From: a virus
Strand: one strand, 5' to 3'
Length of the DNA stretch: 48,563 bases
IMG/VR virus record: IMGVR_UViG_3300018432_000002
Coordinates: 64,001-112,563 of that record
Each line of letters starts with the position of its first letter. The first letter of the stretch is position 1. Below the pieces are notes generated by a model. That model was not told the origin of the DNA and did no database searches. It was given only the letters and a program-made list of their open reading frames with translations. Shown piece after piece: positions 1 to 48,563 of this stretch. Made by a program: the position numbers and the translations under genes.

Positions 1-418
1 GTAGGCGGGCGGCGGTGTTGCCTGCTTTGTTGAGCAGGGCGTCGTGGGCGTGCCATCCGACGTACACGGCGATGGATTCGATGGCTGCGGCGATGACGGA
101 GGCCAGGGCGAGTTTGCCGATGACGGGCCACGCGCTGGGTGCGACGTTGTCGTAGAAGAACGCGACTTGGCCGTAGATGGCGGCGGCGTTGACGAGCAGC
201 AGCGGCACGTACATGAGGTGTTTGCTGAAGTCGCGGCCGGTGCGGCGGCGGGTGATGAGCCAGACGGTGAGGCCGCCGATGACCGCCGCTAGTACGGCGG
301 TGGCGATGTGGCCGGTCGCTACGTCGACGGTCTGTGCCCAGCCACCGTCGGCCGGCAGCACGGTGCTGTCAGCTGGGGTGTTGCCGGCGTCCGGCAGGGC
401 AGTGATCGTCTCGGGCAT
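1..418 (-). CDS. Multi-pass membrane protein, partial (3' end off the window)
   Basis: The visible 139 residues hold three predicted membrane segments, at about 38-55, 68-88 and 98-121. They follow a polar N-terminus of about 37 residues with no signal peptide. The third helix leads into AVYVGWHAHDALLNKAG, a pattern reminiscent of DUF2637-type proteins of actinobacterial plasmids and integrative elements; that link is from memory. The ATG at 418 is the only start close to the upstream regulatory region and diverges from the XRE gene at 488. The rest of the gene lies beyond the left edge, so size and function stay open. Confidence 0.75.
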   Translation of the reverse strand, partial: MPETITALPDAGNTPADSTVLPADGGWAQTVDVATGHIATAVLAAVIGGLTVWLITRRRTGRDFSKHLMYVPLLLVNAAAIYGQVAFFYDNVAPSAWPVIGKLALASVIAAAIESIAVYVGWHAHDALLNKAGNTAARL

Positions 419-441
419 GGACTGAAGTCTGCCACAAGTTT

Positions 442-466
442 TTGTCGATTGCTAGGCGATCGACAA
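442..466. promoter_or_regulatory. Operator-like inverted repeat (TTGTCGAT-N9-ATCGACAA)
   Basis: Two perfect 8-nt arms (442-449 and 459-466) are separated by 9 nt, between divergent genes starting at 418 and 488. TACGCT at 476-481 could be a -10 box for the rightward gene, so a bound dimer would cover the -35 region. The same layout occurs at 9987-10011 with one arm mismatch. The binding protein is not identified; the adjacent XRE protein or the XRE-DUF5753 protein at 8951-9760 are candidates. Confidence 0.65.
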
Positions 467-487
467 CTTCTCTTATACGCTCTAGCC

Positions 488-778
488 ATGACCGACACTG
501 ACCTGCGGCTTCCTCAGCCGCTCTCCCTTGCAGAAGAGGTGCGCCTCACGCGGCTCCCTCCACCCGGTATTCGGCGGGCGATCCGCGACGGCGCCGGGGT
601 CAGCCTGCGTCGCTTCGCCCGCGCCATCGGAGTCAGTCATGGCTCAGTGGCCTACTACGAGCGCGGCGGTACGCCAGCGCCGTGCATCGCCATTCGGTAC
701 CGGGCCGAACTCGAGGAACTCGCCAAGGTAATCGGCTACGACCTCGACAGCCCGACGGGCGCCCACACCCAGAAATGA
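488..778 (+). CDS. Small XRE-type helix-turn-helix protein
   Basis: A 96-residue protein with a helix-turn-helix at about residues 38-62 (SLRRFARAIGVSHGSVAYYE), as in lambda-Cro/XRE regulators. An open frame continues upstream to 308, but the ATG at 488 lies just past the operator-like repeat and -10-like box, and the upstream part crosses the divergent promoter, so I take 488. Probable DNA-binding regulator of this divergent region, perhaps of itself. The mRNA could be nearly leaderless, since the -10 candidate ends only 6 nt before the ATG. Confidence 0.75.
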   Translation: MTDTDLRLPQPLSLAEEVRLTRLPPPGIRRAIRDGAGVSLRRFARAIGVSHGSVAYYERGGTPAPCIAIRYRAELEELAKVIGYDLDSPTGAHTQK

Positions 779-850
779 CGATGGCCGCAGCGATTGCAGC
801 GCCACGGCCTCACGTCATGCCCCACGTACGCCTCTACGGGAGCAGATATC

Positions 851-1198
851 TTGACGGTAACCGACGACCCGCACAAGGAGAAGCTGTTCACCGCAGCCGA
901 ACTCCTCGACATCGTGCTGGCCGCCTACGAACGCGGACTACTGGATGCTGCAACGCAGGCCGCCCGCACCAGATGGAACAACTCTCAGCTTGCCGTCCAG
1001 CTTCGCAACGGCCGACGCCAGAGCGAGATCCGCTGGATGAGGGAACGAGCTGCCACGGCCTACGAAGCGCGCGGACTCACAGCCGGGTACGACTACCGCG
1101 GAGGGTCCGTCGACTACGACACGGGCATGCCACCGAGGACACCCTGCGCGGGGCTACGCCGCGGCAGGCTCTACACACTGGCCGGCGGAAGCCGGTGA
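851..1198 (+). CDS. Conserved-looking small protein of unknown function
   Basis: Encodes about 115 residues from a TTG at 851, chosen because GGGAG (838-842) lies 8 nt upstream; the frame is open from an ATG at 794, which lacks such a site. The N-terminal half is predicted helical and charged (KEKLFTAAELLDIVLAAYERG), followed by a WNNSQLAVQLRNGRRQSEIRW stretch that could be a DNA-binding helix pair. The stop overlaps the GTG start of the ATPase at 1195 (GTGA), implying translational coupling. I do not recognise a family. Confidence 0.65.
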   Translation: MTVTDDPHKEKLFTAAELLDIVLAAYERGLLDAATQAARTRWNNSQLAVQLRNGRRQSEIRWMRERAATAYEARGLTAGYDYRGGSVDYDTGMPPRTPCAGLRRGRLYTLAGGSR

Positions 1199-2472
1199 AC
1201 GACGCCCTGAACGCATGCCACCTGGTCTTCCGGCACTGGCTCGGCGCTGAGTACGACCTTGACGCGCTTGACGCCGTACTAGCGGTCGCGGCCACTGAAC
1301 AGCTGGGCGGCGACCCACCCTGGCTGCTTGTCGTGTCGGGCTCCGGTAACGCCAAGACCGAGACGGTCGGCGCCCTCGCCGGGATCGGCGCGTTCGTCAC
1401 CAGCACGATCGCCAGCGAAGGCGCCCTACTGTCCGCCTCGTCCAAGAAGGAGCAGGCCAAGGATGCAACCGGTGGACTCCTTCGTCGCATCGGCGAGCGC
1501 GGGCTGCTCGTGGTCAAAGACTTCACGTCGATCATTTCGATGAGCCGTGACGCTCGAGCCTCCGTGCTGGCCGCGCTCCGGGAGGTCTACGACGGCAAAT
1601 GGGAACGCAACGTCGGCACCAACGGTGGGCGCACTCTCACCTGGGAGGGCCGCATCGTCATGGTCGGCGCGGTCACCACCGCCTACGACTCGGCGCACGC
1701 CGTGATCTCGTCGATGGGTGATCGGTTCGCGCTGGTCCGTGTCGATTCCGGAGCGGGAGCCAGTCGCCTCGCGGCTGGCCGTCAGGCTTTGGCGAACGTC
1801 AATCAGGAAGTTCAAATGCGCACCGAGTTGACGGGTGCCGTGTCGGTGCTGATGGATCGGCTGGCCCCGGAGCTGGCTGTTCTCACCGACGAGGACATGG
1901 ACACGCTCCTGCGTGTCGCCGACCTGGTGACGCTGGCCCGGACCGCGGTGGAGCGCGACTACCGCGGCGACGTGATCGAGGCGCATGCCCCGGAGATGCC
2001 GACCCGGTTCGCGAAGATGCTGGGCCAGATCATCCGGGGTGGCCTTGCGATCGGTATGGAGCGCGACCACGCGCTGGCGGTAGCTGTCCGCGTGGCCGGC
2101 GACTCGATGCCTCCGCTGCGCTTTTTGATCCTTCAGGATGTCGCCGACCATCCAGGCTCGCGCACGACGGATGTCCGTAAGCGGCTTCAGCGTCCGCATA
2201 ACACCGTTGACCGGGAGCTTCAGGCTCTGCATGTGCTTGGTCTGCTGCAGCAGAACGACGCGGAACGGCAGGGCTGGCTGTACTCGCTGACCGATGTTGT
2301 CGACCCGCAGACGCTGAAGCTCATCGCAGTTTCCAGATTTGGCTGCATGCATACAAGAGGAACAACGGAAGTAGAGCAGGAAGTCTGTGTGCAGGTACAG
2401 CCAAATCTGGAAACTGCTCAGGCCACTTTGGGCACACCTCCCGCGCTATTAGCCGCCGAGGAGATCTCGTGA
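1195..2472 (+). CDS. P-loop ATPase with C-terminal winged-helix region
   Basis: A 425-residue protein. The phosphate-binding loop is atypical: GSGNAKT at about 49-55, with Ala where Gly normally precedes Lys. A Walker-B-like strand LLVVKDF is at 104-110, and a sensor-like MVGAVTTAYD strand and GDRFALVRVD follow. The C-terminal third holds a winged-helix-like segment (LRFLILQDVADHPGSRTTDVRKRL). I know similar ATPases from actinobacterial phages and integrative elements, where they are often named only ATP-binding protein; DNA metabolism or regulation is inference. Start GTG at 1195 overlaps the preceding stop. The last 45 codons lie in unusually AT-rich DNA carrying a perfect 20-bp inverted repeat (2326-2417), so the C-terminus may be acquired. 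Confidence 0.8.
   Translation: MNDALNACHLVFRHWLGAEYDLDALDAVLAVAATEQLGGDPPWLLVVSGSGNAKTETVGALAGIGAFVTSTIASEGALLSASSKKEQAKDATGGLLRRIGERGLLVVKDFTSIISMSRDARASVLAALREVYDGKWERNVGTNGGRTLTWEGRIVMVGAVTTAYDSAHAVISSMGDRFALVRVDSGAGASRLAAGRQALANVNQEVQMRTELTGAVSVLMDRLAPELAVLTDEDMDTLLRVADLVTLARTAVERDYRGDVIEAHAPEMPTRFAKMLGQIIRGGLAIGMERDHALAVAVRVAGDSMPPLRFLILQDVADHPGSRTTDVRKRLQRPHNTVDRELQALHVLGLLQQNDAERQGWLYSLTDVVDPQTLKLIAVSRFGCMHTRGTTEVEQEVCVQVQPNLETAQATLGTPPALLAAEEIS
2326..2417. repeat. Perfect 20-bp inverted repeat in low-GC DNA inside the ATPase 3' end
   Basis: Arms at 2326-2345 and 2398-2417 are exact reverse complements, with a 52-nt loop. Inside the loop, TGCATACA (2344-2351 region) and TGTGTGCA nearly pair again, giving a long potential stem. 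Base composition is clearly more AT-rich than the flanks. It is translated as part of the ATPase (AVSRFGC...VQPNLETA), a stretch that does not look like conserved protein. It could be a transcript-level structure, a nicking or single-strand origin, or a miniature inserted element. Confidence 0.85.
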
Positions 2473-3032
2473 GTCGCCCCGCTGCGAACCTCGCCAAGAG
2501 GAGGGCTGAGATCCTGCGACTGGTCGCCGAGGGCATGACCAACGCTGAGATCGCTACGGAACTCGTCGCACCAGTCGACGCTGTTCGTGGGTATCTCCTG
2601 CGCGTAGCTAGGGAGTGGGGTGCCCGCAACCGCGCTCAGTGCGTTCACCTGGCCTACCAGCTCGGTGTTCTTCGAACGTCAAGCCCCCGGCCGCTGAAGC
2701 CGCTGGCCACCCCTGCTCGACCGCAGTCGGAGCAGCTGTTCGAGAAGGTCGGCATGGTCTACCAGGCAGTCCAGCCGAAGACTTCACCCGCAGCGGGTCG
2801 GACCCAAGTCGAGCAGGTTCCGGCAACCCATGTCCTCGCCGTTGACCACCCAGCCGATCCGAAACAGTCCTGGCGGCTCGATGTCTGCGTGACCAACGAC
2901 GAGCAGGCGCTGCTTCGCGCCTGCCAGCTGGCCGACTGGGTGCACCCACCCTTCGTGGTGTCGGTGACTCGAAACAGCGACCAACTGACCTTGTCCTCCT
3001 TCGCCGGCTGTCGCGACGACAGCGTGACCTGA
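2469..3032 (+). CDS. LuxR-type helix-turn-helix protein
   Basis: 187 residues. The N-terminus (about 8-60) is a GerE/LuxR-like helix-turn-helix: EILRLVAEGMTNAEIATEL is the hallmark of that fold, with the recognition helix around VDAVRGYLLRVAREWG. The remaining 120 residues have no response-regulator receiver domain and no recognised fold. The GTG start at 2469 overlaps the ATPase stop (GTGA), placing it in the same operon as the ATPase. A stand-alone regulator of this element is the simplest reading; its targets are unknown. Confidence 0.75.
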   Translation: MSRPAANLAKRRAEILRLVAEGMTNAEIATELVAPVDAVRGYLLRVAREWGARNRAQCVHLAYQLGVLRTSSPRPLKPLATPARPQSEQLFEKVGMVYQAVQPKTSPAAGRTQVEQVPATHVLAVDHPADPKQSWRLDVCVTNDEQALLRACQLADWVHPPFVVSVTRNSDQLTLSSFAGCRDDSVT

Positions 3033-3054
3033 CCGCTCGGCACACACAAAAGCT

Positions 3055-3074
3055 CACGGGCACCAACGCCCGTG
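3055..3074. other. Short hairpin in the leader of the FtsK-like gene
   Basis: CACGGGC (3055-3061) and GCCCGTG (3068-3074) pair perfectly around a 6-nt loop, between the stop at 3032 and the ATG at 3100. No T-run follows, so an mRNA-stabilising or attenuating hairpin is as likely as a terminator. Confidence 0.5.
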
Positions 3075-3099
3075 CTGGAACCAACCGAAAGGAATCACC

Positions 3100-3672
3100 A
3101 TGACCACCGACCTGATCAACCTCGACGAGGAGATCCGCAACGTCATCCCCGGCGTCGCCCGCTTCGACGGCAACACCGTCACCTTCGGCACCTATGCCGC
3201 CGGCGGCGACGTCAACCTGCTCCTCGCCGACGAGAACGGCGCCCGCAACGTCGTCGTGACCGGCGGCTCCGGCACCGGGAAAACCGCGCTGCTGCATTCG
3301 TTGCTGGCCGGCGCCAACGCGCACCTCGAGGCCCGGCGCGTCGACCCGTACCAGAGCGACGTCCAATCCGTTGTGGAGCGCTACCGGTCCCTCGTGGCCG
3401 AAGGACGCAGCGACCACCAGGTGCGCATCCTGCTCGTCGATGATCTGACCGGTTTCGACGACGAGACGCTCACGGCACTCGAGCATGTGGCCCGTTTCGG
3501 CCGGACGGCCAACGTCGCGCTCGTGGTGGCGTCGCAGGACGTGCGGATGGGTGGTCGGGGTGGTCGGGTGCTGCAGCACCTCGCCGATGCCCCGCTGATC
3601 CACTTCAACGGCCCCCTGCCCGGCGTGGGTGAGGTCAACGGCGACGTGTTCCGGGCGTGGTGGACCTCCTAA
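3100..3672 (+). CDS. Compact FtsK/HerA-like P-loop ATPase
   Basis: 190 residues with a canonical Walker A GGSGTGKT at 55-62, Walker B ILLVDDL at 110-116, and VASQD at 143-147, matching the A-T/S-Q sensor of FtsK/TraB-type DNA pumps. An N-terminal strand region (VTFGTYAAGGDVNLLL) resembles the lead-in to FtsK motor domains. It is far shorter than FtsK or conjugative TraB and has no membrane segments or gamma winged helix, so DNA translocation is not assured. ATG 3100 has GAAAGGA upstream. A strong hairpin terminator follows at 3714-3755. Confidence 0.75.
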   Translation: MTTDLINLDEEIRNVIPGVARFDGNTVTFGTYAAGGDVNLLLADENGARNVVVTGGSGTGKTALLHSLLAGANAHLEARRVDPYQSDVQSVVERYRSLVAEGRSDHQVRILLVDDLTGFDDETLTALEHVARFGRTANVALVVASQDVRMGGRGGRVLQHLADAPLIHFNGPLPGVGEVNGDVFRAWWTS

Positions 3673-3713
3673 ACGACCGACTGCGGTGTAGGTGGTGCTT
3701 TGCCACCGAAGCA

Positions 3714-3755
3714 GGCGACCTCCTTGGCGACGTGCGTGACGCCAAGGAGGTCGCC
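3714..3755 (+). terminator. Strong hairpin terminator (16-bp perfect stem)
   Basis: Arms 3714-3729 and 3740-3755 are perfectly complementary with a 10-nt loop, 41 nt after the FtsK-like gene. There is no long T-run after it, as is common in high-GC actinobacteria. The right arm carries AAGGAGGT, a strong ribosome-site look-alike that would be sequestered; it is 18 nt from the next GTG, probably too far to act. Confidence 0.75.
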
Positions 3756-3768
3756 CCGTTGATCAGCC

Positions 3769-4344
3769 GTGACCGACCCGGACCGCGATGCCTTCTACGA
3801 CGAACTCCGCCAGATGTACCCTGAGGAAGCGCTACGCCTTATCCACGAATCCGACATGGAGGCCGACGACAAATGCGACTCGGCGCTGACCGTCCTTAAG
3901 TTTGCCGACCCGGTCCGGTCGCCTGATTTGTTCCTCGGTCTCCGGGAAACGATCTTTGCCGACCCCGAAGCGCGGACGCATATGATCATCCGCGCCTTCA
4001 CGATTCGACTGAACGACCACACTGGGCTTTTGAGTGACCGCCTGTTCGTCGAGGCGGCGGCCGAGATGACCGCAATGGCGGCAACCATGCTCGAACCCAT
4101 CTCCGACGAGGCCACTGAAGAGATCGACCTGTGGAAGCACGTCTTCGAGCAGATAGCTGACAGGCTGCCGGCACGGAAGTCGTATCAGTGCGCTCACTGT
4201 GGCGTGCGGCGGGATGACATGTTTGCCGTCATGGACGAGTGGGTTCTTTGCCTGTCCGCTTCGGACGGCGGACTCAGCTGCTACACGCGCGTGCACGACA
4301 AGGGTGAACCGCTGGGATCCGGGCGGGAGTCGGGGCAGAATTGA
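3769..4344 (+). CDS. Unrecognised protein with C-terminal zinc-ribbon-like cysteines
   Basis: 191 residues, acidic and mostly helical for the first 130. CAHCG near residue 143 and further cysteines in VLCLSASDGGLSCY suggest a small metal site. GTG 3769 is the first start after the terminator; the ribosome site is weak, and an internal ATG (codon 15, MYPEEALRL) is an alternative. The stop precedes the next GTG by 3 nt, so the two genes probably form a pair. I do not recognise the family. Confidence 0.65.
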   Translation: MTDPDRDAFYDELRQMYPEEALRLIHESDMEADDKCDSALTVLKFADPVRSPDLFLGLRETIFADPEARTHMIIRAFTIRLNDHTGLLSDRLFVEAAAEMTAMAATMLEPISDEATEEIDLWKHVFEQIADRLPARKSYQCAHCGVRRDDMFAVMDEWVLCLSASDGGLSCYTRVHDKGEPLGSGRESGQN

Positions 4345-4347
4345 TGG

Positions 4348-5325
4348 GTGAGGGCATTCGTCGCTGAGAGATATTCGCATATCAGGCCGTCCGAAATGCC
4401 TGCGTTACGCGATCAACTAGCTGAGTGGCTGGCCACTTATGGCCGCTCAGTTCTCAATAGTTATGCCCGGCACGCCGGGCACGAGGATATCGCCCTCCTG
4501 TACGAACCAATTTGCAAGACGGCCTTGCAGGCCAATCTCTACTGCGTAGCCCCGGACATGCTCGAACTTGCCCTCCAGGCGGCAACACCGAGCCTTGAGG
4601 ATCTAGATATTTCCGAGCATGACTTGCCTGCGAACATGGGCCTGGTCAGCTTCGCGCAACCCATCCGTGTAGATCGAAATTATGGACAAACCACGCCTAT
4701 CTCGGGGGCGCTGTGGTTTCGGTGGCAAAGTTCGAATCTGGACATCGTGACAGTCTGTTGGCTCACCGATCGGTATAGTCCCGACTTTGTATGGTTCCTC
4801 GGGGCCGACGGGACCCCTGCCAACCCGACTTTTGGTCACGGGTGCCGGCGAGTCACGGCGGAAGACTGGTACAACGCTGAGGACTTCCGGCTTGCGATTC
4901 ACGGGATGGACAACCTTCCCGTCGGAGAACTGGACCCTTCCGCAACGATCACCGACGAGGGCTCTCTTGTCGGTGGAATGCGCTCGGACCGGGCAGTACT
5001 GAAAGCCATCTGGCTTCTGATGTCACAGAGCCTTGCCGAGGTGGAAACCGTGAAAGTCGGCCCTCCCCCTCAAAGGCGACGGGGTCCGGCGCTTCCGCGG
5101 CCCGAGGTTAGAGTCATCAAACTGCGCCGCCCCGCTGGCGCGTCGGGCGGCGCGGCTGACGGTCGCGAGTGGCAACACCGGTGGATGGTCCGCGGACACT
5201 GGCGCATGCAGCCGTGGGGTCCGAACCGTGAGCGCGTGCGCCCGGTCTGGATTGCCCCGCATCTGAAAGGCCCGGAGGGCAAGCCGATGCTTGGTGGAGA
5301 GAAGGTGTATCACCTTGCCCGCTGA
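4348..5325 (+). CDS. Large element protein with conserved HRWMVRGHWR tail
   Basis: 325 residues with no catalytic motif that I recognise. The C-terminal 50 residues (HRWMVRGHWRMQPWGPNR, then RPVWIAPHLKGPEGKP) match a tail I know from many actinophage and integrative-element proteins of unknown role. The body contains Trp-rich strands (GALWFRWQSSNLDIVTVCWL). Its first two thirds use more A/T-ending codons than its neighbours, hinting at separate acquisition. GTG 4348 follows the previous stop by 3 nt; the stop overlaps the next gene's start region. Confidence 0.7.
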   Translation: MRAFVAERYSHIRPSEMPALRDQLAEWLATYGRSVLNSYARHAGHEDIALLYEPICKTALQANLYCVAPDMLELALQAATPSLEDLDISEHDLPANMGLVSFAQPIRVDRNYGQTTPISGALWFRWQSSNLDIVTVCWLTDRYSPDFVWFLGADGTPANPTFGHGCRRVTAEDWYNAEDFRLAIHGMDNLPVGELDPSATITDEGSLVGGMRSDRAVLKAIWLLMSQSLAEVETVKVGPPPQRRRGPALPRPEVRVIKLRRPAGASGGAADGREWQHRWMVRGHWRMQPWGPNRERVRPVWIAPHLKGPEGKPMLGGEKVYHLAR

Positions 5326-5587
5326 CAGTCTTCTTCAAGTGGGAGGTCACGTACCCAGCCCGAAGGCGCTCGAAGAGGCGTCAAAGATCAGTGCCATGGC
5401 CTGCAAGGCGGGACGCCCGGCGCCGGCCATGGTGCCGATGTCAAACGGCGGCGTCCAGCTCGAGTGGCACTACGGCGGCTGGGACATCGAGCTGTATGTG
5501 GAGCCGGACGGTGAGACGTCGATCTGGTACGGGGGCGTGAAGGGCGCGGAACTGATGCGCACCTTCCCCGCTGGGGTCGGCCAGTGA
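5315..5587 (+). CDS. Small conserved element protein
   Basis: About 90 residues from TTG 5315, favoured because GGAGAGAAGG (5296-5305) is correctly spaced; TTG 5291 and GTG 5294 also open the frame. The segment GGVQLEWHYGGWDIELYVEPDGE is a beta-rich pattern often seen in small actinobacterial mobile-element proteins that follow the HRWMVRGHWR-tail gene. No known activity. Its stop overlaps the next GTG (GTGA). Confidence 0.65.
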   Translation: MPADSLLQVGGHVPSPKALEEASKISAMACKAGRPAPAMVPMSNGGVQLEWHYGGWDIELYVEPDGETSIWYGGVKGAELMRTFPAGVGQ

Positions 5588-5841
5588 CGAGCAGATACCG
5601 CTCTGGTAGTCACTGGGGACGCACGCTGATCCAGATCGGGAAGGAGCCAGCCGACGCTGAAGGGCGTCGCCCGGATGACCGCATCGTCGGGCTTATCGAT
5701 GACCCCGCGCTGGTCGAGCGGATCTGCGCCCTGCTCAACGACGCGGCACGAAGCCTTGAGCAGGCTGGAAAGTCCGACCCGCTCTGCGTCTACCCCGATG
5801 GGGTATGCACCTGCGGTGAACCTGAGGGGCACCCGGCGTGA
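5584..5841 (+). CDS. Small conserved element protein (SHWGRT type)
   Basis: 85 residues beginning MTSRYRSGSHWGRTLIQIG, a start that recurs in actinophage and element proteins annotated as hypothetical. The middle (IVGLIDDPALVERICALLNDA) is helical; the end has CTCGEPEGH, a possible metal-binding tail. GTG 5584 overlaps the preceding stop and its own stop overlaps the next ATG, so it is the centre of a tightly coupled triplet. Function unknown. Confidence 0.7.
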   Translation: MTSRYRSGSHWGRTLIQIGKEPADAEGRRPDDRIVGLIDDPALVERICALLNDAARSLEQAGKSDPLCVYPDGVCTCGEPEGHPA

Positions 5842-6149
5842 TGTCCGGTGTTCAGTTGGTCGGCGCAGCGGGCGGCAGTGTTGAGACGCGTCTCGGCAAG
5901 TTCCGACCTCCGTCGATCTGCCACCGTCGAGATGGTGCGCCTTGGCAGCACTTCACCCGCGGTCCTGGCGATACCTACCTGTGGCTGAGTGCCTGCGCGG
6001 ACATTGAGGGGCACGAGCCGCCGGCCGAATGGTGCTCGGCTACGTGGCAGGACGGTGAGCACCAGTGTGGCGAGCTGATCCCGCACGATGTGCACCGCTG
6101 CTGCTGCGGAGACAGTCTTCATCCGGCCAAGTCTGAAGTGGTTGGTTAA
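5841..6149 (+). CDS. Small cysteine/histidine-rich protein
   Basis: 102 residues from ATG 5841 (TGATG overlap; GTG 5838 is also possible). Eight cysteines and several histidines are spread over the C-terminal two thirds (CHRRDG, CADIEGHEPPAEWC, HQCGELIPHDVHRCCCG), consistent with one or two structural zinc sites. No family recognised. It closes the coupled group that begins at 5315. Confidence 0.65.
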   Translation: MSGVQLVGAAGGSVETRLGKFRPPSICHRRDGAPWQHFTRGPGDTYLWLSACADIEGHEPPAEWCSATWQDGEHQCGELIPHDVHRCCCGDSLHPAKSEVVG

Positions 6150-6158
6150 GGTGTCCCG

Positions 6159-6395
6159 ATGAGTGATCAAGAGCCGCCTCTCGACCCGGCCATCCTCAAG
6201 GTGATGCGAAGCGACCTGCCCGACGAGGAGAAACGCCGCCTGGTCGAACTGCTCATCGCCGAACGCGAAGCGGCCCGGCCGCGGACTGAACAACTGGCGG
6301 CCCAGTTGACCGGCGAACAGAACTTCGAAGCCAAGGTTGATGAGACGATCCGTCTGATCCTCGAGGCTGAAGACCGACTACGCGGTAGGGACTGA
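6159..6395 (+). CDS. Short helical acidic protein
   Basis: 78 residues, strongly charged and predicted almost wholly helical (DEEKRRLVELLIAEREAARP, then VDETIRLILEAEDRLRG), with no cysteines. It may be a small coiled-coil or adaptor protein. ATG 6159 lies 10 nt after the previous stop. Function unknown. Confidence 0.65.
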   Translation: MSDQEPPLDPAILKVMRSDLPDEEKRRLVELLIAEREAARPRTEQLAAQLTGEQNFEAKVDETIRLILEAEDRLRGRD

Positions 6396-6471
6396 ACCGG
6401 CTGGATGATCGGCTGCACCTGCGGGCTGAAGGTCCGAATGCCTGCGTCGCGGTCCGTCAGTTGACGACTAT

Positions 6472-6504
6472 GCGGCTGGGTTTCTTGGACTGGGGCCCAG
6501 CCGC
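6472..6504. promoter_or_regulatory. Inverted repeat in the lipoprotein gene promoter region
   Basis: GCGGCTGGG (6472-6480) and CCCAGCCGC (6496-6504) are perfect 9-nt arms around a 15-nt centre, 33 nt before the lipoprotein start. A TTGACG hexamer at 6461-6466 could be a -35 box immediately before it. Operator or hairpin; the position suggests control of the lipoprotein gene. Confidence 0.45.
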
Positions 6505-6537
6505 GACCAGTCCTCATCCCGGTCCGTGGAGTCCCTC

Positions 6538-6954
6538 ATGCGCAAACTGATGATCGGAACCTTCGTCGCTCTCGCTGGTATCGCCTTGGCTTGCGGCGCC
6601 GGCGAAGCGGACACGGCGGGCCCTGGCGCGCAGGCCGGCGCGGCGGACTCAGGCGACAAGCCTGCCGAGAACGACAAGCGCACCTATGTGCTCGAGGTGA
6701 CCGGTCCGAAGAAGGCTGACATCAATTACAGCCTGAACGCCGACTCGTCGTCGGCGAACGGGGCGAAGCTGCCGTGGAAGAAGACCTTGACGTCGGTCGA
6801 GGACTTCACGTCGGTTTCGGTGCTGGCGTCGAACTCCGGCTCGGGAACCATCAAGTGCAAGATCACCCTGAATGGCAAGGTCGTCAAGGAGAACGCCGCA
6901 GAGGGTCAGTACGGCACGGTTACCTGCTCCACTGACAGCCTCACCCAGCCCTGA
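6538..6954 (+). CDS. MmpS-like secreted lipoprotein
   Basis: 138 residues from ATG 6538, with GGAG at 6528-6531. Residues 1-18 form a signal peptide (MRKLMIGTFVALAGIALAC) ending in a lipobox, with Cys about 19 as the lipid-modified residue, so the protein should be anchored on the outer face of the membrane. A low-complexity Ala/Gly linker follows, then a beta domain (TYVLEVTGPKKADINYSL ... GTIKCKITLNGKVV) that resembles the extracytoplasmic domain of MmpS proteins. Similar lipoproteins occur in actinobacterial genomes; a role in altering the lysogen surface is only a guess. Terminated by the hairpin at 6952-7000. Confidence 0.75.
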   Translation: MRKLMIGTFVALAGIALACGAGEADTAGPGAQAGAADSGDKPAENDKRTYVLEVTGPKKADINYSLNADSSSANGAKLPWKKTLTSVEDFTSVSVLASNSGSGTIKCKITLNGKVVKENAAEGQYGTVTCSTDSLTQP

Positions 6955-7000
6955 CGCAAACGGCCCACACCATCTCTCTAGGTGTGGGCCGTTTGCGTCA
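6952..7000. terminator. Bidirectional terminator (20-bp perfect stem)
   Basis: Arms 6952-6971 and 6981-7000 are perfectly complementary around a 9-nt loop. It begins within the stop codon of the lipoprotein gene and ends 2 nt before the stop of the leftward PP2C gene, so it serves both convergent units. The outward arm ends give AAACG/CGTTT-type tails in either direction. Confidence 0.9.
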
Positions 7001-7002
7001 GT

Positions 7003-7686
7003 TCAGGCGTCGACAACGATCACCGTCACGTTGTCCGGCGCTCCCACCTCGAGCGTTGAGGCTATGAGCTGCTCAACAGCCTGCTCACGGGATTCGCGCG
7101 CGACACCAGCCACGATGGTGTCGCGGTCAACGTACGAACTGAGTCCGTCGGAGCACAGCAGCAGCCGGTCGCCAGGTCGCGCCTTGAATATCGCCAAGTC
7201 TGGAGACCTGCCGTCCGCGCGCCCGTCGAGGAACCGCGAGATCCGTTCGTCCAGGCGCGGCACGCCACCGTACTGGTTCATCAGGCGGCCGTAGACGTGG
7301 TCGTCGCTGATCTGGCTGAGCTTTCCGCCGCGCATCAGATAGATGCGAGAGTCGCCGACGTTCGACACCCCGAACCATCCCTGCGACCAGGCCGCCGCGA
7401 CCAGGGTGGTTCCCATCCCGGCCACCTCCGGCTGCTCTTTGATCCGCTGCCGCAGAGCCTCGTTCGCGGCATACGCGGCCTGACTCAACATCGGGGCAAG
7501 CTGCTGCGGGCTGCAGGGGCGATCGAAAGCCCGGACGGCTTCGATGGCGGTGGAGCTGGCGACATCCCCCGACACGTAGCCGCCCATGCCGTCGGCCACG
7601 GCGGCCAAATGCTTGCCGATGAAGAAGCTGTCCTCGTTGCGTTTACGCTTCAGGCCAACGTGCGTGCCGCCCGCTGTCATCGTCAT
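7003..7686 (-). CDS. PP2C-family serine/threonine protein phosphatase
   Basis: 227 residues covering a full minimal PP2C (PPM) catalytic domain of the bacterial PstP/PphA type. Metal and catalytic motifs in order: RNEDS (16-20), VADGMGG (30-36), GTTLV (92-96), VGDSRIYL (110-117), CSDGLS (178-183) and APDNVTV (216-222). These supply the aspartates for the two-metal centre that hydrolyses phospho-Ser/Thr. There is no membrane segment, so it is cytoplasmic. Its ATG overlaps the stop of the upstream GntR gene (ATGA), so the two are co-translated. No kinase gene is seen in the window, so it probably acts on host phosphoproteins; that is inference. Confidence 0.92.
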   Translation of the reverse strand: MTMTAGGTHVGLKRKRNEDSFFIGKHLAAVADGMGGYVSGDVASSTAIEAVRAFDRPCSPQQLAPMLSQAAYAANEALRQRIKEQPEVAGMGTTLVAAAWSQGWFGVSNVGDSRIYLMRGGKLSQISDDHVYGRLMNQYGGVPRLDERISRFLDGRADGRSPDLAIFKARPGDRLLLCSDGLSSYVDRDTIVAGVARESREQAVEQLIASTLEVGAPDNVTVIVVDA

Positions 7687-8486
7687 GACTCGGCCTCCCC
7701 GTTAGCCGGCCACGGCAGCGTTGCCGATTCGTCGCGCTCAAGGACCTGCACGGATTCGACTCGATCCCCGTCGATGACGTACTGGGTCACCTCGACCGGC
7801 TTGTCATCACTGCCGGACCAGCCTTGTCGGGTGTACTCCATGACGGCTTTGCCGACTCGGATGCCCAGCAGCTTGGCTTCCTCTGGTGTGGCGTTGCGGG
7901 CGCGGATGAACTCGAACCATTTGATCGGCCAGTGGCCGCCGACCTCGATGCGATACAGCCACTCCCCTGCCGCCGGGTTCTTGTCGACGTCAGCGACAAG
8001 TTCAGCTACCCGAGGGTGGATCCAGCTGACGTTGATCTGGAAAGGCGCCTCGCCGATCGGGCCTGTGACCCGAAAGCGCCTCGGGACCACCTCCCCGACC
8101 TTGACGTTGAGCAGCTTCGCAACGCGCTCGTCGGTTATTGCCGTTGGCGTGTTGTCGGCTTCGCCGTGCTTCATCCACTGCTCGCCGGCGCTGGCTGACG
8201 GGAACGAGTAGCCGCGAAGCCACAGGTTGCGCTTGACGAGGTTTCCACGGGGGCGCCGCGCCCTCGCTGCGCCATAGCGGACAACCACACCGCTGCCGCG
8301 GGTGGCGGCCACATAGCCCAGGGTTTCGAGCAGGCCGATAGCGCGGTGCACGGTGTTGCGGGCGGCGCCGAACTCTTCGGCGAGCGCATCGATGACAGGC
8401 AGGCGGGCGTCTGGTTCCCACTCCCCTGCTTCGATACGCCGCCGCATGGCTTCGGCGATCTCTTCATACCTCGAGTGGGGTGCCAT
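7683..8486 (-). CDS. GntR-family transcriptional regulator (HutC/UTRA type)
   Basis: 267 residues. The N-terminal winged helix (about 4-72) has the GntR signature: YEEIAEAMRRRIEAGEW, LPVIDALAEEFGAARNTVHRAI, then GYVAATRGSGVVV. The C-terminal part (about 100-255) fits a UTRA ligand-binding domain (EVVPRRFRVTGPIGEAPFQI, GKAVMEYTRQGW, VEVTQYVIDGDRVE). ATG 8486 has AGGAAGG upstream. It is the first gene of a two-gene leftward operon with the PP2C phosphatase and probably represses its own promoter in the 8487-8603 gap. Effector unknown. Confidence 0.9.
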   Translation of the reverse strand: MAPHSRYEEIAEAMRRRIEAGEWEPDARLPVIDALAEEFGAARNTVHRAIGLLETLGYVAATRGSGVVVRYGAARARRPRGNLVKRNLWLRGYSFPSASAGEQWMKHGEADNTPTAITDERVAKLLNVKVGEVVPRRFRVTGPIGEAPFQINVSWIHPRVAELVADVDKNPAAGEWLYRIEVGGHWPIKWFEFIRARNATPEEAKLLGIRVGKAVMEYTRQGWSGSDDKPVEVTQYVIDGDRVESVQVLERDESATLPWPANGEAES

Positions 8487-8532
8487 TCCGAGCCTTCCTG
8501 TTGGATGCTGGCTCAGATTATCTCAACATGCA

Positions 8533-8561
8533 TTGACTAGGGAACACCTGCTGAGCAGGAT
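8533..8561 (+). promoter_or_regulatory. Candidate promoter for the 8604 gene
   Basis: TTGACT at 8533-8538 is followed after 17 nt by CAGGAT at 8556-8561, an acceptable actinobacterial -35/-10 pair, in the 117-nt gap divergent from the GntR gene. ATGCAT and TTATCTCAA nearby could belong to the GntR promoter. Confidence 0.4.
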
Positions 8562-8603
8562 GGCGGTAGGCGAGATGGCTCGCTGTTCTCATTGGAGGTT
8601 GAG

Positions 8604-9050
8604 ATGACTGCCACCCCCATGGCAAGCAGAGTCATCGTCCAGTCCGACCCCGCATGGTGCTCCGGACACTACGAGCCGAGCCCGCTCGAGGCCTTCCATC
8701 AGCACAGCTTCGAGCCCAGTTGGGGCGACTTCGACGAGCGGATCCGCCTCGGCTTGGTCCGTTTCGACAGTGACGGCAGAGCCGGACGCGAACGGATTGA
8801 GATCCAATACCTCACTGAGGTCACCGACGTGCAGGGCTCAGTGAGCCTCGACGACACCGGCGCCCGACAGTTCGCTGGGAGCGTCCTGCATGCCCTGGCC
8901 ACAAAGAAGAGCGCCGGACGCAGTCGCCTGGCGCTCTTCTTTGTGTGCCTCTACGAAGCGGGTAGGGCGTTCATCGCGGCGGTCAGGCACTCCCGGACTG
9001 CTTCGCCTCGGACGGCGTCTTCCCAGAGCCGGTCCATGAGGTCGATGTAG
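8604..9050 (+). CDS. Small protein whose frame runs through a terminator
   Basis: 149 residues from ATG 8604, with GGAGG at 8594-8598. Residues 1 to about 98 look like a natural small protein (WCSGHYEPS ... VTDVQGSVSLDDTGARQFAGSVLHALA). The rest is encoded by the terminator hairpin (8900-8945) and then by the antisense strand of the XRE-DUF5753 gene, ending in low-complexity Arg/Ser sequence. The natural stop near 8900 may have been lost, so the last 50 residues may be neither conserved nor needed. Function unknown. Confidence 0.6.
   Translation: MTATPMASRVIVQSDPAWCSGHYEPSPLEAFHQHSFEPSWGDFDERIRLGLVRFDSDGRAGRERIEIQYLTEVTDVQGSVSLDDTGARQFAGSVLHALATKKSAGRSRLALFFVCLYEAGRAFIAAVRHSRTASPRTASSQSRSMRSM
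8900..8945. terminator. Bidirectional terminator between convergent genes
   Basis: Perfect 16-bp stem, arms 8900-8915 and 8930-8945, loop 14 nt. It ends 5 nt before the stop of the leftward XRE gene. Each arm holds an AAAGAAGA/TCTTCTTT run, so a T-rich tail exists inside the stem on both strands. The rightward gene's open frame passes through it. Confidence 0.85.
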
Positions 9051-9760
9051 CGCGGCGCATGTTTCGGGGTGAGGTCAATGGCCGCTGCGAAGGAGTCGAC
9101 GATGGTGATGTCGTCGAAGACGCTGAACGAACTGCGCAGTGGTCCGGCCGGGCCGAACGGGATAACACCGATCTCTACGCCGGGTTTGCCGACGAGGCGC
9201 TGCAACTCGCTGAGCTGGTCTCGCATGGTCCGGGCGTCGCCGGGAAAGAACCGCAGCGCCGACTCGGCGAGGATGATCTCGAAGTATTTGCCTTCGGTGC
9301 CGACCTTCTCGTTGTCGGCCCGACGTAGCCGCACCACATCAGCTACGCCTGGAATGTCGCCGACATCCTGCCGTGCGTATGCCGCGGTCTGCAGGAAGAA
9401 GGGGATCTCGGTCGCTGCGAATGCCCGGATGCGTGAGGCCTTGCCGAACAGTCTGCTGCGCTGTTCTTGCGCGAGTGCGGTGCCTTGCGATTCGGCGCGG
9501 AGCCTGGACTCGCGTTCCCGAAGTTCGCCGAGCAGGCTGACGAGGCTTTCGGCGTGGTCTTGGTCGGCGGTGGTCATCACCCAAGCGCGCACCAGTTCGG
9601 GCTTGGGCCAGCGTTCGCCGAGTTCAAGCCGGCTTACGAGGTCGCTGCTGACGCCCAGTTCGGCCGCGAGGTCTTTGGCGTATTTGCCGGAGGTGTCGCG
9701 CAGCTTCTTGAGTTGCTGTCCGAACTGCTGGCGTGGGGTGAGATCCCAGTCGGTGTTCAT
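8951..9760 (-). CDS. XRE helix-turn-helix regulator with DUF5753 domain
   Basis: 269 residues from ATG 9760, where GAGGA is correctly placed upstream; the frame is open to 9898 but the extra N-terminus is unlike the family. HTH_31/XRE helix-turn-helix at about 12-60 (FGQQLKKLRDTSG, LAAELGVSSDLVSRLELGER). The remainder is a DUF5753 domain (FFLQTAAYARQDV, FEIILAESALRF, PGVEIGVIPFG, SFSVFDDITIVDS), the Scr1-type architecture common in streptomycetes and relatives. Those genes usually sit beside a DUF397 gene; none is seen here. Probable transcription factor of this element. Confidence 0.9.
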   Translation of the reverse strand: MNTDWDLTPRQQFGQQLKKLRDTSGKYAKDLAAELGVSSDLVSRLELGERWPKPELVRAWVMTTADQDHAESLVSLLGELRERESRLRAESQGTALAQEQRSRLFGKASRIRAFAATEIPFFLQTAAYARQDVGDIPGVADVVRLRRADNEKVGTEGKYFEIILAESALRFFPGDARTMRDQLSELQRLVGKPGVEIGVIPFGPAGPLRSSFSVFDDITIVDSFAAAIDLTPKHAPRYIDLMDRLWEDAVRGEAVRECLTAAMNALPAS

Positions 9761-9916
9761 CGGCGCTGTCCTCGCGCTGCGGGGACGGCCAGGTCTCGCC
9801 ACAGGCGCGTTGGGTGCACGAGTGTCTCCTTCGTGGTTGGTCTCTACTGCCGATGATCCCATCTTTGGTGAAGTAATCGTGAAGCAGATGCACTGCAATC
9901 GACGGATTACAGCAGA

Positions 9917-9951
9917 GCGGCCCCGACGCAGCTGACCTGCATCGGGGCCGC
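9917..9951. terminator. Long hairpin in the 9761-10115 gap
   Basis: GCGGCCCCGA (9917-9926) pairs with TCGGGGCCGC (9942-9951), and GCAG/CTGC pair again inside. In the leftward direction it is followed by TCTGCTGT. It would insulate the XRE-DUF5753 gene from leftward transcription starting near 9990. The rest of this 355-nt gap holds no gene that I can support, apart from the operator and promoter at 9987-10026. Confidence 0.6.
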
Positions 9952-9986
9952 ATGTGGCGGGACCTGGCTTCAGAAGGCTACAGAAT

Positions 9987-10026
9987 TTGTCGATCGCTTG
10001 ACAATCGACAGTTGTTGCACGAGCCT
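9987..10026 (+). promoter_or_regulatory. Operator-promoter for the 10116 operon
   Basis: TTGTCGAT (9987-9994), 9 nt, then ATCGACAG (10004-10011): the same layout as 442-466 with one arm mismatch. The spacer contains a consensus -35 TTGACA (9998-10003); GAGCCT at 10021-10026 is 17 nt downstream and aligns with TACGCT at the 442 site. A protein bound here would block the polymerase. It drives the long small-gene operon starting at 10116. Confidence 0.6.
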
Positions 10027-10115
10027 TGAACTAGGCATTCGCCCTTGGCTCCCGGTCCGGGTTGGCGCGGCAGAGATCCCCCAGCCCGGACCGGAAACAC
10101 TCCCGGAGGCACGTC

Positions 10116-10385
10116 GTGCAGACGACCACCACACCCACCACCACCTGCCCCACCTGGTGCGTATCCGACCACCAGGCCAGCACAACCCTGCACTTCCAGG
10201 CAGACGTCACCATTCCCGCCATGAACGGCCAGGACCTGCCGGTGGCGGCGTTCATCACTGACGCCCGGCAGGGTGTCTCCATCGCCGGCTACGAGCTGTC
10301 CCCCAAGGACGCCCGCGAGCTGGCTTTGGTGCTGCTGGACCGGGCCGACCTGGCGACCGAGGCGGCAGAGGACGACTTCCGGTGA
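10116..10385 (+). CDS. DUF6907-like small protein
   Basis: 89 residues from GTG 10116, with CGGAGG at 10104-10109. CPTWCVSDHQ near residue 11, followed by strands LHFQADVTIPAMN and VSIAGYELSPKDARELALVLL, fits the DUF6907 family common in actinobacterial plasmids and phages. Function of that family is unknown. It is the first gene of the small-gene operon under the 9987-10026 promoter and overlaps the next start. Confidence 0.7.
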   Translation: MQTTTTPTTTCPTWCVSDHQASTTLHFQADVTIPAMNGQDLPVAAFITDARQGVSIAGYELSPKDARELALVLLDRADLATEAAEDDFR

Positions 10386-10597
10386 CCGTCTACGAGCTGC
10401 GTATCTGGCCGATCCCCCACCACAGCGTGTCCCACCCGCTGCGTGTGGAGATGTTCCAGGCCGACACGAACGGCGCCGCCGAAGACCACATGCACGACTA
10501 CGCGGCCCGGCTGCGCAAAGACCAGCAGGTGTTCCTGTGGGCGCAGGGCGGCGGCCGGTCCATTGCTTCCGCCGACGGTCTGGCGGATCTGCCATGA
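10382..10597 (+). CDS. Small unrecognised protein
   Basis: 71 residues, beta-rich N-terminus (VYELRIWPIPHH), then a helix (AAEDHMHDYAARLRKD). GTG 10382 overlaps the DUF6907-like stop; the stop overlaps the ATG at 10594. No cysteines and no known motif. Confidence 0.65.
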   Translation: MTVYELRIWPIPHHSVSHPLRVEMFQADTNGAAEDHMHDYAARLRKDQQVFLWAQGGGRSIASADGLADLP

Positions 10598-10860
10598 GCC
10601 GCTACCGCGTCGAGTCCGGCACCAACACCACAGGTCGCGTTCGCCCCGCCGACAGCAACCACCACGAGTTCGACGCGACCAACGACGACGACGCGTGCCG
10701 GATTGCCACCGCCTACGCCACCTCGCAGCACGGCCCGAACACTCTGTCGCGTGTGTACCGGCGCCAGTTCCTCGGCTGGGTTCCGGTGGCCGAGATGGTC
10801 ACCCCGTGCCCCTGCGGCAACCACACCTGCGCTGACGCTTCGGAAGGAGCGAACCGATGA
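10594..10860 (+). CDS. Small protein with C-terminal CxC...C tail
   Basis: 88 residues. Polar N-terminal half, a helix at DACRIATAYATSQHG, then a Tyr/Arg strand and a CPCGNHTC tail that could bind one metal ion together with a partner. Coupled by ATGA overlaps on both sides. No family recognised. Confidence 0.65.
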   Translation: MSRYRVESGTNTTGRVRPADSNHHEFDATNDDDACRIATAYATSQHGPNTLSRVYRRQFLGWVPVAEMVTPCPCGNHTCADASEGANR

Positions 10861-11141
10861 CTCTCACCTGGCATGAGGAACGCCTCGTCGACCCCAGTTT
10901 CGACCGGCTCTGCCAAGCGGTGGAGGCGGTGCGCGCGGACTGGCCGCCCACTCCTCGACCGCCGATCTCCCCGCACGTGCACCCAGCCACCCGGGTTTTG
11001 TCGGTCACCGTCCACGGCCGTCCTGACATTCGTGACATCGCCGATGAGTTGCTGGGCCGGCACGGCTATGCGCTGGGTGGCTGGACTGAACTGCCGTCCG
11101 ACTTCAGTCACCGGATCTGGCGCAAGGTCGTGGCCCGGTGA
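10857..11141 (+). CDS. Small unrecognised protein
   Basis: 94 residues. A helical start (FDRLCQAVEAVRADW) is followed by a proline-rich link and TRVLSVTVHGRPDIRDIADELLGRHGYAL, an alternating strand-helix pattern. ATG 10857 overlaps the previous stop; its own stop overlaps GTG 11138. Confidence 0.65.
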   Translation: MTLTWHEERLVDPSFDRLCQAVEAVRADWPPTPRPPISPHVHPATRVLSVTVHGRPDIRDIADELLGRHGYALGGWTELPSDFSHRIWRKVVAR

Positions 11142-11326
11142 GCGACCCCTGCCAGTGCGGTGACTCCGGCTGTGAGGACACGTTCGGCCGTGCCACCCGA
11201 GGCCAGGACCGGTCCGGCTGCTGCCAGTACTGCGGCTATTTCGACTGTGACGTGTGCGGCTGGGCTGATCCGTCCGGCATGACCTTCACCGACTATCTGC
11301 GACGCCCGAAGGAGGCAGTGCAGTGA
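11138..11326 (+). CDS. Tiny cysteine-rich (zinc-ribbon) protein
   Basis: 62 residues with eight cysteines in the first 42: CQCGDSGC and CCQYCGYFDCDVCG. The CxxC spacing is enough for two zinc sites. It ends with the aromatic segment TFTDYLRR. GTG start overlaps the preceding stop. A nucleic-acid or protein-binding knuckle is likely; the partner is unknown. Confidence 0.7.
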   Translation: MSDPCQCGDSGCEDTFGRATRGQDRSGCCQYCGYFDCDVCGWADPSGMTFTDYLRRPKEAVQ

Positions 11327-11517
11327 GCATTCAAACCCTGACCCCGCCCGCCGACGGTTTCGACCACGACGGCAGCCTGGCCGCGTTCCTGGCGCAGGTG
11401 CCGGCTGCCCGTGACTACGACCTGGCCGAACTCGACGCGGAGCCGAAGCTGTCGCACCGCCCGCACCGCGGCGCCGACAAGCGCCGGGCCATCAACGAAT
11501 CCCTGAAGGGGGCGTAA
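11323..11517 (+). CDS. Small unrecognised protein
   Basis: 64 residues, acidic first half (FDHDGSLAAFLAQVPAARDY) and basic, histidine-containing end (KLSHRPHRGADKRRAI). GTG 11323 overlaps the zinc-ribbon gene's stop. It ends in TAA, one of few in this operon. Confidence 0.6.
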   Translation: MSIQTLTPPADGFDHDGSLAAFLAQVPAARDYDLAELDAEPKLSHRPHRGADKRRAINESLKGA

Positions 11518-11520
11518 GTC

Positions 11521-11793
11521 GTGCCGTTCGTTTTGTGTGTGGCCCGGACCGTCAACGGCGCTGAGCGCACCTTTCGCTGGCGCGGCCAGACAGATGACAT
11601 CCGCGCGGACGTGGAAGCGATGATCGCCGACTTCACTGCCGGGCGGATGCGCATGGAGAACACCTTGACTTTGTCTGCCGACTCCAGCCTCCCGAGCGGC
11701 GTGAGCTTCGGCGAACGTCCGGAAGAACCTGACTGGGCCCGGTCGTGGCGTTGGGCCGACATCAAAGACATCTGGATCGAGGAGGGGCGATGA
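11521..11793 (+). CDS. Small unrecognised protein
   Basis: 90 residues from GTG 11521, with a GGGGGCG ribosome-site candidate. Starts with strands (FVLCVARTVNGAERTFRWRG), then a helix (IRADVEAMIADFTAG), and ends in a Trp-rich acidic tail (WRWADIKDIWIEEG). Stop overlaps the 43-residue gene at 11790. Confidence 0.65.
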   Translation: MPFVLCVARTVNGAERTFRWRGQTDDIRADVEAMIADFTAGRMRMENTLTLSADSSLPSGVSFGERPEEPDWARSWRWADIKDIWIEEGR

Positions 11794-11921
11794 CCCGCCT
11801 CGACCAGCGCCGCCGCAGCAACCGCCCGACCGCCAATGTGCGGACCACTGCCGCACTGCCGAAGCCGGACGGCGTGGACCTGGTGTTCATGACCGGCCGT
11901 GGACGGGGTGTGACCCGATGA
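11790..11921 (+). CDS. Very small basic protein (43 residues)
   Basis: 43 residues, eight of them arginine in the first 20 (MTRLDQRRRSNRP), no cysteines. It is supported by GGAGG just upstream (11781-11785) and by ATGA overlaps at both ends, the pattern of its neighbours. Its charge would suit RNA or DNA contact, but no family is recognised. Confidence 0.6.
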   Translation: MTRLDQRRRSNRPTANVRTTAALPKPDGVDLVFMTGRGRGVTR

Positions 11922-12259
11922 GCGCCTGGACCGAGCGGCACGCCCCTAAGCCCGGTGACCTGTTCTACTCCCGCGACCCCGAAACCGGCGAGGTGTTCAC
12001 CGACCGCGTGTGGGTGATCGCCGAAGTCGAAGACCTGATCACGCACAGCGGTCAGCAGGTCGGCACGACCGGTCTCACCTACGGCGGACCTGTCGACCCG
12101 GACAGGCCGCTGTGGTCGGTTCAGGTGCAGTGCGACTACCGCTGCGCCGAGCTCGGCATGGGCGACTGCCCCGGCCGGCCGTACCTGCACTCTTGGTATT
12201 TGGCCGCCGATGAGTTCGTGTTGGTGACGCGCCTGTCGGAGTTCGAGGTGCAGCGATGA
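11918..12259 (+). CDS. Small unrecognised protein
   Basis: 113 residues, beta-rich (GDLFYSRDPETGEVFTDRVW, VIAEVEDLI, WSVQVQCDYRC), with three cysteines spaced CDYRC...C. It ends with a strand (EFVLVTRLSEFEV). Coupled at both ends. The composition fits a small barrel or sheet domain; no match recognised. Confidence 0.65.
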   Translation: MSAWTERHAPKPGDLFYSRDPETGEVFTDRVWVIAEVEDLITHSGQQVGTTGLTYGGPVDPDRPLWSVQVQCDYRCAELGMGDCPGRPYLHSWYLAADEFVLVTRLSEFEVQR

Positions 12260-12477
12260 CTGCCATCCCTCGCTATGTGGATCCGTGGACGTCGCCGCTG
12301 TACCTGCACGTCGGTGACCGTGCCCGCAACGAGACCGGCTTGGTCGTCGAATGGGACGGCTCCCGCGGTGTGCCGGTGTGCGAGCCGTGTGATTTGGCCA
12401 TGACGGAGTGGACGGCTACGGCCGAGCGCTGCTGCCCGCGGTGCGGTGCGACTGAGACTGAGCCGGTGGCGACGTGA
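12256..12477 (+). CDS. Small zinc-ribbon protein
   Basis: 73 residues. After an N-terminal strand region (YLHVGDRARNETGLVVEW), two CxxC pairs, CEPC and CPRC, lie 25 residues apart, enough for one Cys4 zinc ribbon. ATG 12256 overlaps the previous stop and its stop overlaps the ATG of the 37-residue ribbon gene at 12477 (TGATG). Confidence 0.68.
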   Translation: MTAIPRYVDPWTSPLYLHVGDRARNETGLVVEWDGSRGVPVCEPCDLAMTEWTATAERCCPRCGATETEPVAT

Positions 12478-12590
12478 TGGGCCTGACCGACATGCCGTGC
12501 CCGTCGTGCGGCGGACGTGACCTTGAGGCGCGTGCGGGTGGGGTTGTGTGCCGCACCTGCGGCTGGCGGATCGGGCAGGTGACCCGGTGA
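12477..12590 (+). CDS. Minimal zinc ribbon (37 residues)
   Basis: A 37-residue protein that is almost only a Cys4 ribbon: CPSCGGRDLEARAGGVVCRTCG, with the pairs 16 residues apart. This is the classic rubredoxin-knuckle layout of TFIIB/TopoI-type ribbons. Overlaps on both sides support real translation. Confidence 0.7.
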   Translation: MGLTDMPCPSCGGRDLEARAGGVVCRTCGWRIGQVTR

Positions 12591-12820
12591 GCGGCACTGG
12601 CTCTCACGTGTTCCGCCTGCCGTTCGAGTGCCCGCACTGCCGAGGGGTCAGGTGGCACCACACCCGGACGCTGGAGTGTGGCGGCACGCTACGGAACCCG
12701 CACGAGGTAGTTGAGATGGAAGCTGTCGACCCGGAAGGGCCTGACTCGCCGCCGAACACTCCGGATCTTCGCACCGGAAATGGATCAGAGCTGGCTGCGG
12801 ACAGCGGGTGGTCGTGGTGA
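12587..12820 (+). CDS. Small CxxC-containing protein
   Basis: 77 residues from GTG 12587. CPHCRG at about 15-20 and LECGG later give three cysteines; RWHHTR between them adds histidines, so a mixed Cys/His metal site is possible. The second half is acidic, Pro/Ser-rich and probably disordered. Confidence 0.65.
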   Translation: MSGTGSHVFRLPFECPHCRGVRWHHTRTLECGGTLRNPHEVVEMEAVDPEGPDSPPNTPDLRTGNGSELAADSGWSW

Positions 12821-13050
12821 GCGACTTCGTGACCTACCACGGCTCGGAAACGCTGGAGGACACGTTCCGCCGCTCAGGCGGCGACGAGTTCGGCTACCGC
12901 ATCCCCGACGAGCTGATCACCCGGTTGGAGACGTTGGACCGGGAACGGCAAGAGGCGATCGACGCGATCAAGAGGCATATCGAGCAGCACCAGCTGCCGG
13001 AGACCGACCTGGAAGCCGAAGAACCGACCGGAGAGGAGTACCCGTGGTGA
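12817..13050 (+). CDS. Small acidic helical protein
   Basis: 77 residues, with a central amphipathic helix (PDELITRLETLDRERQEAID) extending into AIKRHIEQHQL, likely a coiled coil, and an acidic tail. GTG 12817 is taken for its GTGA overlap; 12808 and 12814 are also in frame. Function unknown. Confidence 0.65.
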   Translation: MSDFVTYHGSETLEDTFRRSGGDEFGYRIPDELITRLETLDRERQEAIDAIKRHIEQHQLPETDLEAEEPTGEEYPW

Positions 13051-13292
13051 GCGCTGTCGACGACCTACGAGCTGAAGCGCTGTTCTGCTCGGACCTGCAG
13101 CCCTCCGACCGTCCGTCTCGGGAGGCCATCGACCAAGCCGTGACCGCGATGCTGCTGGCGTACGCAACCGAGGGCTGCGCCGGCCATGTCGCCCAGGAGT
13201 TCGGTGACCACCCGGAGCAGGCGGCTACACGCATGCGTTGGTGTATGACCGCCGTTGTGTACGGCGTGTTCGCCATAGCGGGTACCCGATGA
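13047..13292 (+). CDS. Small helical protein
   Basis: 81 residues, nearly all helical (SREAIDQAVTAMLLAYATEG, then HPEQAATRMRWCMTAVVYGVF). No DNA-binding signature. GGAG at 13034-13037 precedes GTG 13044/13047; 13047 overlaps the previous stop. A similar four-helix layout is common in phage small proteins. Confidence 0.65.
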   Translation: MSAVDDLRAEALFCSDLQPSDRPSREAIDQAVTAMLLAYATEGCAGHVAQEFGDHPEQAATRMRWCMTAVVYGVFAIAGTR

Positions 13293-13531
13293 GCAGTCTC
13301 GACGCACCCAACGTCACTAAGGACAGCGACACGCAGTACAACGTGTTGTTCCCGACCGGCCACTGGATTGTCAGCGCCTGGACGTCGTGGACCAAGTGGG
13401 ACGTGATGTGGCTGCCTTCAGGCGCCAGCATGTTCGCCGGCTATCCGAACAATCCTGTGCACGACTGGGAGGCCGAGTCCTTCACGTCTGCTGCCGAGGC
13501 TGTCGATTGGTGCCAGGGTCACCCGCGCTGA
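13289..13531 (+). CDS. Small tryptophan-rich protein
   Basis: 80 residues with six tryptophans (HWIVSAWTSWTKWDVMWL) in a beta-rich core and a final helix (SAAEAVDWCQGHP). ATG 13289 overlaps the preceding stop. A hairpin at 13547-13583 follows, which may end or weaken this transcript segment. Confidence 0.65.
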   Translation: MSSLDAPNVTKDSDTQYNVLFPTGHWIVSAWTSWTKWDVMWLPSGASMFAGYPNNPVHDWEAESFTSAAEAVDWCQGHPR

Positions 13532-13546
13532 CCGGCTTCCCGGGTC

Positions 13547-13583
13547 ATCAGCGCGTCCCGACATGTTCTTCCCCCGCGCTGAT
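13547..13583. other. Intergenic hairpin
   Basis: ATCAGCGCG (13547-13555) pairs perfectly with CGCGCTGAT (13575-13583) around 19 nt, in the only 97-nt gap of this stretch. It could be a weak terminator or processing site between 13531 and the gene at 13629. Confidence 0.5.
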
Positions 13584-13628
13584 GGCTCCCGGTGGCCGGT
13601 CAGGCCTGACTACCAAGAAGGAGCATCC

Positions 13629-13889
13629 ATGAACGAGATCCACCTGAGCCCGGCCGACCTGATGTCCGCCCGCAACGGAGAAACCACTGTCGTGCGTATC
13701 GCCGACTGGAACTCCGGTATTGAGGTCGCCTTCGACGTTGAAGGCGGGGAGATGGCCAGGCTCGACGACGGGATCGCCCGGGTTGTGCTGTCTCCTGCCG
13801 ACTTTCAGTTGATCGCCGACAACAAGGGCCGCGGCCATGAGGTGAAGGCCGATGACGGCACTGTGTACGGCGTTTCGGTGTGGGCATGA
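13629..13889 (+). CDS. Small beta-rich protein
   Basis: 86 residues from ATG 13629, with AAGGAG 5 nt upstream. Alternating strands (TVVRIADWNSGIEVAFDVEG, GIARVVLSPADFQLI) and no cysteines. Starts a second chain of coupled genes after the hairpin. Not recognised. Confidence 0.7.
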   Translation: MNEIHLSPADLMSARNGETTVVRIADWNSGIEVAFDVEGGEMARLDDGIARVVLSPADFQLIADNKGRGHEVKADDGTVYGVSVWA

Positions 13890-14104
13890 GTGCCTACGCC
13901 AACGATCCGCGGGTGGCCGATCCGACTAAGCGCGGTGAACTGTTCCACGTGACGTGCGATGGGGGCTCCACTGCCCAGGTGCGTCGCTTCCTGGACACCG
14001 ACGTGTTCGTGGTGTGGGGAGACGACGAGGACCGGAGTGCCGACTGGCGGGAGTTCGCTACCGCTGACGAGGCGATCCGGTCGCTGATCGGAGAGCCGCA
14101 ATGA
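13886..14104 (+). CDS. Small unrecognised protein
   Basis: 72 residues from ATG 13886 (GTG 13880 is in frame). Pattern KRGELFHVTCDGGSTAQVRRF, then DTDVFVVWGDDEDRSADW, and a final helix (TADEAIRSLIGE). The last part resembles the ends of neighbouring small genes, suggesting gene duplication. Coupled at both ends. Confidence 0.65.
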   Translation: MSAYANDPRVADPTKRGELFHVTCDGGSTAQVRRFLDTDVFVVWGDDEDRSADWREFATADEAIRSLIGEPQ

Positions 14105-14328
14105 GCAGCGCGGACCCGTTTGACTACCCGGGTGTCCAGCGTCTCAGCGTTGGATATGAGCTGACCACCAAAGGCCGAGTTGTCTACGTCCTTCCGACCG
14201 AGCAGGGCACCTGGAGCCTGTTCGAGGGGAGCAGGCTGGCGCAGGTTCTCCTCGGGCAAGGTCCCGACCAATTCGAGACGCCGACGGACGCCTTCGATGC
14301 GTGGCTGAAATACATGGAGGCGTGGTGA
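14101..14328 (+). CDS. Small unrecognised protein
   Basis: 75 residues: strands YELTTKGRVVYVLPTEQGTW followed by a C-terminal helix (TDAFDAWLKYMEAW). The same sheet-then-helix plan is seen in the 13289 and 13886 products. ATG overlaps the previous stop; stop overlaps GTG 14325. Confidence 0.65.
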   Translation: MSSADPFDYPGVQRLSVGYELTTKGRVVYVLPTEQGTWSLFEGSRLAQVLLGQGPDQFETPTDAFDAWLKYMEAW

Positions 14329-14594
14329 ACGTGCTCGAGCATCTGCGGGAGTGGTCGGCGTCGTCCGACGAGTGGGCCGAGCTGTGCGAAACCCAGTACC
14401 GGGTCAGCGACGCCCCGACCGTCGAGGAACGTGCGGCAGCAGGCCAGCGCATGGCCGAGTTGTTGGAGTCGTACGCCGACCGGGTGGAGCGGTCGGGCCT
14501 GGTGCGGTTCCTCGGTCCGTCGTCGCCGGAATACCTGCGTGCTGAGGCTGCCGAGTATCGGGCGGGCCGTGACCCGCACGCCGACAACGACTGA
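14325..14594 (+). CDS. Small helical protein
   Basis: 89 residues, predicted all-helical, rich in Glu and Arg (VLEHLREWSASSDEWAELCE, EERAAAGQRMAELLESYADR). GTG 14325 overlaps the preceding stop (GTGA). No motif identified. Confidence 0.65.
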   Translation: MNVLEHLREWSASSDEWAELCETQYRVSDAPTVEERAAAGQRMAELLESYADRVERSGLVRFLGPSSPEYLRAEAAEYRAGRDPHADND

Positions 14595-14611
14595 TGTCCG
14601 AGAGCACGGAT

Positions 14612-14646
14612 GGGGCGCCCGAATGCTTGGCGGCTGTGGGCGCCCC
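14612..14646. other. Intergenic hairpin
   Basis: GGGGCGCCC (14612-14620) and GGGCGCCCC (14638-14646) are perfect arms with a 17-nt loop in the 81-nt gap between 14594 and 14676. No T-run follows; possible attenuator or weak terminator. Confidence 0.5.
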
Positions 14647-14675
14647 GGTGAAACCCCTGGAAGGGAGTAACGCGA

Positions 14676-14816
14676 ATGACGGTACAGGAAGTGAACGAGA
14701 CTCAGCCCCGCGATTGGACGCCCGACCCGGCGACGATCGCCCGCATGCTGGACGCGGTGAACCGGGAAGCCTACCCACCGCGGCAGCGCACCAACGTGGC
14801 CCGGCCGGCGTCCTGA
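14676..14816 (+). CDS. Very small acidic protein (46 residues)
   Basis: 46 residues from ATG 14676, with AAGGGAG at 14661-14667. Contains a WTPDPATIARMLDAVNREAY helix. Its stop overlaps the next ATG (TGATG at 14814-14818). Not recognised; support comes from the ribosome site and coupling. Confidence 0.6.
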   Translation: MTVQEVNETQPRDWTPDPATIARMLDAVNREAYPPRQRTNVARPAS

Positions 14817-14995
14817 TGGCGCATACACGCGCGGACACGCTGGTTGTCGAACACGACGACGGCCGCCACAGCAGGTACGAGAACGTGTCCTACGCCCCGC
14901 ATCGCGGTGGGCGCGGGATCACTATCTACACGGACGGCGGGGAAGTCCGGCACGAGGATGTGCACACCACGGACGCCCGACGCCGGCACCGCTGA
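14816..14995 (+). CDS. Small beta-rich protein (59 residues)
   Basis: 59 residues made of short strands (ADTLVVEHDDGRHSRYENVS, GRGITIYTDGGEVRHEDV) with many histidines and a basic tail. It fits a tiny SH3-like or barrel fold, which is inference. Last gene before the terminator at 15025-15054. Confidence 0.62.
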   Translation: MAHTRADTLVVEHDDGRHSRYENVSYAPHRGGRGITIYTDGGEVRHEDVHTTDARRRHR

Positions 14996-15024
14996 TGCAG
15001 GTCGACCAGCGGCATTGAGGATTC

Positions 15025-15054
15025 GGCCCCGTTCAGCTTCCGGCTGGCGGGGCC
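15025..15054 (+). terminator. Terminator of the 10116-14995 gene block
   Basis: GGCCCCG (15025-15031) pairs with CGGGGCC (15048-15054), followed by TTCTTCTT on the rightward strand, 30 nt after the last rightward stop. The right arm lies inside the last codons of the convergent gene at 15033. A close relative is at 26458-26492. Confidence 0.75.
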
Positions 15055-15272
15055 TTCTTCTTGGGGCGCCCTCGTGGCGTCTCGTCGTCGACGGCCTTCA
15101 TGAACGGGGAGAGCTGTCGGAGCCGGCGCGGGTCGTCGACGATCCATCGGAAGAACGCTCGGATTGCCACGTTGACGTTGTAGCCAGCCTTCTCGAACTC
15201 GTCCTTCGCCGGTTCGTACTCGTCGTCGGCGGGTCGGTAGTTCCGGTTGGTGTGCCGGTGCTGGCTACTCAC
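15033..15272 (-). CDS. Small basic protein, possible ribbon-helix-helix type
   Basis: 79 residues from GTG 15272; the frame is also open from GTG 15302. YRPADDEYEPAKDEFEKAGY, then NVNVAIRAFFRWIVDDPRRL suggests a strand followed by two helices as in ribbon-helix-helix DNA binders, and the C-terminus is basic (RGRPKKK). It is a lone leftward gene between two rightward operons, typical for a local regulator. The assignment is tentative. Confidence 0.6.
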   Translation of the reverse strand: MSSQHRHTNRNYRPADDEYEPAKDEFEKAGYNVNVAIRAFFRWIVDDPRRLRQLSPFMKAVDDETPRGRPKKKAPPAGS

Positions 15273-15330
15273 GGCCGAATCATTCCATAGGCGGCTTGCC
15301 ACCTTCTAGCAGGACTGAGAGACTGTCCGT

Positions 15331-15346
15331 TAGTGGCAGGCCACTT
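15331..15346. promoter_or_regulatory. Short palindrome upstream of the 15363 operon
   Basis: AGTGG-CAGG-CCACT (15332-15345) lies 18 nt before ATG 15363, in the 90-nt gap divergent from the ribbon-helix-helix-like gene. It may be an operator for that protein. Confidence 0.35.
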
Positions 15347-15362
15347 TTGATCAGGAGATCCA

Positions 15363-15629
15363 ATGCGATACGACACCCGCTTTACCAAGCCGCGAGCCCT
15401 ACGCGCAGCCGATACCCGCGTGGGCGACCACCTGGCATTCACCAACAAAGCCGACGACGCCGTTGAGTGGCTGTTCGACGCTCGCGACGCCGATGGCCCG
15501 GACGTGGTGTGGACTGTCGTGTCCTCGATCGGCGGCGACGGGATCCTCCGGTTCCGGTTCACCAATGGCTACTTCGAGGAGTTCTTCGCGGGTCAGACCG
15601 TGGTCATCCGAGAGGCGGTCGAGCGATGA
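15363..15629 (+). CDS. Small unrecognised protein
   Basis: 88 residues from ATG 15363, with AGGAG well placed. Pattern of strands (GDHLAFTNKADDAVEWLFDA, VVWTVVSSIGGDGILRFRFT) ending in an acidic-aromatic strand (YFEEFFAGQTVVI). First gene of the operon running to 19720. Confidence 0.7.
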   Translation: MRYDTRFTKPRALRAADTRVGDHLAFTNKADDAVEWLFDARDADGPDVVWTVVSSIGGDGILRFRFTNGYFEEFFAGQTVVIREAVER

Positions 15630-15910
15630 CCGCCGAGCAAGCCATTCGTGAGCAAGTTGCCGCCGAGCTGACCGCGTTCGCAAACAAGCGCCGTGCTGCG
15701 GCCTACCGCTACGCAGACGAACTCGACATCTGTGCACGCAAGAGCAACGACTGTGTCGTGAACGCCTACTACACGGCGGCGGCGATTGCGCGGGACGGCC
15801 AGCAGCGCAACCCGAACTGCGAGACCTGTTCGGACACGCGTGGCGGTCGGCAGGGTCACTCGACGTCGGAGTGCTTCTGGGTGCCGTGCAACACCGCTGA
15901 GGACGTCTGA
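15626..15910 (+). CDS. Small protein with C-terminal cysteine cluster
   Basis: 94 residues. The first 60 are helical (AIREQVAAELTAFANKRRAA); the end carries CETCSDTRGGRQGHSTSECF and one more Cys, a possible zinc site. ATG 15626 overlaps the previous stop; the stop abuts ATG 15910 (TGATG). Confidence 0.65.
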   Translation: MTAEQAIREQVAAELTAFANKRRAAAYRYADELDICARKSNDCVVNAYYTAAAIARDGQQRNPNCETCSDTRGGRQGHSTSECFWVPCNTAEDV

Positions 15911-16176
15911 TGGTCACCGAGCACGCCGTCTGCGCCCTGCCCGACGACCACCGCGACTGGCGGCACCTGGCCATCCGTGTGCAGCAGCGTTCGAACTCCG
16001 GCCGATGGGTGCTCAACCACAGCGGTTTCTTCCTCACCCCGGACGGCCTGTGGTCGCCGACGATCCAGGACGCCATCGAGTTCGACGAGCAGGGTGCGCT
16101 GGCTCAGGCCGCCGAGTGGGCGCCGCTGGTCACCATGCCCGACGGCTCAATCGCCGCTGACCTGCTGAACCGCTAA
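15910..16176 (+). CDS. Small unrecognised protein
   Basis: 88 residues, with strands HLAIRVQQRSNSGRWVLNHS and GFFLTPDGLWSPTIQDAIEF, then a helix. No cysteine pair or known motif. ATG 15910 shares its first base with the preceding stop. Confidence 0.65.
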   Translation: MVTEHAVCALPDDHRDWRHLAIRVQQRSNSGRWVLNHSGFFLTPDGLWSPTIQDAIEFDEQGALAQAAEWAPLVTMPDGSIAADLLNR

Positions 16177-16194
16177 CCCCGAACGGAGACCCCG

Positions 16195-16443
16195 ATGTCA
16201 GTTGGAGTGCAGCGCTACTTCGCTGCCGTCCGCATCTACACCCCCACGTCCAGATATCACCTGAACTTCGACCGGCTCCTCGCCGCTGTCGAGATCCTCA
16301 ACGAGGACGGCGTAGCTGGCCGCCTCACTGAGAAGTTCCGGGAGCGATTTCCTGAGCTGTCACCTAAGGAGATCCACGACTATTTCTGCGCGGCTCAGGC
16401 CGTCGTGTCGAACAACATCGACTTGAGTGAGGTGGCGTCGTGA
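16195..16443 (+). CDS. Small helical protein
   Basis: 82 residues. LNFDRLLAAVEILNEDG, FRERFPELSPKEIHDYFCAA: two or three helices that could include a helix-turn-helix, though no clear turn is visible. ATG 16195 has GGAGA upstream. Stop overlaps GTG 16440. Confidence 0.65.
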   Translation: MSVGVQRYFAAVRIYTPTSRYHLNFDRLLAAVEILNEDGVAGRLTEKFRERFPELSPKEIHDYFCAAQAVVSNNIDLSEVAS

Positions 16444-16649
16444 CCCGCGAGGACGTCCTGGCCGCGTTGGTGGCCGGTGACCGTACCCGAGCCCAGCTGG
16501 CCGAGTCGCTGAACGTTCCGGCAACGTCGGCGTGGCTGCTGGTGCAGCTGAACGCCCTGGTCGACGACGCCCTGGCGCTGGCGGTGGACGGCCAGTACAA
16601 GCCGACCCGCAAGGGCCGGGCGCGGGTGAAAGTCCGGGTGGCGGCGTGA
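16440..16649 (+). CDS. Small winged-helix protein
   Basis: 69 residues with a winged-helix pattern: EDVLAALVAGDRTRAQLAES, LNVPATSAWLLVQLNALVDD, then a basic wing (YKPTRKGRARVKVRV). Such one-domain proteins usually bind DNA. GTG 16440 overlaps the preceding stop. Target unknown. Confidence 0.65.
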   Translation: MTREDVLAALVAGDRTRAQLAESLNVPATSAWLLVQLNALVDDALALAVDGQYKPTRKGRARVKVRVAA

Positions 16650-16876
16650 GTGCCGACGACCTGGCGCCGGCGCGCGCGTGGGAGCCGCAGCCCAACGAAC
16701 GTGTCTGCCGCCGCAGCGAACCCGCCCGCATGGGCACGGTGGTGAACTGCAACCGGTTCGGGCATGTCGCTGACCCGTACTGGCTGGTGACGGTGCGCTG
16801 GGACGACGGCGGGTTTACGCACGGGGTGGAGACGTCGCTGCTGGTCCGCGAAGACGGAACGCAGGGCCCGGCATGA
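16646..16876 (+). CDS. Small beta-rich protein
   Basis: 76 residues: ERVCRRSEPARMGTVVNCNR, then YWLVTVRWDDGGFTHGVETS. The motif of a short barrel with conserved G-T-V turns resembles KOW/SH3-like domains, but this is only shape-based. GTG 16646 overlaps the winged-helix gene's stop. Confidence 0.62.
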   Translation: MSADDLAPARAWEPQPNERVCRRSEPARMGTVVNCNRFGHVADPYWLVTVRWDDGGFTHGVETSLLVREDGTQGPA

Positions 16877-17145
16877 GCATCCACAACGTGACCGGCGCCC
16901 AGCTCGTCGAGGCGATGCTCGCCAACAACTGGCAGGTCGTCGGCGAACGCGAAGGCCTTTACAAGCGGTTGGCGCTGATGGACGAGGGGCAGCCCCGACA
17001 CACGCTCACCGTGCCACTCAACCCGAAGTACTCCGACTACGACGATCTGCTGGGCGCCGCGATCGGCAGCCTCGAGGTGTTGTGGATCGACGGGCAGGAA
17101 GCCCACAGAGTGCTGCACCGTCTCGACCCGGCGCTGTATCAGTGA
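16873..17145 (+). CDS. Small unrecognised protein
   Basis: 90 residues: TGAQLVEAMLANNWQVVGER followed by HTLTVPLNPKYSDYDDLLGA and a C-terminal helix. The beginning resembles HicA-like dsRNA-binding folds (helix, strand with Gly), but the catalytic His of HicA is not in the expected place. ATG overlaps previous stop; stop overlaps GTG 17142. Confidence 0.62.
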   Translation: MSIHNVTGAQLVEAMLANNWQVVGEREGLYKRLALMDEGQPRHTLTVPLNPKYSDYDDLLGAAIGSLEVLWIDGQEAHRVLHRLDPALYQ

Positions 17146-17372
17146 GCTGGTACGACATCTCCTCGGACGCGGTCCTGAAGCTGATCCAGGCCGGAGTGCA
17201 CACCCGCCCGGAACTGGCCGACCGGTTCCACGTGCTCGCCAACTCGCCGCATCTTCACGACGCGATCGAAGAGCTGGTGGCCCGCGGTGAGATCGCCGAC
17301 CGTGGCGGCCGGCTGATCGTGCACGACCTACTCGAACCCCTGACCGACATCAACGACCTGGAGGAACTGTGA
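17142..17372 (+). CDS. Small winged-helix-like protein
   Basis: 76 residues: ISSDAVLKLIQAGVHTRPEL, ADRFHVLANSPHLHDAIEEL, VARGEIADRGGRLIVHDLLE. The order helix-helix-helix-wing matches a winged helix and mirrors the 16440 product, suggesting duplication. GTG 17142 overlaps the previous stop. Confidence 0.65.
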   Translation: MSWYDISSDAVLKLIQAGVHTRPELADRFHVLANSPHLHDAIEELVARGEIADRGGRLIVHDLLEPLTDINDLEEL

Positions 17373-17612
17373 CCTACCGACCGTCTTACACCTCACTCGT
17401 AGCCGCACTGCGGTCCGAGTTTCACCGCCGATGACCTCCGCACGCTGCACGCGAAGTTCGTGCTCTGGAAGGCAATGGAGGGCGAGGGCGGCGCGAGCGA
17501 CGTTCAGGAGACCTTGCATGGCGCCATCGTCGATGCCCTGAACTCCGAGTACGACCCGGGCGAGAACGCCCACCCGGCTGTGCGTGAGTGGTTCGCCGGG
17601 GAGCGCCGATGA
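17369..17612 (+). pseudogene. Small gene with +1 frameshift (broken or programmed)
   Basis: GTG 17369 opens a 21-codon frame (MTYRPSYTSLVAALRSEFHRR) that stops at 17434. From about 17421 a second frame without its own nearby start reads FTADDLRTLHAKFVLWKAME and continues to a stop at 17610-17612 that overlaps the next ATG. Skipping one base at GAG-TTT-C joins them into one 80-residue protein. Either one extra T has disabled the gene or ribosomes slip +1 at TTTC. The downstream part has the codon pattern of a real gene. Confidence 0.75.
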
Positions 17613-17842
17613 ACCGCACCGTGAATGACATCGCCGACATGATCCGTGAGGTCGACGGCGACAACCGGATGACCTCGACCTTCCTAGGCGCGACGCTCGC
17701 CAGCCGGCTGTGCGTCTTCTACAGCGACCTCGAGGTGGTGGACGTGATCGCGTTCGTAGACCGCACCAACCCGGACAAGCGGATGGGCGCCGGCCGTCTC
17801 GCTGAGCTGCTCGACGCCGAGTTCAACCTGGACAAGGAGTAG
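17609..17842 (+). CDS. Small unrecognised protein
   Basis: 77 residues: VNDIADMIREVDGDNRMTST, then LEVVDVIAFVDRTNPDKRMG and an acidic helical end. ATG 17609 overlaps the stop of the frameshifted gene, which supports that gene's 3' frame being translated. No family recognised. Confidence 0.65.
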   Translation: MNRTVNDIADMIREVDGDNRMTSTFLGATLASRLCVFYSDLEVVDVIAFVDRTNPDKRMGAGRLAELLDAEFNLDKE

Positions 17843-17844
17843 CC

Positions 17845-18117
17845 ATGGGAGCCAAGCAGATCACCTGCTTCATCGCCGAATGCGATGACTGCGGCACCGA
17901 GTACGAGCACGACTACACGCCCCACTGGCCCAGCGACCGTGAAGCCATCGACGACGCCGTTAACAGCGCCGACTGGTGGACTGACGAGAAGACGCTGCTC
18001 TGCAATGACTGTAAGGACAAGCCACACGCGGTCGTTCCGGACAAGTTCGACCCGGAAGGCTGCGATCGTTGCCCGCATCCGGCGGAGGAGCACGAGACCG
18101 CGGCGGCCACTCGATGA
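17845..18117 (+). CDS. Small zinc-ribbon protein with three CxxC pairs
   Basis: 90 residues carrying CDDCG (about 13-17), CNDC and CDRC near 53-76 plus nearby histidines, so one or two zinc sites are likely. The acidic middle contains YTPHWPSDREAIDDAV. ATG 17845 has AAGGAG upstream; the stop overlaps ATG 18114. Confidence 0.7.
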   Translation: MGAKQITCFIAECDDCGTEYEHDYTPHWPSDREAIDDAVNSADWWTDEKTLLCNDCKDKPHAVVPDKFDPEGCDRCPHPAEEHETAAATR

Positions 18118-18275
18118 CCGCCCTTGCTCTTCCTCGGCCCGCCGCGCCACTTCCGGAGTCGCAGGACCCGGCCAGGCTGTACGCGATGCTCGCCGACCCT
18201 GCCCTGATCGGCTTCCGCACGGAGATCTTGGACGCGATCGAGCGGCTGACCGGCAGCCGGCCGGAGGTGGACTGA
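18114..18275 (+). CDS. Very small protein (53 residues)
   Basis: 53 residues: a proline-rich lead (LPRPAAPLPESQDP), then helices ARLYAMLADPALIGFRTEIL and DAIERLTG. ATG 18114 is taken for the ATGA overlap. Unrecognised. Confidence 0.6.
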   Translation: MTALALPRPAAPLPESQDPARLYAMLADPALIGFRTEILDAIERLTGSRPEVD

Positions 18276-18276
18276 C

Positions 18277-18555
18277 ATGCCTGTTGGTGACCGGCAGCCG
18301 ATCGAGCTGCTGCAAGACGACCAGGCGTGGGCTGATGAGCCACGCCGTCTGGCCGAGGACGTGTTCGGGCATCGCACGGTGCCGGATGGCTGCGACCGAA
18401 CCGACCCGCATACGTGCGATCGGCTGACGTGCTCCTCGTGCGGTCGGGCTGTGCTGCGGATCGGGCGCAACATCTACGGCTCGGCGGTGCAGGTGGGCTG
18501 CCAGTTCACTGAGGCCGGGCGCCGTTACAACAAGGAGAACGGGGTGCAGTGGTGA
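18277..18555 (+). CDS. Small cysteine-containing protein
   Basis: 92 residues with CDRTDPHTC and CSSCG, giving a Cys4 site, followed by a beta segment (AVLRIGRNIYGSAVQVGCQF). ATG 18277 is preceded by GGAGG. Stop overlaps GTG 18552. Confidence 0.65.
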   Translation: MPVGDRQPIELLQDDQAWADEPRRLAEDVFGHRTVPDGCDRTDPHTCDRLTCSSCGRAVLRIGRNIYGSAVQVGCQFTEAGRRYNKENGVQW

Positions 18556-18794
18556 ACGACCTCGAACCGACACCTGAGCTGATCGCCGCAGCCAAGCGCG
18601 TAGCGACCGGGACATGGACGGCTGGCCACCGCGGTCCGGCCGAGCTGACCGATCCGGCATTGCGGGAGTTGGTCGATGCCCGCCTGGCGTATCTGCACTA
18701 CACGCCTGCTTTCAAGCGGGCCGACGACTACTGGCGGCTGTCCACGGAGGGCGAAGAATGGCTTGCCCGCGCCGAGCAGGAGTCGCAGCGGTGA
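18552..18794 (+). CDS. Small unrecognised protein
   Basis: 80 residues: ELIAAAKRVATGTWTAGHRG, then LTDPALRELVDARLAYLHYT and a C-terminal helix. Helical with a basic loop; may be a winged-helix variant (YWRLSTEGEEWL resembles a wing plus helix). GTG 18552 overlaps the previous stop; 18549 is also in frame. Confidence 0.62.
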   Translation: MNDLEPTPELIAAAKRVATGTWTAGHRGPAELTDPALRELVDARLAYLHYTPAFKRADDYWRLSTEGEEWLARAEQESQR

Positions 18795-19078
18795 CCGTCG
18801 ACCTGTATCGCGTGCTCCGCGATATCCGAGACGGCCACCTCAACCTATGGGTGACGGTTGCCCGTTTCGACGTTTCGACGGGCGCCGCCGTGCCGCCAAC
18901 GGAGATCGAGACAAGTCCTGACCGGACACCATCGGCCGCAGCAGGCAATGGTGTGCATTGGTGGCGCGTGCTGGCCGAGCAGGGCTGGATCCGGCTGCCG
19001 GATCTGTACGAACACTCGGTGTGGCAACTGACAGAGAAAGCCCTGGCCGCCATCCTCGAGCACGAGGCAGAGTCATGA
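18791..19078 (+). CDS. Small winged-helix-like protein
   Basis: 95 residues. The end (WWRVLAEQGWIRLPDLYEHS, VWQLTEKALAAI) has the helix-wing-helix pattern seen in the 18552 product, so the two may be paralogues. The middle is polar and probably a loop. GTG overlaps previous stop; stop overlaps ATG 19075. Confidence 0.62.
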   Translation: MTVDLYRVLRDIRDGHLNLWVTVARFDVSTGAAVPPTEIETSPDRTPSAAAGNGVHWWRVLAEQGWIRLPDLYEHSVWQLTEKALAAILEHEAES

Positions 19079-19281
19079 CCGCCACCCTGTTCAGTCAGCC
19101 GTTGTCGACCCGTGACCGCCTTGAGTGGGCGAAGTCCCAGATCGGCCTGCTCCACTTGAATGCCGTAATCCATCTGCTTGAGGATGCGGGCTTTCCGACG
19201 GAGGACGCCCGTGAAGTAGCCCTGTACGGGCTGGCCGCCTCCTACCTGGTCGCGGCCGGCGAAGACGAGGAGACGCTGTGA
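19075..19281 (+). CDS. Small helical protein
   Basis: 68 residues, mainly two helices (STRDRLEWAKSQIGLLHLNA, DAREVALYGLAASYLVAAGE) with an acidic end. No motif recognised. Coupled by ATGA/GTGA overlaps. Confidence 0.62.
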   Translation: MTATLFSQPLSTRDRLEWAKSQIGLLHLNAVIHLLEDAGFPTEDAREVALYGLAASYLVAAGEDEETL

Positions 19282-19523
19282 GCGACGACTGGACGAACGT
19301 GACGTGCGCCCGCGAGCTGCCCGACGGCACTGTCGTGCGGCACGAGGGCAGTGACTACATCGCCTACCCCGATCATGAGATGGCCGGCTCCCGGGTGCGC
19401 TGGCACTCAGAGACGACGGTCATGTCCGACCGCGGCATGGACATGCTGCTCGACGACGGCGGCAAGGTGGTCGGGCTGGACCTGGACGCGGTCGCCGAGT
19501 TCGAGAAGCTGGTATCCCGGTGA
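19278..19523 (+). CDS. Small unrecognised protein
   Basis: 81 residues: beta-rich (ARELPDGTVVRHEGSDYIAY) with a metal-free sequence, an acidic turn DDGGKVVGLDLD and a short final helix. GTG 19278 overlaps previous stop; stop overlaps GTG 19520. Confidence 0.62.
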   Translation: MSDDWTNVTCARELPDGTVVRHEGSDYIAYPDHEMAGSRVRWHSETTVMSDRGMDMLLDDGGKVVGLDLDAVAEFEKLVSR

Positions 19524-19720
19524 CCGCGCTTCGGGTAGTGGCCCTGCCGGTCGGCAGCATCGTCGCAACGGCTACGGAGGTGTTCATCAAGACCGAGAAG
19601 GATGACACCGGCGAGTGGTACAAGACCTGCAGTGATGACCTGTGGTGGGACAGCGAGGTTCAGAGCGACCTGGACCGGGACGCCCAGGTGCTGCGGGTCG
19701 GCACTGGGTCCGGGCAGTGA
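19520..19720 (+). CDS. Small beta-rich protein, last gene of the operon
   Basis: 66 residues: VVALPVGSIVATATEVFIKT, then EWYKTCSDDLWWDSEVQSDL. Alternating strands suggest a small barrel. It is the last gene of the 15363-19720 chain; the terminator at 19740-19775 follows. Confidence 0.65.
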   Translation: MTALRVVALPVGSIVATATEVFIKTEKDDTGEWYKTCSDDLWWDSEVQSDLDRDAQVLRVGTGSGQ

Positions 19721-19739
19721 ACTGAGCCCCTTCAACGAC

Positions 19740-19775
19740 AGCCCCGCCCGGACCCCGGCGCGGGGCTTAGTTTTG
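19740..19775 (+). terminator. Rho-independent-type terminator
   Basis: AGCCCCGC (19740-19747) pairs with GCGGGGCT (19760-19767), followed by TAGTTTTGT. It lies 20 nt after the stop of the 19520 gene, and its T-rich tail is the clearest in the window. Confidence 0.85.
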
Positions 19776-19855
19776 TCCGAACGACACGAGTGGCATTCAC
19801 TGAGCAACTCCCCGACCGCCTGACCTGCGGCTACGTTCGAATAGTGAAGGTCAGG

Positions 19856-20065
19856 ATGGCGCTTGAGACCTCGGACGGCCGCTGGAGGGTCGAGGTCGCC
19901 CAGCGGGGCGCCCGGGTCGGCTACCGCATCCTGAAGGACGGCAAACAGTGGCACGCGTGGACGGGTATCGCCGCGGTGGAGCACCTGCTCGCCAAAGAGG
20001 GCGTGAGCATGGCCGACCTGGTCGAGGCGGCTGTAGCACCTGTACGACGTCCTACAGGGCGCTAA
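19856..20065 (+). CDS. Small basic protein (possible Lsr2-like DNA-binding helix)
   Basis: 69 residues from ATG 19856 (GTG 19844 is in frame and could give a leaderless start). ETSDGRWRVEVAQRGARVGY is followed by HAWTGIAAVEHLLAKEGVSM. Basic and unrecognised. It is the only rightward gene between the terminator and the leftward operon, and its stop overlaps the stop of the convergent 20062 gene. Confidence 0.6.
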   Translation: MALETSDGRWRVEVAQRGARVGYRILKDGKQWHAWTGIAAVEHLLAKEGVSMADLVEAAVAPVRRPTGR

Positions 20066-20078
20066 GCCGTCCTACAGG
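20048..20078. repeat. Direct repeat of CGTCCTACAGG
   Basis: Two copies of CGTCCTACAGG (20048-20058 and 20068-20078) at a 20-bp interval, across the junction of two convergent genes. The right parts resemble the AACTACAG half-boxes at 26518-26598, but they are partly coding and may be chance. Confidence 0.4.
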
Positions 20079-20370
20079 TCGCCGCAACCTCGACGCCGCG
20101 CATCCACTGCAGGGCGGTCAGCGACACCGTCAGGCCCTCTCTCAACGAGGCGCACGTGCGGCAGTCGAGGCTCGCACATCCGGCGTGGTCTTCGGCGACC
20201 TGCACGAACAGCCGCTGCAAGGTACCCGTCACCCATGTGGTCGGGTCCTGATGGCGGGACAGCTGGACGTCGCGGCGCTGGATCGACTGGACTTTCGCCG
20301 GCGCCTGGTAGTGGTCGGCGGCGGCACGGTTCCGGCGGATCTCTTCGTCGAGGGTTTCCAGTACATCCAC
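20062..20370 (-). CDS. Small protein with central cysteines
   Basis: 102 residues from GTG 20370, with GGAGG 5 nt upstream. A long charged helix (LETLDEEIRRNRAAADHYQA) starts it, and CASLDCRTC in the middle gives three cysteines. It probably has its own promoter, since the terminator at 20586-20608 and 242 nt without a gene separate it from the leftward operon. I see no other feature in that gap. Confidence 0.65.
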   Translation of the reverse strand: MDVLETLDEEIRRNRAAADHYQAPAKVQSIQRRDVQLSRHQDPTTWVTGTLQRLFVQVAEDHAGCASLDCRTCASLREGLTVSLTALQWMRGVEVAATCRTA

Positions 20371-20585
20371 GGTGACCTCCCGTTTGGTCGATGGCTGCGA
20401 TCGACGCTAAGCGGGCCGTTGGCGTTCCGGATCGGGTGAACAGATCGAGAATCGCCGTGGTGCCCGAACGTGGTCGGCCGAACACCCGAGAGGATGTCAC
20501 GCTTCTCCGTCGGGTGGGCCGTTCAGCCAGCCTTCAGGGCGTCAACCGGGTAGGTTCAATCCGCCCATTCGGCCGACATGCGAAA

Positions 20586-20608
20586 GCCCCGGTCGCTGGG
20601 ACCGGGGC
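20586..20608 (-). terminator. Terminator of the leftward operon
   Basis: GCCCCGGTC (20586-20594) and GACCGGGGC (20600-20608) form a perfect 9-bp stem with a 5-nt loop. Read leftward it is followed by TTTCG, and it lies 4 nt past the stop of the 20613 gene. Confidence 0.75.
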
Positions 20609-20612
20609 CTCT

Positions 20613-20789
20613 TCACTCCTCATTCACGGAAATCGTCGGCTGCAACGCTCCGGGGCAGGTCGCCCTATCGCCGGCAGGCTGGTGAGGTGGGCACGGATCG
20701 CCCACCTCTGCGGTCACGATCGCCCGGCACTCACTGCATCGGGCTTTGGGGAGGGGTCCGTCTTCGTGGTACTGCTTCCATTCAGGCAC
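20613..20789 (-). CDS. Small zinc-ribbon protein (58 residues)
   Basis: 58 residues from GTG 20789, with a consensus AGGAGGTG ribosome site 5-6 nt upstream. CSECRAIVTAEVGDPCPPHQ plus a later Cys gives a Cys/His metal site; the N-terminus MPEWKQYHEDGPLPKARC is polar. It overlaps the end of the 20714 frame by 76 nt in another frame, which is unusual here. The strong ribosome site and the terminator placed right after it argue that it is real. Confidence 0.75.
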   Translation of the reverse strand: MPEWKQYHEDGPLPKARCSECRAIVTAEVGDPCPPHQPAGDRATCPGALQPTISVNEE

Positions 20790-21358
20790 GTTTTCACCTC
20801 CTGCGGGATGACGTAGTCGGGGAACGGTTCAGTCTCGGGCTCGAAACCCATGGTCGGGCCGGTCGCGGTGGCCCTGAGCAGGACACGCTTGTCTTCGATG
20901 GTGACGATCGACAGGCCGAACGGTAGGCCGTCCTGCACCTTCGGGCTCCCTAGGTCAGGCAGCGACACGAGCCGCCACGCCTTGAACTGGGCAGGCTGCG
21001 CGACCTCGAGCAGCTGCGCGACGAACAGCAGCAGCCTGGGCGCCCGGTTCTGCTTCGGCGTCGGCATCGTGGGGATGGTGTCGAGGGGCTGTTCGCCGGG
21101 CCACACGGCTTCCCACAGGCTGGCGGTGGCGGTGGACTGATGCTTCGCGTACACGCCGGTGATCTTCGAGACCTTCGAGGTGTTGACGGTCGGCCCCCAC
21201 GGTCCCTGACCTGGCCCGTACCGTTCGATCCCGGCGATATCCGGGTGCTTCGCTGCCCTGAGCAGCGTCTCGATCACGTCCAGTACCTGCATGTGTGCCC
21301 CCAGCGTGCGTGTGCGTCCGGGCGAGTCTAGTAGCGGACGGAGGGTGGTCTGGGTCAC
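20714..21358 (-). CDS. Unrecognised protein of 214 residues
   Basis: GTG 21358 overlaps the previous stop (GTGA). MQVLDVIETLLRAAKHPDIA starts a helical region after a 22-residue lead, so GTG/ATG at codon 23 is a possible start. GIERYGPGQGPWGPT, then PTPKQNRAPRLLLFVAQLLE follow. The last 25 residues (after VIPQEVKT) overlap the zinc-ribbon gene and are Ser/Pro/Lys-rich, so a lost stop is possible. No catalytic motif recognised. Confidence 0.65.
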   Translation of the reverse strand: MTQTTLRPLLDSPGRTRTLGAHMQVLDVIETLLRAAKHPDIAGIERYGPGQGPWGPTVNTSKVSKITGVYAKHQSTATASLWEAVWPGEQPLDTIPTMPTPKQNRAPRLLLFVAQLLEVAQPAQFKAWRLVSLPDLGSPKVQDGLPFGLSIVTIEDKRVLLRATATGPTMGFEPETEPFPDYVIPQEVKTCLNGSSTTKTDPSPKPDAVSAGRS

Positions 21359-21672
21359 CGCCGCACCTCTGACTCGAGGAGCCGGTTCCGTTCGAACACC
21401 TCAGCCGGCACCTCGGAGCCGTCGCATTCGACGAGCTCATACCGACCGCCGTCACCCCAAGTCCCGTACTTGCGGACGTATTCGGCATGCCGGAAGGGGG
21501 CGTCGTGCAGGTCGTGACGGCCCCAGGCCTTGGAGGAGCAGATGTGCGATGCGAGCACCTCGCCGTCGTCAGCGAGGGCAACCATCTGCAGGTCTTCCGT
21601 TCCGAAAGTGCCGTTGGCGAACAGGTAGACCTTCGGCTTGGCGCTCAGTTCGGCGGCCTTGATGTCGGTCAT
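21355..21672 (-). CDS. Small unrecognised protein
   Basis: 105 residues from ATG 21672, with GGAAGGGAAG upstream and an ATGA overlap with the previous gene. KPKVYLFANGTFGTEDLQMV and ALADDGEVLASHICSSKAWG form a strand pair followed by HAEYVRKYGTWGDGGRYELV. Not recognised. Confidence 0.68.
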   Translation of the reverse strand: MTDIKAAELSAKPKVYLFANGTFGTEDLQMVALADDGEVLASHICSSKAWGRHDLHDAPFRHAEYVRKYGTWGDGGRYELVECDGSEVPAEVFERNRLLESEVRR

Positions 21673-21872
21673 GCCGTCTTCCCTTCCTGGGTCAGCCGCT
21701 TTACCGCAGCCAAGGTTTCTGCATCCTGGCTGTAGTCGTGCGCCTCGTCGACAACGAAGATCGGCGGTCTTTCCTCCGACGGCGTCCAACCTGCCCCACC
21801 GCCCCGCGCCTTCATCTCCTCGGCGACCTCATGCAGCGCCTGCCTGATGTCTTCGTGACCCATGTCGCTCAT
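21669..21872 (-). CDS. Short protein resembling an FtsK-type Walker B segment
   Basis: 67 residues. A helix (IRQALHEVAEEMKARGGGAG), then WTPSEERPPIFVVDEAHDYS and a final helix reads like the piece of an FtsK/TraB motor around Walker B (hhhhDE), including the preceding basic helix and T-P-E-x-P turn. Walker A and the rest of the motor are absent. Either a domain relic or a small protein that completes or inhibits another ATPase. It is coupled to both neighbours, so it appears translated. Confidence 0.6.
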   Translation of the reverse strand: MSDMGHEDIRQALHEVAEEMKARGGGAGWTPSEERPPIFVVDEAHDYSQDAETLAAVKRLTQEGKTA

Positions 21873-22102
21873 GCGTTCACCCCGCTCCGGTCGACGAACT
21901 CGACGTGAGCGAGATCGCCCAGCTCGGTCAGCTCTCGCCAGGTGAGCGGCGGCCTTTCTGGGTTACTTCGGCAGAACCAGTGCGCAGCCCCGTGGCCGAG
22001 ATCAAGCGCGCGTCCGTCCAGTCGTCGATAGATGGCCGGTGAGCTGGTAGCCGGACGGACGGCTACATAGCCGCCGTCGGCCGGCTCGTCGAGGTGGCTC
22101 AT
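21869..22102 (-). CDS. Small unrecognised protein
   Basis: 77 residues from ATG 22102 (ATGA overlap). GGYVAVRPATSSPAIYRRLD, then GHGAAHWFCRSNPERPPLTW and an acidic helix (TELGDLAHVEFVD). No motif recognised. Confidence 0.65.
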   Translation of the reverse strand: MSHLDEPADGGYVAVRPATSSPAIYRRLDGRALDLGHGAAHWFCRSNPERPPLTWRELTELGDLAHVEFVDRSGVNA

Positions 22103-22494
22103 GCGGACACCTCCGGCATCTGCTCGCGGGAGAACACCAGCGCACCGTCGATACGGCGAAGCACGCCCACGAACTCCGGCGTGCCGCCGACCAGGACCCG
22201 AACGACAGGTACGAGGTCCCCAACGTCCATCGGCAGGGCATACACGTTGGGCTCGTCGCACAGGCCCGCTGCGCCCAAGACGCCAGGGATGCGGGAGTCG
22301 TCTACACGGAACTCGGAGTCACGGGGCGACACGAACAGCCGTCGGCTTTCGAGGAGCGCGTGGGCTGCCGTCTTGGTGCGTTCAGCGGCGATGATCTGCA
22401 CCTGGCGGATCCAGTTGGGCAGGCCGAGGGCTTCGATCACCTCCCGGCGGGGCATGCCGTTGATGCCCAGGGTGTAGGTCTTGAGGCGGCTCAT
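22099..22494 (-). CDS. Unrecognised protein of 131 residues
   Basis: ATG 22494 (GTG 22497 is also possible), with GGAGG at 22505-22509. KTYTLGINGMPRREVIEALG looks like a DNA-binding helix pair; IIAAERTKTAAHALLESRRL and strands VVRVLVGGTPEFVGVLRRID follow. Function unknown. Confidence 0.65.
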   Translation of the reverse strand: MSRLKTYTLGINGMPRREVIEALGLPNWIRQVQIIAAERTKTAAHALLESRRLFVSPRDSEFRVDDSRIPGVLGAAGLCDEPNVYALPMDVGDLVPVVRVLVGGTPEFVGVLRRIDGALVFSREQMPEVSA

Positions 22495-22787
22495 CACGCG
22501 CTCACCTCCGGGTGGTCGTAGTCGCAGTGCACGTCGTCGCAACCACGTTCCGGGTGAGCCTTAACGTGGCCGATGATCGCGCACACCGAGCAGTGGCCCG
22601 GCAGCCCGACGCCCGCACGACGGACGTCCATGCCGCAGTCCGGCGCGGACGGCGGGTAGTGACGATCGTGCGCGGACATGTACGCGTCTAGTAGCTCGGC
22701 GGTCTCGGCGAACACCTTGCGCGGCACGTCGCCGGTGTCATCGTGGATGCCGAACGCAGAGGCCTTGTCGAGGCAACGGGTCGTCAT
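22494..22787 (-). CDS. Small protein with Cys/His-rich C-terminus
   Basis: 97 residues from ATG 22787, with GAGGAG upstream. First half helical (VFAETAELLDAYMSAHDRHY); second half has C...CSVCAIIGHVKAH...C...C, a likely zinc site, and ends CDYDHPEVSA. Stop overlaps the next ATG. Confidence 0.67.
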   Translation of the reverse strand: MTTRCLDKASAFGIHDDTGDVPRKVFAETAELLDAYMSAHDRHYPPSAPDCGMDVRRAGVGLPGHCSVCAIIGHVKAHPERGCDDVHCDYDHPEVSA

Positions 22788-22845
22788 AGCGGGTTCTCCT
22801 CAGTGGTGGGCTGGGCGGCGGGAACCACCCAGCAGGCGGGGAAGG

Positions 22846-23757
22846 TCAGGAAGCTGGCTCGTCCTGCATGCCGACGAACTCAGCACCGGAGACAAGTCCA
22901 GTCGAGGTGGAACCGACGAACGTAGGCGCCCACCCGGCCTGCACGAACTGCATCGCCGCCGGGTACGGCATCCCGTCCTTCGCGTACCGGTCGGTCCGGT
23001 CCGGGTTGCTGATCCACGTCGCCAGCTCCTCGGCCGTGCCGAACACGGGTGAGACCGGCGAACCTTCAGAGGTGGTTTCCCACAGCTGCCAGCCGTCGCC
23101 GGTCGGGGGTCCGGTCTGCTGCCATGCCTCAGCCTCGGCGCGCTGACCCGGGTACGCCTCGAACGGGCCGTGACCGTCGCAGGTCGCACACGTCTCGGGC
23201 TGCCCTTCGCGTTCACAACGGGCACGCACCACGATCATGCAGTTGATCGAATCGTGGGCGAGGCCACCAAGCGACCACGCGTTGACCTGCTCCGCGGTGA
23301 CCGTCGGCGTCGGCTCGATCGGCTTCCAGCCGTCACCCTTGACCCAGGTGTGCGTAAAGTCGTGCAGCCGCCCGTCGGCGACCAACGCGTCCACGTCGTC
23401 CTGATGCAGGTGATGAGACCACTGGCTGTTGAACAGGGCGGCCAGGCGGTTCGCCTCGCGGACGATCGCGTCTTCACCGCGTCCGTAGTACTGCGGCGAG
23501 TGTTCGATGTTGCGTTCGGCGCGCTCGCGGATGGCCGGGGTGTCGATGGTGAAAGGCGTCGACCCTGTCGAGTCCGGGTCGAACGGGAGGTGACCGTACC
23601 AGAGGTCCTTCAGGTGGCGGGCGTGCGCCGAATAGCCTGTGCCTTCGCAGGCCTCGCAGCTGACCTCGTCGAGCTCGTCGGGTCGCAGGTAGCCCGGCCA
23701 TACCTCGTACAGCGGCTGGTCGAATCCGACCGGCACTCGCTTGATCTCGCGCCCCAC
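22846..23757 (-). CDS. Conserved phage-type protein with CxxCxGxG zinc motifs
   Basis: 303 residues from GTG 23757, 5 nt after GAAGGAG; an ATG at 23826 opens the same frame but would overlap the upstream gene. CEACEGTGY at 34-42 and CATCDGHG at 190-197 are half-sites of a DnaJ-type zinc finger split by 150 residues. HSPQYYGRGEDAIVREANRL and NPDRTDRYAKDGMPYPAAMQ are conserved-looking. I recall related hypothetical proteins in phages of many bacteria. A chaperone-like or nucleic-acid role is inference; the J domain itself is absent. Confidence 0.75.
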   Translation of the reverse strand: MGREIKRVPVGFDQPLYEVWPGYLRPDELDEVSCEACEGTGYSAHARHLKDLWYGHLPFDPDSTGSTPFTIDTPAIRERAERNIEHSPQYYGRGEDAIVREANRLAALFNSQWSHHLHQDDVDALVADGRLHDFTHTWVKGDGWKPIEPTPTVTAEQVNAWSLGGLAHDSINCMIVVRARCEREGQPETCATCDGHGPFEAYPGQRAEAEAWQQTGPPTGDGWQLWETTSEGSPVSPVFGTAEELATWISNPDRTDRYAKDGMPYPAAMQFVQAGWAPTFVGSTSTGLVSGAEFVGMQDEPAS

Positions 23758-23803
23758 AGTGTCTCCTTCGTCTCGTCGCTCAGTTTGTGCTTCGCCGGGC
23801 CGG

Positions 23804-24016
23804 TCATCGTTCGTGGATTCGGCCATCGCGGATCACATGGTTTTCGAACGTGTACCACCGGTCCCCGGCGTGCTGCTCCTGCACGAACACGCCTACCGCG
23901 GTCCCGTCCGCGAGTTCGGGGGCCTGCTCGTTCAGCCACTTGTAGGTGGCGTTCTCCGAGCGGTGCTTCTTCTCGGCACCGTCGATGACGGTCTTCCAGG
24001 CGGTGTAGCGGGCCAT
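23804..24016 (-). CDS. Small unrecognised protein
   Basis: 70 residues from ATG 24016, with GAGGAG upstream. ARYTAWKTVIDGAEKKHRSE then ELADGTAVGVFVQEQHAGDR, ending WYTFENHVIRDGRIHE: mixed helix and sheet, no cysteines. Not recognised. Confidence 0.65.
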   Translation of the reverse strand: MARYTAWKTVIDGAEKKHRSENATYKWLNEQAPELADGTAVGVFVQEQHAGDRWYTFENHVIRDGRIHER

Positions 24017-24073
24017 TGCTGCTCCTCGGTTCAGGTCAGTGTGGTCAGTTCGGGCCGGGCCGGTCATCCGTGT

Positions 24074-24307
24074 TCAGCCGCGCGGGTCAAGCTCGCCGCA
24101 GTCCACAACACCGCGCTGCATCACCAGCGATTCATCGGCGGGGTGCGTGTCGACGAGCTGCCACACATGCCGGGCGAGCGGCCGATTGCAGCGCCCACAC
24201 CGCTGGCCGGGCACGGACAGGAAGTCCACGACGGTGGGGGTTTCGCTGCGCCAGGTGATAACGCCGGAGAGGGGGCCGTTGGCGGGGTCGTGCAGGATCT
24301 GAATCAT
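24074..24307 (-). CDS. Small CxxC protein
   Basis: 77 residues from ATG 24307, with GGAGCACC upstream. CGRC near residue 37 is preceded by a beta lead (VITWRSETPTVVDFLSVPGQ) and followed by HVWQLVDTHP and a later Cys, so a Cys3His site is possible. Confidence 0.65.
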   Translation of the reverse strand: MIQILHDPANGPLSGVITWRSETPTVVDFLSVPGQRCGRCNRPLARHVWQLVDTHPADESLVMQRGVVDCGELDPRG

Positions 24308-24329
24308 GGGGTGCTCCGATCAGGGTTGG

Positions 24330-24362
24330 GGTGGCCCGGCCTCGGCAAAGAGCCGGGCCACC
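24330..24362. repeat. Intergenic hairpin, copy 1 (GGTGGCCCGG type)
   Basis: GGTGGCCCGGC (24330-24340) and GCCGGGCCACC (24352-24362) form a perfect 11-bp stem in the 67-nt gap between 24307 and 24375. A nearly identical hairpin lies at 24821-24851, so it is a small dispersed element of this operon. Confidence 0.7.
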
Positions 24363-24374
24363 AGGGAGGAAAGA

Positions 24375-24794
24375 TCAGGAGCCGACTGCGGCGCGCATCT
24401 GGTCGACCACGGCAGCCTTCTCGCGGATCGCCGCCAGCAGCTCGACATGCAGCTCCGAACCGGACAGGGCTTCGATGTCGACCACGCCGGGGCTGGTCTG
24501 CGGCAGCGCCACCGAGATCCCCGAACCGACGGTGTCGTTCACGCCGAGGAACATGCGCCCGGCAGCCTGAACGATGATGTCGAAGACCGTCGGGACGAGG
24601 AGGACGAACCATTCGGCGCCAGCGGCCGGCGTCGCCGCGTAGTCGCGGAGGGTCGGGTCCGCCAGCGGGTGTGACATGTTGCGGTTCCGACCGCGGTAGA
24701 ACTGGGCGCGGATCGGCAGCTCGGGGTTTTCGGTGATCAGGTCGCGGACCATCTGCTCGACGGCCAGCATGGCGGGCTCGGGGATGTAGGTCAT
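24375..24794 (-). CDS. Unrecognised protein of 139 residues
   Basis: ATG 24794 with GGAG upstream. A helix with MLAVEQMVRDLITENPEL and FYRGRNRNMSHPLADPTLRD precede a hydrophobic stretch (AEWFVLLVPTVFDIIVQAAG) that is too broken for a clear membrane helix. It ends with a charged helix. Flanked on both sides by GGTGGCCCGG hairpins. No family recognised. Confidence 0.66.
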   Translation of the reverse strand: MTYIPEPAMLAVEQMVRDLITENPELPIRAQFYRGRNRNMSHPLADPTLRDYAATPAAGAEWFVLLVPTVFDIIVQAAGRMFLGVNDTVGSGISVALPQTSPGVVDIEALSGSELHVELLAAIREKAAVVDQMRAAVGS

Positions 24795-24820
24795 CTGCGT
24801 ACTCCGTTCGGTTGGGCGGT

Positions 24821-24851
24821 GGTGGCCCGGTCTCGGGTTGACCGGGCCACC
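24821..24851. repeat. Intergenic hairpin, copy 2 (GGTGGCCCGG type)
   Basis: GGTGGCCCGGT (24821-24831) pairs perfectly with ACCGGGCCACC (24841-24851), loop TCTCGGGTTG-like, in the gap between 24794 and 24863. It matches the 24330-24362 hairpin in stem and position. Confidence 0.7.
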
Positions 24852-24862
24852 AAGGGGAAGGT

Positions 24863-25138
24863 CTAGCTGCGGTACGCCGGCAAACCGGCGTAGGTGGTCT
24901 CCAGCCACCCGGCGAGCTCGGCGTCCACGACGGGCCGGTCGGAGTAGCCGTCACGCCAGTTCCCGATCAAGTGCCGTTCCGGGGTGACCGATTCCTTGTC
25001 GGTCATCGGCCGGGTCTTCTGCCGCCACACACCGTCGCAGCGGACGTAGTCGACGAACTGGTCGTAGGAGAGCTCGGCGCGCAGGCCGGGAGTGAACGGC
25101 TCGCCGTCGGCCCAGACCCAGCGGGGGTAGGTGCTCAT
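24863..25138 (-). CDS. Small unrecognised protein
   Basis: 91 residues from ATG 25138, overlapping the peptidase stop (ATGA). Aromatic start (YPRWVWADGEPFTPGLRAEL), SYDQFVDYVRCDGVWRQKTR, and a final helix (AELAGWLETTYAGLPAY). Translational coupling suggests a shared role with the HEAGH peptidase. Confidence 0.67.
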   Translation of the reverse strand: MSTYPRWVWADGEPFTPGLRAELSYDQFVDYVRCDGVWRQKTRPMTDKESVTPERHLIGNWRDGYSDRPVVDAELAGWLETTYAGLPAYRS

Positions 25139-25752
25139 GCGGGCACCCCGATCCCGGCGAGTCCCGCGATCTCGCTACCAGACAACCGGCCAGCAGCAAG
25201 CAGCGCATCGGCAACACACTCGACCGCATCCCAATGGCGGCCGACCTGCTCGTACGCCCGATCGGCGTCACGCCCGCCGAAGTCCGACACGTGGTCAAGC
25301 GCGAACTGCAGGTCTCCGTAGCCGCAGACAACCAGGTCAACAACGGCCGCGTCGTCGAGCATTAGCATCCGATCCGCCCAGTGCAGTGTGGCGGCGACAC
25401 CACCCCACGTCCCAGTGAGGAATTCATCCCTGCTCAGCGAGCCACTGAACCGGACCTGGCCGCTGTCGCGCTGGCCGGGATTGAGGACTGCGTACTCAAC
25501 GTCGGCGCCAGCGGCCACGTACATCACCGCGTGCCCAGCCTCGTGCACGGCCGCCTTCTCGGCGTCGTCGAACAGGTGGCCCGGAATCCGGGCGTTGTCG
25601 CAGTCGCGGCAGTCGAGGTACGCGCCGAACGTGCCGTTGATGGGGCAGTCGGCGGGCCACAGCCGGGTGTCGAGGATGAAGCTCCGGTGTCGGCCGCACA
25701 GCAGGTCGATCAGCCGGGCGGTCACGCGGCAGCCCCAACACTCGTGGTCCAC
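25135..25752 (-). CDS. M41-like HEAGH zinc metallopeptidase with N-terminal zinc finger
   Basis: 205 residues from GTG 25752. HEAGHAVM at 70-77 is the HExxH zinc-peptidase motif in the form used by FtsH-family (M41) peptidases; GGVAATLHWADRM and YGDLQFALDHVSDF follow as the M41 helices that normally hold the third zinc ligand. No AAA ATPase or membrane part is attached. N-terminal C5, C8, C19, H22 and C48/C51 suggest a zinc finger, which favours 25752 over GTG 25725. A phage-encoded regulated protease is the inference; its target is unknown. Confidence 0.75.
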   Translation of the reverse strand: MDHECWGCRVTARLIDLLCGRHRSFILDTRLWPADCPINGTFGAYLDCRDCDNARIPGHLFDDAEKAAVHEAGHAVMYVAAGADVEYAVLNPGQRDSGQVRFSGSLSRDEFLTGTWGGVAATLHWADRMLMLDDAAVVDLVVCGYGDLQFALDHVSDFGGRDADRAYEQVGRHWDAVECVADALLAAGRLSGSEIAGLAGIGVPA

Positions 25753-26390
25753 GCGCCGGCGATCTCACGCCGGTTGCCGACCTTGCGGTAATCCAGAACG
25801 ACCAGGCCGCGCGCTTTCAAGCCGATCAGCTGCCGGGTGTTGGCCTGGCCGGGCTGCCCACCGCGCGGGATGTAGCCGTTGACGGCGTTGTCCAGGAGGC
25901 GCTGCATGAGGTCGGTGCGGGGGGATGCGGTGCGGCTCACCCCCTGCCGGAACGCGGCCCAGGATTCGGCCGGGTCGGCGGTGGCGGCCTGCGCGGTTGC
26001 GGTGTCCGCCTGCACCTCGGCCCGGAGCTCGGCGTTCACAGCGTCCATGTTGGCGGTGATGCCGACCCGCATGTCCAGCTCCGCGCCGTCGGCCGGCGTC
26101 GTGGCCTGAAGCCGCGCGATGGTCGGCTCCGCGGCGATAGTGCGCGGGTCGGCAAGCGCCTCGGCCAGCTGGGCGTCGTGTTCGGCCTTGTACATCTCGG
26201 CGTACCCACGGGCGACGGCGCGGGCCTCTACCTCGGTGGGGTAGCTGCCGCAGTTGTCTTCGATGCGGTCGACGCCGCAGCGGGTGGTGACGACGGTGTA
26301 GGCGCCGTAGGCGACCCACTGCAGGGCGATGATGATGTTCCCGATCTGGTAGCGGATCACGTCGTCGATGGCCGTAAGCTGCTTAGTCAC
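25722..26390 (-). CDS. First gene of the leftward operon, unrecognised
   Basis: 222 residues from GTG 26390. The N-terminus (IRYQIGNIIIALQWVAYGAY) is hydrophobic-aromatic, and EVEARAVARGYAEMYKAEHD begins a long helical region of about 110 residues. The C-terminal 60 residues (ARGLVVLDYRKVGNRREI) look like a basic strand pair. It directly faces the 26391-26646 control region and is presumably under the repeated boxes there. Confidence 0.66.
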   Translation of the reverse strand: MTKQLTAIDDVIRYQIGNIIIALQWVAYGAYTVVTTRCGVDRIEDNCGSYPTEVEARAVARGYAEMYKAEHDAQLAEALADPRTIAAEPTIARLQATTPADGAELDMRVGITANMDAVNAELRAEVQADTATAQAATADPAESWAAFRQGVSRTASPRTDLMQRLLDNAVNGYIPRGGQPGQANTRQLIGLKARGLVVLDYRKVGNRREIAGAWTTSVGAAA

Positions 26391-26457
26391 TGGTCGGCTC
26401 CTGGTTGCTCAGGTGTCGGTCGGTTGGCGGTGGGGTGTTGACGCACCCTGTTGCCTT

Positions 26458-26492
26458 GGCCCCGTTTCGCAGTTGACGCTGCGGGCGGGGCC
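26458..26492 (+). terminator. Rightward hairpin inside the divergent control region
   Basis: GGCCCCG (26458-26464) pairs with CGGGGCC (26486-26492), with CGCAG/CTGCG pairing again inside, followed by TTCTTGCT. It is almost a twin of the 15025-15054 terminator. No rightward gene ends before it, so it would stop read-through or short rightward transcripts before the 26647 operon. Confidence 0.7.
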
Positions 26493-26517
26493 TTCTTGCT
26501 GTCCTGCGTAGCTCCAA

Positions 26518-26619
26518 CTGTAGCTACAGTCGCAACTACAGGCAAGCTGTTCACTCTGCCGGATTACGCACGGCCTGTAGCTATCGCCGCAACTACAGTG
26601 AATGCGGTACTGTAGCTAC
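26518..26619. promoter_or_regulatory. Repeated operator boxes of the divergent control region
   Basis: Two 24-bp boxes share CTGTAGCTA at the left and CGCAACTACAG at the right (26518-26541 and 26575-26598), and a third half-box CTGTAGCTAC is at 26610-26619, 18 nt before the ribosome site of the ribbon-helix-helix gene. Box 1 also contains the 12-bp palindrome CTGTAGCTACAG. The repeats are AT-richer than the surroundings. Ribbon-helix-helix repressors typically bind such arrays at their own promoter. Confidence 0.7.
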
Positions 26620-26646
26620 GACAAGCGAGATCGAGAGGAGGTGAAG

Positions 26647-26865
26647 ATGACCACCACACCGGCTGAGAGCACCAAGAAGACCAACGAAACGCCAACGCGT
26701 CCCATCCGAGTCACGAAAGAACTTTGGGAGGCGTTCGGCGCGGTCGCCACGCAGCAAGGCACCAACCGAACCGCACTGATCCTCGACTACATGCGCTGGA
26801 TGACGCGCCAACCCGGCGCGAAGCTGCCGAAGCGACCAGATACGCCACCAGCCGCATCTGACTGA
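26647..26865 (+). CDS. Ribbon-helix-helix DNA-binding protein (CopG/Arc-like)
   Basis: 72 residues from ATG 26647, with GGAGGTG well placed. After a Thr/Lys-rich tail, RPIRVTKELWEAFGAVATQQ then TNRTALILDYMRWMT gives strand-helix-helix, the plan of a MetJ/Arc/CopG dimer, with the strand (PIRVTK) as the DNA-reading element. It is first in the operon with the D5 helicase and sits next to repeated boxes, so autoregulation and control of replication is the likely role (inference). Confidence 0.75.
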   Translation: MTTTPAESTKKTNETPTRPIRVTKELWEAFGAVATQQGTNRTALILDYMRWMTRQPGAKLPKRPDTPPAASD

Positions 26866-26875
26866 CTAACAAATC

Positions 26876-26911
26876 GGCCCCAGGACGGCGTTGGAGCGCC
26901 GGCCCAGGGCC
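26876..26911 (+). terminator. Nested hairpin between the RHH gene and the helicase operon
   Basis: GGCCC (26876-26880) pairs with GGGCC (26907-26911), and CGGCG/CGCCG pair inside. It stands alone in a 102-nt gap and may partly uncouple expression of the regulator from the downstream replication genes. Confidence 0.5.
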
Positions 26912-26967
26912 TGGGTCATCCCAGCTACATCACGGGTATCTCACACACACGACGAACGGAACGACTT

Positions 26968-27306
26968 ATGGCGGAGGTTACCGCTCGAACGGCCGTGCCA
27001 TGTGATCAACCGGTTGAGTCAACCCAACTCAACCACGTTGCCGAGGCACTGCGCGGTCGAGACATGTTCGACCGCGCCCAGCTGGCGTGGCTCATGTCTG
27101 TCGCCTACCGCTGGGGCTACGAGGCGCGGGTCGACGAGGAAAACGGCGCTTGGCCACCAGGACCGATCAAGGTCGCGGGCCGATGGTACGAGCAGGCCGT
27201 CGAGCGCGAGAAGGCAGACGCTACTGCTCGCCTGTCCCGGCCCGGTGACTACCGAGGAGGCCCGGTCGAATGGGCCGAGCCTGGTGACCTTCAGGTGGCC
27301 GCGTGA
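26968..27306 (+). CDS. Small protein upstream of the helicase
   Basis: 112 residues from ATG 26968. Central helices HVAEALRGRDMFDRAQLAWL and MSVAYRWGYEARVDEENGAW, then a basic helix (GRWYEQAVEREKADATARL). Aromatic residues YRWGYE are a pattern common in small actinophage replication-region proteins. Its stop overlaps the GTG of the helicase, so it is co-translated; a replication accessory role is inference. Confidence 0.68.
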   Translation: MAEVTARTAVPCDQPVESTQLNHVAEALRGRDMFDRAQLAWLMSVAYRWGYEARVDEENGAWPPGPIKVAGRWYEQAVEREKADATARLSRPGDYRGGPVEWAEPGDLQVAA

Positions 27307-28826
27307 CCAGCATCGAATCCCCGGAGCGGGCAAGGGCGCCGATTGAGCGCGAAGACTGGCCACTCGACAACGAGACACCGGTCCTGCTGCCCCCGCCGAC
27401 TGACCCCATGGCGGTTGCGCGCGAGCTGGTGAAGTCCGCCATCACGCATGTTCAGGGACTACCGATCTGGACCTGGTGGCGGGGCGACTTCTACCAATGG
27501 GCCAAGACGCACTGGGCGATCCTGCCGGAACCCACCATCGAGCAATGGGCGTACACGGCCACCGAGGACGCCCTGTACCAGGGCGTGGACCGGAAGGGCA
27601 AGCCGATCGCTGAGCGCTGGTCGCCGACCACCGTCAAGGTGCGCAACCTGATCCACGCCCTCGGCCGCGGAGTCATCCAGCGCGACCACAGCCTCGAAGC
27701 CGAAGACGAACCCAACGCGATTGCCTGCGCCAACGGTGTCCTGACCATCGGTCAGGACCGGCTGGGCATTCACACGCCGGCCAGGTTCAACCTGTTCGCA
27801 CTGCCCTTCGCCTACGACGCGCAGGCCGTGTGCCCAAGGTGGCTGCTCTTCCTCAGTGAAGTTCTTCCCGGCGAAGACGAGCAAGACGCCGTCCTGTTCA
27901 TTCAGGAGTGGTTCGGTTACGTCGTCTCGGGTCGCACCGACCTGCACAAGATCGCGTCGTTCATCGGCGATAAGCGCTGCGGCAAGGGCACCATCGCCCG
28001 CGTGCTCGTGGGCCTGGTCGGTGCCAACTTCGTCACGGGACCGCAGCTCGGTGACCTTGCTGGAACGTTCGGCAAAGAGCCACTCATCGGCAAACGCCTC
28101 GCCGTCATGGGCGACGTCCGCTGGAACAGCAAGAGCGCCACCGACGCCGTGCCCATCCTGCTCGGCATTTCCGGCGACGACCACGGCACCGTGCACCGCA
28201 AAAACCAGAAAGCGTGGGAGGGGCGCCTCGGAGTCCGGTTCCTGCTCATGAGTAACGACGAGCCTCGGTTCACCGACGCATCCGGCGCCATGGCATCACG
28301 GATGATTCACGTCGACTTCCAGCAGTCGTTCTTCGGCCGCGAGAATCCCGGACTGACCGGTGAACTCCTGTCGGAACTGCCCGGCATCCTCAACTGGGCG
28401 CTGGAAGGGCTGGCCCGGCTCAACCGGAACGGCCGCTTCACGGTGCCCAAGTCGTCGGCGAGAGTGGACGAGCATGTGCAGCGCACCGCCTCACCGGCAA
28501 AGGCGTTCATCGAAGACAAGTGTGTGATCGAGGCGGACGCGAAGGTCAGCCTGGGTGACCTGTTCGTGGCGTGGCAGGAATGGTGCCGACACACGGGCCG
28601 CCCGGAGCTGATGGCGTCCGAGGACATGCTTTCGGCACAACTGCGGTCGGCGGTCCGCGGCAGCAACCCGAAGGTGGTTACGAAACGCCAGATGGTCAGG
28701 GGTGTCCGCACGACGTGGTTCTTCAACCTGCGACTCCGGACGGCGCTCGACGACGAGAACGCGGACGGGGAACCTGTCGCGGACACGCCAGGCAATCAGT
28801 GGCTGATCGGTGGCGGTGGCTGGTGA
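27303..28826 (+). CDS. D5-type SF3 replicative helicase (D5_N plus helicase domain)
   Basis: 507 residues. D5_N-like region about 60-200 (FYQWAKTHWAILPEP, ANGVLTIG, CPRWLLFLSEVLPGE). SF3/P4-type AAA+ helicase core follows: Walker A GDKRCGKGT (222-230), Walker B RLAVMGDVR (265-273), motif C FLLMSND (313-319), and arginine-finger region SRMIHVDF (332-339). The C-terminus (about 395-480) is a basic helical/winged region. No AEP or Toprim primase domain is present, so primase activity must come from another protein. GTG 27303 overlaps the previous stop. The iteron cluster lies immediately downstream; origin unwinding there is the likely role. Confidence 0.92.
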   Translation: MTSIESPERARAPIEREDWPLDNETPVLLPPPTDPMAVARELVKSAITHVQGLPIWTWWRGDFYQWAKTHWAILPEPTIEQWAYTATEDALYQGVDRKGKPIAERWSPTTVKVRNLIHALGRGVIQRDHSLEAEDEPNAIACANGVLTIGQDRLGIHTPARFNLFALPFAYDAQAVCPRWLLFLSEVLPGEDEQDAVLFIQEWFGYVVSGRTDLHKIASFIGDKRCGKGTIARVLVGLVGANFVTGPQLGDLAGTFGKEPLIGKRLAVMGDVRWNSKSATDAVPILLGISGDDHGTVHRKNQKAWEGRLGVRFLLMSNDEPRFTDASGAMASRMIHVDFQQSFFGRENPGLTGELLSELPGILNWALEGLARLNRNGRFTVPKSSARVDEHVQRTASPAKAFIEDKCVIEADAKVSLGDLFVAWQEWCRHTGRPELMASEDMLSAQLRSAVRGSNPKVVTKRQMVRGVRTTWFFNLRLRTALDDENADGEPVADTPGNQWLIGGGGW

Positions 28827-28837
28827 CCGCGGACGGA

Positions 28838-29123
28838 ATTGCCACCCTCCCGGGCGATTGCCACCCCGATATGCCCCATTGCCACCCTAGGGTGGCAGCG
28901 TGTTTCGGCAGCTCAGACAGCGTATTGCCACCATTGCCACCCTCATTGCCCATTAGAAGCTCATGTGCGCACACGGAAAAGTACGGAGCGCAATGGCGAA
29001 ACAGGGTGGCAGAGGGTGGCAATGGATCTCCGCAAGTTCAACCGAACAGCCTCCCACCTGCGTAAAGACCACCCTGGCCTGATTGCCACCACTCGGCTTG
29101 AGGGTGGCAATCAGGGTGGCAAA
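28838..29123. other. Iteron cluster, candidate replication origin
   Basis: The 335-nt gap 28827-29161 holds at least eleven copies of the 11-mer ATTGCCACCCT. Rightward copies start at 28838, 28857, 28878, 28924, 28933 and 29082; leftward copies start at 28889, 29003, 29013, 29101 and 29113. Five are exact (28838, 28878, 28933, 29013, 29101) and the others keep 9 or 10 bases. The left half is mainly one orientation and the right half the other. Between them lie a 10-bp palindrome TGTGCGCACA (28964-28973) and an AT-richer stretch. Directly after a D5 helicase gene, this is the layout of an iteron-controlled origin. Confidence 0.8.
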
Positions 29124-29165
29124 CCCTCGTCCCTCGATGCGCCGTTGACTTTGGAGCTCGCATGA
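29022..29165 (+). CDS. Possible 47-residue ORF inside the iteron region
   Basis: ATG 29022 opens a frame (MDLRKFNRTASHLRKDHPGL) of 47 residues whose stop overlaps the next ATG (ATGA), as for real neighbours. It reads through the right iterons (EGGNQGGKPSS), has no ribosome site other than iteron sequence, and may be fortuitous. Confidence 0.3.
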   Translation: MDLRKFNRTASHLRKDHPGLIATTRLEGGNQGGKPSSLDAPLTLELA

Positions 29166-29704
29166 ACCCGACACTCGCCCTCGACGCCCTACTCACCGAC
29201 CCCCGCTTCCCGGAGATCGCCGCCGAACTCGAAGCGTGGATCCCCCAATCCCTCGCCGACCAGTACGCCGCAGCCGGGCAGCACACCGGCGCCATCCGTG
29301 ACCTGGCCGCCGATGCGATCGGAGCCGACCCCGCCCGGTCCGGCTGGATGCGCACCCGTGACATCCCGGAGTGGATCCGGCTGGGCGCCCTCGACGCCCT
29401 CATGGGCTGGTACACCGGCAAGGCCGACACCTGCCGGCACAGCCCCAGCCCCGACCACCCTCAGCCGATCAACGCCGCCGCCTGGAAGCCGGGCCTGATC
29501 GTCTGCCTTCAGTGCACCCACCTGCTGAAGTGCCGTCCTGGCTCCCTTGAGGAGCGCACCTGTGACGGGTGTGGGCACGAGTGCACCGGGCCGGAGAACG
29601 ACGACGGTGTCTGGCCGGGGCTTACTCAGGCCGGGGTGCTGCTGTACGAGTACGGCGTGTGCAGCGACTGCAAAGGCTCGCTCCCGGAACCGGCCGCCCG
29701 CTGA
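29162..29704 (+). CDS. Unrecognised protein with zinc-ribbon C-terminus
   Basis: 180 residues. Helical first half (LALDALLTDPRFPEIAAELE, then LADQYAAAGQHTGAIRDLAA). Second half has CRHSPS, CLQCTHLLKC, CDGCGHEC and a final CSDC: enough for two zinc ribbons. ATG 29162. The frame after its stop continues in frame +1 with gene-like sequence up to 29804 (see findings). Confidence 0.7.
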   Translation: MNPTLALDALLTDPRFPEIAAELEAWIPQSLADQYAAAGQHTGAIRDLAADAIGADPARSGWMRTRDIPEWIRLGALDALMGWYTGKADTCRHSPSPDHPQPINAAAWKPGLIVCLQCTHLLKCRPGSLEERTCDGCGHECTGPENDDGVWPGLTQAGVLLYEYGVCSDCKGSLPEPAAR

Positions 29705-29800
29705 CCCTGCCGAGTACCGCCAGCCGTTCTCTGGTGCTGTCGCCGCCAGGCACAAGCCGTTCCGCAACCCGCCCGACATCAGCGCCTACGAAGGAGAGCT

Positions 29801-29992
29801 ATGACCTACCCGCCCTTGAAGCTCTGCGCCCCGTGCTCCCAACGCCGCTGCGAGGACCGCGGTCCCGACTGTGACAGCACGGACGTCTGCCAGTGCCCGT
29901 GCGCCCTAGCCGGCAGCCCGGAGGAGGTCGCGGTGTTCGCCCGGCAGCTCCGTTCGGTGCCGTTCCCGGAGGAGGCGGTACGGCATGGCTGA
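29801..29992 (+). CDS. Tiny cysteine-rich protein
   Basis: 63 residues with eight cysteines in the first 36 (LCAPCSQRRCEDRGPDCDST, then VCQCPC), followed by a short helix (PEEVAVFARQLRSVPFPEE). ATG 29801 has AAGGAGAG upstream. Probable two-zinc mini-protein; partner unknown. Confidence 0.68.
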   Translation: MTYPPLKLCAPCSQRRCEDRGPDCDSTDVCQCPCALAGSPEEVAVFARQLRSVPFPEEAVRHG

Positions 29993-30158
29993 CCTGTCTC
30001 GGGTCGAGTCACTGGAAGCGGCAGCTCAGCAGCCCCACGCCATGTGCAACGACCACGGCGAGGTGTTCTATCCCGACAGCGAGGAAGACGCCCGCTGGTT
30101 CACCGCCGAGCACGATGCCCGACCGCTCGATGCTGACGTGTTCCCGTTCCAGCTTTGA
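29985..30158 (+). CDS. Small acidic protein (57 residues)
   Basis: 57 residues from ATG 29985, overlapping the preceding stop by 8 nt, with GGAGG at 29969-29973. MCNDHGEVFYPDSEEDARWF is a compact Cys/His/Asp segment. Unrecognised; supported by position and overlap. Confidence 0.6.
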   Translation: MADLSRVESLEAAAQQPHAMCNDHGEVFYPDSEEDARWFTAEHDARPLDADVFPFQL

Positions 30159-30174
30159 CCTTCAAGGAGAACCC

Positions 30175-30444
30175 ATGACCGCCGACCGCGCGCCCATCCT
30201 GCTCAGCGCCATCGACAACGCCCTGCGCAACGGCAGCTACATGACCGGCGCGAACCTCGCGTTGGAAATCCTGTGTGACGACCTCGGCATCGAACGGGAC
30301 AGGCTTCCCGTGTTCGAGCCGGGCTGGGCGCGTGATCTGCCTGACGCCTGCGCGTGCAGCCAGCCTGACTGCCCGTGGAACCACGCCGACAAGGAGCGTC
30401 GTGTTGCTGCGCTTGACGCCGAGAACACCACGGCGGCGTCCTGA
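30175..30444 (+). CDS. Small protein with C-terminal Cys/His site
   Basis: 89 residues from ATG 30175, with AAGGAG upstream. Helices APILLSAIDNALRNGSYMTG, NLALEILCDDLGIE; then CACSQPDCPWNHAD, a likely metal knuckle. Preceded by a TGACCTTCAAGGAGAACCC leader of a type repeated in this operon. Confidence 0.67.
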   Translation: MTADRAPILLSAIDNALRNGSYMTGANLALEILCDDLGIERDRLPVFEPGWARDLPDACACSQPDCPWNHADKERRVAALDAENTTAAS

Positions 30445-30490
30445 CCCTCGATTTGACCTTGTCCCACCCACCAACCGGAAGGAACCCGCG

Positions 30491-30886
30491 ATGACCAACG
30501 CCGTGTTCGGCCACGCCCGCCCGTTCACCGAAGAAGAGCACGCCGAACTGAACGCCTACCGCGAAGGCGCGTGCAGCATCGCCTTCGACCCGATCAGCCG
30601 CGGTCGCGAGCTGCACTTCGTCAATCGTCCCGCCGACGAGCGCAGCTACCACGTACAGGAAACCCACCGCGGGCAACCGGTATGGCACTGCGCCGTCTGC
30701 GCCCGGTACACGGTCGGTGGTGGAGCGGATGATCCGTGCGTCGGCTGCGGGAACCGTGACCTGAACTACGTGCTGTCCGCGCCGCTGGCCTGTAAGTCCT
30801 GGTCCCCTGATCTTGGTGGCGGCTATCCGGGCATCTGCCTGATCGCCGGTTCTGACGGCTGCGAATGCCCGGACGGTGTGCTGTGA
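30491..30886 (+). CDS. Unrecognised protein with zinc-ribbon pairs
   Basis: 131 residues from ATG 30491, with GGAAGGAA upstream. AHARPFTEEEH-like start is polar; CAVC (about 67) and CVGCG (about 83) form a Cys4 ribbon; the end has ACKSW ... CLIAGSDGCECPDG. Function unknown. Confidence 0.67.
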   Translation: MTNAVFGHARPFTEEEHAELNAYREGACSIAFDPISRGRELHFVNRPADERSYHVQETHRGQPVWHCAVCARYTVGGGADDPCVGCGNRDLNYVLSAPLACKSWSPDLGGGYPGICLIAGSDGCECPDGVL

Positions 30887-31158
30887 CCACCGACCCTCAA
30901 CCCGAGCCGTTCGACCCGACCACCGCCTGCCATCCCAGCTCGCTGTTCGGTGACGGTTCCGGTCAGTGTCCGTACGGGACGCCGTGCACCCTGCGCTGCC
31001 AGATCCGATTCCTCGACGACCAGCCGCAGCCGAACGACTTGCTCGCGGACGCTGAGCAGGCCGCTTCGTGGCGCCGCTACTACGACGCGAACCCGGGCGC
31101 GGAAGAAGCGTCGAGGGCGGCCTGCGACCCGAAGACGTACGAGAAAGGAACGGCATGA
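30883..31158 (+). CDS. Small unrecognised protein
   Basis: 91 residues from GTG 30883 (GTGA overlap). CHPSSLFGDGSGQCPYGTPC and CQIRF supply cysteines at the start; a helix (DAEQAASWRRYYDANPGAEE) follows. Stop overlaps ATG 31155. Confidence 0.64.
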   Translation: MTTDPQPEPFDPTTACHPSSLFGDGSGQCPYGTPCTLRCQIRFLDDQPQPNDLLADAEQAASWRRYYDANPGAEEASRAACDPKTYEKGTA

Positions 31159-31463
31159 CCACCACCGAGGAACCGACCGCGGCCGACCCGGTACCGCAAT
31201 CGGCAATCGACCTGATGGCGGCGCTGAAGGCATCACTGGATCGGGCAAAGGAGAGGCGGACTCAGCCCGGCGAAAACCCGACCGTGTTCGCGGTTACCGA
31301 TCCCCGCTGCTACCCGGATCTGCGCTGCGAAGACAGCATCGCCCAGCGCGGCCGTGACGGGCAGTGGGTCGGCTACGACTGTGTCCTCGAGGACGAGCAT
31401 GACGACGACCACACCGACGGCGCCCTGTACTGGAACGACGCCGGCGACTTCACCTTCCGCTGA
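31155..31463 (+). CDS. Small unrecognised protein
   Basis: 102 residues. Helix SAIDLMAALKASLDRAKERR, then TDPRCYPDLRCEDSIAQRGR and an acidic-histidine loop (DCVLEDEHDDDHTDG). Could bind divalent metal through that loop. ATGA overlap with the previous gene. Confidence 0.64.
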   Translation: MTTTEEPTAADPVPQSAIDLMAALKASLDRAKERRTQPGENPTVFAVTDPRCYPDLRCEDSIAQRGRDGQWVGYDCVLEDEHDDDHTDGALYWNDAGDFTFR

Positions 31464-31497
31464 CCCCGCTGCGCCTTGACCTTGAAAGAGAGTGACC

Positions 31498-31875
31498 ATG
31501 ATCGACAGCAACCTCATCCCACGGGGCAGGGACGTGATCTTCCGTTCGATTGGCGCGACTGTCCTCGTCGCCGGAGTCATTGCGGCCATCCCCGGCTGGT
31601 CTTCTTGGTTCGCGCTGTCACTGCCGGTCGGCTTGGTCTGGGCGCTTGGAGAGATCTTCCGAGCTTCGCGGGCCGTTGACCGGGAGTGGAGGTGTATCGA
31701 ACAGCGCTGGGCCGCTCTCGAGGTTTCGCGTGCCACCCGGCAGCAAACTGGCTCGTGGCCGTGGGGGCAGAAGCCGGGCCGCTACATGGTCGACCCGGCC
31801 GGCAACCTGGCCGGCCCGCTGTCCGATCCTGAGGGCTGGATCGCAGCCCACCGCAGCAACATCGACGGCGCCTGA
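31498..31875 (+). CDS. Small membrane protein
   Basis: 125 residues from ATG 31498 (GTG 31492 also in frame). Two close membrane helices at about 17-33 (IGATVLVAGVIAAIPGW) and 36-53 (FALSLPVGLVWALGEIF) form a hairpin; the remaining 70 residues, with Arg-rich start, should be cytoplasmic. Unknown role at the host membrane. Confidence 0.7.
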   Translation: MIDSNLIPRGRDVIFRSIGATVLVAGVIAAIPGWSSWFALSLPVGLVWALGEIFRASRAVDREWRCIEQRWAALEVSRATRQQTGSWPWGQKPGRYMVDPAGNLAGPLSDPEGWIAAHRSNIDGA

Positions 31876-31918
31876 CCTGCCACGCCTGACCTTCATCCCA
31901 CCACCGGAAGGAACCGCC

Positions 31919-32173
31919 ATGACCGATCTGATCACTCGCACCATCGACCGGATTGCCGAACTCACCGGCGACACGGACGGCGCGAAACGTGTCCCAGCGT
32001 TGGGCCGGTGCTCGCACTGTGGTGTGGCACCTGGCCGCAAGCACCAGCTTGTCCTGTGCACCGGTAACCGACGTGACCGGTTCATCATCGCCCTGGTGGA
32101 GGCGCCCGACGCCGGATTCACGGTGGAGACCGCTACTGAGCTGGTCGACCGGACTATGCCGCATCTGCGCTGA
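31919..32173 (+). CDS. Small protein with one CxxC knuckle
   Basis: 84 residues from ATG 31919, with CGGAAGGAA upstream. CSHCG at about 30-34 and a later Cys/His (HQLVLCTGNRRDRF) make a possible zinc site between two helices. Leader matches the repeated CCACCGGAAGGAACC type. Confidence 0.66.
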   Translation: MTDLITRTIDRIAELTGDTDGAKRVPALGRCSHCGVAPGRKHQLVLCTGNRRDRFIIALVEAPDAGFTVETATELVDRTMPHLR

Positions 32174-32203
32174 CCTCAACCCCATCTGACGAAGGAGAAC
32201 GAC

Positions 32204-32389
32204 ATGACCACCAACGAGCCGACCCCGCACGACGCCGAGCACTGCTTCGATTGCAACCCGGGCGCTGCACAAGAAGGCGACTCCATGACGGTCAAGCCCC
32301 GAGAGTGGACCCCGATCGACGACAACGGCACCGAGATCTACCTGTACGGGGATCAGCCTGTCGACATCGTCGTGAAGCTGCCCGCGTGA
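32204..32389 (+). CDS. Small unrecognised protein
   Basis: 61 residues from ATG 32204, with GAAGGAGAA. N-terminal HDAEHCFDCNPG may bind metal; an internal ATG at codon 28 (MTVKPREWTPIDDNG) could start a shorter form. Stop overlaps GTG of the MazG-like gene. Confidence 0.62.
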   Translation: MTTNEPTPHDAEHCFDCNPGAAQEGDSMTVKPREWTPIDDNGTEIYLYGDQPVDIVVKLPA

Positions 32390-32691
32390 GCACGATCCGT
32401 ACCATCCAGTCCGCAGCCTGGGCCAACAAGCTCACCAAGGGTTTCAACACCAGCGACGTGCCGCTGGAGTTCTGCTACCTGTCCGCCGAGGTGGCCGAGG
32501 CGTTCGATGCGTGGCGTAAAGGCCGCCCTGATCTCGGTGAGGAGTTGGCCGACGTCGCCCTGTTCCTGGTGTCGCTGGCCGAGATGAACGGCGTCGACCT
32601 GCAAGCCGAGGTGGAACGCAAGCTGGCGAAGAACGCCGGCCGAACGTACGTGACTGGGGCGGCGGGTCTGCCTGTTCGGGTGGACGTCTAA
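32386..32691 (+). CDS. MazG-like nucleotide pyrophosphohydrolase
   Basis: 101 residues from GTG 32386. The all-alpha NTP-pyrophosphatase signature is present: E35-x2-E38 in YLSAEVAEAFDAW and E53-x2-D56 in GEELADVALFLVSLAEMNG, the magnesium-binding ExxE...ExxD set. Family members cleave (d)NTPs or related nucleotides to the monophosphate and pyrophosphate. Phage copies may clean the nucleotide pool or blunt (p)ppGpp signalling; the substrate here cannot be read from sequence. Confidence 0.8.
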   Translation: MSTIRTIQSAAWANKLTKGFNTSDVPLEFCYLSAEVAEAFDAWRKGRPDLGEELADVALFLVSLAEMNGVDLQAEVERKLAKNAGRTYVTGAAGLPVRVDV

Positions 32692-32734
32692 CCCGGACCG
32701 CTGACCCCGAACCCATCCGACGAAGGAGAACCAC

Positions 32735-32935
32735 ATGACCACCGCAAAGCCCACCACCGTGAACCAGTCAAGCGGACACGACTGCTGCTATCACGTCGCT
32801 GCTGCCAAGGCTGTGCTAGCCGACCGGGAGCGGGAGTTGCTTGAGCTGAAGGGCCCGTGCTCTGGTGCGGCCGGGCATGCGTGCCGGCTGCATTGCGCCC
32901 ACTCGGGGCCGTGCGACACCCGGCCGCAGCTCTGA
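32735..32935 (+). CDS. Small Cys/His-rich protein
   Basis: 66 residues from ATG 32735, with GAAGGAGAACC. HDCCYHVAAAKAVLADRERE forms a helix with Cys/His at its start; CSGAAGHACRLHCAHSGPC ends the protein. Three to four potential metal ligands at each end, likely folding back as one site. Confidence 0.64.
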   Translation: MTTAKPTTVNQSSGHDCCYHVAAAKAVLADRERELLELKGPCSGAAGHACRLHCAHSGPCDTRPQL

Positions 32936-32967
32936 CCCGCCCTGACCTACAACCGGAGGAGAACGGC

Positions 32968-33285
32968 ATGCCCGACGACAACTACCCCGCCACCCTCGAT
33001 GAAGCCGCCAGCATCGAGCAAGAGCAGCTGTGGGCCGACCTGGACAACGCTGTCACCTCGGCCAGGAACGGTGTCTGGTCGATGCAGTGCGACAACCTGC
33101 AATGGCGAATCATCCACTTGGCCCGGCTGGTCGGCCCGACACCGTGGGAGCAGATCCAGGTGACGCTGCTTCGGTCCGGGGTGTACGGGCGGATCCTCGA
33201 CGAGGCCGGCATCCCGTACCTGCCGATTGATTGGGATGCCGTAGCGGAGACTGAGGCGGCGATTGCGGGCGGGTTGAACCGGTGA
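32968..33285 (+). CDS. Small helical protein
   Basis: 105 residues from ATG 32968, with CGGAGGAGAA. Acidic helices (TLDEAASIEQEQLWADLDNA) then WRIIHLARLVGPTPWEQIQV and GVYGRILDEAGIPYLPIDWD. No cysteine pair. Stop overlaps GTG 33282. Confidence 0.66.
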   Translation: MPDDNYPATLDEAASIEQEQLWADLDNAVTSARNGVWSMQCDNLQWRIIHLARLVGPTPWEQIQVTLLRSGVYGRILDEAGIPYLPIDWDAVAETEAAIAGGLNR

Positions 33286-33515
33286 CCGAGTTCGAGCAGC
33301 GCATGGCGTCGGAGCTGCAGACCCTGACCGACAGGTGGGTGCCGAGGCTGCGCAGATTCGTGGCCAGCGTGCAGGCTCCGCCCTGCTGCGACTCCCATAA
33401 CCGCAACTGTGAGCCGCCGTCGGAGTTGTGCTGCCACGACTGCACCGAGAAGACGCACGACATGTTCCCGATCCGGCATGCGGACGGGTCCCGCTGTGTG
33501 ATGGAGGATGGCTGA
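33282..33515 (+). CDS. Small cysteine-rich protein
   Basis: 77 residues. Helical start (FEQRMASELQTLTDRWVPRL), then CCDSHNRNCEPPSELCCHDC with HDMFPIRH: at least six cysteines, probable zinc site. GTG start overlaps previous stop; its stop overlaps ATG 33508 by 8 nt. Confidence 0.66.
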   Translation: MTEFEQRMASELQTLTDRWVPRLRRFVASVQAPPCCDSHNRNCEPPSELCCHDCTEKTHDMFPIRHADGSRCVMEDG

Positions 33516-33702
33516 CATGCTGCTGACCTGCTGGTGGTGCGGTACCGAACCCGACGAGGTGACCGAGGTGCGCAGCTTCGAAGGCGTGGTCCGGCGCATC
33601 CCCCACTGGCCGGCGTCCGACCATGACTGCGCGGAGACGCCACCGTCGGCTGACATGCTGCTCGATCGGGTGCTGCTCAGTGCAGCATGGACCGATGCCT
33701 GA
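33508..33702 (+). CDS. Small CxxC protein
   Basis: 64 residues. CWWCG near residue 8 and HDC later give a Cys3His-like site; the end is a helix (SADMLLDRVLLSAAWTD). Stop overlaps ATG 33695. Confidence 0.64.
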   Translation: MADMLLTCWWCGTEPDEVTEVRSFEGVVRRIPHWPASDHDCAETPPSADMLLDRVLLSAAWTDA

Positions 33703-34015
33703 GATCCGCCTGAAGCTGCCCAAGCCGGGGAAGGTCAGCCGTTCGTACCCGGCCTGGCTGGAATGGCCCCGCTATGTGGTTCCTTACCGGTTTCGCCGAG
33801 TGCACCGCTGGTGGGCTCACCGGGCGCCGTTCTTCTGGCTGCCGTGCCCGCTGTGCGGTGAAGAGTTCGGCGGGCATGAGTGGCGTGACATCGGCGGCCT
33901 GCCGTCTCGGGTGCCGGACCCGATGAACCAGCCCGCGAGCCCTTCCGGGCCCGTGATGTCGGTGGGGATCTGCCCGGCATGCACCCGCGCTGGGCGAGGG
34001 GTGGAGGACCAGTGA
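33695..34015 (+). CDS. Small basic protein with zinc ribbon
   Basis: 106 residues, basic N-terminus (MPEIRLKLPKPGKVSRSYPA), Trp/Arg-rich middle (YRFRRVHRWWAHRAPFFWL), then CPLCG...H and CPAC as a Cys4/His ribbon. The positive charge and ribbon fit nucleic-acid binding (inference). Confidence 0.66.
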   Translation: MPEIRLKLPKPGKVSRSYPAWLEWPRYVVPYRFRRVHRWWAHRAPFFWLPCPLCGEEFGGHEWRDIGGLPSRVPDPMNQPASPSGPVMSVGICPACTRAGRGVEDQ

Positions 34016-34437
34016 CCACGACCCCGTCCGCAGCCGACATGATCGCCCAGATGCGCGCCCTACTGGAATCCTTGCCCGACCGCTTGCCGACCGTCGTGCG
34101 GGTCGGTCCGGGCGTCACGGAGGAGCTGAACGACGGCAAACCCGTCACCCGCCCGCTGCTCGAACCGCCACTCCCCCTCGGCATGGACATCATCTTGGAC
34201 CCTGACTATCCGCCCGGCCAGTGGCGGATCTTCGACCAGCATGGTGAGGAAATGTCGGATGGGGTACTGCCCGTTCCGGGTGCGACCGTCCGCGTGCAGT
34301 TCGAGGACGGCACGAGCAAGGACATGCGGGTGATGACGGTCAGCCGCGACGATCAGGGGCGGATCCGCGAGTACACGGTGGCGGATGCGGCGCTGGTTGA
34401 CGGCATGCCGTATGCGACGGACTGGCTGTTCCGGTGA
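34012..34437 (+). CDS. Unrecognised protein of 141 residues
   Basis: GTG 34012 overlaps the preceding stop. Helix SAADMIAQMRALLESLPDRL, then a beta-rich body (GQWRIFDQHGEEMSDGVLPV, TVRVQFEDGTSKDMRVMTVS). The second half resembles a small barrel. No motif recognised. Confidence 0.66.
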   Translation: MTTTPSAADMIAQMRALLESLPDRLPTVVRVGPGVTEELNDGKPVTRPLLEPPLPLGMDIILDPDYPPGQWRIFDQHGEEMSDGVLPVPGATVRVQFEDGTSKDMRVMTVSRDDQGRIREYTVADAALVDGMPYATDWLFR

Positions 34438-34685
34438 CCGGCCGCGAGTTTGCCGCCGTGCGCAGCGTTGACGTGGTCCGTGAGAGTCGTTTCTGCTGGC
34501 GGGTGCACTTGCGCATCCCCGACGGCCTGGGTATGACGGTAGAGCCGCCCTGCTGGTTTGAGTGGACGGCCCGGCGTGCTGCCCGCCGGGTGTGGGAGCA
34601 GGAGCGGCGAGACGCGCAGGAGCAGGATGTGGTGCTGAGTCTTGCGGTTGATGTCAAGGAACCAGTCCGGCTTCCGCCCGCCTAG
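34434..34685 (+). CDS. Small unrecognised protein, last of the operon
   Basis: 83 residues: strands EFAAVRSVDVVRESRFCWRV, then WFEWTARRAARRVWEQERRD helix. GTG 34434 overlaps previous stop. It ends 4 nt into the convergent 34682 gene; no hairpin is visible, so overlap itself may limit read-through. Confidence 0.65.
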   Translation: MTGREFAAVRSVDVVRESRFCWRVHLRIPDGLGMTVEPPCWFEWTARRAARRVWEQERRDAQEQDVVLSLAVDVKEPVRLPPA

Positions 34686-34912
34686 CTGTTCTTGCGTGGC
34701 CGGCCGCGTTTGCGGGGCGGCTTGAACGGCTCCAACTGCTTCTCGCGGGTCCGGGGGCGTTTCACGTATTCGGCGACAGCGGCGACCACGATGTCGTTGA
34801 GCGTCCATGGGTCGTCGCGCTCCGGCTGGCCCTTGAGGGCTTCCTGGGCGGCGGTCTTCAGCTCGGGCGGCACCCGGAAGTCTTTCGCCTGGTGTTTGTG
34901 TGGGCCGCCCAT
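34682..34912 (-). CDS. Small basic protein, ribbon-helix-helix-like
   Basis: 76 residues from ATG 34912. HQAKDFRVPPELKTAAQEAL gives a strand then helix, WTLNDIVVAAVAEYVKR the second helix, and the tail is very basic (PPRKRGRPRKNS, an AT-hook-like GRP core). Similar in plan to the 15033 product. A lone leftward regulator between two rightward operons. Confidence 0.68.
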   Translation of the reverse strand: MGGPHKHQAKDFRVPPELKTAAQEALKGQPERDDPWTLNDIVVAAVAEYVKRPRTREKQLEPFKPPRKRGRPRKNS

Positions 34913-34928
34913 CCGTCAAGCATGGCAT

Positions 34929-35012
34929 GCGGGGACCCAGATTCAGCCCTCAGGGCAACCGATCAAGATGTTCCGGGCGGTAGACTGGAGTGAAAGCGGG
35001 GACCCTTTTTTT
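34929..35012. promoter_or_regulatory. Control region with repeated GCGGGGACCC
   Basis: GCGGGGACCC occurs at 34929-34938 and 34996-35005, the second followed by seven T. TAGACT at 34981-34986 is a -10 candidate with a poor -35 before it. The 126-nt gap separates divergent genes 34912 and 35039. Confidence 0.4.
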
Positions 35013-35038
35013 GATCATCTGAGCAGCTAGGAGCACAC

Positions 35039-35272
35039 ATGAGCGACCGGTTGATGTCTTCGATCCACGAGACGCTGACGCAGCAGAGCGTCCCCCAGCC
35101 CTACGTCGTCGCCCAGGCCGTCCGGGACAACCTCGTTATCGAGATCACCGACGAGATGGTTGAGCAGGCAGACGAGGCCGAGGAGAACACGCCCGGTCTC
35201 GCCCACGACCAGATGAAGGCCGCACTGTCCGCCGCGTTCAAGGCGGCCGGCTTCATCGTGGCGGCGCACTGA
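35039..35272 (+). CDS. Small helical protein
   Basis: 77 residues from ATG 35039, with TAGGAG. Acidic helices (EITDEMVEQADEAEENTPGL, HDQMKAALSAAFKAAGF). First gene of the 35039-37858 operon; stop abuts ATG 35272. Unrecognised. Confidence 0.68.
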   Translation: MSDRLMSSIHETLTQQSVPQPYVVAQAVRDNLVIEITDEMVEQADEAEENTPGLAHDQMKAALSAAFKAAGFIVAAH

Positions 35273-35553
35273 TGGCCGGCACCCACCGAGGTGAGATGGC
35301 GCTCAGCGCCTCCCAGCTCGAAACGATCCGCACCGACGGCATGGTCACTGGCTACATCTATCCGCAGGCTCAGTCGGCCAATGTGTTCGTCAAGCCGGGC
35401 CGGTTCGGCACCCCCTACGGCAGGGCGCTTGGCATCACCGAACAGGACCTGGCCCATCTTGTGGACGGCGGCCGAGTCTCGGATGTCCCGATTTACGAGT
35501 CCACCGCTCTAACCGAGGACACCGCCGACCTTTCCGCCGAGGTGACTGCCTGA
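35272..35553 (+). CDS. Small unrecognised protein
   Basis: 93 residues. SASQLETIRTDGMVTGYIYP is helix then strand, FGTPYGRALGITEQDLAHLV a basic-aromatic helix pair, with a hydroxyl-rich acidic tail. TGATG junctions at both ends. Confidence 0.65.
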   Translation: MAGTHRGEMALSASQLETIRTDGMVTGYIYPQAQSANVFVKPGRFGTPYGRALGITEQDLAHLVDGGRVSDVPIYESTALTEDTADLSAEVTA

Positions 35554-35807
35554 TGGCCGCCGACGATGTTGCCCCCGCCGAGGTCAGCGACCCAGCCGCG
35601 CAGATCATCCGCGCCAGCTACCTGGCCGGAATCCTCGACCTCGAAACAGCCCTGGCCCGGCTTCAGGACAACAACATGCACTTCAGCCGGCAGTGGGCGG
35701 TGAACCTGCTGTCCCGGCCGATGAGTGCGGAGCGGGTGGAGCATTGGGCTGGCGTGGCTGTCACCGACGGGCAGATCACGGCCCGACTGGCGGAGGTGAC
35801 CGCGTGA
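35553..35807 (+). CDS. Small helical protein
   Basis: 84 residues, all-helical: AAQIIRASYLAGILDLETAL, ARLQDNNMHFSRQWAVNLLS, then an acidic end. ATG 35553 shares a base with the previous stop; stop overlaps GTG 35804. Confidence 0.65.
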   Translation: MAADDVAPAEVSDPAAQIIRASYLAGILDLETALARLQDNNMHFSRQWAVNLLSRPMSAERVEHWAGVAVTDGQITARLAEVTA

Positions 35808-36001
35808 ACCTTGAGGACATGTCCCACTTCGAGGTGGGCGGCAACACTGACGAAGGCGATGCCGACATCCAGCTGACCTGCCTCCGCTGCCCTGTCGTCG
35901 GCCCGTGGCTGACGGTCAGTCCCGACGAGGACGGGCCCGGTGTGAACCTTGCCGACCTGTTCCAGCGTGCGGAGAAGCACCTCGAGGAGGCGCACCGATG
36001 A
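35804..36001 (+). CDS. Small CxxC protein
   Basis: 65 residues: acidic lead, CLRCPVVG, strand PWLTVSPDEDG and a helix (LADLFQRAEKHLEEAH). Only one CxxC plus a terminal His, so any zinc site needs a partner or dimer. Confidence 0.63.
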   Translation: MNLEDMSHFEVGGNTDEGDADIQLTCLRCPVVGPWLTVSPDEDGPGVNLADLFQRAEKHLEEAHR

Positions 36002-36216
36002 ACGTCGCTTTCGTGTGCGCGAAGGAAGACGAGCAGGGCCCGGAACGCACCCACGAAACCGCCATCGCGATGAAACGCTGCCCGCGCTGCCGTAAGCAGG
36101 CCGTCGCCGGCTACTGGTGTATGGAGGAGGGCTGCGAGCACCAGGACGTTGACCCGGACGACCAGCTCACCGGTCACGGTGAGGGCAAATGCGAGCTGGC
36201 GGAGGTGAACGCCTGA
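35998..36216 (+). CDS. Small zinc-ribbon protein
   Basis: 72 residues: CAKEDEQGPERTHETAIAMK, CPRCRKQAVAGYWCMEEGCE. The Cys pairs are 8-13 residues apart, giving a compact Cys4 knuckle. ATGA overlap with the previous gene; TGATG junction with the next. Confidence 0.65.
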   Translation: MNVAFVCAKEDEQGPERTHETAIAMKRCPRCRKQAVAGYWCMEEGCEHQDVDPDDQLTGHGEGKCELAEVNA

Positions 36217-36434
36217 TGGCCGCGACGATCCCCCGCGCGGAACTTGCTGAGGTGGGGCGCCGACACTCCATCGACTACGACGTGGACTGTGACCCGACCA
36301 TCCACTGGGTTCGCGGTCTAGCGTCTGGCTTACGCGCTGGCGCCGGTTTAGGGTCCCCCAGCGATGCAGTGCTTGCCGAGGCCAACGAACTGGACGCCTT
36401 GGCCGACCGGTACGAGCAGAAGGCGGGAGCCTGA
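36216..36434 (+). CDS. Small unrecognised protein
   Basis: 72 residues from ATG 36216. AELAEVGRRHSIDYDVDCDP, WVRGLASGLRAGAGLGSPSD, then an acidic helix. No clear fold. Coupled on both sides by TGATG. Confidence 0.62.
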   Translation: MAATIPRAELAEVGRRHSIDYDVDCDPTIHWVRGLASGLRAGAGLGSPSDAVLAEANELDALADRYEQKAGA

Positions 36435-36835
36435 TGACTGCGATCACCGTCAACGCCGAGCCGTGCTGGATCGTCACCCACGCGGACGGCAGCCCGTCAG
36501 GCTACGAAGACGAGGAGCCGCACTACGCCACCGAGGACGAGGCGCGGAAGGCTGCCGCGGACATCACCTACGCCGACGACCCGGTCCCGGTCGTGAAGCG
36601 CCTCGACAACCTGTGCCCCTCCGCGACGGCGGCGTGTGGCTACCGCTACGACGAGGACGGCGAAGGTGTGCAGCATTGGCCCGACACCGCTGAGGCGTTC
36701 CGCGTCTACCTGACCGGCACGGCCGACTGGCGGGAGGGTTCTGGCGGGTCGCTGCTGTGTCCTGCTGAGCATGGCTGCGAGGAGTGTGACGCGGCGCTAC
36801 TGCGGCAGTACGAGACCGGAGAGGTGACCGCCTGA
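36434..36835 (+). CDS. Unrecognised protein of 133 residues
   Basis: NAEPCWIVTHADGSPSGYED, TEDEARKAAADITYADDPVP give a short sheet-helix unit like several small products here. The end (CPAEHGCEECDAALLRQYET) has four cysteines for a zinc site. TGATG junction with next gene. Confidence 0.66.
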   Translation: MTAITVNAEPCWIVTHADGSPSGYEDEEPHYATEDEARKAAADITYADDPVPVVKRLDNLCPSATAACGYRYDEDGEGVQHWPDTAEAFRVYLTGTADWREGSGGSLLCPAEHGCEECDAALLRQYETGEVTA

Positions 36836-37242
36836 TGGGTAGCACTCCCCGAGCACATCTGGCCTACGGCTACGACCTGGGTTCTGCCGAGGATTTCAAG
36901 GCCGCCGAACGCGACGAGTACGGCTCCCCGGACCTGCCGTGGGTGCCTGACGACGCCTACGCGTACACCTTCGCCGGCGCCCTGGAGAAGCAACTACCGG
37001 ACCCTCGCGCCGTGGGCGTGGAGTTCTCCGGCGCCGAGGAATCGACTGGCTGGATGCTGATCGCGAAGGGTTCGGAGCGGTCGGTGGACTGGGACGAGGC
37101 GATGGCTCTCGACTTGGACGAGCTCGAAGGTCGGCCGGCGGCGGAGGGTTGGGATGTCCGGCTCGGTGAGGCGCTCGCCGCACTCGGCATCACACCGACG
37201 CAGGTGCGCGCGCGGTGGCTTGTTTTCCCCACCTACGGCTGA
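36835..37242 (+). CDS. Unrecognised protein of 135 residues
   Basis: Acidic protein: AYGYDLGSAEDFKAAERDEY, PWVPDDAYAYTFAGALEKQL, EGWDVRLGEALAALGITPTQ. No cysteines or catalytic motif recognised. TGATG start; followed by a 28-nt leader with AAGGAG for the next gene. Confidence 0.67.
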   Translation: MGSTPRAHLAYGYDLGSAEDFKAAERDEYGSPDLPWVPDDAYAYTFAGALEKQLPDPRAVGVEFSGAEESTGWMLIAKGSERSVDWDEAMALDLDELEGRPAAEGWDVRLGEALAALGITPTQVRARWLVFPTYG

Positions 37243-37270
37243 CCCCAACTACCTGCAAGGAGCTCAACGA

Positions 37271-37501
37271 ATGGCCCGCTTCGGTGTCCTGACATGGGAC
37301 TGGCGCGAACAGCCCAACCTTGAAACCCTCGGCCGCATCCTCGGCGAACTCGGCGGCCTGTCACTGCATCAGGTCGACACCGGCGGCGACGAGTACGCCA
37401 TTGTGATCAGCGAGTCCGGCGGGCTGACCGATGCGCAGGTGACCGCGGTGTGGGAGCGGAGCGAGTACGAACCGATCGTCACCTTGGACTTGGAGCGCTG
37501 A
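37271..37501 (+). CDS. Small ferredoxin-like-fold candidate
   Basis: 76 residues from ATG 37271. RFGVLTWDWREQPNLETLGR, HQVDTGGDEYAIVISESGGL, TDAQVTAVWERSEYEPIVTL: alternating strand-helix-strand-strand-helix-strand, the order of a ferredoxin-like fold. Role unknown. Confidence 0.64.
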   Translation: MARFGVLTWDWREQPNLETLGRILGELGGLSLHQVDTGGDEYAIVISESGGLTDAQVTAVWERSEYEPIVTLDLER

Positions 37502-37546
37502 CCGGGGGTGTAGACGGCCCACCACGACGGCTGGTTCGCTGGGCCG

Positions 37547-37858
37547 ATGACCCCTGACGAGCACGCTGTCGAAGCTGAACGACTCTTGGGTATTGCCCGG
37601 GAAATCTACGACCAAGCGGTTCTTGAGGCCGTCCCGCCGATCGACCCGACAGCGCACGCCGAGATCCAAAGCATCGCCGCTCTCGCCCAGGTCTACGCGA
37701 CGTTGTCGCTGCGCCGACCGGCCTTGTCCGTTCTGCCCGCCGGGCGGGGTGCGGAGACTCCGCTGCCTCACCTGGGTATCCCGATGCCGGAGGACCGCGA
37801 CGGCCGGCCAAGGCATGTGCCGTCGAACGAGGTCGTCGACTTTCCGGACGAGCGGTAG
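37547..37858 (+). CDS. Small helical protein
   Basis: 103 residues from ATG 37547. First two thirds are a long helical pair (HAVEAERLLGIAREIYDQAV, HAEIQSIAALAQVYATLSLR); the rest is Pro-rich and polar. The 279-nt gap after it contains only an AACCACT-CGGC-AGTGGTT hairpin (38048-38065) that I can support. Confidence 0.67.
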   Translation: MTPDEHAVEAERLLGIAREIYDQAVLEAVPPIDPTAHAEIQSIAALAQVYATLSLRRPALSVLPAGRGAETPLPHLGIPMPEDRDGRPRHVPSNEVVDFPDER

Positions 37859-38047
37859 CCCGGCAGCGTCGCTGTTAGCCCGTGCGCGAACCGCCTGTCG
37901 GGTCGGCGGCGTACCGATCATCCATGGGGGTATCGGCTGGCCAGATGGTGGCCTGGGGCTGGACAGTCACCCACCCACCACCAAAGTGGATCTCGTTAAC
38001 GACAGGGCGCCGCCCACCGTCGCACATCTGCGGACCAAACGGACAAC

Positions 38048-38065
38048 AACCACTCGGCAGTGGTT
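38048..38065. other. Short hairpin before the membrane protein gene
   Basis: AACCACT (38048-38054) and AGTGGTT (38059-38065) pair perfectly over a 4-nt loop. It lies 73 nt before GTG 38138 and overlaps an alternative GTG at 38060, which argues for the later start. Confidence 0.45.
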
Positions 38066-38137
38066 AACAAGCCCGTAACTGGAACCGTTCCACCGACGTT
38101 CTCCCCGTATTGGACCTTCACGGGACTTGGGGACGAC

Positions 38138-38752
38138 GTGAGCCAAACGCCAGGCGAAAACACCCGCGACATCCTTGCCCTCAGACAAGCACACCCCGCC
38201 GAGAAAAACCTGCAACCCGGCGAACGCGAAGACGACATCCGACGGGTCGGCCGGCGCGACTACATCCTCGGCACCGCCGTATTCCTCGGCACCTTCGTCC
38301 TCGCCCTCGTCATCGCCCTCATCAGCGAACAGCGAGTGTTCGAAACCCGGCCAGGGCAGCTGTTCGCCGTCATGGCGTTGATGGCACTCATGGCATTGGG
38401 TGGCAGTCTCGTCATCAACGGCCGCACCGAACGCCGCGAACGCAACCAGCGGGCGTCGGTACGGGTCGCGTTGAAAGAGATCGCCGAGATGCGGGAGCAG
38501 CTGCACCTGGCGATCGGGCTGGTGGCGCCGCTACCTGGGCGGCTTGACCAGACCAGTGAACGCCTCGACCGTATCGGTGACGCCATGACGCACCTAGCCG
38601 CGAGTCTGCCCGACGAACTGCTCAGCCAGCATTGGAAGGGTTTCAGCGATGCTGTTCGTGAGGGATTCGGCGAGCGGACCGGAACAGAGGGCAGCAAGAG
38701 GCGGCCCAGTCGGCATCTTGGGATTGCCCATCCGGACCCGCCAAGCAGCTAA
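38138..38752 (+). CDS. Two-helix membrane protein with cytoplasmic coiled coil
   Basis: 204 residues from GTG 38138, with GGGGA upstream (GTG 38060 is in frame). After about 40 polar residues, two membrane helices: DYILGTAVFLGTFVLALVIA (about 42-62) and LFAVMALMALMALGGSLVI (about 75-93). A basic stretch (RTERRERNQR) and a long helix (VRVALKEIAEMREQLHLAIG, then LDQTSERLDRIGDAMTHLAA) follow, typical of phage membrane-associated coiled-coil proteins. Superinfection exclusion is one possibility, without direct evidence. Confidence 0.7.
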   Translation: MSQTPGENTRDILALRQAHPAEKNLQPGEREDDIRRVGRRDYILGTAVFLGTFVLALVIALISEQRVFETRPGQLFAVMALMALMALGGSLVINGRTERRERNQRASVRVALKEIAEMREQLHLAIGLVAPLPGRLDQTSERLDRIGDAMTHLAASLPDELLSQHWKGFSDAVREGFGERTGTEGSKRRPSRHLGIAHPDPPSS

Positions 38753-38859
38753 TGAGCCCCTTGGAGCCAGCTAGACCCTGACAGTGTCGATTAGGTGGTG
38801 GGGTCCACCGGGTAACCGCCCCACCGGACCACTGAACCGGACTGCCTACTGTCTCCCGC

Positions 38860-39270
38860 GTGATCAATCCGGAGCCGGGAGGCGCGCTTTATGCGCAACT
38901 CGCCGCCACGCTGCGGGAACAGATCACCGCCGGCACGCTGCGCCCTGGACAGGTCATCCCGTCTGAGCGGACACTGGCTCAGCAGTACAACGTCGGCCGG
39001 GAAACCGTCAGCCGGGCCGTGAAGTCGCTACGCGCGGAAGGCCTGCTCGAGTATCGCCGCGGAATGGGGGTGTTCGTGCGCGAGCCCACCGCATTCGCAC
39101 CGCTGACCCCACTGCCCGGGTCGACTGCCGTGGCGCGGATGCCCACTCTCGCCGAACGGGGCCGGCTCGGCCTGGACGACGGGGTTCCGGTCATTGAGGT
39201 CATACCACAGGACGGCGGCAGGGCCGAGGTGTACGCCGCTGACCAGTGGCAATTGCACTGGCCCACCTGA
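38860..39270 (+). CDS. GntR-family winged-helix regulator (short)
   Basis: 136 residues from GTG 38860. YAQLAATLREQITAGTLRPG, SERTLAQQYNVGRETVSRAV, EYRRGMGVFV form a textbook GntR winged helix over residues 9-75. The C-terminal 60 residues are too short for a UTRA or FCD effector domain. TACTGT at 38847-38852 could be a -10 giving a leaderless mRNA. Its place 95 nt before the integrase matches the GntR-integrase pairing of actinobacterial elements, so control of integration is likely. Confidence 0.85.
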   Translation: MINPEPGGALYAQLAATLREQITAGTLRPGQVIPSERTLAQQYNVGRETVSRAVKSLRAEGLLEYRRGMGVFVREPTAFAPLTPLPGSTAVARMPTLAERGRLGLDDGVPVIEVIPQDGGRAEVYAADQWQLHWPT

Positions 39271-39365
39271 CTGGGTGCTTTGCGCCATTGATGACGTAAC
39301 TCCCTAACTCGACATGCGTTCAGCCCGAGGTTTGTATTACGGGTTGCCGTTGTTAGCGTGACCGA

Positions 39366-40862
39366 ATGCGCACCGACCTGTACGCCCGCAAGTCCTCCAG
39401 TGACCTTGGGCGTTCCGTGGCCCGCCAGGAACGCACCTGGCGGGCCGACTGCGAGGCAGAAGGGCTCGAGCCAGGCCGCGTTTTTGTCGACCCGGACTTC
39501 TCGGCAAGCCAGTACGCCCGCAAAGACCGCCCGGACTACACCGCCCTCCTCGAACACATCCGGGCCGGCGAGACGGAGATGGTGTCGCTGTGGGAGGTGA
39601 CCCGAGGCTCCCGCCAGATGGGCGAGTGGGTGACCTTCCTCGACCTGTGCAGGGAGAAACGCGTCATGGTGCGCGTCTTCGGCGACGGCGAAGACGCGTT
39701 CACCTACCGGACATGGGTGCAGCGCGACCGCGACTCACTGATGAAGGAAGGCATTGCCGCCGAGAGTGAGGTGGAGCGGATCCGCACCCGCACCCGGGCC
39801 GGTACGGCTGACGCAGCCCACGAGGGCCGCCCACCGGGGCCGCTACTGGATGGCTACGTTCGGGAGTACGGGGCGTTGACCGGTGACAGCCTCTCACCGT
39901 CAGGCGCGAAACGTCGGGAGATCCGCCAGGTGATTGACGAGCCCAGGGCGGCTATCTACCGCGCTGCGGCGGAAGGCGTCATCAACGGTGTGCCGCTGAA
40001 CTTCATCGTGCGGGTCCTGACCGCCTGGGGAATCCCGACGGCGTCCGGGGGCAGTGTGTGGCAGGGGACCGTGATGCGCCGCATGCTCCTCAATCCTGGG
40101 ATGCAAGGGCATCGGGTGCTCGCCGGGAAGATTGTCAGGCGCGACGCCTGGCCCGCGATCTTCGACCCGGTGACGGCGGCCCGGGTGCGTGAGATCCTCA
40201 CGGAGAGCGGCCGGCGACACCGGTCCGACGGCCGGCTGAAGTACATGCTGACCGGGGCGCTGAAGTGCGGGGCGTGCCGACACCCGATGGGCAGCCGGAC
40301 GTGGAGTCAGCAGCAGTACCAGTGCGCCCAGCCGGGATGTTCCAAGGTAGCTGTTTCGATGCGGCTGGTGGAGGACGAGGTGTCTCGGCTGATCGTGGCC
40401 CGCCTGATTCAGCATGACGCGATGAGTGCACCCGCGTTCGCGGCGACCACCGATGACTCTGCCGTCCGGGCGGCGAAGGCTGAGCTTGCGGTTCTGGCCA
40501 GCCGCCGCGATGAGCTGTACCGCGAGGCGGCGAAACCGGACGGGCCGAGCTTGGCCTTGGTTGCCGCCGCAGAGCGGGAACTACTTCCCCGAATCGACGC
40601 GATGCAGGATGAGATCCGGCGCCTGACCCTGCCGCCGGTGCTGCACGACTTCGATCCGCAGGACCTCGCACGGAGATGGGATTCCGGGTATTACGCGGTG
40701 GGTGATCGCCGGGCGGTGGTGATGGGCTTGGCTGATCTGGTGTTGTCGCCGGTGGGTAAGGCGGGCCGTTGGTCGCGGTGGCGCTTGGCGGAGTCCCGCT
40801 GGCGTGGCGATGCCCTGACGTGGGGTGAGCGTTGGGGCGCCGAAGCCCGTATCGATTCCTGA
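39366..40862 (+). CDS. int: Large serine recombinase (phage integrase)
   Basis: 498 residues. Resolvase catalytic domain at about 1-150: nucleophile Ser10 in YARKSS, the conserved Arg in SVARQERTWRADCEAEG, and VSLWEVTRGSRQMGEW. The recombinase domain follows to about 290, then a zinc ribbon with C301, C304, C320, C325, and a coiled coil (VRAAKAELAVLASRRDELYR) at about 360-425. This is the full phiC31-type layout that joins attP and attB without host factors. ATG 39366 is taken; the 95-nt region before it may hold attP and the promoter. It ends directly against the stop of the convergent repressor gene. Confidence 0.95.
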   Translation: MRTDLYARKSSSDLGRSVARQERTWRADCEAEGLEPGRVFVDPDFSASQYARKDRPDYTALLEHIRAGETEMVSLWEVTRGSRQMGEWVTFLDLCREKRVMVRVFGDGEDAFTYRTWVQRDRDSLMKEGIAAESEVERIRTRTRAGTADAAHEGRPPGPLLDGYVREYGALTGDSLSPSGAKRREIRQVIDEPRAAIYRAAAEGVINGVPLNFIVRVLTAWGIPTASGGSVWQGTVMRRMLLNPGMQGHRVLAGKIVRRDAWPAIFDPVTAARVREILTESGRRHRSDGRLKYMLTGALKCGACRHPMGSRTWSQQQYQCAQPGCSKVAVSMRLVEDEVSRLIVARLIQHDAMSAPAFAATTDDSAVRAAKAELAVLASRRDELYREAAKPDGPSLALVAAAERELLPRIDAMQDEIRRLTLPPVLHDFDPQDLARRWDSGYYAVGDRRAVVMGLADLVLSPVGKAGRWSRWRLAESRWRGDALTWGERWGAEARIDS

Positions 40863-41252
40863 TCAGCTTGCTTGGCTGCGGTAGGAAGCAGCCTGCAGGT
40901 ACTTGAGGTAGTTGATCCATTCGCGGCGGCTTTCGGCGGAGATGTTGCCGCTTTGCAGGATCTGCAGGACTTCCTCGACTTCGGCGGGGAGCGCATCGTC
41001 TCCGGGGGAGATCTCTTCCTCGGTGAGGTAGCCGAGGGCGACTGCAGCGCGCCTTGGATCGATGCCGAGGGCGGTGCACACGCTGCGGACGTGCTGGGGT
41101 TCGGGCCGGTCGGCGAGACCCCTTTCCCATCTACTGATGGTGCTGCGGCTGACGCCGGATTCCTGCTCGAGGTCCTCCTGTGACCAGCCTTTGGCTCGCC
41201 GGGCGTTGCCGATGAGGTCGGCGAAGCTCTCGGCTCCTGCTGAGTCATCCAT
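40863..41252 (-). CDS. XRE-family repressor (probable immunity repressor)
   Basis: 129 residues from ATG 41252; the frame is open to 41390, but a TACGAT -10-like box (41264-41269) 11 nt before this ATG and TGACGCA boxes favour 41252, possibly leaderless. Helix-turn-helix at about 10-64: FADLIGNARRAKGWSQEDLE, QESGVSRSTISRWERG, typical Xre/CI type. The C-terminus (VEEVLQILQSGNISAESRRE, INYLKYLQAASYR) is a small helical oligomerisation region. Placed next to the integrase and divergent from the cro-like gene, as in phage lysogeny switches. Confidence 0.85.
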   Translation of the reverse strand: MDDSAGAESFADLIGNARRAKGWSQEDLEQESGVSRSTISRWERGLADRPEPQHVRSVCTALGIDPRRAAVALGYLTEEEISPGDDALPAEVEEVLQILQSGNISAESRREWINYLKYLQAASYRSQAS

Positions 41253-41479
41253 GACGCAATCGTAGGGGATTCCGCCCGTCCAGGAATGCGTCATGTGCGA
41301 TGCGTGCATAGGTGACGAGTGCACGAAGCCGTCCAATCCTCGCCCAATTCCCGTGAGGGCAACGGCAAGCCGCCGCATGTCATCGATCATCTTTTATCTT
41401 TGACACGAACGGAAGACTTTTCTGCGCCACTGTTGACTCATGACGCAGCAACCGTCACTCTTGAGCCATGAGTGACGCA
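41251..41479. promoter_or_regulatory. Lysogeny switch region with TGACGCA boxes
   Basis: The 215-nt divergent gap carries ATGACGCA at 41251-41258 and 41440-41447, its reverse complement TGCGTCAT at 41287-41294, and GTGACGCA at 41472-41479, the first and last overlapping the two start codons. TTGACA (41400-41405) and TTGACT (41434-41439) are -35-like. Likely operators of the XRE repressor and/or the divergent HTH protein. Confidence 0.65.
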
Positions 41480-41719
41480 GAGACTGTGGCACCGCGCGTC
41501 ATACCTGACGAGCCCCCCAAACTCCGCCTGGACCTGTACAACGCTGCATGCCAGGCCAAAGGACTAACCCGCCGAGCGGACCGGGCGGTCCTGTTTCAGA
41601 TCCCTCGCCGCGCTGTCTACCGGCTCGAGAAGAACGAAGTCGTGCCGCTGCTCACCACGGCACAGCGGATCGCCTCCAAGCTCGACCTGACCGTCGACGA
41701 GCTCTGGCCGGCCGCATGA
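41468..41719 (+). CDS. Small HTH protein, cro-like
   Basis: 83 residues from ATG 41468. RLDLYNAACQAKGLTRRADR, then FQIPRRAVYRLEKNEVVPLL and ASKLDLTVDELWPAA: an XRE-like helix-turn-helix of the type that ends in a VDELWP motif (as in many phage and plasmid regulators). Divergent from the repressor over TGACGCA boxes, so it is the probable Cro-type antagonist. Confidence 0.72.
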   Translation: MSDAETVAPRVIPDEPPKLRLDLYNAACQAKGLTRRADRAVLFQIPRRAVYRLEKNEVVPLLTTAQRIASKLDLTVDELWPAA

Positions 41720-41904
41720 ACATCGACGACCTGCCGGACTACGCCATCCAGCTCGCCAGTGAGGCACCGCGGCTAAGCACCGATCAGCTTGAGCTGCTTG
41801 GTTCAGTGCTTTACCGCAACGAGCCGGTTCGCCCGGCTGCGGTCAAGGTTCTCCCTGCGGTTGCGGCCCGTGTAGCCATTGCACCCGAGCAGCGTGCCGC
41901 ATGA
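41716..41904 (+). CDS. Small helical protein
   Basis: 62 residues: LPDYAIQLASEAPRLSTDQL, ELLGSVLYRN, PAAVKVLPAVAARV. No motif. ATGA overlap with the cro-like gene makes it part of the early rightward operon. Confidence 0.64.
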   Translation: MNIDDLPDYAIQLASEAPRLSTDQLELLGSVLYRNEPVRPAAVKVLPAVAARVAIAPEQRAA

Positions 41905-42086
41905 GCCCCGCGATCCTGACCCCGCAGCGCGACGGCTGCCTGTTCGAGCGGGACGGTCTCGTGCGCCGTTTCGACTCGTACGCGGACGCCGAGGCTGAGG
42001 CGATTGCCGGTCTGGTGCCGTTCACAGTCGACCGGTTCCCAATGTCGCCGATCGTGCTGGCCGTATCGCCGGCCCTCAAAGCCTGA
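41901..42086 (+). CDS. Small unrecognised protein
   Basis: 61 residues: LTPQRDGCLFERDGLVRRFD, SYADAEAEAIAGLVPFTVDR. A strand-helix-strand unit. ATG 41901 overlaps previous stop. Confidence 0.62.
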   Translation: MSPAILTPQRDGCLFERDGLVRRFDSYADAEAEAIAGLVPFTVDRFPMSPIVLAVSPALKA

Positions 42087-42099
42087 CAACGAGGAAGCC

Positions 42100-42174
42100 G
42101 TGAGCGCTGCTATCGCCCACGGCCCTCACTTCCCAGTTCAACGCCTCTACCGCTCCGGGAGTGACGTTCTATGA
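42100..42174 (+). CDS. Possible 24-residue mini-gene or leader peptide
   Basis: GTG 42100 with GAGGA 5 nt upstream encodes MSAAIAHGPHFPVQRLYRSG plus four residues, and its stop overlaps ATG 42171 (ATGA). It fills an 84-nt gap in an otherwise overlapping chain, so it may couple translation into the next gene. Confidence 0.4.
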   Translation: MSAAIAHGPHFPVQRLYRSGSDVL

Positions 42175-42377
42175 CTATCGATATCACAAAGCCTCCGGTT
42201 CCCGCGAACATGCTGCGCCTGGATGGCACACCCATTCGCCCGACCGTGGAGATCCCACTCAAGCCGTGCTGCCGCGAGGTGCTCCTCGGCGAGGAGTGCC
42301 CCTGCGACTCTGCCGACCTGGCCGACATGTTCGCGCAGCCCCTGTTCCTGGACCTGCGCCCGGCGGTGAACGCGTGA
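42171..42377 (+). CDS. Small cysteine-containing protein
   Basis: 68 residues: PVPANMLRLDGTPIRPTVEI, PCCREVLLGEECPCDSADLA: four cysteines for one site, then an acidic helix. GGGAG lies 10 nt before ATG 42171. Confidence 0.66.
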   Translation: MTIDITKPPVPANMLRLDGTPIRPTVEIPLKPCCREVLLGEECPCDSADLADMFAQPLFLDLRPAVNA

Positions 42378-42616
42378 TCCCGTCGGCTCTTCCGCTGCCG
42401 TTCACCTTCACCGGCCATTCGGTGTCGGCGGTACGGCAGGTGGTGCCGTACTTCGTGGAGATCCCCGGCCAGGGCATGCTGCGGCGCACCGCGGAGTACT
42501 TCGGCTGGTCGTGCACGTGCGGTGAGGTGTCGCGCCCGGAGAACCGGTGGAGTCACGAGCATCTCGCGGTGGATATGGGGATGCGGCATGCCGAGCAGCT
42601 GGGCATTGCATCGTGA
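42374..42616 (+). CDS. Small CxC protein
   Basis: 80 residues: beta-rich (FTFTGHSVSAVRQVVPYFVE, MLRRTAEYFGWSCTCGEVSR), then HEHLAVDMGMRHAEQLG. CTC plus histidines could bind zinc. GTG 42374 overlaps the previous stop. Confidence 0.64.
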   Translation: MIPSALPLPFTFTGHSVSAVRQVVPYFVEIPGQGMLRRTAEYFGWSCTCGEVSRPENRWSHEHLAVDMGMRHAEQLGIAS

Positions 42617-42771
42617 CCGGCAACGAGCGCACCAACCTGTTCCAGCGGTGGACTGCGAAGCGTCGCGCGAAGCATGAGTCGCCGATTCCTGCGGATCTGA
42701 TGGCGGACCTGAAGCGCAAGGGCTGGCGCCTGGTGGCCCAGTCGAAGCAGCAGAAAGCAGCAGAGTCGTGA
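42613..42771 (+). CDS. Very small basic protein (52 residues)
   Basis: 52 residues with 13 Lys/Arg (LFQRWTAKRRAKHESPIPAD, LMADLKRKGWRLVAQSKQQK). Helical and positively charged, so nucleic-acid binding is possible. GTG 42613 overlaps the previous stop. Confidence 0.62.
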   Translation: MTGNERTNLFQRWTAKRRAKHESPIPADLMADLKRKGWRLVAQSKQQKAAES

Positions 42772-43013
42772 CCGCCTTGGCGCTGGTGGCCCTGGCCGGC
42801 TGTGTCGCCCTGCTGGCGGACACGGCATGCCGGCCGTTGCAGGCGGATGTGCTGCTGCGCGATCTGGTGTTGCGGGACGCCGCCGCTCAGGGTGTGGCGC
42901 ACGCCGAACGTCTTGGCCTGGTCAATCCGCCCGTGCCGCGCCGCTGGTCGCATGACCGTAAGCCGAGTGCTGAGCCGGCACCGCGGGTCCTCGACCTGAT
43001 GCCGCGCTCCTGA
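42768..43013 (+). CDS. Small membrane-anchored protein
   Basis: 81 residues. Residues 2-22 (TALALVALAGCVALLADTAC) form an N-terminal membrane helix or uncleaved signal anchor; a helix (ADVLLRDLVLRDAAAQG) and a Pro-rich tail follow. No lipobox of normal form. Confidence 0.64.
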   Translation: MTALALVALAGCVALLADTACRPLQADVLLRDLVLRDAAAQGVAHAERLGLVNPPVPRRWSHDRKPSAEPAPRVLDLMPRS

Positions 43014-43055
43014 CCCGCAGTTCCTCCCTTTTCGATCTTTCTCTTGAGGTGAACC

Positions 43056-43364
43056 ATGCCCGTCAACACCCAAACCCGCATCATGCGGCCCGCCGAACTG
43101 GCCGAGTTTGACCCGACCACCGCGACCATGCCGACGGTGGCGGATGCCCGCCCGGTCGGTGAGCTGTATCGGGGCCGGCACCGCACGACCGACGAGGTGA
43201 CAACCCGGCTGATCGATCCGGACATGCGGGAAGCGGTGGTGGGGGTTCCGCTTCCCGCCCGCGCCCGCGGTGCGGCCTACTCCGCGGAGTCGGTCCCGCG
43301 TCGTCTTCCGAAGCCGGCCGCGGTGCTGCGTGACGCCCTCCGCTCGCTGCGGCCACGCCGATGA
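43056..43364 (+). CDS. Unrecognised protein of 102 residues
   Basis: ATG 43056 with TTGAGGTG upstream. RPAELAEFDPTTATMPTVAD, VTTRLIDPDMREAVVGVPLP and a basic tail (RLPKPAAVLRDALRSLRPRR). No known motif; stop overlaps GTG-type ATG 43361. Confidence 0.65.
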   Translation: MPVNTQTRIMRPAELAEFDPTTATMPTVADARPVGELYRGRHRTTDEVTTRLIDPDMREAVVGVPLPARARGAAYSAESVPRRLPKPAAVLRDALRSLRPRR

Positions 43365-43639
43365 CCGTCCAGTGGGATGCGCTGCTCGCGGCGTTCATGG
43401 TGGTCGTGGTGGTGTTCGGCCGGCCGTTCCTGAACCTGGTCGCCAGGCGGCGGCCCGCTCCCCCGCCGGAGCCGTTCACCGAGTCGGTGGAGACGGCCGC
43501 AGAGTGGCTGCTCGACGGCTACGACTGGGATTCCGAGCTCGAGTGGTTCCTGTACTACGAGGGCCACTACTACGGCCGGCCCGACTGGGACACGTCGTCG
43601 TGGCTGGACGATGCCCCGCGTGAGGGTGGTGGCGCGTGA
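43361..43639 (+). CDS. Small membrane protein with acidic aromatic tail
   Basis: 92 residues. One membrane helix at about 7-27 (ALLAAFMVVVVVFGRPFLNL), basic flank ARRRP, then an acidic, Tyr/Trp-rich cytoplasmic part (YDWDSELEWFLYYEGHYYGR). Single-pass protein of unknown role. Confidence 0.67.
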   Translation: MTVQWDALLAAFMVVVVVFGRPFLNLVARRRPAPPPEPFTESVETAAEWLLDGYDWDSELEWFLYYEGHYYGRPDWDTSSWLDDAPREGGGA

Positions 43640-43887
43640 ACAGTGCTTTCAACCAGCCGCACCGTTCCCGGTACGCGGATTTGGACGGTCGCCGGCCGGA
43701 GAACGTGCCGTTCCCGGAGTGGGCTGAGGATCAGTCGCGGCGTTCGAACGAGGGCAACGCCTACTGGATCGGCGGGGTGCAGGTGGTGGACGGGTTCGAG
43801 CGGCTGCTGTCGGCTGAGGCCCGACGTTTGGAGCGGCGCCGTACCGCGCAGGCTGAGGGCTGGCGGGCGGGTGAGCCGGGTGAGTGA
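43636..43887 (+). CDS. Small unrecognised protein
   Basis: 83 residues: HRSRYADLDGRRPENVPFPE, GNAYWIGGVQVVDGFERLLS, then a basic helix (EARRLERRRTAQAEGWRAGE). GTG 43636 overlaps the membrane protein's stop. Confidence 0.64.
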   Translation: MNSAFNQPHRSRYADLDGRRPENVPFPEWAEDQSRRSNEGNAYWIGGVQVVDGFERLLSAEARRLERRRTAQAEGWRAGEPGE

Positions 43888-44167
43888 GACCGGCACCTGG
43901 GTCGAGGCGTCCGCGATCAGTGATTCCGTCACTGACCTGCACGCCCTCGCCCTTGATGTGCGTGCCCGTATCCACGCCTTGGAGCGGGATGACCCGGATC
44001 GGGTGTGGCTGGTCAACCACTGGCACAGCCTGGACCAGTTGGAACGCCGCCTACGGGCGGCGCTGGCCGGTGCAGGTCGTGCGGAGGCACGCCCGGTTGG
44101 TGAGGACACGCAGGCGTGGCTTGCGGGCTGGCTGCCCCAGATGCCCCGCAACAGGGGGCCACGGTGA
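43880..44167 (+). CDS. Small helical protein
   Basis: 95 residues from GTG 43880 (43871 also in frame). ISDSVTDLHALALDVRARIH, VWLVNHWHSLDQLERRLRAA: two long helices, likely a coiled-coil hairpin, with a Trp-rich end. Stop overlaps GTG 44164. Confidence 0.65.
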   Translation: MSETGTWVEASAISDSVTDLHALALDVRARIHALERDDPDRVWLVNHWHSLDQLERRLRAALAGAGRAEARPVGEDTQAWLAGWLPQMPRNRGPR

Positions 44168-45039
44168 GCGCCGAACCGATCGCTGCCGTGGTCGCAGACA
44201 TCCGGGCGGGGCGAGGCGTGCGCAACGTCGCGGTGGAGGCGGCATACCCGGACCAAGCGGCTAGGGCCCGCGCACCGCAGCCTGTCGTCGACACCACGGC
44301 CATCTACACCTCCTTGCAGGGTCGCGCTGAAGCGGGCGTGAACCTGTACGAGGACTTCCCGACAACGGTTTCGCCCTGGGATGACGCGCTGTTCGCATAC
44401 GTCAACCGGCACGGGAACGTCATGGTGCTACAGGTTCACCAGGAGCCCTGGGTGGAGGCGCGGCAGTGGGAGACGGAGAACCAGGTCGACTGGTCCCGGG
44501 TTCGGTGGCTCGTCGAGGCGTCTGTGTGGATCGGCGGACGTAACGGCGGCGGCAAGCGAATCGACACGCAGGGCCCTGTCCGGCTTATGCAGCACGCGGT
44601 GTACGAGGACGGCTCACCGGCGGACATGCATTGGGTGTCGCTCGCTCGTGGTGGCGATGAACCGTCGGTGTGGGAGATGGCAACAGTTGTTCTCAACGCG
44701 TCGCTGAACTTCCTGGCCTGCCAGAACGTGGAGGTGGCGGAGCCGAAGCGGCCTTTCCCGGTGCGTCAGCGTCTGCGGAAGACGCGGGTTCAGGTGCAGG
44801 CGATCGTGGTGCGCCCGCCGGGGAAGCGCCGGTCCGGTCCGTTGGCGGCGGCTCGGCCGATGGATGAGCTGGACGCGCAGATCACGAGTGTGCGTGGGTC
44901 GTTCGCCACCTACGGCAGCAACGGCCGTGGGCTGCTGTTCGGCAAGCTCGCCGGAAAGTTTTGGCGGCCGGCTCACATTCGCGGCGGCGCTGAGGCGGAG
45001 CCGCGTGACTACCTGCTGAAGCCGGGGACTGCCGCGTGA
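44164..45039 (+). CDS. Conserved phage protein with KFWRPAHIRG tail
   Basis: 291 residues from GTG 44164. Beta-rich body (ALFAYVNRHGNVMVLQVHQE, RLMQHAVYEDGSPADMHWVS) and helix VWEMATVVLNASLNFLACQN. The C-terminus, GSNGRGLLFGKLAGKFWRPA then HIRGGAEAEPRDYLLKPG, is the same kind of tail as in the 4348 product (basic-aromatic, W-R-P, charged loop). Family members that I recall have no assigned function. Not an enzyme by visible motifs. Confidence 0.72.
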   Translation: MSAEPIAAVVADIRAGRGVRNVAVEAAYPDQAARARAPQPVVDTTAIYTSLQGRAEAGVNLYEDFPTTVSPWDDALFAYVNRHGNVMVLQVHQEPWVEARQWETENQVDWSRVRWLVEASVWIGGRNGGGKRIDTQGPVRLMQHAVYEDGSPADMHWVSLARGGDEPSVWEMATVVLNASLNFLACQNVEVAEPKRPFPVRQRLRKTRVQVQAIVVRPPGKRRSGPLAAARPMDELDAQITSVRGSFATYGSNGRGLLFGKLAGKFWRPAHIRGGAEAEPRDYLLKPGTAA

Positions 45040-45263
45040 TCCGCGACCAGGTGGCCGGGTTGGGGGCCCTGTTCACGCAGGGTCCCGTCCTGCTGCTGCT
45101 CTTCCTGGTGGTGGTGCTCCTGGCCGTGCTGGCGGGGATCGGTATTGGCCGGCGGCAGGCGTTCCGGGAGGTCGACGAGCAGCGGGCTGAGGTGCTGCGG
45201 GCGTGCGAGGACGCGGCTGCTGCGCTGGTGCAGGTGCCGGGGCAGCGGCAGGGTTCGAGCTGA
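45036..45263 (+). CDS. Small single-pass membrane protein
   Basis: 75 residues. Membrane helix at about 17-38 (PVLLLLFLVVVLLAVLAGIG), then GRRQAF and a cytoplasmic helix (VDEQRAEVLRACEDAAAALV). ATG-type start overlaps the previous stop; last rightward gene before the convergent 45268 gene. Confidence 0.67.
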   Translation: MIRDQVAGLGALFTQGPVLLLLFLVVVLLAVLAGIGIGRRQAFREVDEQRAEVLRACEDAAAALVQVPGQRQGSS

Positions 45264-45267
45264 TGCG

Positions 45268-45576
45268 TCAGTCGTTCTTGCGGGTTGACGCCTGGTTAGT
45301 GGCTCGCATGACAGCGGACTTGCGGGGCCCGGTCCGCCCGTGTCGGGCGCCGGTTGGCTCGTCGAGGGGCTTGTCACTTACCGGGATGTCCGGCCGGTGC
45401 TCGCGGATCCAGTCGTCGATGTCTTTGATCCACCAGACCTTGCCCATGGCGAGGACGTCGAACGGCTCGGGCCAGTTCGGCTTCGCGATCAGCTGTTGGA
45501 CGCGCTGGCGGGTCACGCCGAGTCGCTCTGCGATCTCCATCTGGCCCATCAGGTATCGCCCCATGGCGGTCAACAT
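45268..45576 (-). CDS. Helix-turn-helix protein, AlpA/excisionase-like
   Basis: 102 residues. ATG 45576 is preferred over GTG 45597, since the latter lies in the operator and a -10-like TACGCT precedes 45576, giving a leaderless mRNA. QMEIAERLGVTRQRVQQLIA, PNWPEPFDVLAMGKVWWIKD, IDDWIREHRPD fits MerR/AlpA-type excisionase or regulator folds (helix-turn-helix plus wing). The tail is basic. Divergent from the antirepressor-like gene. Confidence 0.75.
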   Translation of the reverse strand: MLTAMGRYLMGQMEIAERLGVTRQRVQQLIAKPNWPEPFDVLAMGKVWWIKDIDDWIREHRPDIPVSDKPLDEPTGARHGRTGPRKSAVMRATNQASTRKND

Positions 45577-45589
45577 GACTCGCAGCGTA

Positions 45590-45646
45590 CTTGTCACTTG
45601 ACAATCGGGGCAAGAGTCAGCAGGCTAGGTCTTGTCACTTAACAAG
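45590..45646. promoter_or_regulatory. Two CTTGTCACTT-ACAA operator boxes
   Basis: Box 1 (45590-45605) contains TTGTCA-CT-TGACAA; box 2 (45631-45646) is CTTGT-CACTTA-ACAAG. They share 14 of 16 positions, start 41 bp apart (about four helical turns) and lie in the 109-nt divergent gap. Likely bound by the 45268 product. Confidence 0.7.
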
Positions 45647-45685
45647 TGCTCGGTCGAGTGCTTGGAAGATGGGAGTGATCTGCAA

Positions 45686-46603
45686 ATGTCGTTGGGAGAA
45701 CTCGCTCTTACGGAGTCTCGGACTCTGCGAGAGCAGCACATGTCCCGTACCGAGGTGCTTGACAGGGTCAAGTCTCTGACCATGCTTCCCGGCGACACCC
45801 ACGTCACTGTCGAGATGGCCGCCACCTTCTATGAGGTGTCGGTCGATGCGGTCGAGAGCCACATTCGGCGGGACCGTGACGAACTCGCAGGTGACGGGCT
45901 CGAAGTCCTCACTGGCGGCCGACTCTCCGCCTTCAAGACGGAGAGTGGCTTCCGCTCCCGCGCCGCCTCGCTGACCCTGATTCCCCGCCGTGCGCTACTT
46001 CGACTCGGAATGCTGCTCCGGGACAGCAAGGTGGCGCGGGAGGTCCGGACCCACCTGCTCAACATCGAGGCGGCTCCTGCCTCGCGGTACGACGAGCTCG
46101 ACATCAACGACCCCAACATGGTTCTGATCCTCGCGCAAGCGGCCCACAAGTCCGCCGCACTCGCGATCGAGGAGCGAAACGGGCGACTTGCCGCCGAAGC
46201 GCAGGTCGCCGAACTTGAGCCCAAGGCCGCCGCCCTCGACGCGATCGAGGCCGGCGAGGGGATGACGACCCGCGTCTACCGCAAGACCTACTTCCCTGAC
46301 ATCCCAGAGGGTGAGTTCTTCGCCCACCTGTACCGCCGCGGTTTCCTGATCAACCAGCGCGGGACCGGGACATGGGACGAGCGGCGCCAGTGCTACCGCG
46401 ACGGATCCCAGCACGGACACCCCGGCGCAGTCGGGAACGCCTACTTCTACCTCCACTCGCAGCTCGACCGGTACGAGATCCGCCGCTACCACGCGCGAGT
46501 CCGTCCCGGCCAGCCCGAGATCAAGCTTCGTGACCTGCTGATCCGGCAGGGACTCACTCCGAAGCTCATCACCGATGCCGACCTGGAAAGGACTGCCCGA
46601 TGA
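45686..46603 (+). CDS. Phage antirepressor-like protein (KilAC-type C-terminus)
   Basis: 305 residues from ATG 45686, with GGGAG upstream (an in-frame start at 45632 lies in the operator). N-terminal 37-130: MAATFYEVSVDAVESHIRRD, SLTLIPRRALLRLGMLLRDS, a DNA-binding-like domain also seen in phage regulators with a C-terminal KilAC domain. Coiled coil at 158-185, then GMTTRVYRKTYFPDIPEGEF, FAHLYRRGFLINQRG, YEIRRYHARVRPGQPEIKLR, the KilAC-type pattern. Such proteins counteract repressors or regulate early genes; this is inference from architecture. Confidence 0.78.
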   Translation: MSLGELALTESRTLREQHMSRTEVLDRVKSLTMLPGDTHVTVEMAATFYEVSVDAVESHIRRDRDELAGDGLEVLTGGRLSAFKTESGFRSRAASLTLIPRRALLRLGMLLRDSKVAREVRTHLLNIEAAPASRYDELDINDPNMVLILAQAAHKSAALAIEERNGRLAAEAQVAELEPKAAALDAIEAGEGMTTRVYRKTYFPDIPEGEFFAHLYRRGFLINQRGTGTWDERRQCYRDGSQHGHPGAVGNAYFYLHSQLDRYEIRRYHARVRPGQPEIKLRDLLIRQGLTPKLITDADLERTAR

Positions 46604-46992
46604 CAACTCCGCAGCTCAAGACCATTCAGTCGTCCGGCCCGAAGCGCACCACCTGGATCATCGAAGGTCAGCGGCACGTGCACGAGCGGTACACGCCGTG
46701 CGAGTTCTGCGAGAAGCGCATCGAGGAAGGCGCCGACATCAGCTTCTTCCGCGGCGACTGGCTGCACGCGGACTGCGCGACCAAGTCGCTGATGGAGTTG
46801 GAAGCGCACAACGCCTGGCTGGCCCTCGGTGCCGATCTGGCCCGTCACCCGCGTGCCTACAGCGCCGCGGAGACGAAGGTGATCCTCAACCAGCTGATGC
46901 GGATCGCGTCGGCTATGGCCGTGGACGCCTTCGAGGTCGACACCGCGCCGGCTCCTCGCCCGATGCGTGTCGTGCAGGGCGGCATCGCCTGA
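46600..46992 (+). CDS. Small zinc-knuckle protein
   Basis: 130 residues, ATGA overlap with the antirepressor-like gene. CEFCEKRIEEGADISFFRGD followed by HADC gives a CxxC...HxxC site, PARP/LIM-like in spacing. Long helix LNQLMRIASAMAVDAFEVDT near the end. Confidence 0.68.
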   Translation: MTTPQLKTIQSSGPKRTTWIIEGQRHVHERYTPCEFCEKRIEEGADISFFRGDWLHADCATKSLMELEAHNAWLALGADLARHPRAYSAAETKVILNQLMRIASAMAVDAFEVDTAPAPRPMRVVQGGIA

Positions 46993-47192
46993 TGGCCCGC
47001 TCGACTTACATCTGGTTCGTCCAGGACGGCCAAGGCGATGTCGTTGCGGCGTTCACCGTCAAGCACGAGCTGACCAAATGGCTTGAGGCGAACGGCACGA
47101 ACTTCCTGGTGTCACGGATCCGTGACGGACTTCAGGCGCCCGGCGAGCGGCCTGTCGAGCTGAACCCGCGCACGTTGGAGCGTGCCCTGTGA
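46992..47192 (+). CDS. Small unrecognised protein
   Basis: 66 residues: TYIWFVQDGQGDVVAAFTVK, HELTKWLEANGTNFLVSRIR. Strand-helix-strand; no cysteines. TGATG start, stop overlaps GTG 47189. Confidence 0.65.
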   Translation: MARSTYIWFVQDGQGDVVAAFTVKHELTKWLEANGTNFLVSRIRDGLQAPGERPVELNPRTLERAL

Positions 47193-47488
47193 CCACCCTC
47201 AACGCAGTCCAGCTGCACACCGGCGTCCAGGTCGCCTCAACCACCTTGTCCGTCACGCTGGTCAGCCTGCGTGCGGTGTCACGCTGGCCCGACGGCCGGC
47301 TCGTTCTGCACGACCTGCGCCAGATGGCCGCCGACCCGTTGTACGTGCCGTACGCGGACACCGTCGAACGCCTCACCGAGCTGGGCCTGGTCGAGCACGG
47401 CGGTCTGCACGACGACATTCGGTCGATCGTTTTGGCCGCGGTCGACGAGGACGGGTTCACGCTGCGGGATCCACGGGTGGCGTCATGA
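47189..47488 (+). CDS. Small unrecognised protein
   Basis: 99 residues: strands VQVASTTLSVTLVSLRAVSR, then YADTVERLTELGLVEHGGLH, which resembles a winged-helix recognition helix and wing. A weak DNA-binding candidate. Confidence 0.63.
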   Translation: MTTLNAVQLHTGVQVASTTLSVTLVSLRAVSRWPDGRLVLHDLRQMAADPLYVPYADTVERLTELGLVEHGGLHDDIRSIVLAAVDEDGFTLRDPRVAS

Positions 47489-47682
47489 ACGCCCCACCGC
47501 TGCTCGAGTCCTCGGCTGAGGCGTACTCGCAGCTGGCCCACGGGCGGTTCGAGTTGCGCTTGGCAGAACTTGACGCCGACGGGTTCTGCCCGCTGCACGG
47601 CGACCGCCTAGACGGTGCCGGCGACTGCGTCAGCTGCTACATCGACTACGACGCCTGGATGCGCCGGGTGGAGGACCTGTGA
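47485..47682 (+). CDS. Small cysteine-containing protein
   Basis: 65 residues: ESSAEAYSQLAHGRFELRLA helix, CPLHGDRLDGAGDCVSC zinc-like knuckle, then YIDYDAWMRRVE. ATGA overlap, and its stop overlaps the nuclease start. Confidence 0.66.
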   Translation: MNAPPLLESSAEAYSQLAHGRFELRLAELDADGFCPLHGDRLDGAGDCVSCYIDYDAWMRRVEDL

Positions 47683-48539
47683 CCGCCCCCGCGAAGGTCG
47701 ACCGCCACCCGATCAACTCCGAAACCAACCAGGACGGCACCCGCTACTACATCCACCCGACCACTGGGGAACGGTTCATCTCCGTCACCACCGTCCTCGG
47801 CAACATCGCCAAGTTCGGCCTCACCCCGTGGGCGGCGAAGCTGTCCGCGACCGCCGCGTTCGACCGGCTCCCCCAACTCGTGCGGGCATCCCGGATGCCG
47901 GCCTGTAACTCGACCAAAACCGATGACGCGTGCGGCACCTGCCGCGACTGCGTCACCTACTGGCTCGCCGACCGACACAACCAGGTCCGTGACGACGCCG
48001 CCGACCTCGGCGTGAAGCTCCACGACGTTGCCGAATCCGATGCCCTGTTCGGTGAGGGCGCCCACATCGACGAGGACGTCCGGCCGTTCGTCGAGCAGTT
48101 CCGCCGCTGGCGGACCGCCTACGAGCCGGAGTTCCTGGCCTCGGAGATGACGGTCGTCTCCCGCAAGTGGGGGTACGCCGGCACCCTCGACGCGATCCTG
48201 TCGATCCCGGTCATGCCGAAACCGCTTGAGCACCTGTCCGGCTTGCCGAACTGCGTCGACTGGAAGACGTCGAAGACGGTCGACCGGGTCAAGGGCTGGC
48301 AGGTGGTGGCCTACGCGAACGCCGACGCGGTGTTGCTGCCCGACGGCACGGAACTGCCCATGCCGGAGATCAAGGGCGGGCTGATCGTGCACATCCGCCC
48401 GGACAAGGTGCAGATGCGCGAAGTCCACCTGACCAGCGAGAACTTCCAGTACTTCGTCCACATGCTGCGCGTGGTGGAGGGATTGAGCGCCGGCCTGAAC
48501 ACCGTGCTCTCCCGCCCCGTGACCTTGAAGGAGAACTGA
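47679..48539 (+). CDS. Cas4/RecB-like PD-(D/E)XK exonuclease
   Basis: 286 residues from GTG 47679. Motifs of this nuclease fold in order: SVTTVL (35-40), His115 in GVKLHDVAE, Glu156 in LASEMTVV, Asp171 in YAGTLDAI, Asp194-x-Lys196 in VDWKTSK, and QVVAYA (208-213). These bind magnesium and cleave DNA ends. Four cysteines (C76, C85, C88, C91) cluster before the active site, unlike the one-plus-three iron-sulfur set of Cas4. Phage relatives act in recombination with an annealing protein; none is visible before the edge. Confidence 0.88.
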   Translation: MTAPAKVDRHPINSETNQDGTRYYIHPTTGERFISVTTVLGNIAKFGLTPWAAKLSATAAFDRLPQLVRASRMPACNSTKTDDACGTCRDCVTYWLADRHNQVRDDAADLGVKLHDVAESDALFGEGAHIDEDVRPFVEQFRRWRTAYEPEFLASEMTVVSRKWGYAGTLDAILSIPVMPKPLEHLSGLPNCVDWKTSKTVDRVKGWQVVAYANADAVLLPDGTELPMPEIKGGLIVHIRPDKVQMREVHLTSENFQYFVHMLRVVEGLSAGLNTVLSRPVTLKEN

Positions 48540-48540
48540 C

Positions 48541-48563
48541 ATGGCGATCATCGGTTTGCAGCT
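48541..48563 (+). CDS. Start of a gene cut by the window edge
   Basis: ATG 48541, 1 nt after the nuclease stop, with AAGGAG at 48529-48534, encodes MAIIGLQ before the window ends. Too short to identify. In similar phage operons the next gene is often a recombination or directionality factor, but that is only context. Confidence 0.55.

Follow-up and report, generated by a model that had tools for sequence, protein, structure and literature searches.

Convergent iterons behind a D5/SF3 helicase gene in a virus genome: a probable replication origin of known architecture

Initiators of the D5/SF3 type abound in phages, plasmids and satellites, and few of their origins have been mapped. The alpha protein of phage P4 is an SF3 helicase whose C-terminal winged helix binds the ori repeats (also as cited in PMC4234260). 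SaPI replication requires the Rep helicase, the C-terminal domain of which recognises iterons located directly downstream, apparently as two hexamers, and the SaPI primase has been reported to be non-essential in vivo (PMC7581432). Cch2 of SCCmec belongs to the D5 class and can both bind and unwind downstream repeats of this kind; its binding survived deletion of the inverted repeats and was lost upon deletion of the direct repeats (PMC7581432). On the Streptomyces plasmid pWTY27, repB, which encodes a Prim-Pol, and repA are followed directly on the 3' side by a required 300-bp region containing five GTGGGAAC and five TTCCCAC repeats, and RepA footprints both arms of an approximately 105-bp inverted element (IR2) in double-stranded DNA, the plasmid replicating bidirectionally by the theta mode (PMC3583192). 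The archaeal plasmid pRN1 likewise requires a 100-bp element, which is located 3' of the AEP-SF3 gene orf904 and can restore replication when moved; no sequence-specific binding to this element was found, its authors describe it as a stem-loop, and in one case a lethal mutation of the stem was rescued once the symmetry had been re-established (PMC4234260).

Here we analyse a repeat array in the genome of a large actinobacterial virus, an array that had been put forward, from the sequence alone, as a candidate new replication origin (the original prediction). The window, by which we mean the whole stretch of 48,563 nucleotides that was analysed, corresponds to positions 64,001-112,563 of a virus record totalling 112,563 bp, and coordinates refer to the window unless they are given as genome positions.

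The array and the helicase gene in front of it

The array fills the 335-bp gap 28827-29161 on the 3' side of an SF3 (D5) helicase gene, in which a simple gene caller predicted no gene, in agreement with the earlier description of the gap as non-coding. A scan of the window revealed 11 copies of ATTGCCACCCT with at most two mismatches in the 286-base stretch 28838-29123 (5 exact, 3 with one mismatch and 3 with two), the first of which begins 12 bp past the end of the helicase stop codon, placing the iterons directly 3' of the gene. The same 11 copies, five of them exact and the rest matching at 9-10 of 11 positions, had been counted in the original prediction, which had also described the left copies as pointing mostly rightward and the right copies as pointing mostly leftward; the order of orientations is indeed +++-++ on the left and --+-- on the right. 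The features of the locus are as follows.

27303-28826, plus strand: D5/P4-family SF3 helicase, 507 aa, presumed origin-binding initiator (TIGR01613, PF08706, PF19263)
28458-28732, plus strand: C-terminal RFX-type winged-helix domain of the helicase, residues ~386-477, presumed iteron reader
28838-28848, plus strand: iteron 1, exact, left outer
28857-28867, plus strand: iteron 2, 1 mismatch, left outer
28878-28888, plus strand: iteron 3, exact, left outer
28889-28899, minus strand: iteron 4, 2 mismatches, opposed to iteron 3
28924-28934, plus strand: iteron 5, 1 mismatch, left inner pair, 9-bp spacing
28933-28943, plus strand: iteron 6, exact, left inner pair
29003-29013, minus strand: iteron 7, 2 mismatches, right inner pair, 10-bp spacing
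29013-29023, minus strand: iteron 8, exact, right inner pair
29082-29092, plus strand: iteron 9, 2 mismatches
29101-29111, minus strand: iteron 10, exact, right outer
29113-29123, minus strand: iteron 11, 1 mismatch, right outer
28924-29023, no strand: inner dyad, 100 bp, convergent iteron pairs flanking the centre
28944-29002, no strand: centre between the inner pairs, 59 bp, presumed melting site

The centre is 47% AT, compared with approximately 34% for the region, and contains the palindrome TGTGCGCACA at 28964-28973; the palindrome and an AT-richer stretch had been pointed out before. The centre also holds an alternating purine-pyrimidine tract, ATGTGCGCACAC.

The array is specific to this place in the 112.6-kb genome. 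All 5 exact copies of ATTGCCACCCT lie in the gap, as do 8 of the 10 copies with at most one mismatch. An equal density of the repeat elsewhere in the element had been named as an outcome that would speak against an origin, and this objection fails because copies with at most two mismatches number 32.8 per kb within the gap as against 0.24 per kb outside, an approximately 137-fold difference. The array is furthermore the richest 9-mer array of the genome, and its convergent-pair geometry is found in 1 of 449 overlapping 500-bp genome windows, namely that of the array itself. Another 9-mer array, with 10 copies at genome 63.0-63.5 kb, was set aside as a candidate because it sits in a coding region (gene 98 of the gene calls). 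GC skew, also named in the original prediction as a test, was uninformative: the genome has no skew minimum at the array, and the origin receives no support from this side. Searches at the DNA level retrieved no match from phages and plasmids. In exact iteron searches of IMG/VR, the clusters obtained with single-strand pairs were all coding repeats, and the inverted pair had 1 match, which is unrelated and coding. An unrelated viral contig (L124, 5258-5340) carries three GGTGGCAATC copies together with degenerate inverted ones, the core being the same as in the window iteron.

The helicase scores above the cut-offs of TIGR01613 (primase_Cterm; 140.5 bits, cut-off 108.7) and PF08706 (30.7 bits, cut-off 22.4), also matches PF19263, and has an intact reading frame with, in the alignment, the Walker A motif GDKRCGKGT; profile scores and motif place it in the D5/P4 family of SF3 helicases. 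Profile searches with TIGR01613 and Pfam detected no primase domain in the 507-aa protein, which bears out what had been said of it earlier. The best Foldseek match of its AlphaFold model (pLDDT 88.8) is the SaPI5 primase-helicase 7ola (E 2.9e-16, TM 0.58-0.68), followed by AsfvPrimPol and poxvirus D5/E5, and the helicase family profile matches SaPI5 Rep with an E value of 2.5e-26. Over its last ~80 positions, this profile matches the DNA-binding domains of RFX5 (8zjr, E 8e-6) and RFX1 (1dp7, E 5e-4), and the helicase therefore appears to end in an RFX-type winged helix, helix and wing elements of which are visible in the C-terminal part of the AlphaFold model. Based on profile and model, it is plausible that this winged helix is the iteron reader. 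The half-site of the eukaryotic RFX X-box is GTTGCC, and the likeness of the iteron core TTGCC to it was retained as a hint only; the iterons of most relatives do not fit.

Helicase loci in related viruses and plasmids

Searching viral contigs with the helicase sequence alone gave no relatives. A four-sequence helicase profile run against IMG/VR yielded 213 relatives, of which 80 loci were kept, and a Micromonospora genome, a 16-kb Streptomyces plasmid and a 27-kb Pseudonocardia phage-plasmid were added as further relatives. Arrays of the same layout are located directly 3' of the helicase gene in the Streptomyces plasmid (L137; iteron TGTTCAGGG), in the Pseudonocardia phage-plasmid (iteron GGGCCCCGCCTGG) and in Micromonospora (iteron CTGCCCGGGTCG), the helicase of the last being 48% identical to that of the phage. 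The sole annotated replication gene set of the Streptomyces plasmid and of the Pseudonocardia phage-plasmid is a Prim-Pol/helicase pair. The Micromonospora strain with the closest helicase (L219) encodes, on a different contig, a terminase sharing 54% identity with that of the phage and a short product with 79% identity, and these terminase and short-gene matches hint at the host range of the phage.

Of the 67 loci left after removal of redundancy, 32 have a significant array of at least 7 copies 3' of the helicase, compared with 5/65 at control positions just upstream and 1/66 at 1.5 kb downstream, significance having been derived from 15 shuffles per region, with single-locus calls being approximate. 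We also applied a strict definition of the geometry, which demands two pairs with 8-11-bp spacing that face each other 55-135 bp apart and at least 5 copies in all. Of 77 loci, 26 have this arrangement in the 500 bp that follow the helicase gene, as against 0/385 shuffles; when the whole loci of ~9 kb were searched, 26 of the 31 instances fell within 600 bp 3' of the helicase, and in control viral DNA 2 of 2041 windows contained it. Many relatives have alternating purine-pyrimidine tracts in their centres, as does the window. In about half of the related loci no clear array was found within 600 bp 3' of the helicase, and two loci have convergent arrays upstream of the helicase gene instead (L202, 13 copies near 2104; L215, 11 copies near 2309). 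Covariation of the iteron sequence with the C-terminal domain of the helicase, examined in 20 loci, was not significant (permutation p 0.19).

Dozens of viruses and plasmids have this layout behind a gene of the same type. As place and shape are kept while the letters change, a binding array that co-evolves with its own reader seems the best explanation, and with an element-specific set of iterons each initiator would stay on its own origin. The geometry accounts for a layout that stays while iteron sequences change.

Function of the array and alternative explanations

From the sequence and by analogy, we consider it very probable that the array is a replication origin on which the neighbouring D5/SF3 helicase acts. 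The support for this reading is comparative, consisting of the same place and geometry in relatives, diverged iterons, a predicted winged-helix C-terminus and equivalents tested in the laboratory, and taken together these make it well supported. We envisage that the winged helix of the helicase would read the iterons in double-stranded DNA, and that the inner pairs at 28924-28943 and 29003-29023 would seed two opposed hexamers with help from the outer iterons. The hexamers would melt the AT-richer 59-bp centre and then move apart, after which the host polymerase could replicate bidirectionally.

Several related elements have a Prim-Pol that is fused to the helicase or encoded before it. No Prim-Pol was found in the phage genome with PF09250, with two primase profiles or in a Pfam scan of ~70 proteins, and the ORFs upstream of the helicase (26968-27306 and 26602-26865) are small and have no primase match. 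The stand-alone helicase loci L150, L151 and L205 have no Prim-Pol nearby either. Because the Prim-Pol partner of related helicases was not found here, the primers are probably made by host DnaG or by an unrecognised primase, host DnaG being the simplest source.

The genome encodes a second replication module at 11,270-12,966, in which the gene for a replication initiation protein (phrog_3926/2447) precedes that for a DnaC-like helicase loader (phrog_50, E 1.6e-36); no repeat array was found near this module. Since this module is also present, the iteron origin may not drive lytic growth; it stands as a second replicon beside the initiator/DnaC-loader module, which shows the question typical of phage-plasmids. 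The ends of the record share a 123-bp direct repeat, and the unit therefore either forms a circle or has terminal redundancy. A large serine recombinase (PF00239, PF07508) is encoded at 39366-40862 and a Gp3-like recombination directionality factor at genome 101-1198, and judging from these genes the element may integrate as a prophage too. The product of 45686-46603 weakly matches the KilAC antirepressor profile (PF03374, E 3e-5), its score falling just short of the curated cut-off.

One alternative is that the array belongs to a captured plasmid replicon, which is either silent or used for lysogen maintenance only, lytic replication starting at the initiator/DnaC-loader module. The presence of that module and the occurrence of helicase relatives in plasmids and phage-plasmids make this conceivable, although we think it somewhat improbable. 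The iterons are well kept (5/11 exact) and the frame and Walker motif of the helicase are intact, so that the replicon is unlikely to be dead; given the serine recombinase and the Gp3-like factor, an integrated prophage is conceivable. Less likely still is the model put forward for pRN1, in which the 100-bp dyad would act as a DNA cruciform or hairpin and not through iterons in double-stranded DNA. As a single strand the dyad folds well (z -5.3), the pairs to either side of the centre have the same spacing in 20/26 loci (expected 11.4, p 1.5e-4), and the rescue of the pRN1 mutant by restored symmetry (PMC4234260) points in the same direction. However, the two pairs in the window differ in spacing (9 versus 10 bp), which makes the stem imperfect, 6 loci also have unequal spacings, and the outer iterons are mostly direct repeats that lie outside the dyad. 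In addition, pWTY27 RepA protects both arms in double-stranded DNA (PMC3583192), and binding by Cch2 needs the direct and not the inverted repeats (PMC7581432).

Two further explanations assign the array to other DNA-binding proteins. It could be an operator, at which a repressor regulates either the operon of the helicase or the genes that run rightward from 29162, and a gene for an Arc-like ribbon-helix-helix protein (phrog_6506, E 7e-5) indeed lies a short way upstream of the helicase, at 26602-26865; in locus L138, a helix-turn-helix regulator is present near the Prim-Pol/helicase pair. We regard this as very unlikely: the array is 3' of the helicase, 1.5 kb beyond the start of the operon, and relatives use the same place; the ribbon-helix-helix gene is unmatched in 83 related loci, while array and helicase stay together; and eleven opposed sites around a 100-bp dyad are more than a usual operator has. 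Repeat arrays bound by ribbon-helix-helix proteins are also a known form of centromere, and a partition centromere would suit an element that closes as a circle through its 123-bp end repeat. Neither ParA nor ParB was detected among the ~70 proteins scanned with Pfam, however, and in different elements, small plasmids included, the convergent geometry goes together with the helicase gene, which leaves a centromere with hardly any likelihood, even below that of an operator.

Comparison with described origins

Like the phage, SaPI Rep and SCCmec Cch2 combine a D5-family self-loading initiator helicase, a role that is predicted for the phage protein, with iterons directly downstream. The phage helicase has the same fold as the SaPI5 primase-helicase, structures 7ola and 7om0 being the best structural match of the whole model, and homology in profile and model suggests that it likewise has a C-terminal domain for binding double-stranded DNA. 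It differs in that no primase partner was found fused to it or encoded next to it, which weakens its membership in the SaPI Rep/Cch2 type only in part because the SaPI primase is reported to be non-essential in vivo. The SaPI and SCCmec elements are staphylococcal satellites and cassettes that encode a primase of the AEP or A-family polymerase type and have other iterons.

Plasmid pWTY27, which like the phage belongs to a high-GC actinobacterial host, has a RepA gene (621-2198, ~525 aa) followed, as in the phage, by a non-coding 3' region with a short repeat on both strands. The phage locus shares with it the 3' iterons in both orientations and, in its 100-bp inner dyad, a counterpart of the ~105-bp inverted element. 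The co-transcribed upstream Prim-Pol gene repB of pWTY27 was not found in the phage, and the pWTY27 iteron is GTGGGAAC. As to a possible homology of RepA with the phage helicase, the published repB primer reads AEKCIRN and the L137 Prim-Pol AEKCITN near its end, this short stretch being a hint only; an apparent pWTY27 primer match to the helicase HW motif was dropped since its position did not fit.

The pRN1 stem (NC_001771, 5084-5183) reads TGTCCA-TAG-TGTCCA facing TGGACA-CTA-TGGACA around a 58-bp centre, with 9-bp spacing, and these four copies of TGTCCA are the only ones on the plasmid. Bordetella phage BPP-1 (NC_005357.1, 26607-26711) has TTTGCCTCG twice, facing its own complement, with TACGTGTACA in the centre, ~470 bp 3' of its AEP-SF3 primase gene. 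Both share with the phage an SF3-winged-helix protein (ORF904 in pRN1) and a ~100-bp dyad 3' of its gene, and differ in having only about four copies, no outer arrays and a fused primase; from their sequences, they look like minimal forms of the same device. P4 alpha has a fused TOPRIM-type primase and was not among the nearest relatives found, and the classical iteron plasmids have a Rep_3-type initiator without a helicase domain, whereas the neighbour of the phage array is an SF3 helicase.

With a nearly even prospect of being right, we tentatively propose a single architecture for SF3/D5-type initiators of bacteria and archaea, in which two convergent ~9-bp-spaced pairs, 58-115 bp apart, would be read by an RFX-type winged helix, outer arrays being optional, the iteron element-specific and a dedicated primase dispensable; the origins of pRN1, the Bordetella phage and the phage studied here would be the same device, and the 'stem-loop' would consist of iteron pairs. 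The geometry can be recognised from sequence alone, which makes origins predictable behind many such genes, and the pRN1 stem-loop is open to a re-reading that simple mutants can probe.

Of the candidate new replication origin, the part that is well supported is an iteron origin worked by the helicase, and the part that is not supported is a new kind defined by inverted half-arrays. Inverted iteron sets directly 3' of the initiator gene were already described in pWTY27 (PMC3583192), iterons 3' of D5-type helicase genes in SaPI/SCCmec Rep systems (PMC7581432) and an inverted element of ~100 bp in pRN1 (PMC4234260). The length of the 100-bp inner dyad fits both the pWTY27 and the pRN1 elements, so that the call of an origin appears right and the inverted form is not new. 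A 'new kind' of origin is thus unsupported, and the locus is instead a good new example of a known origin architecture.
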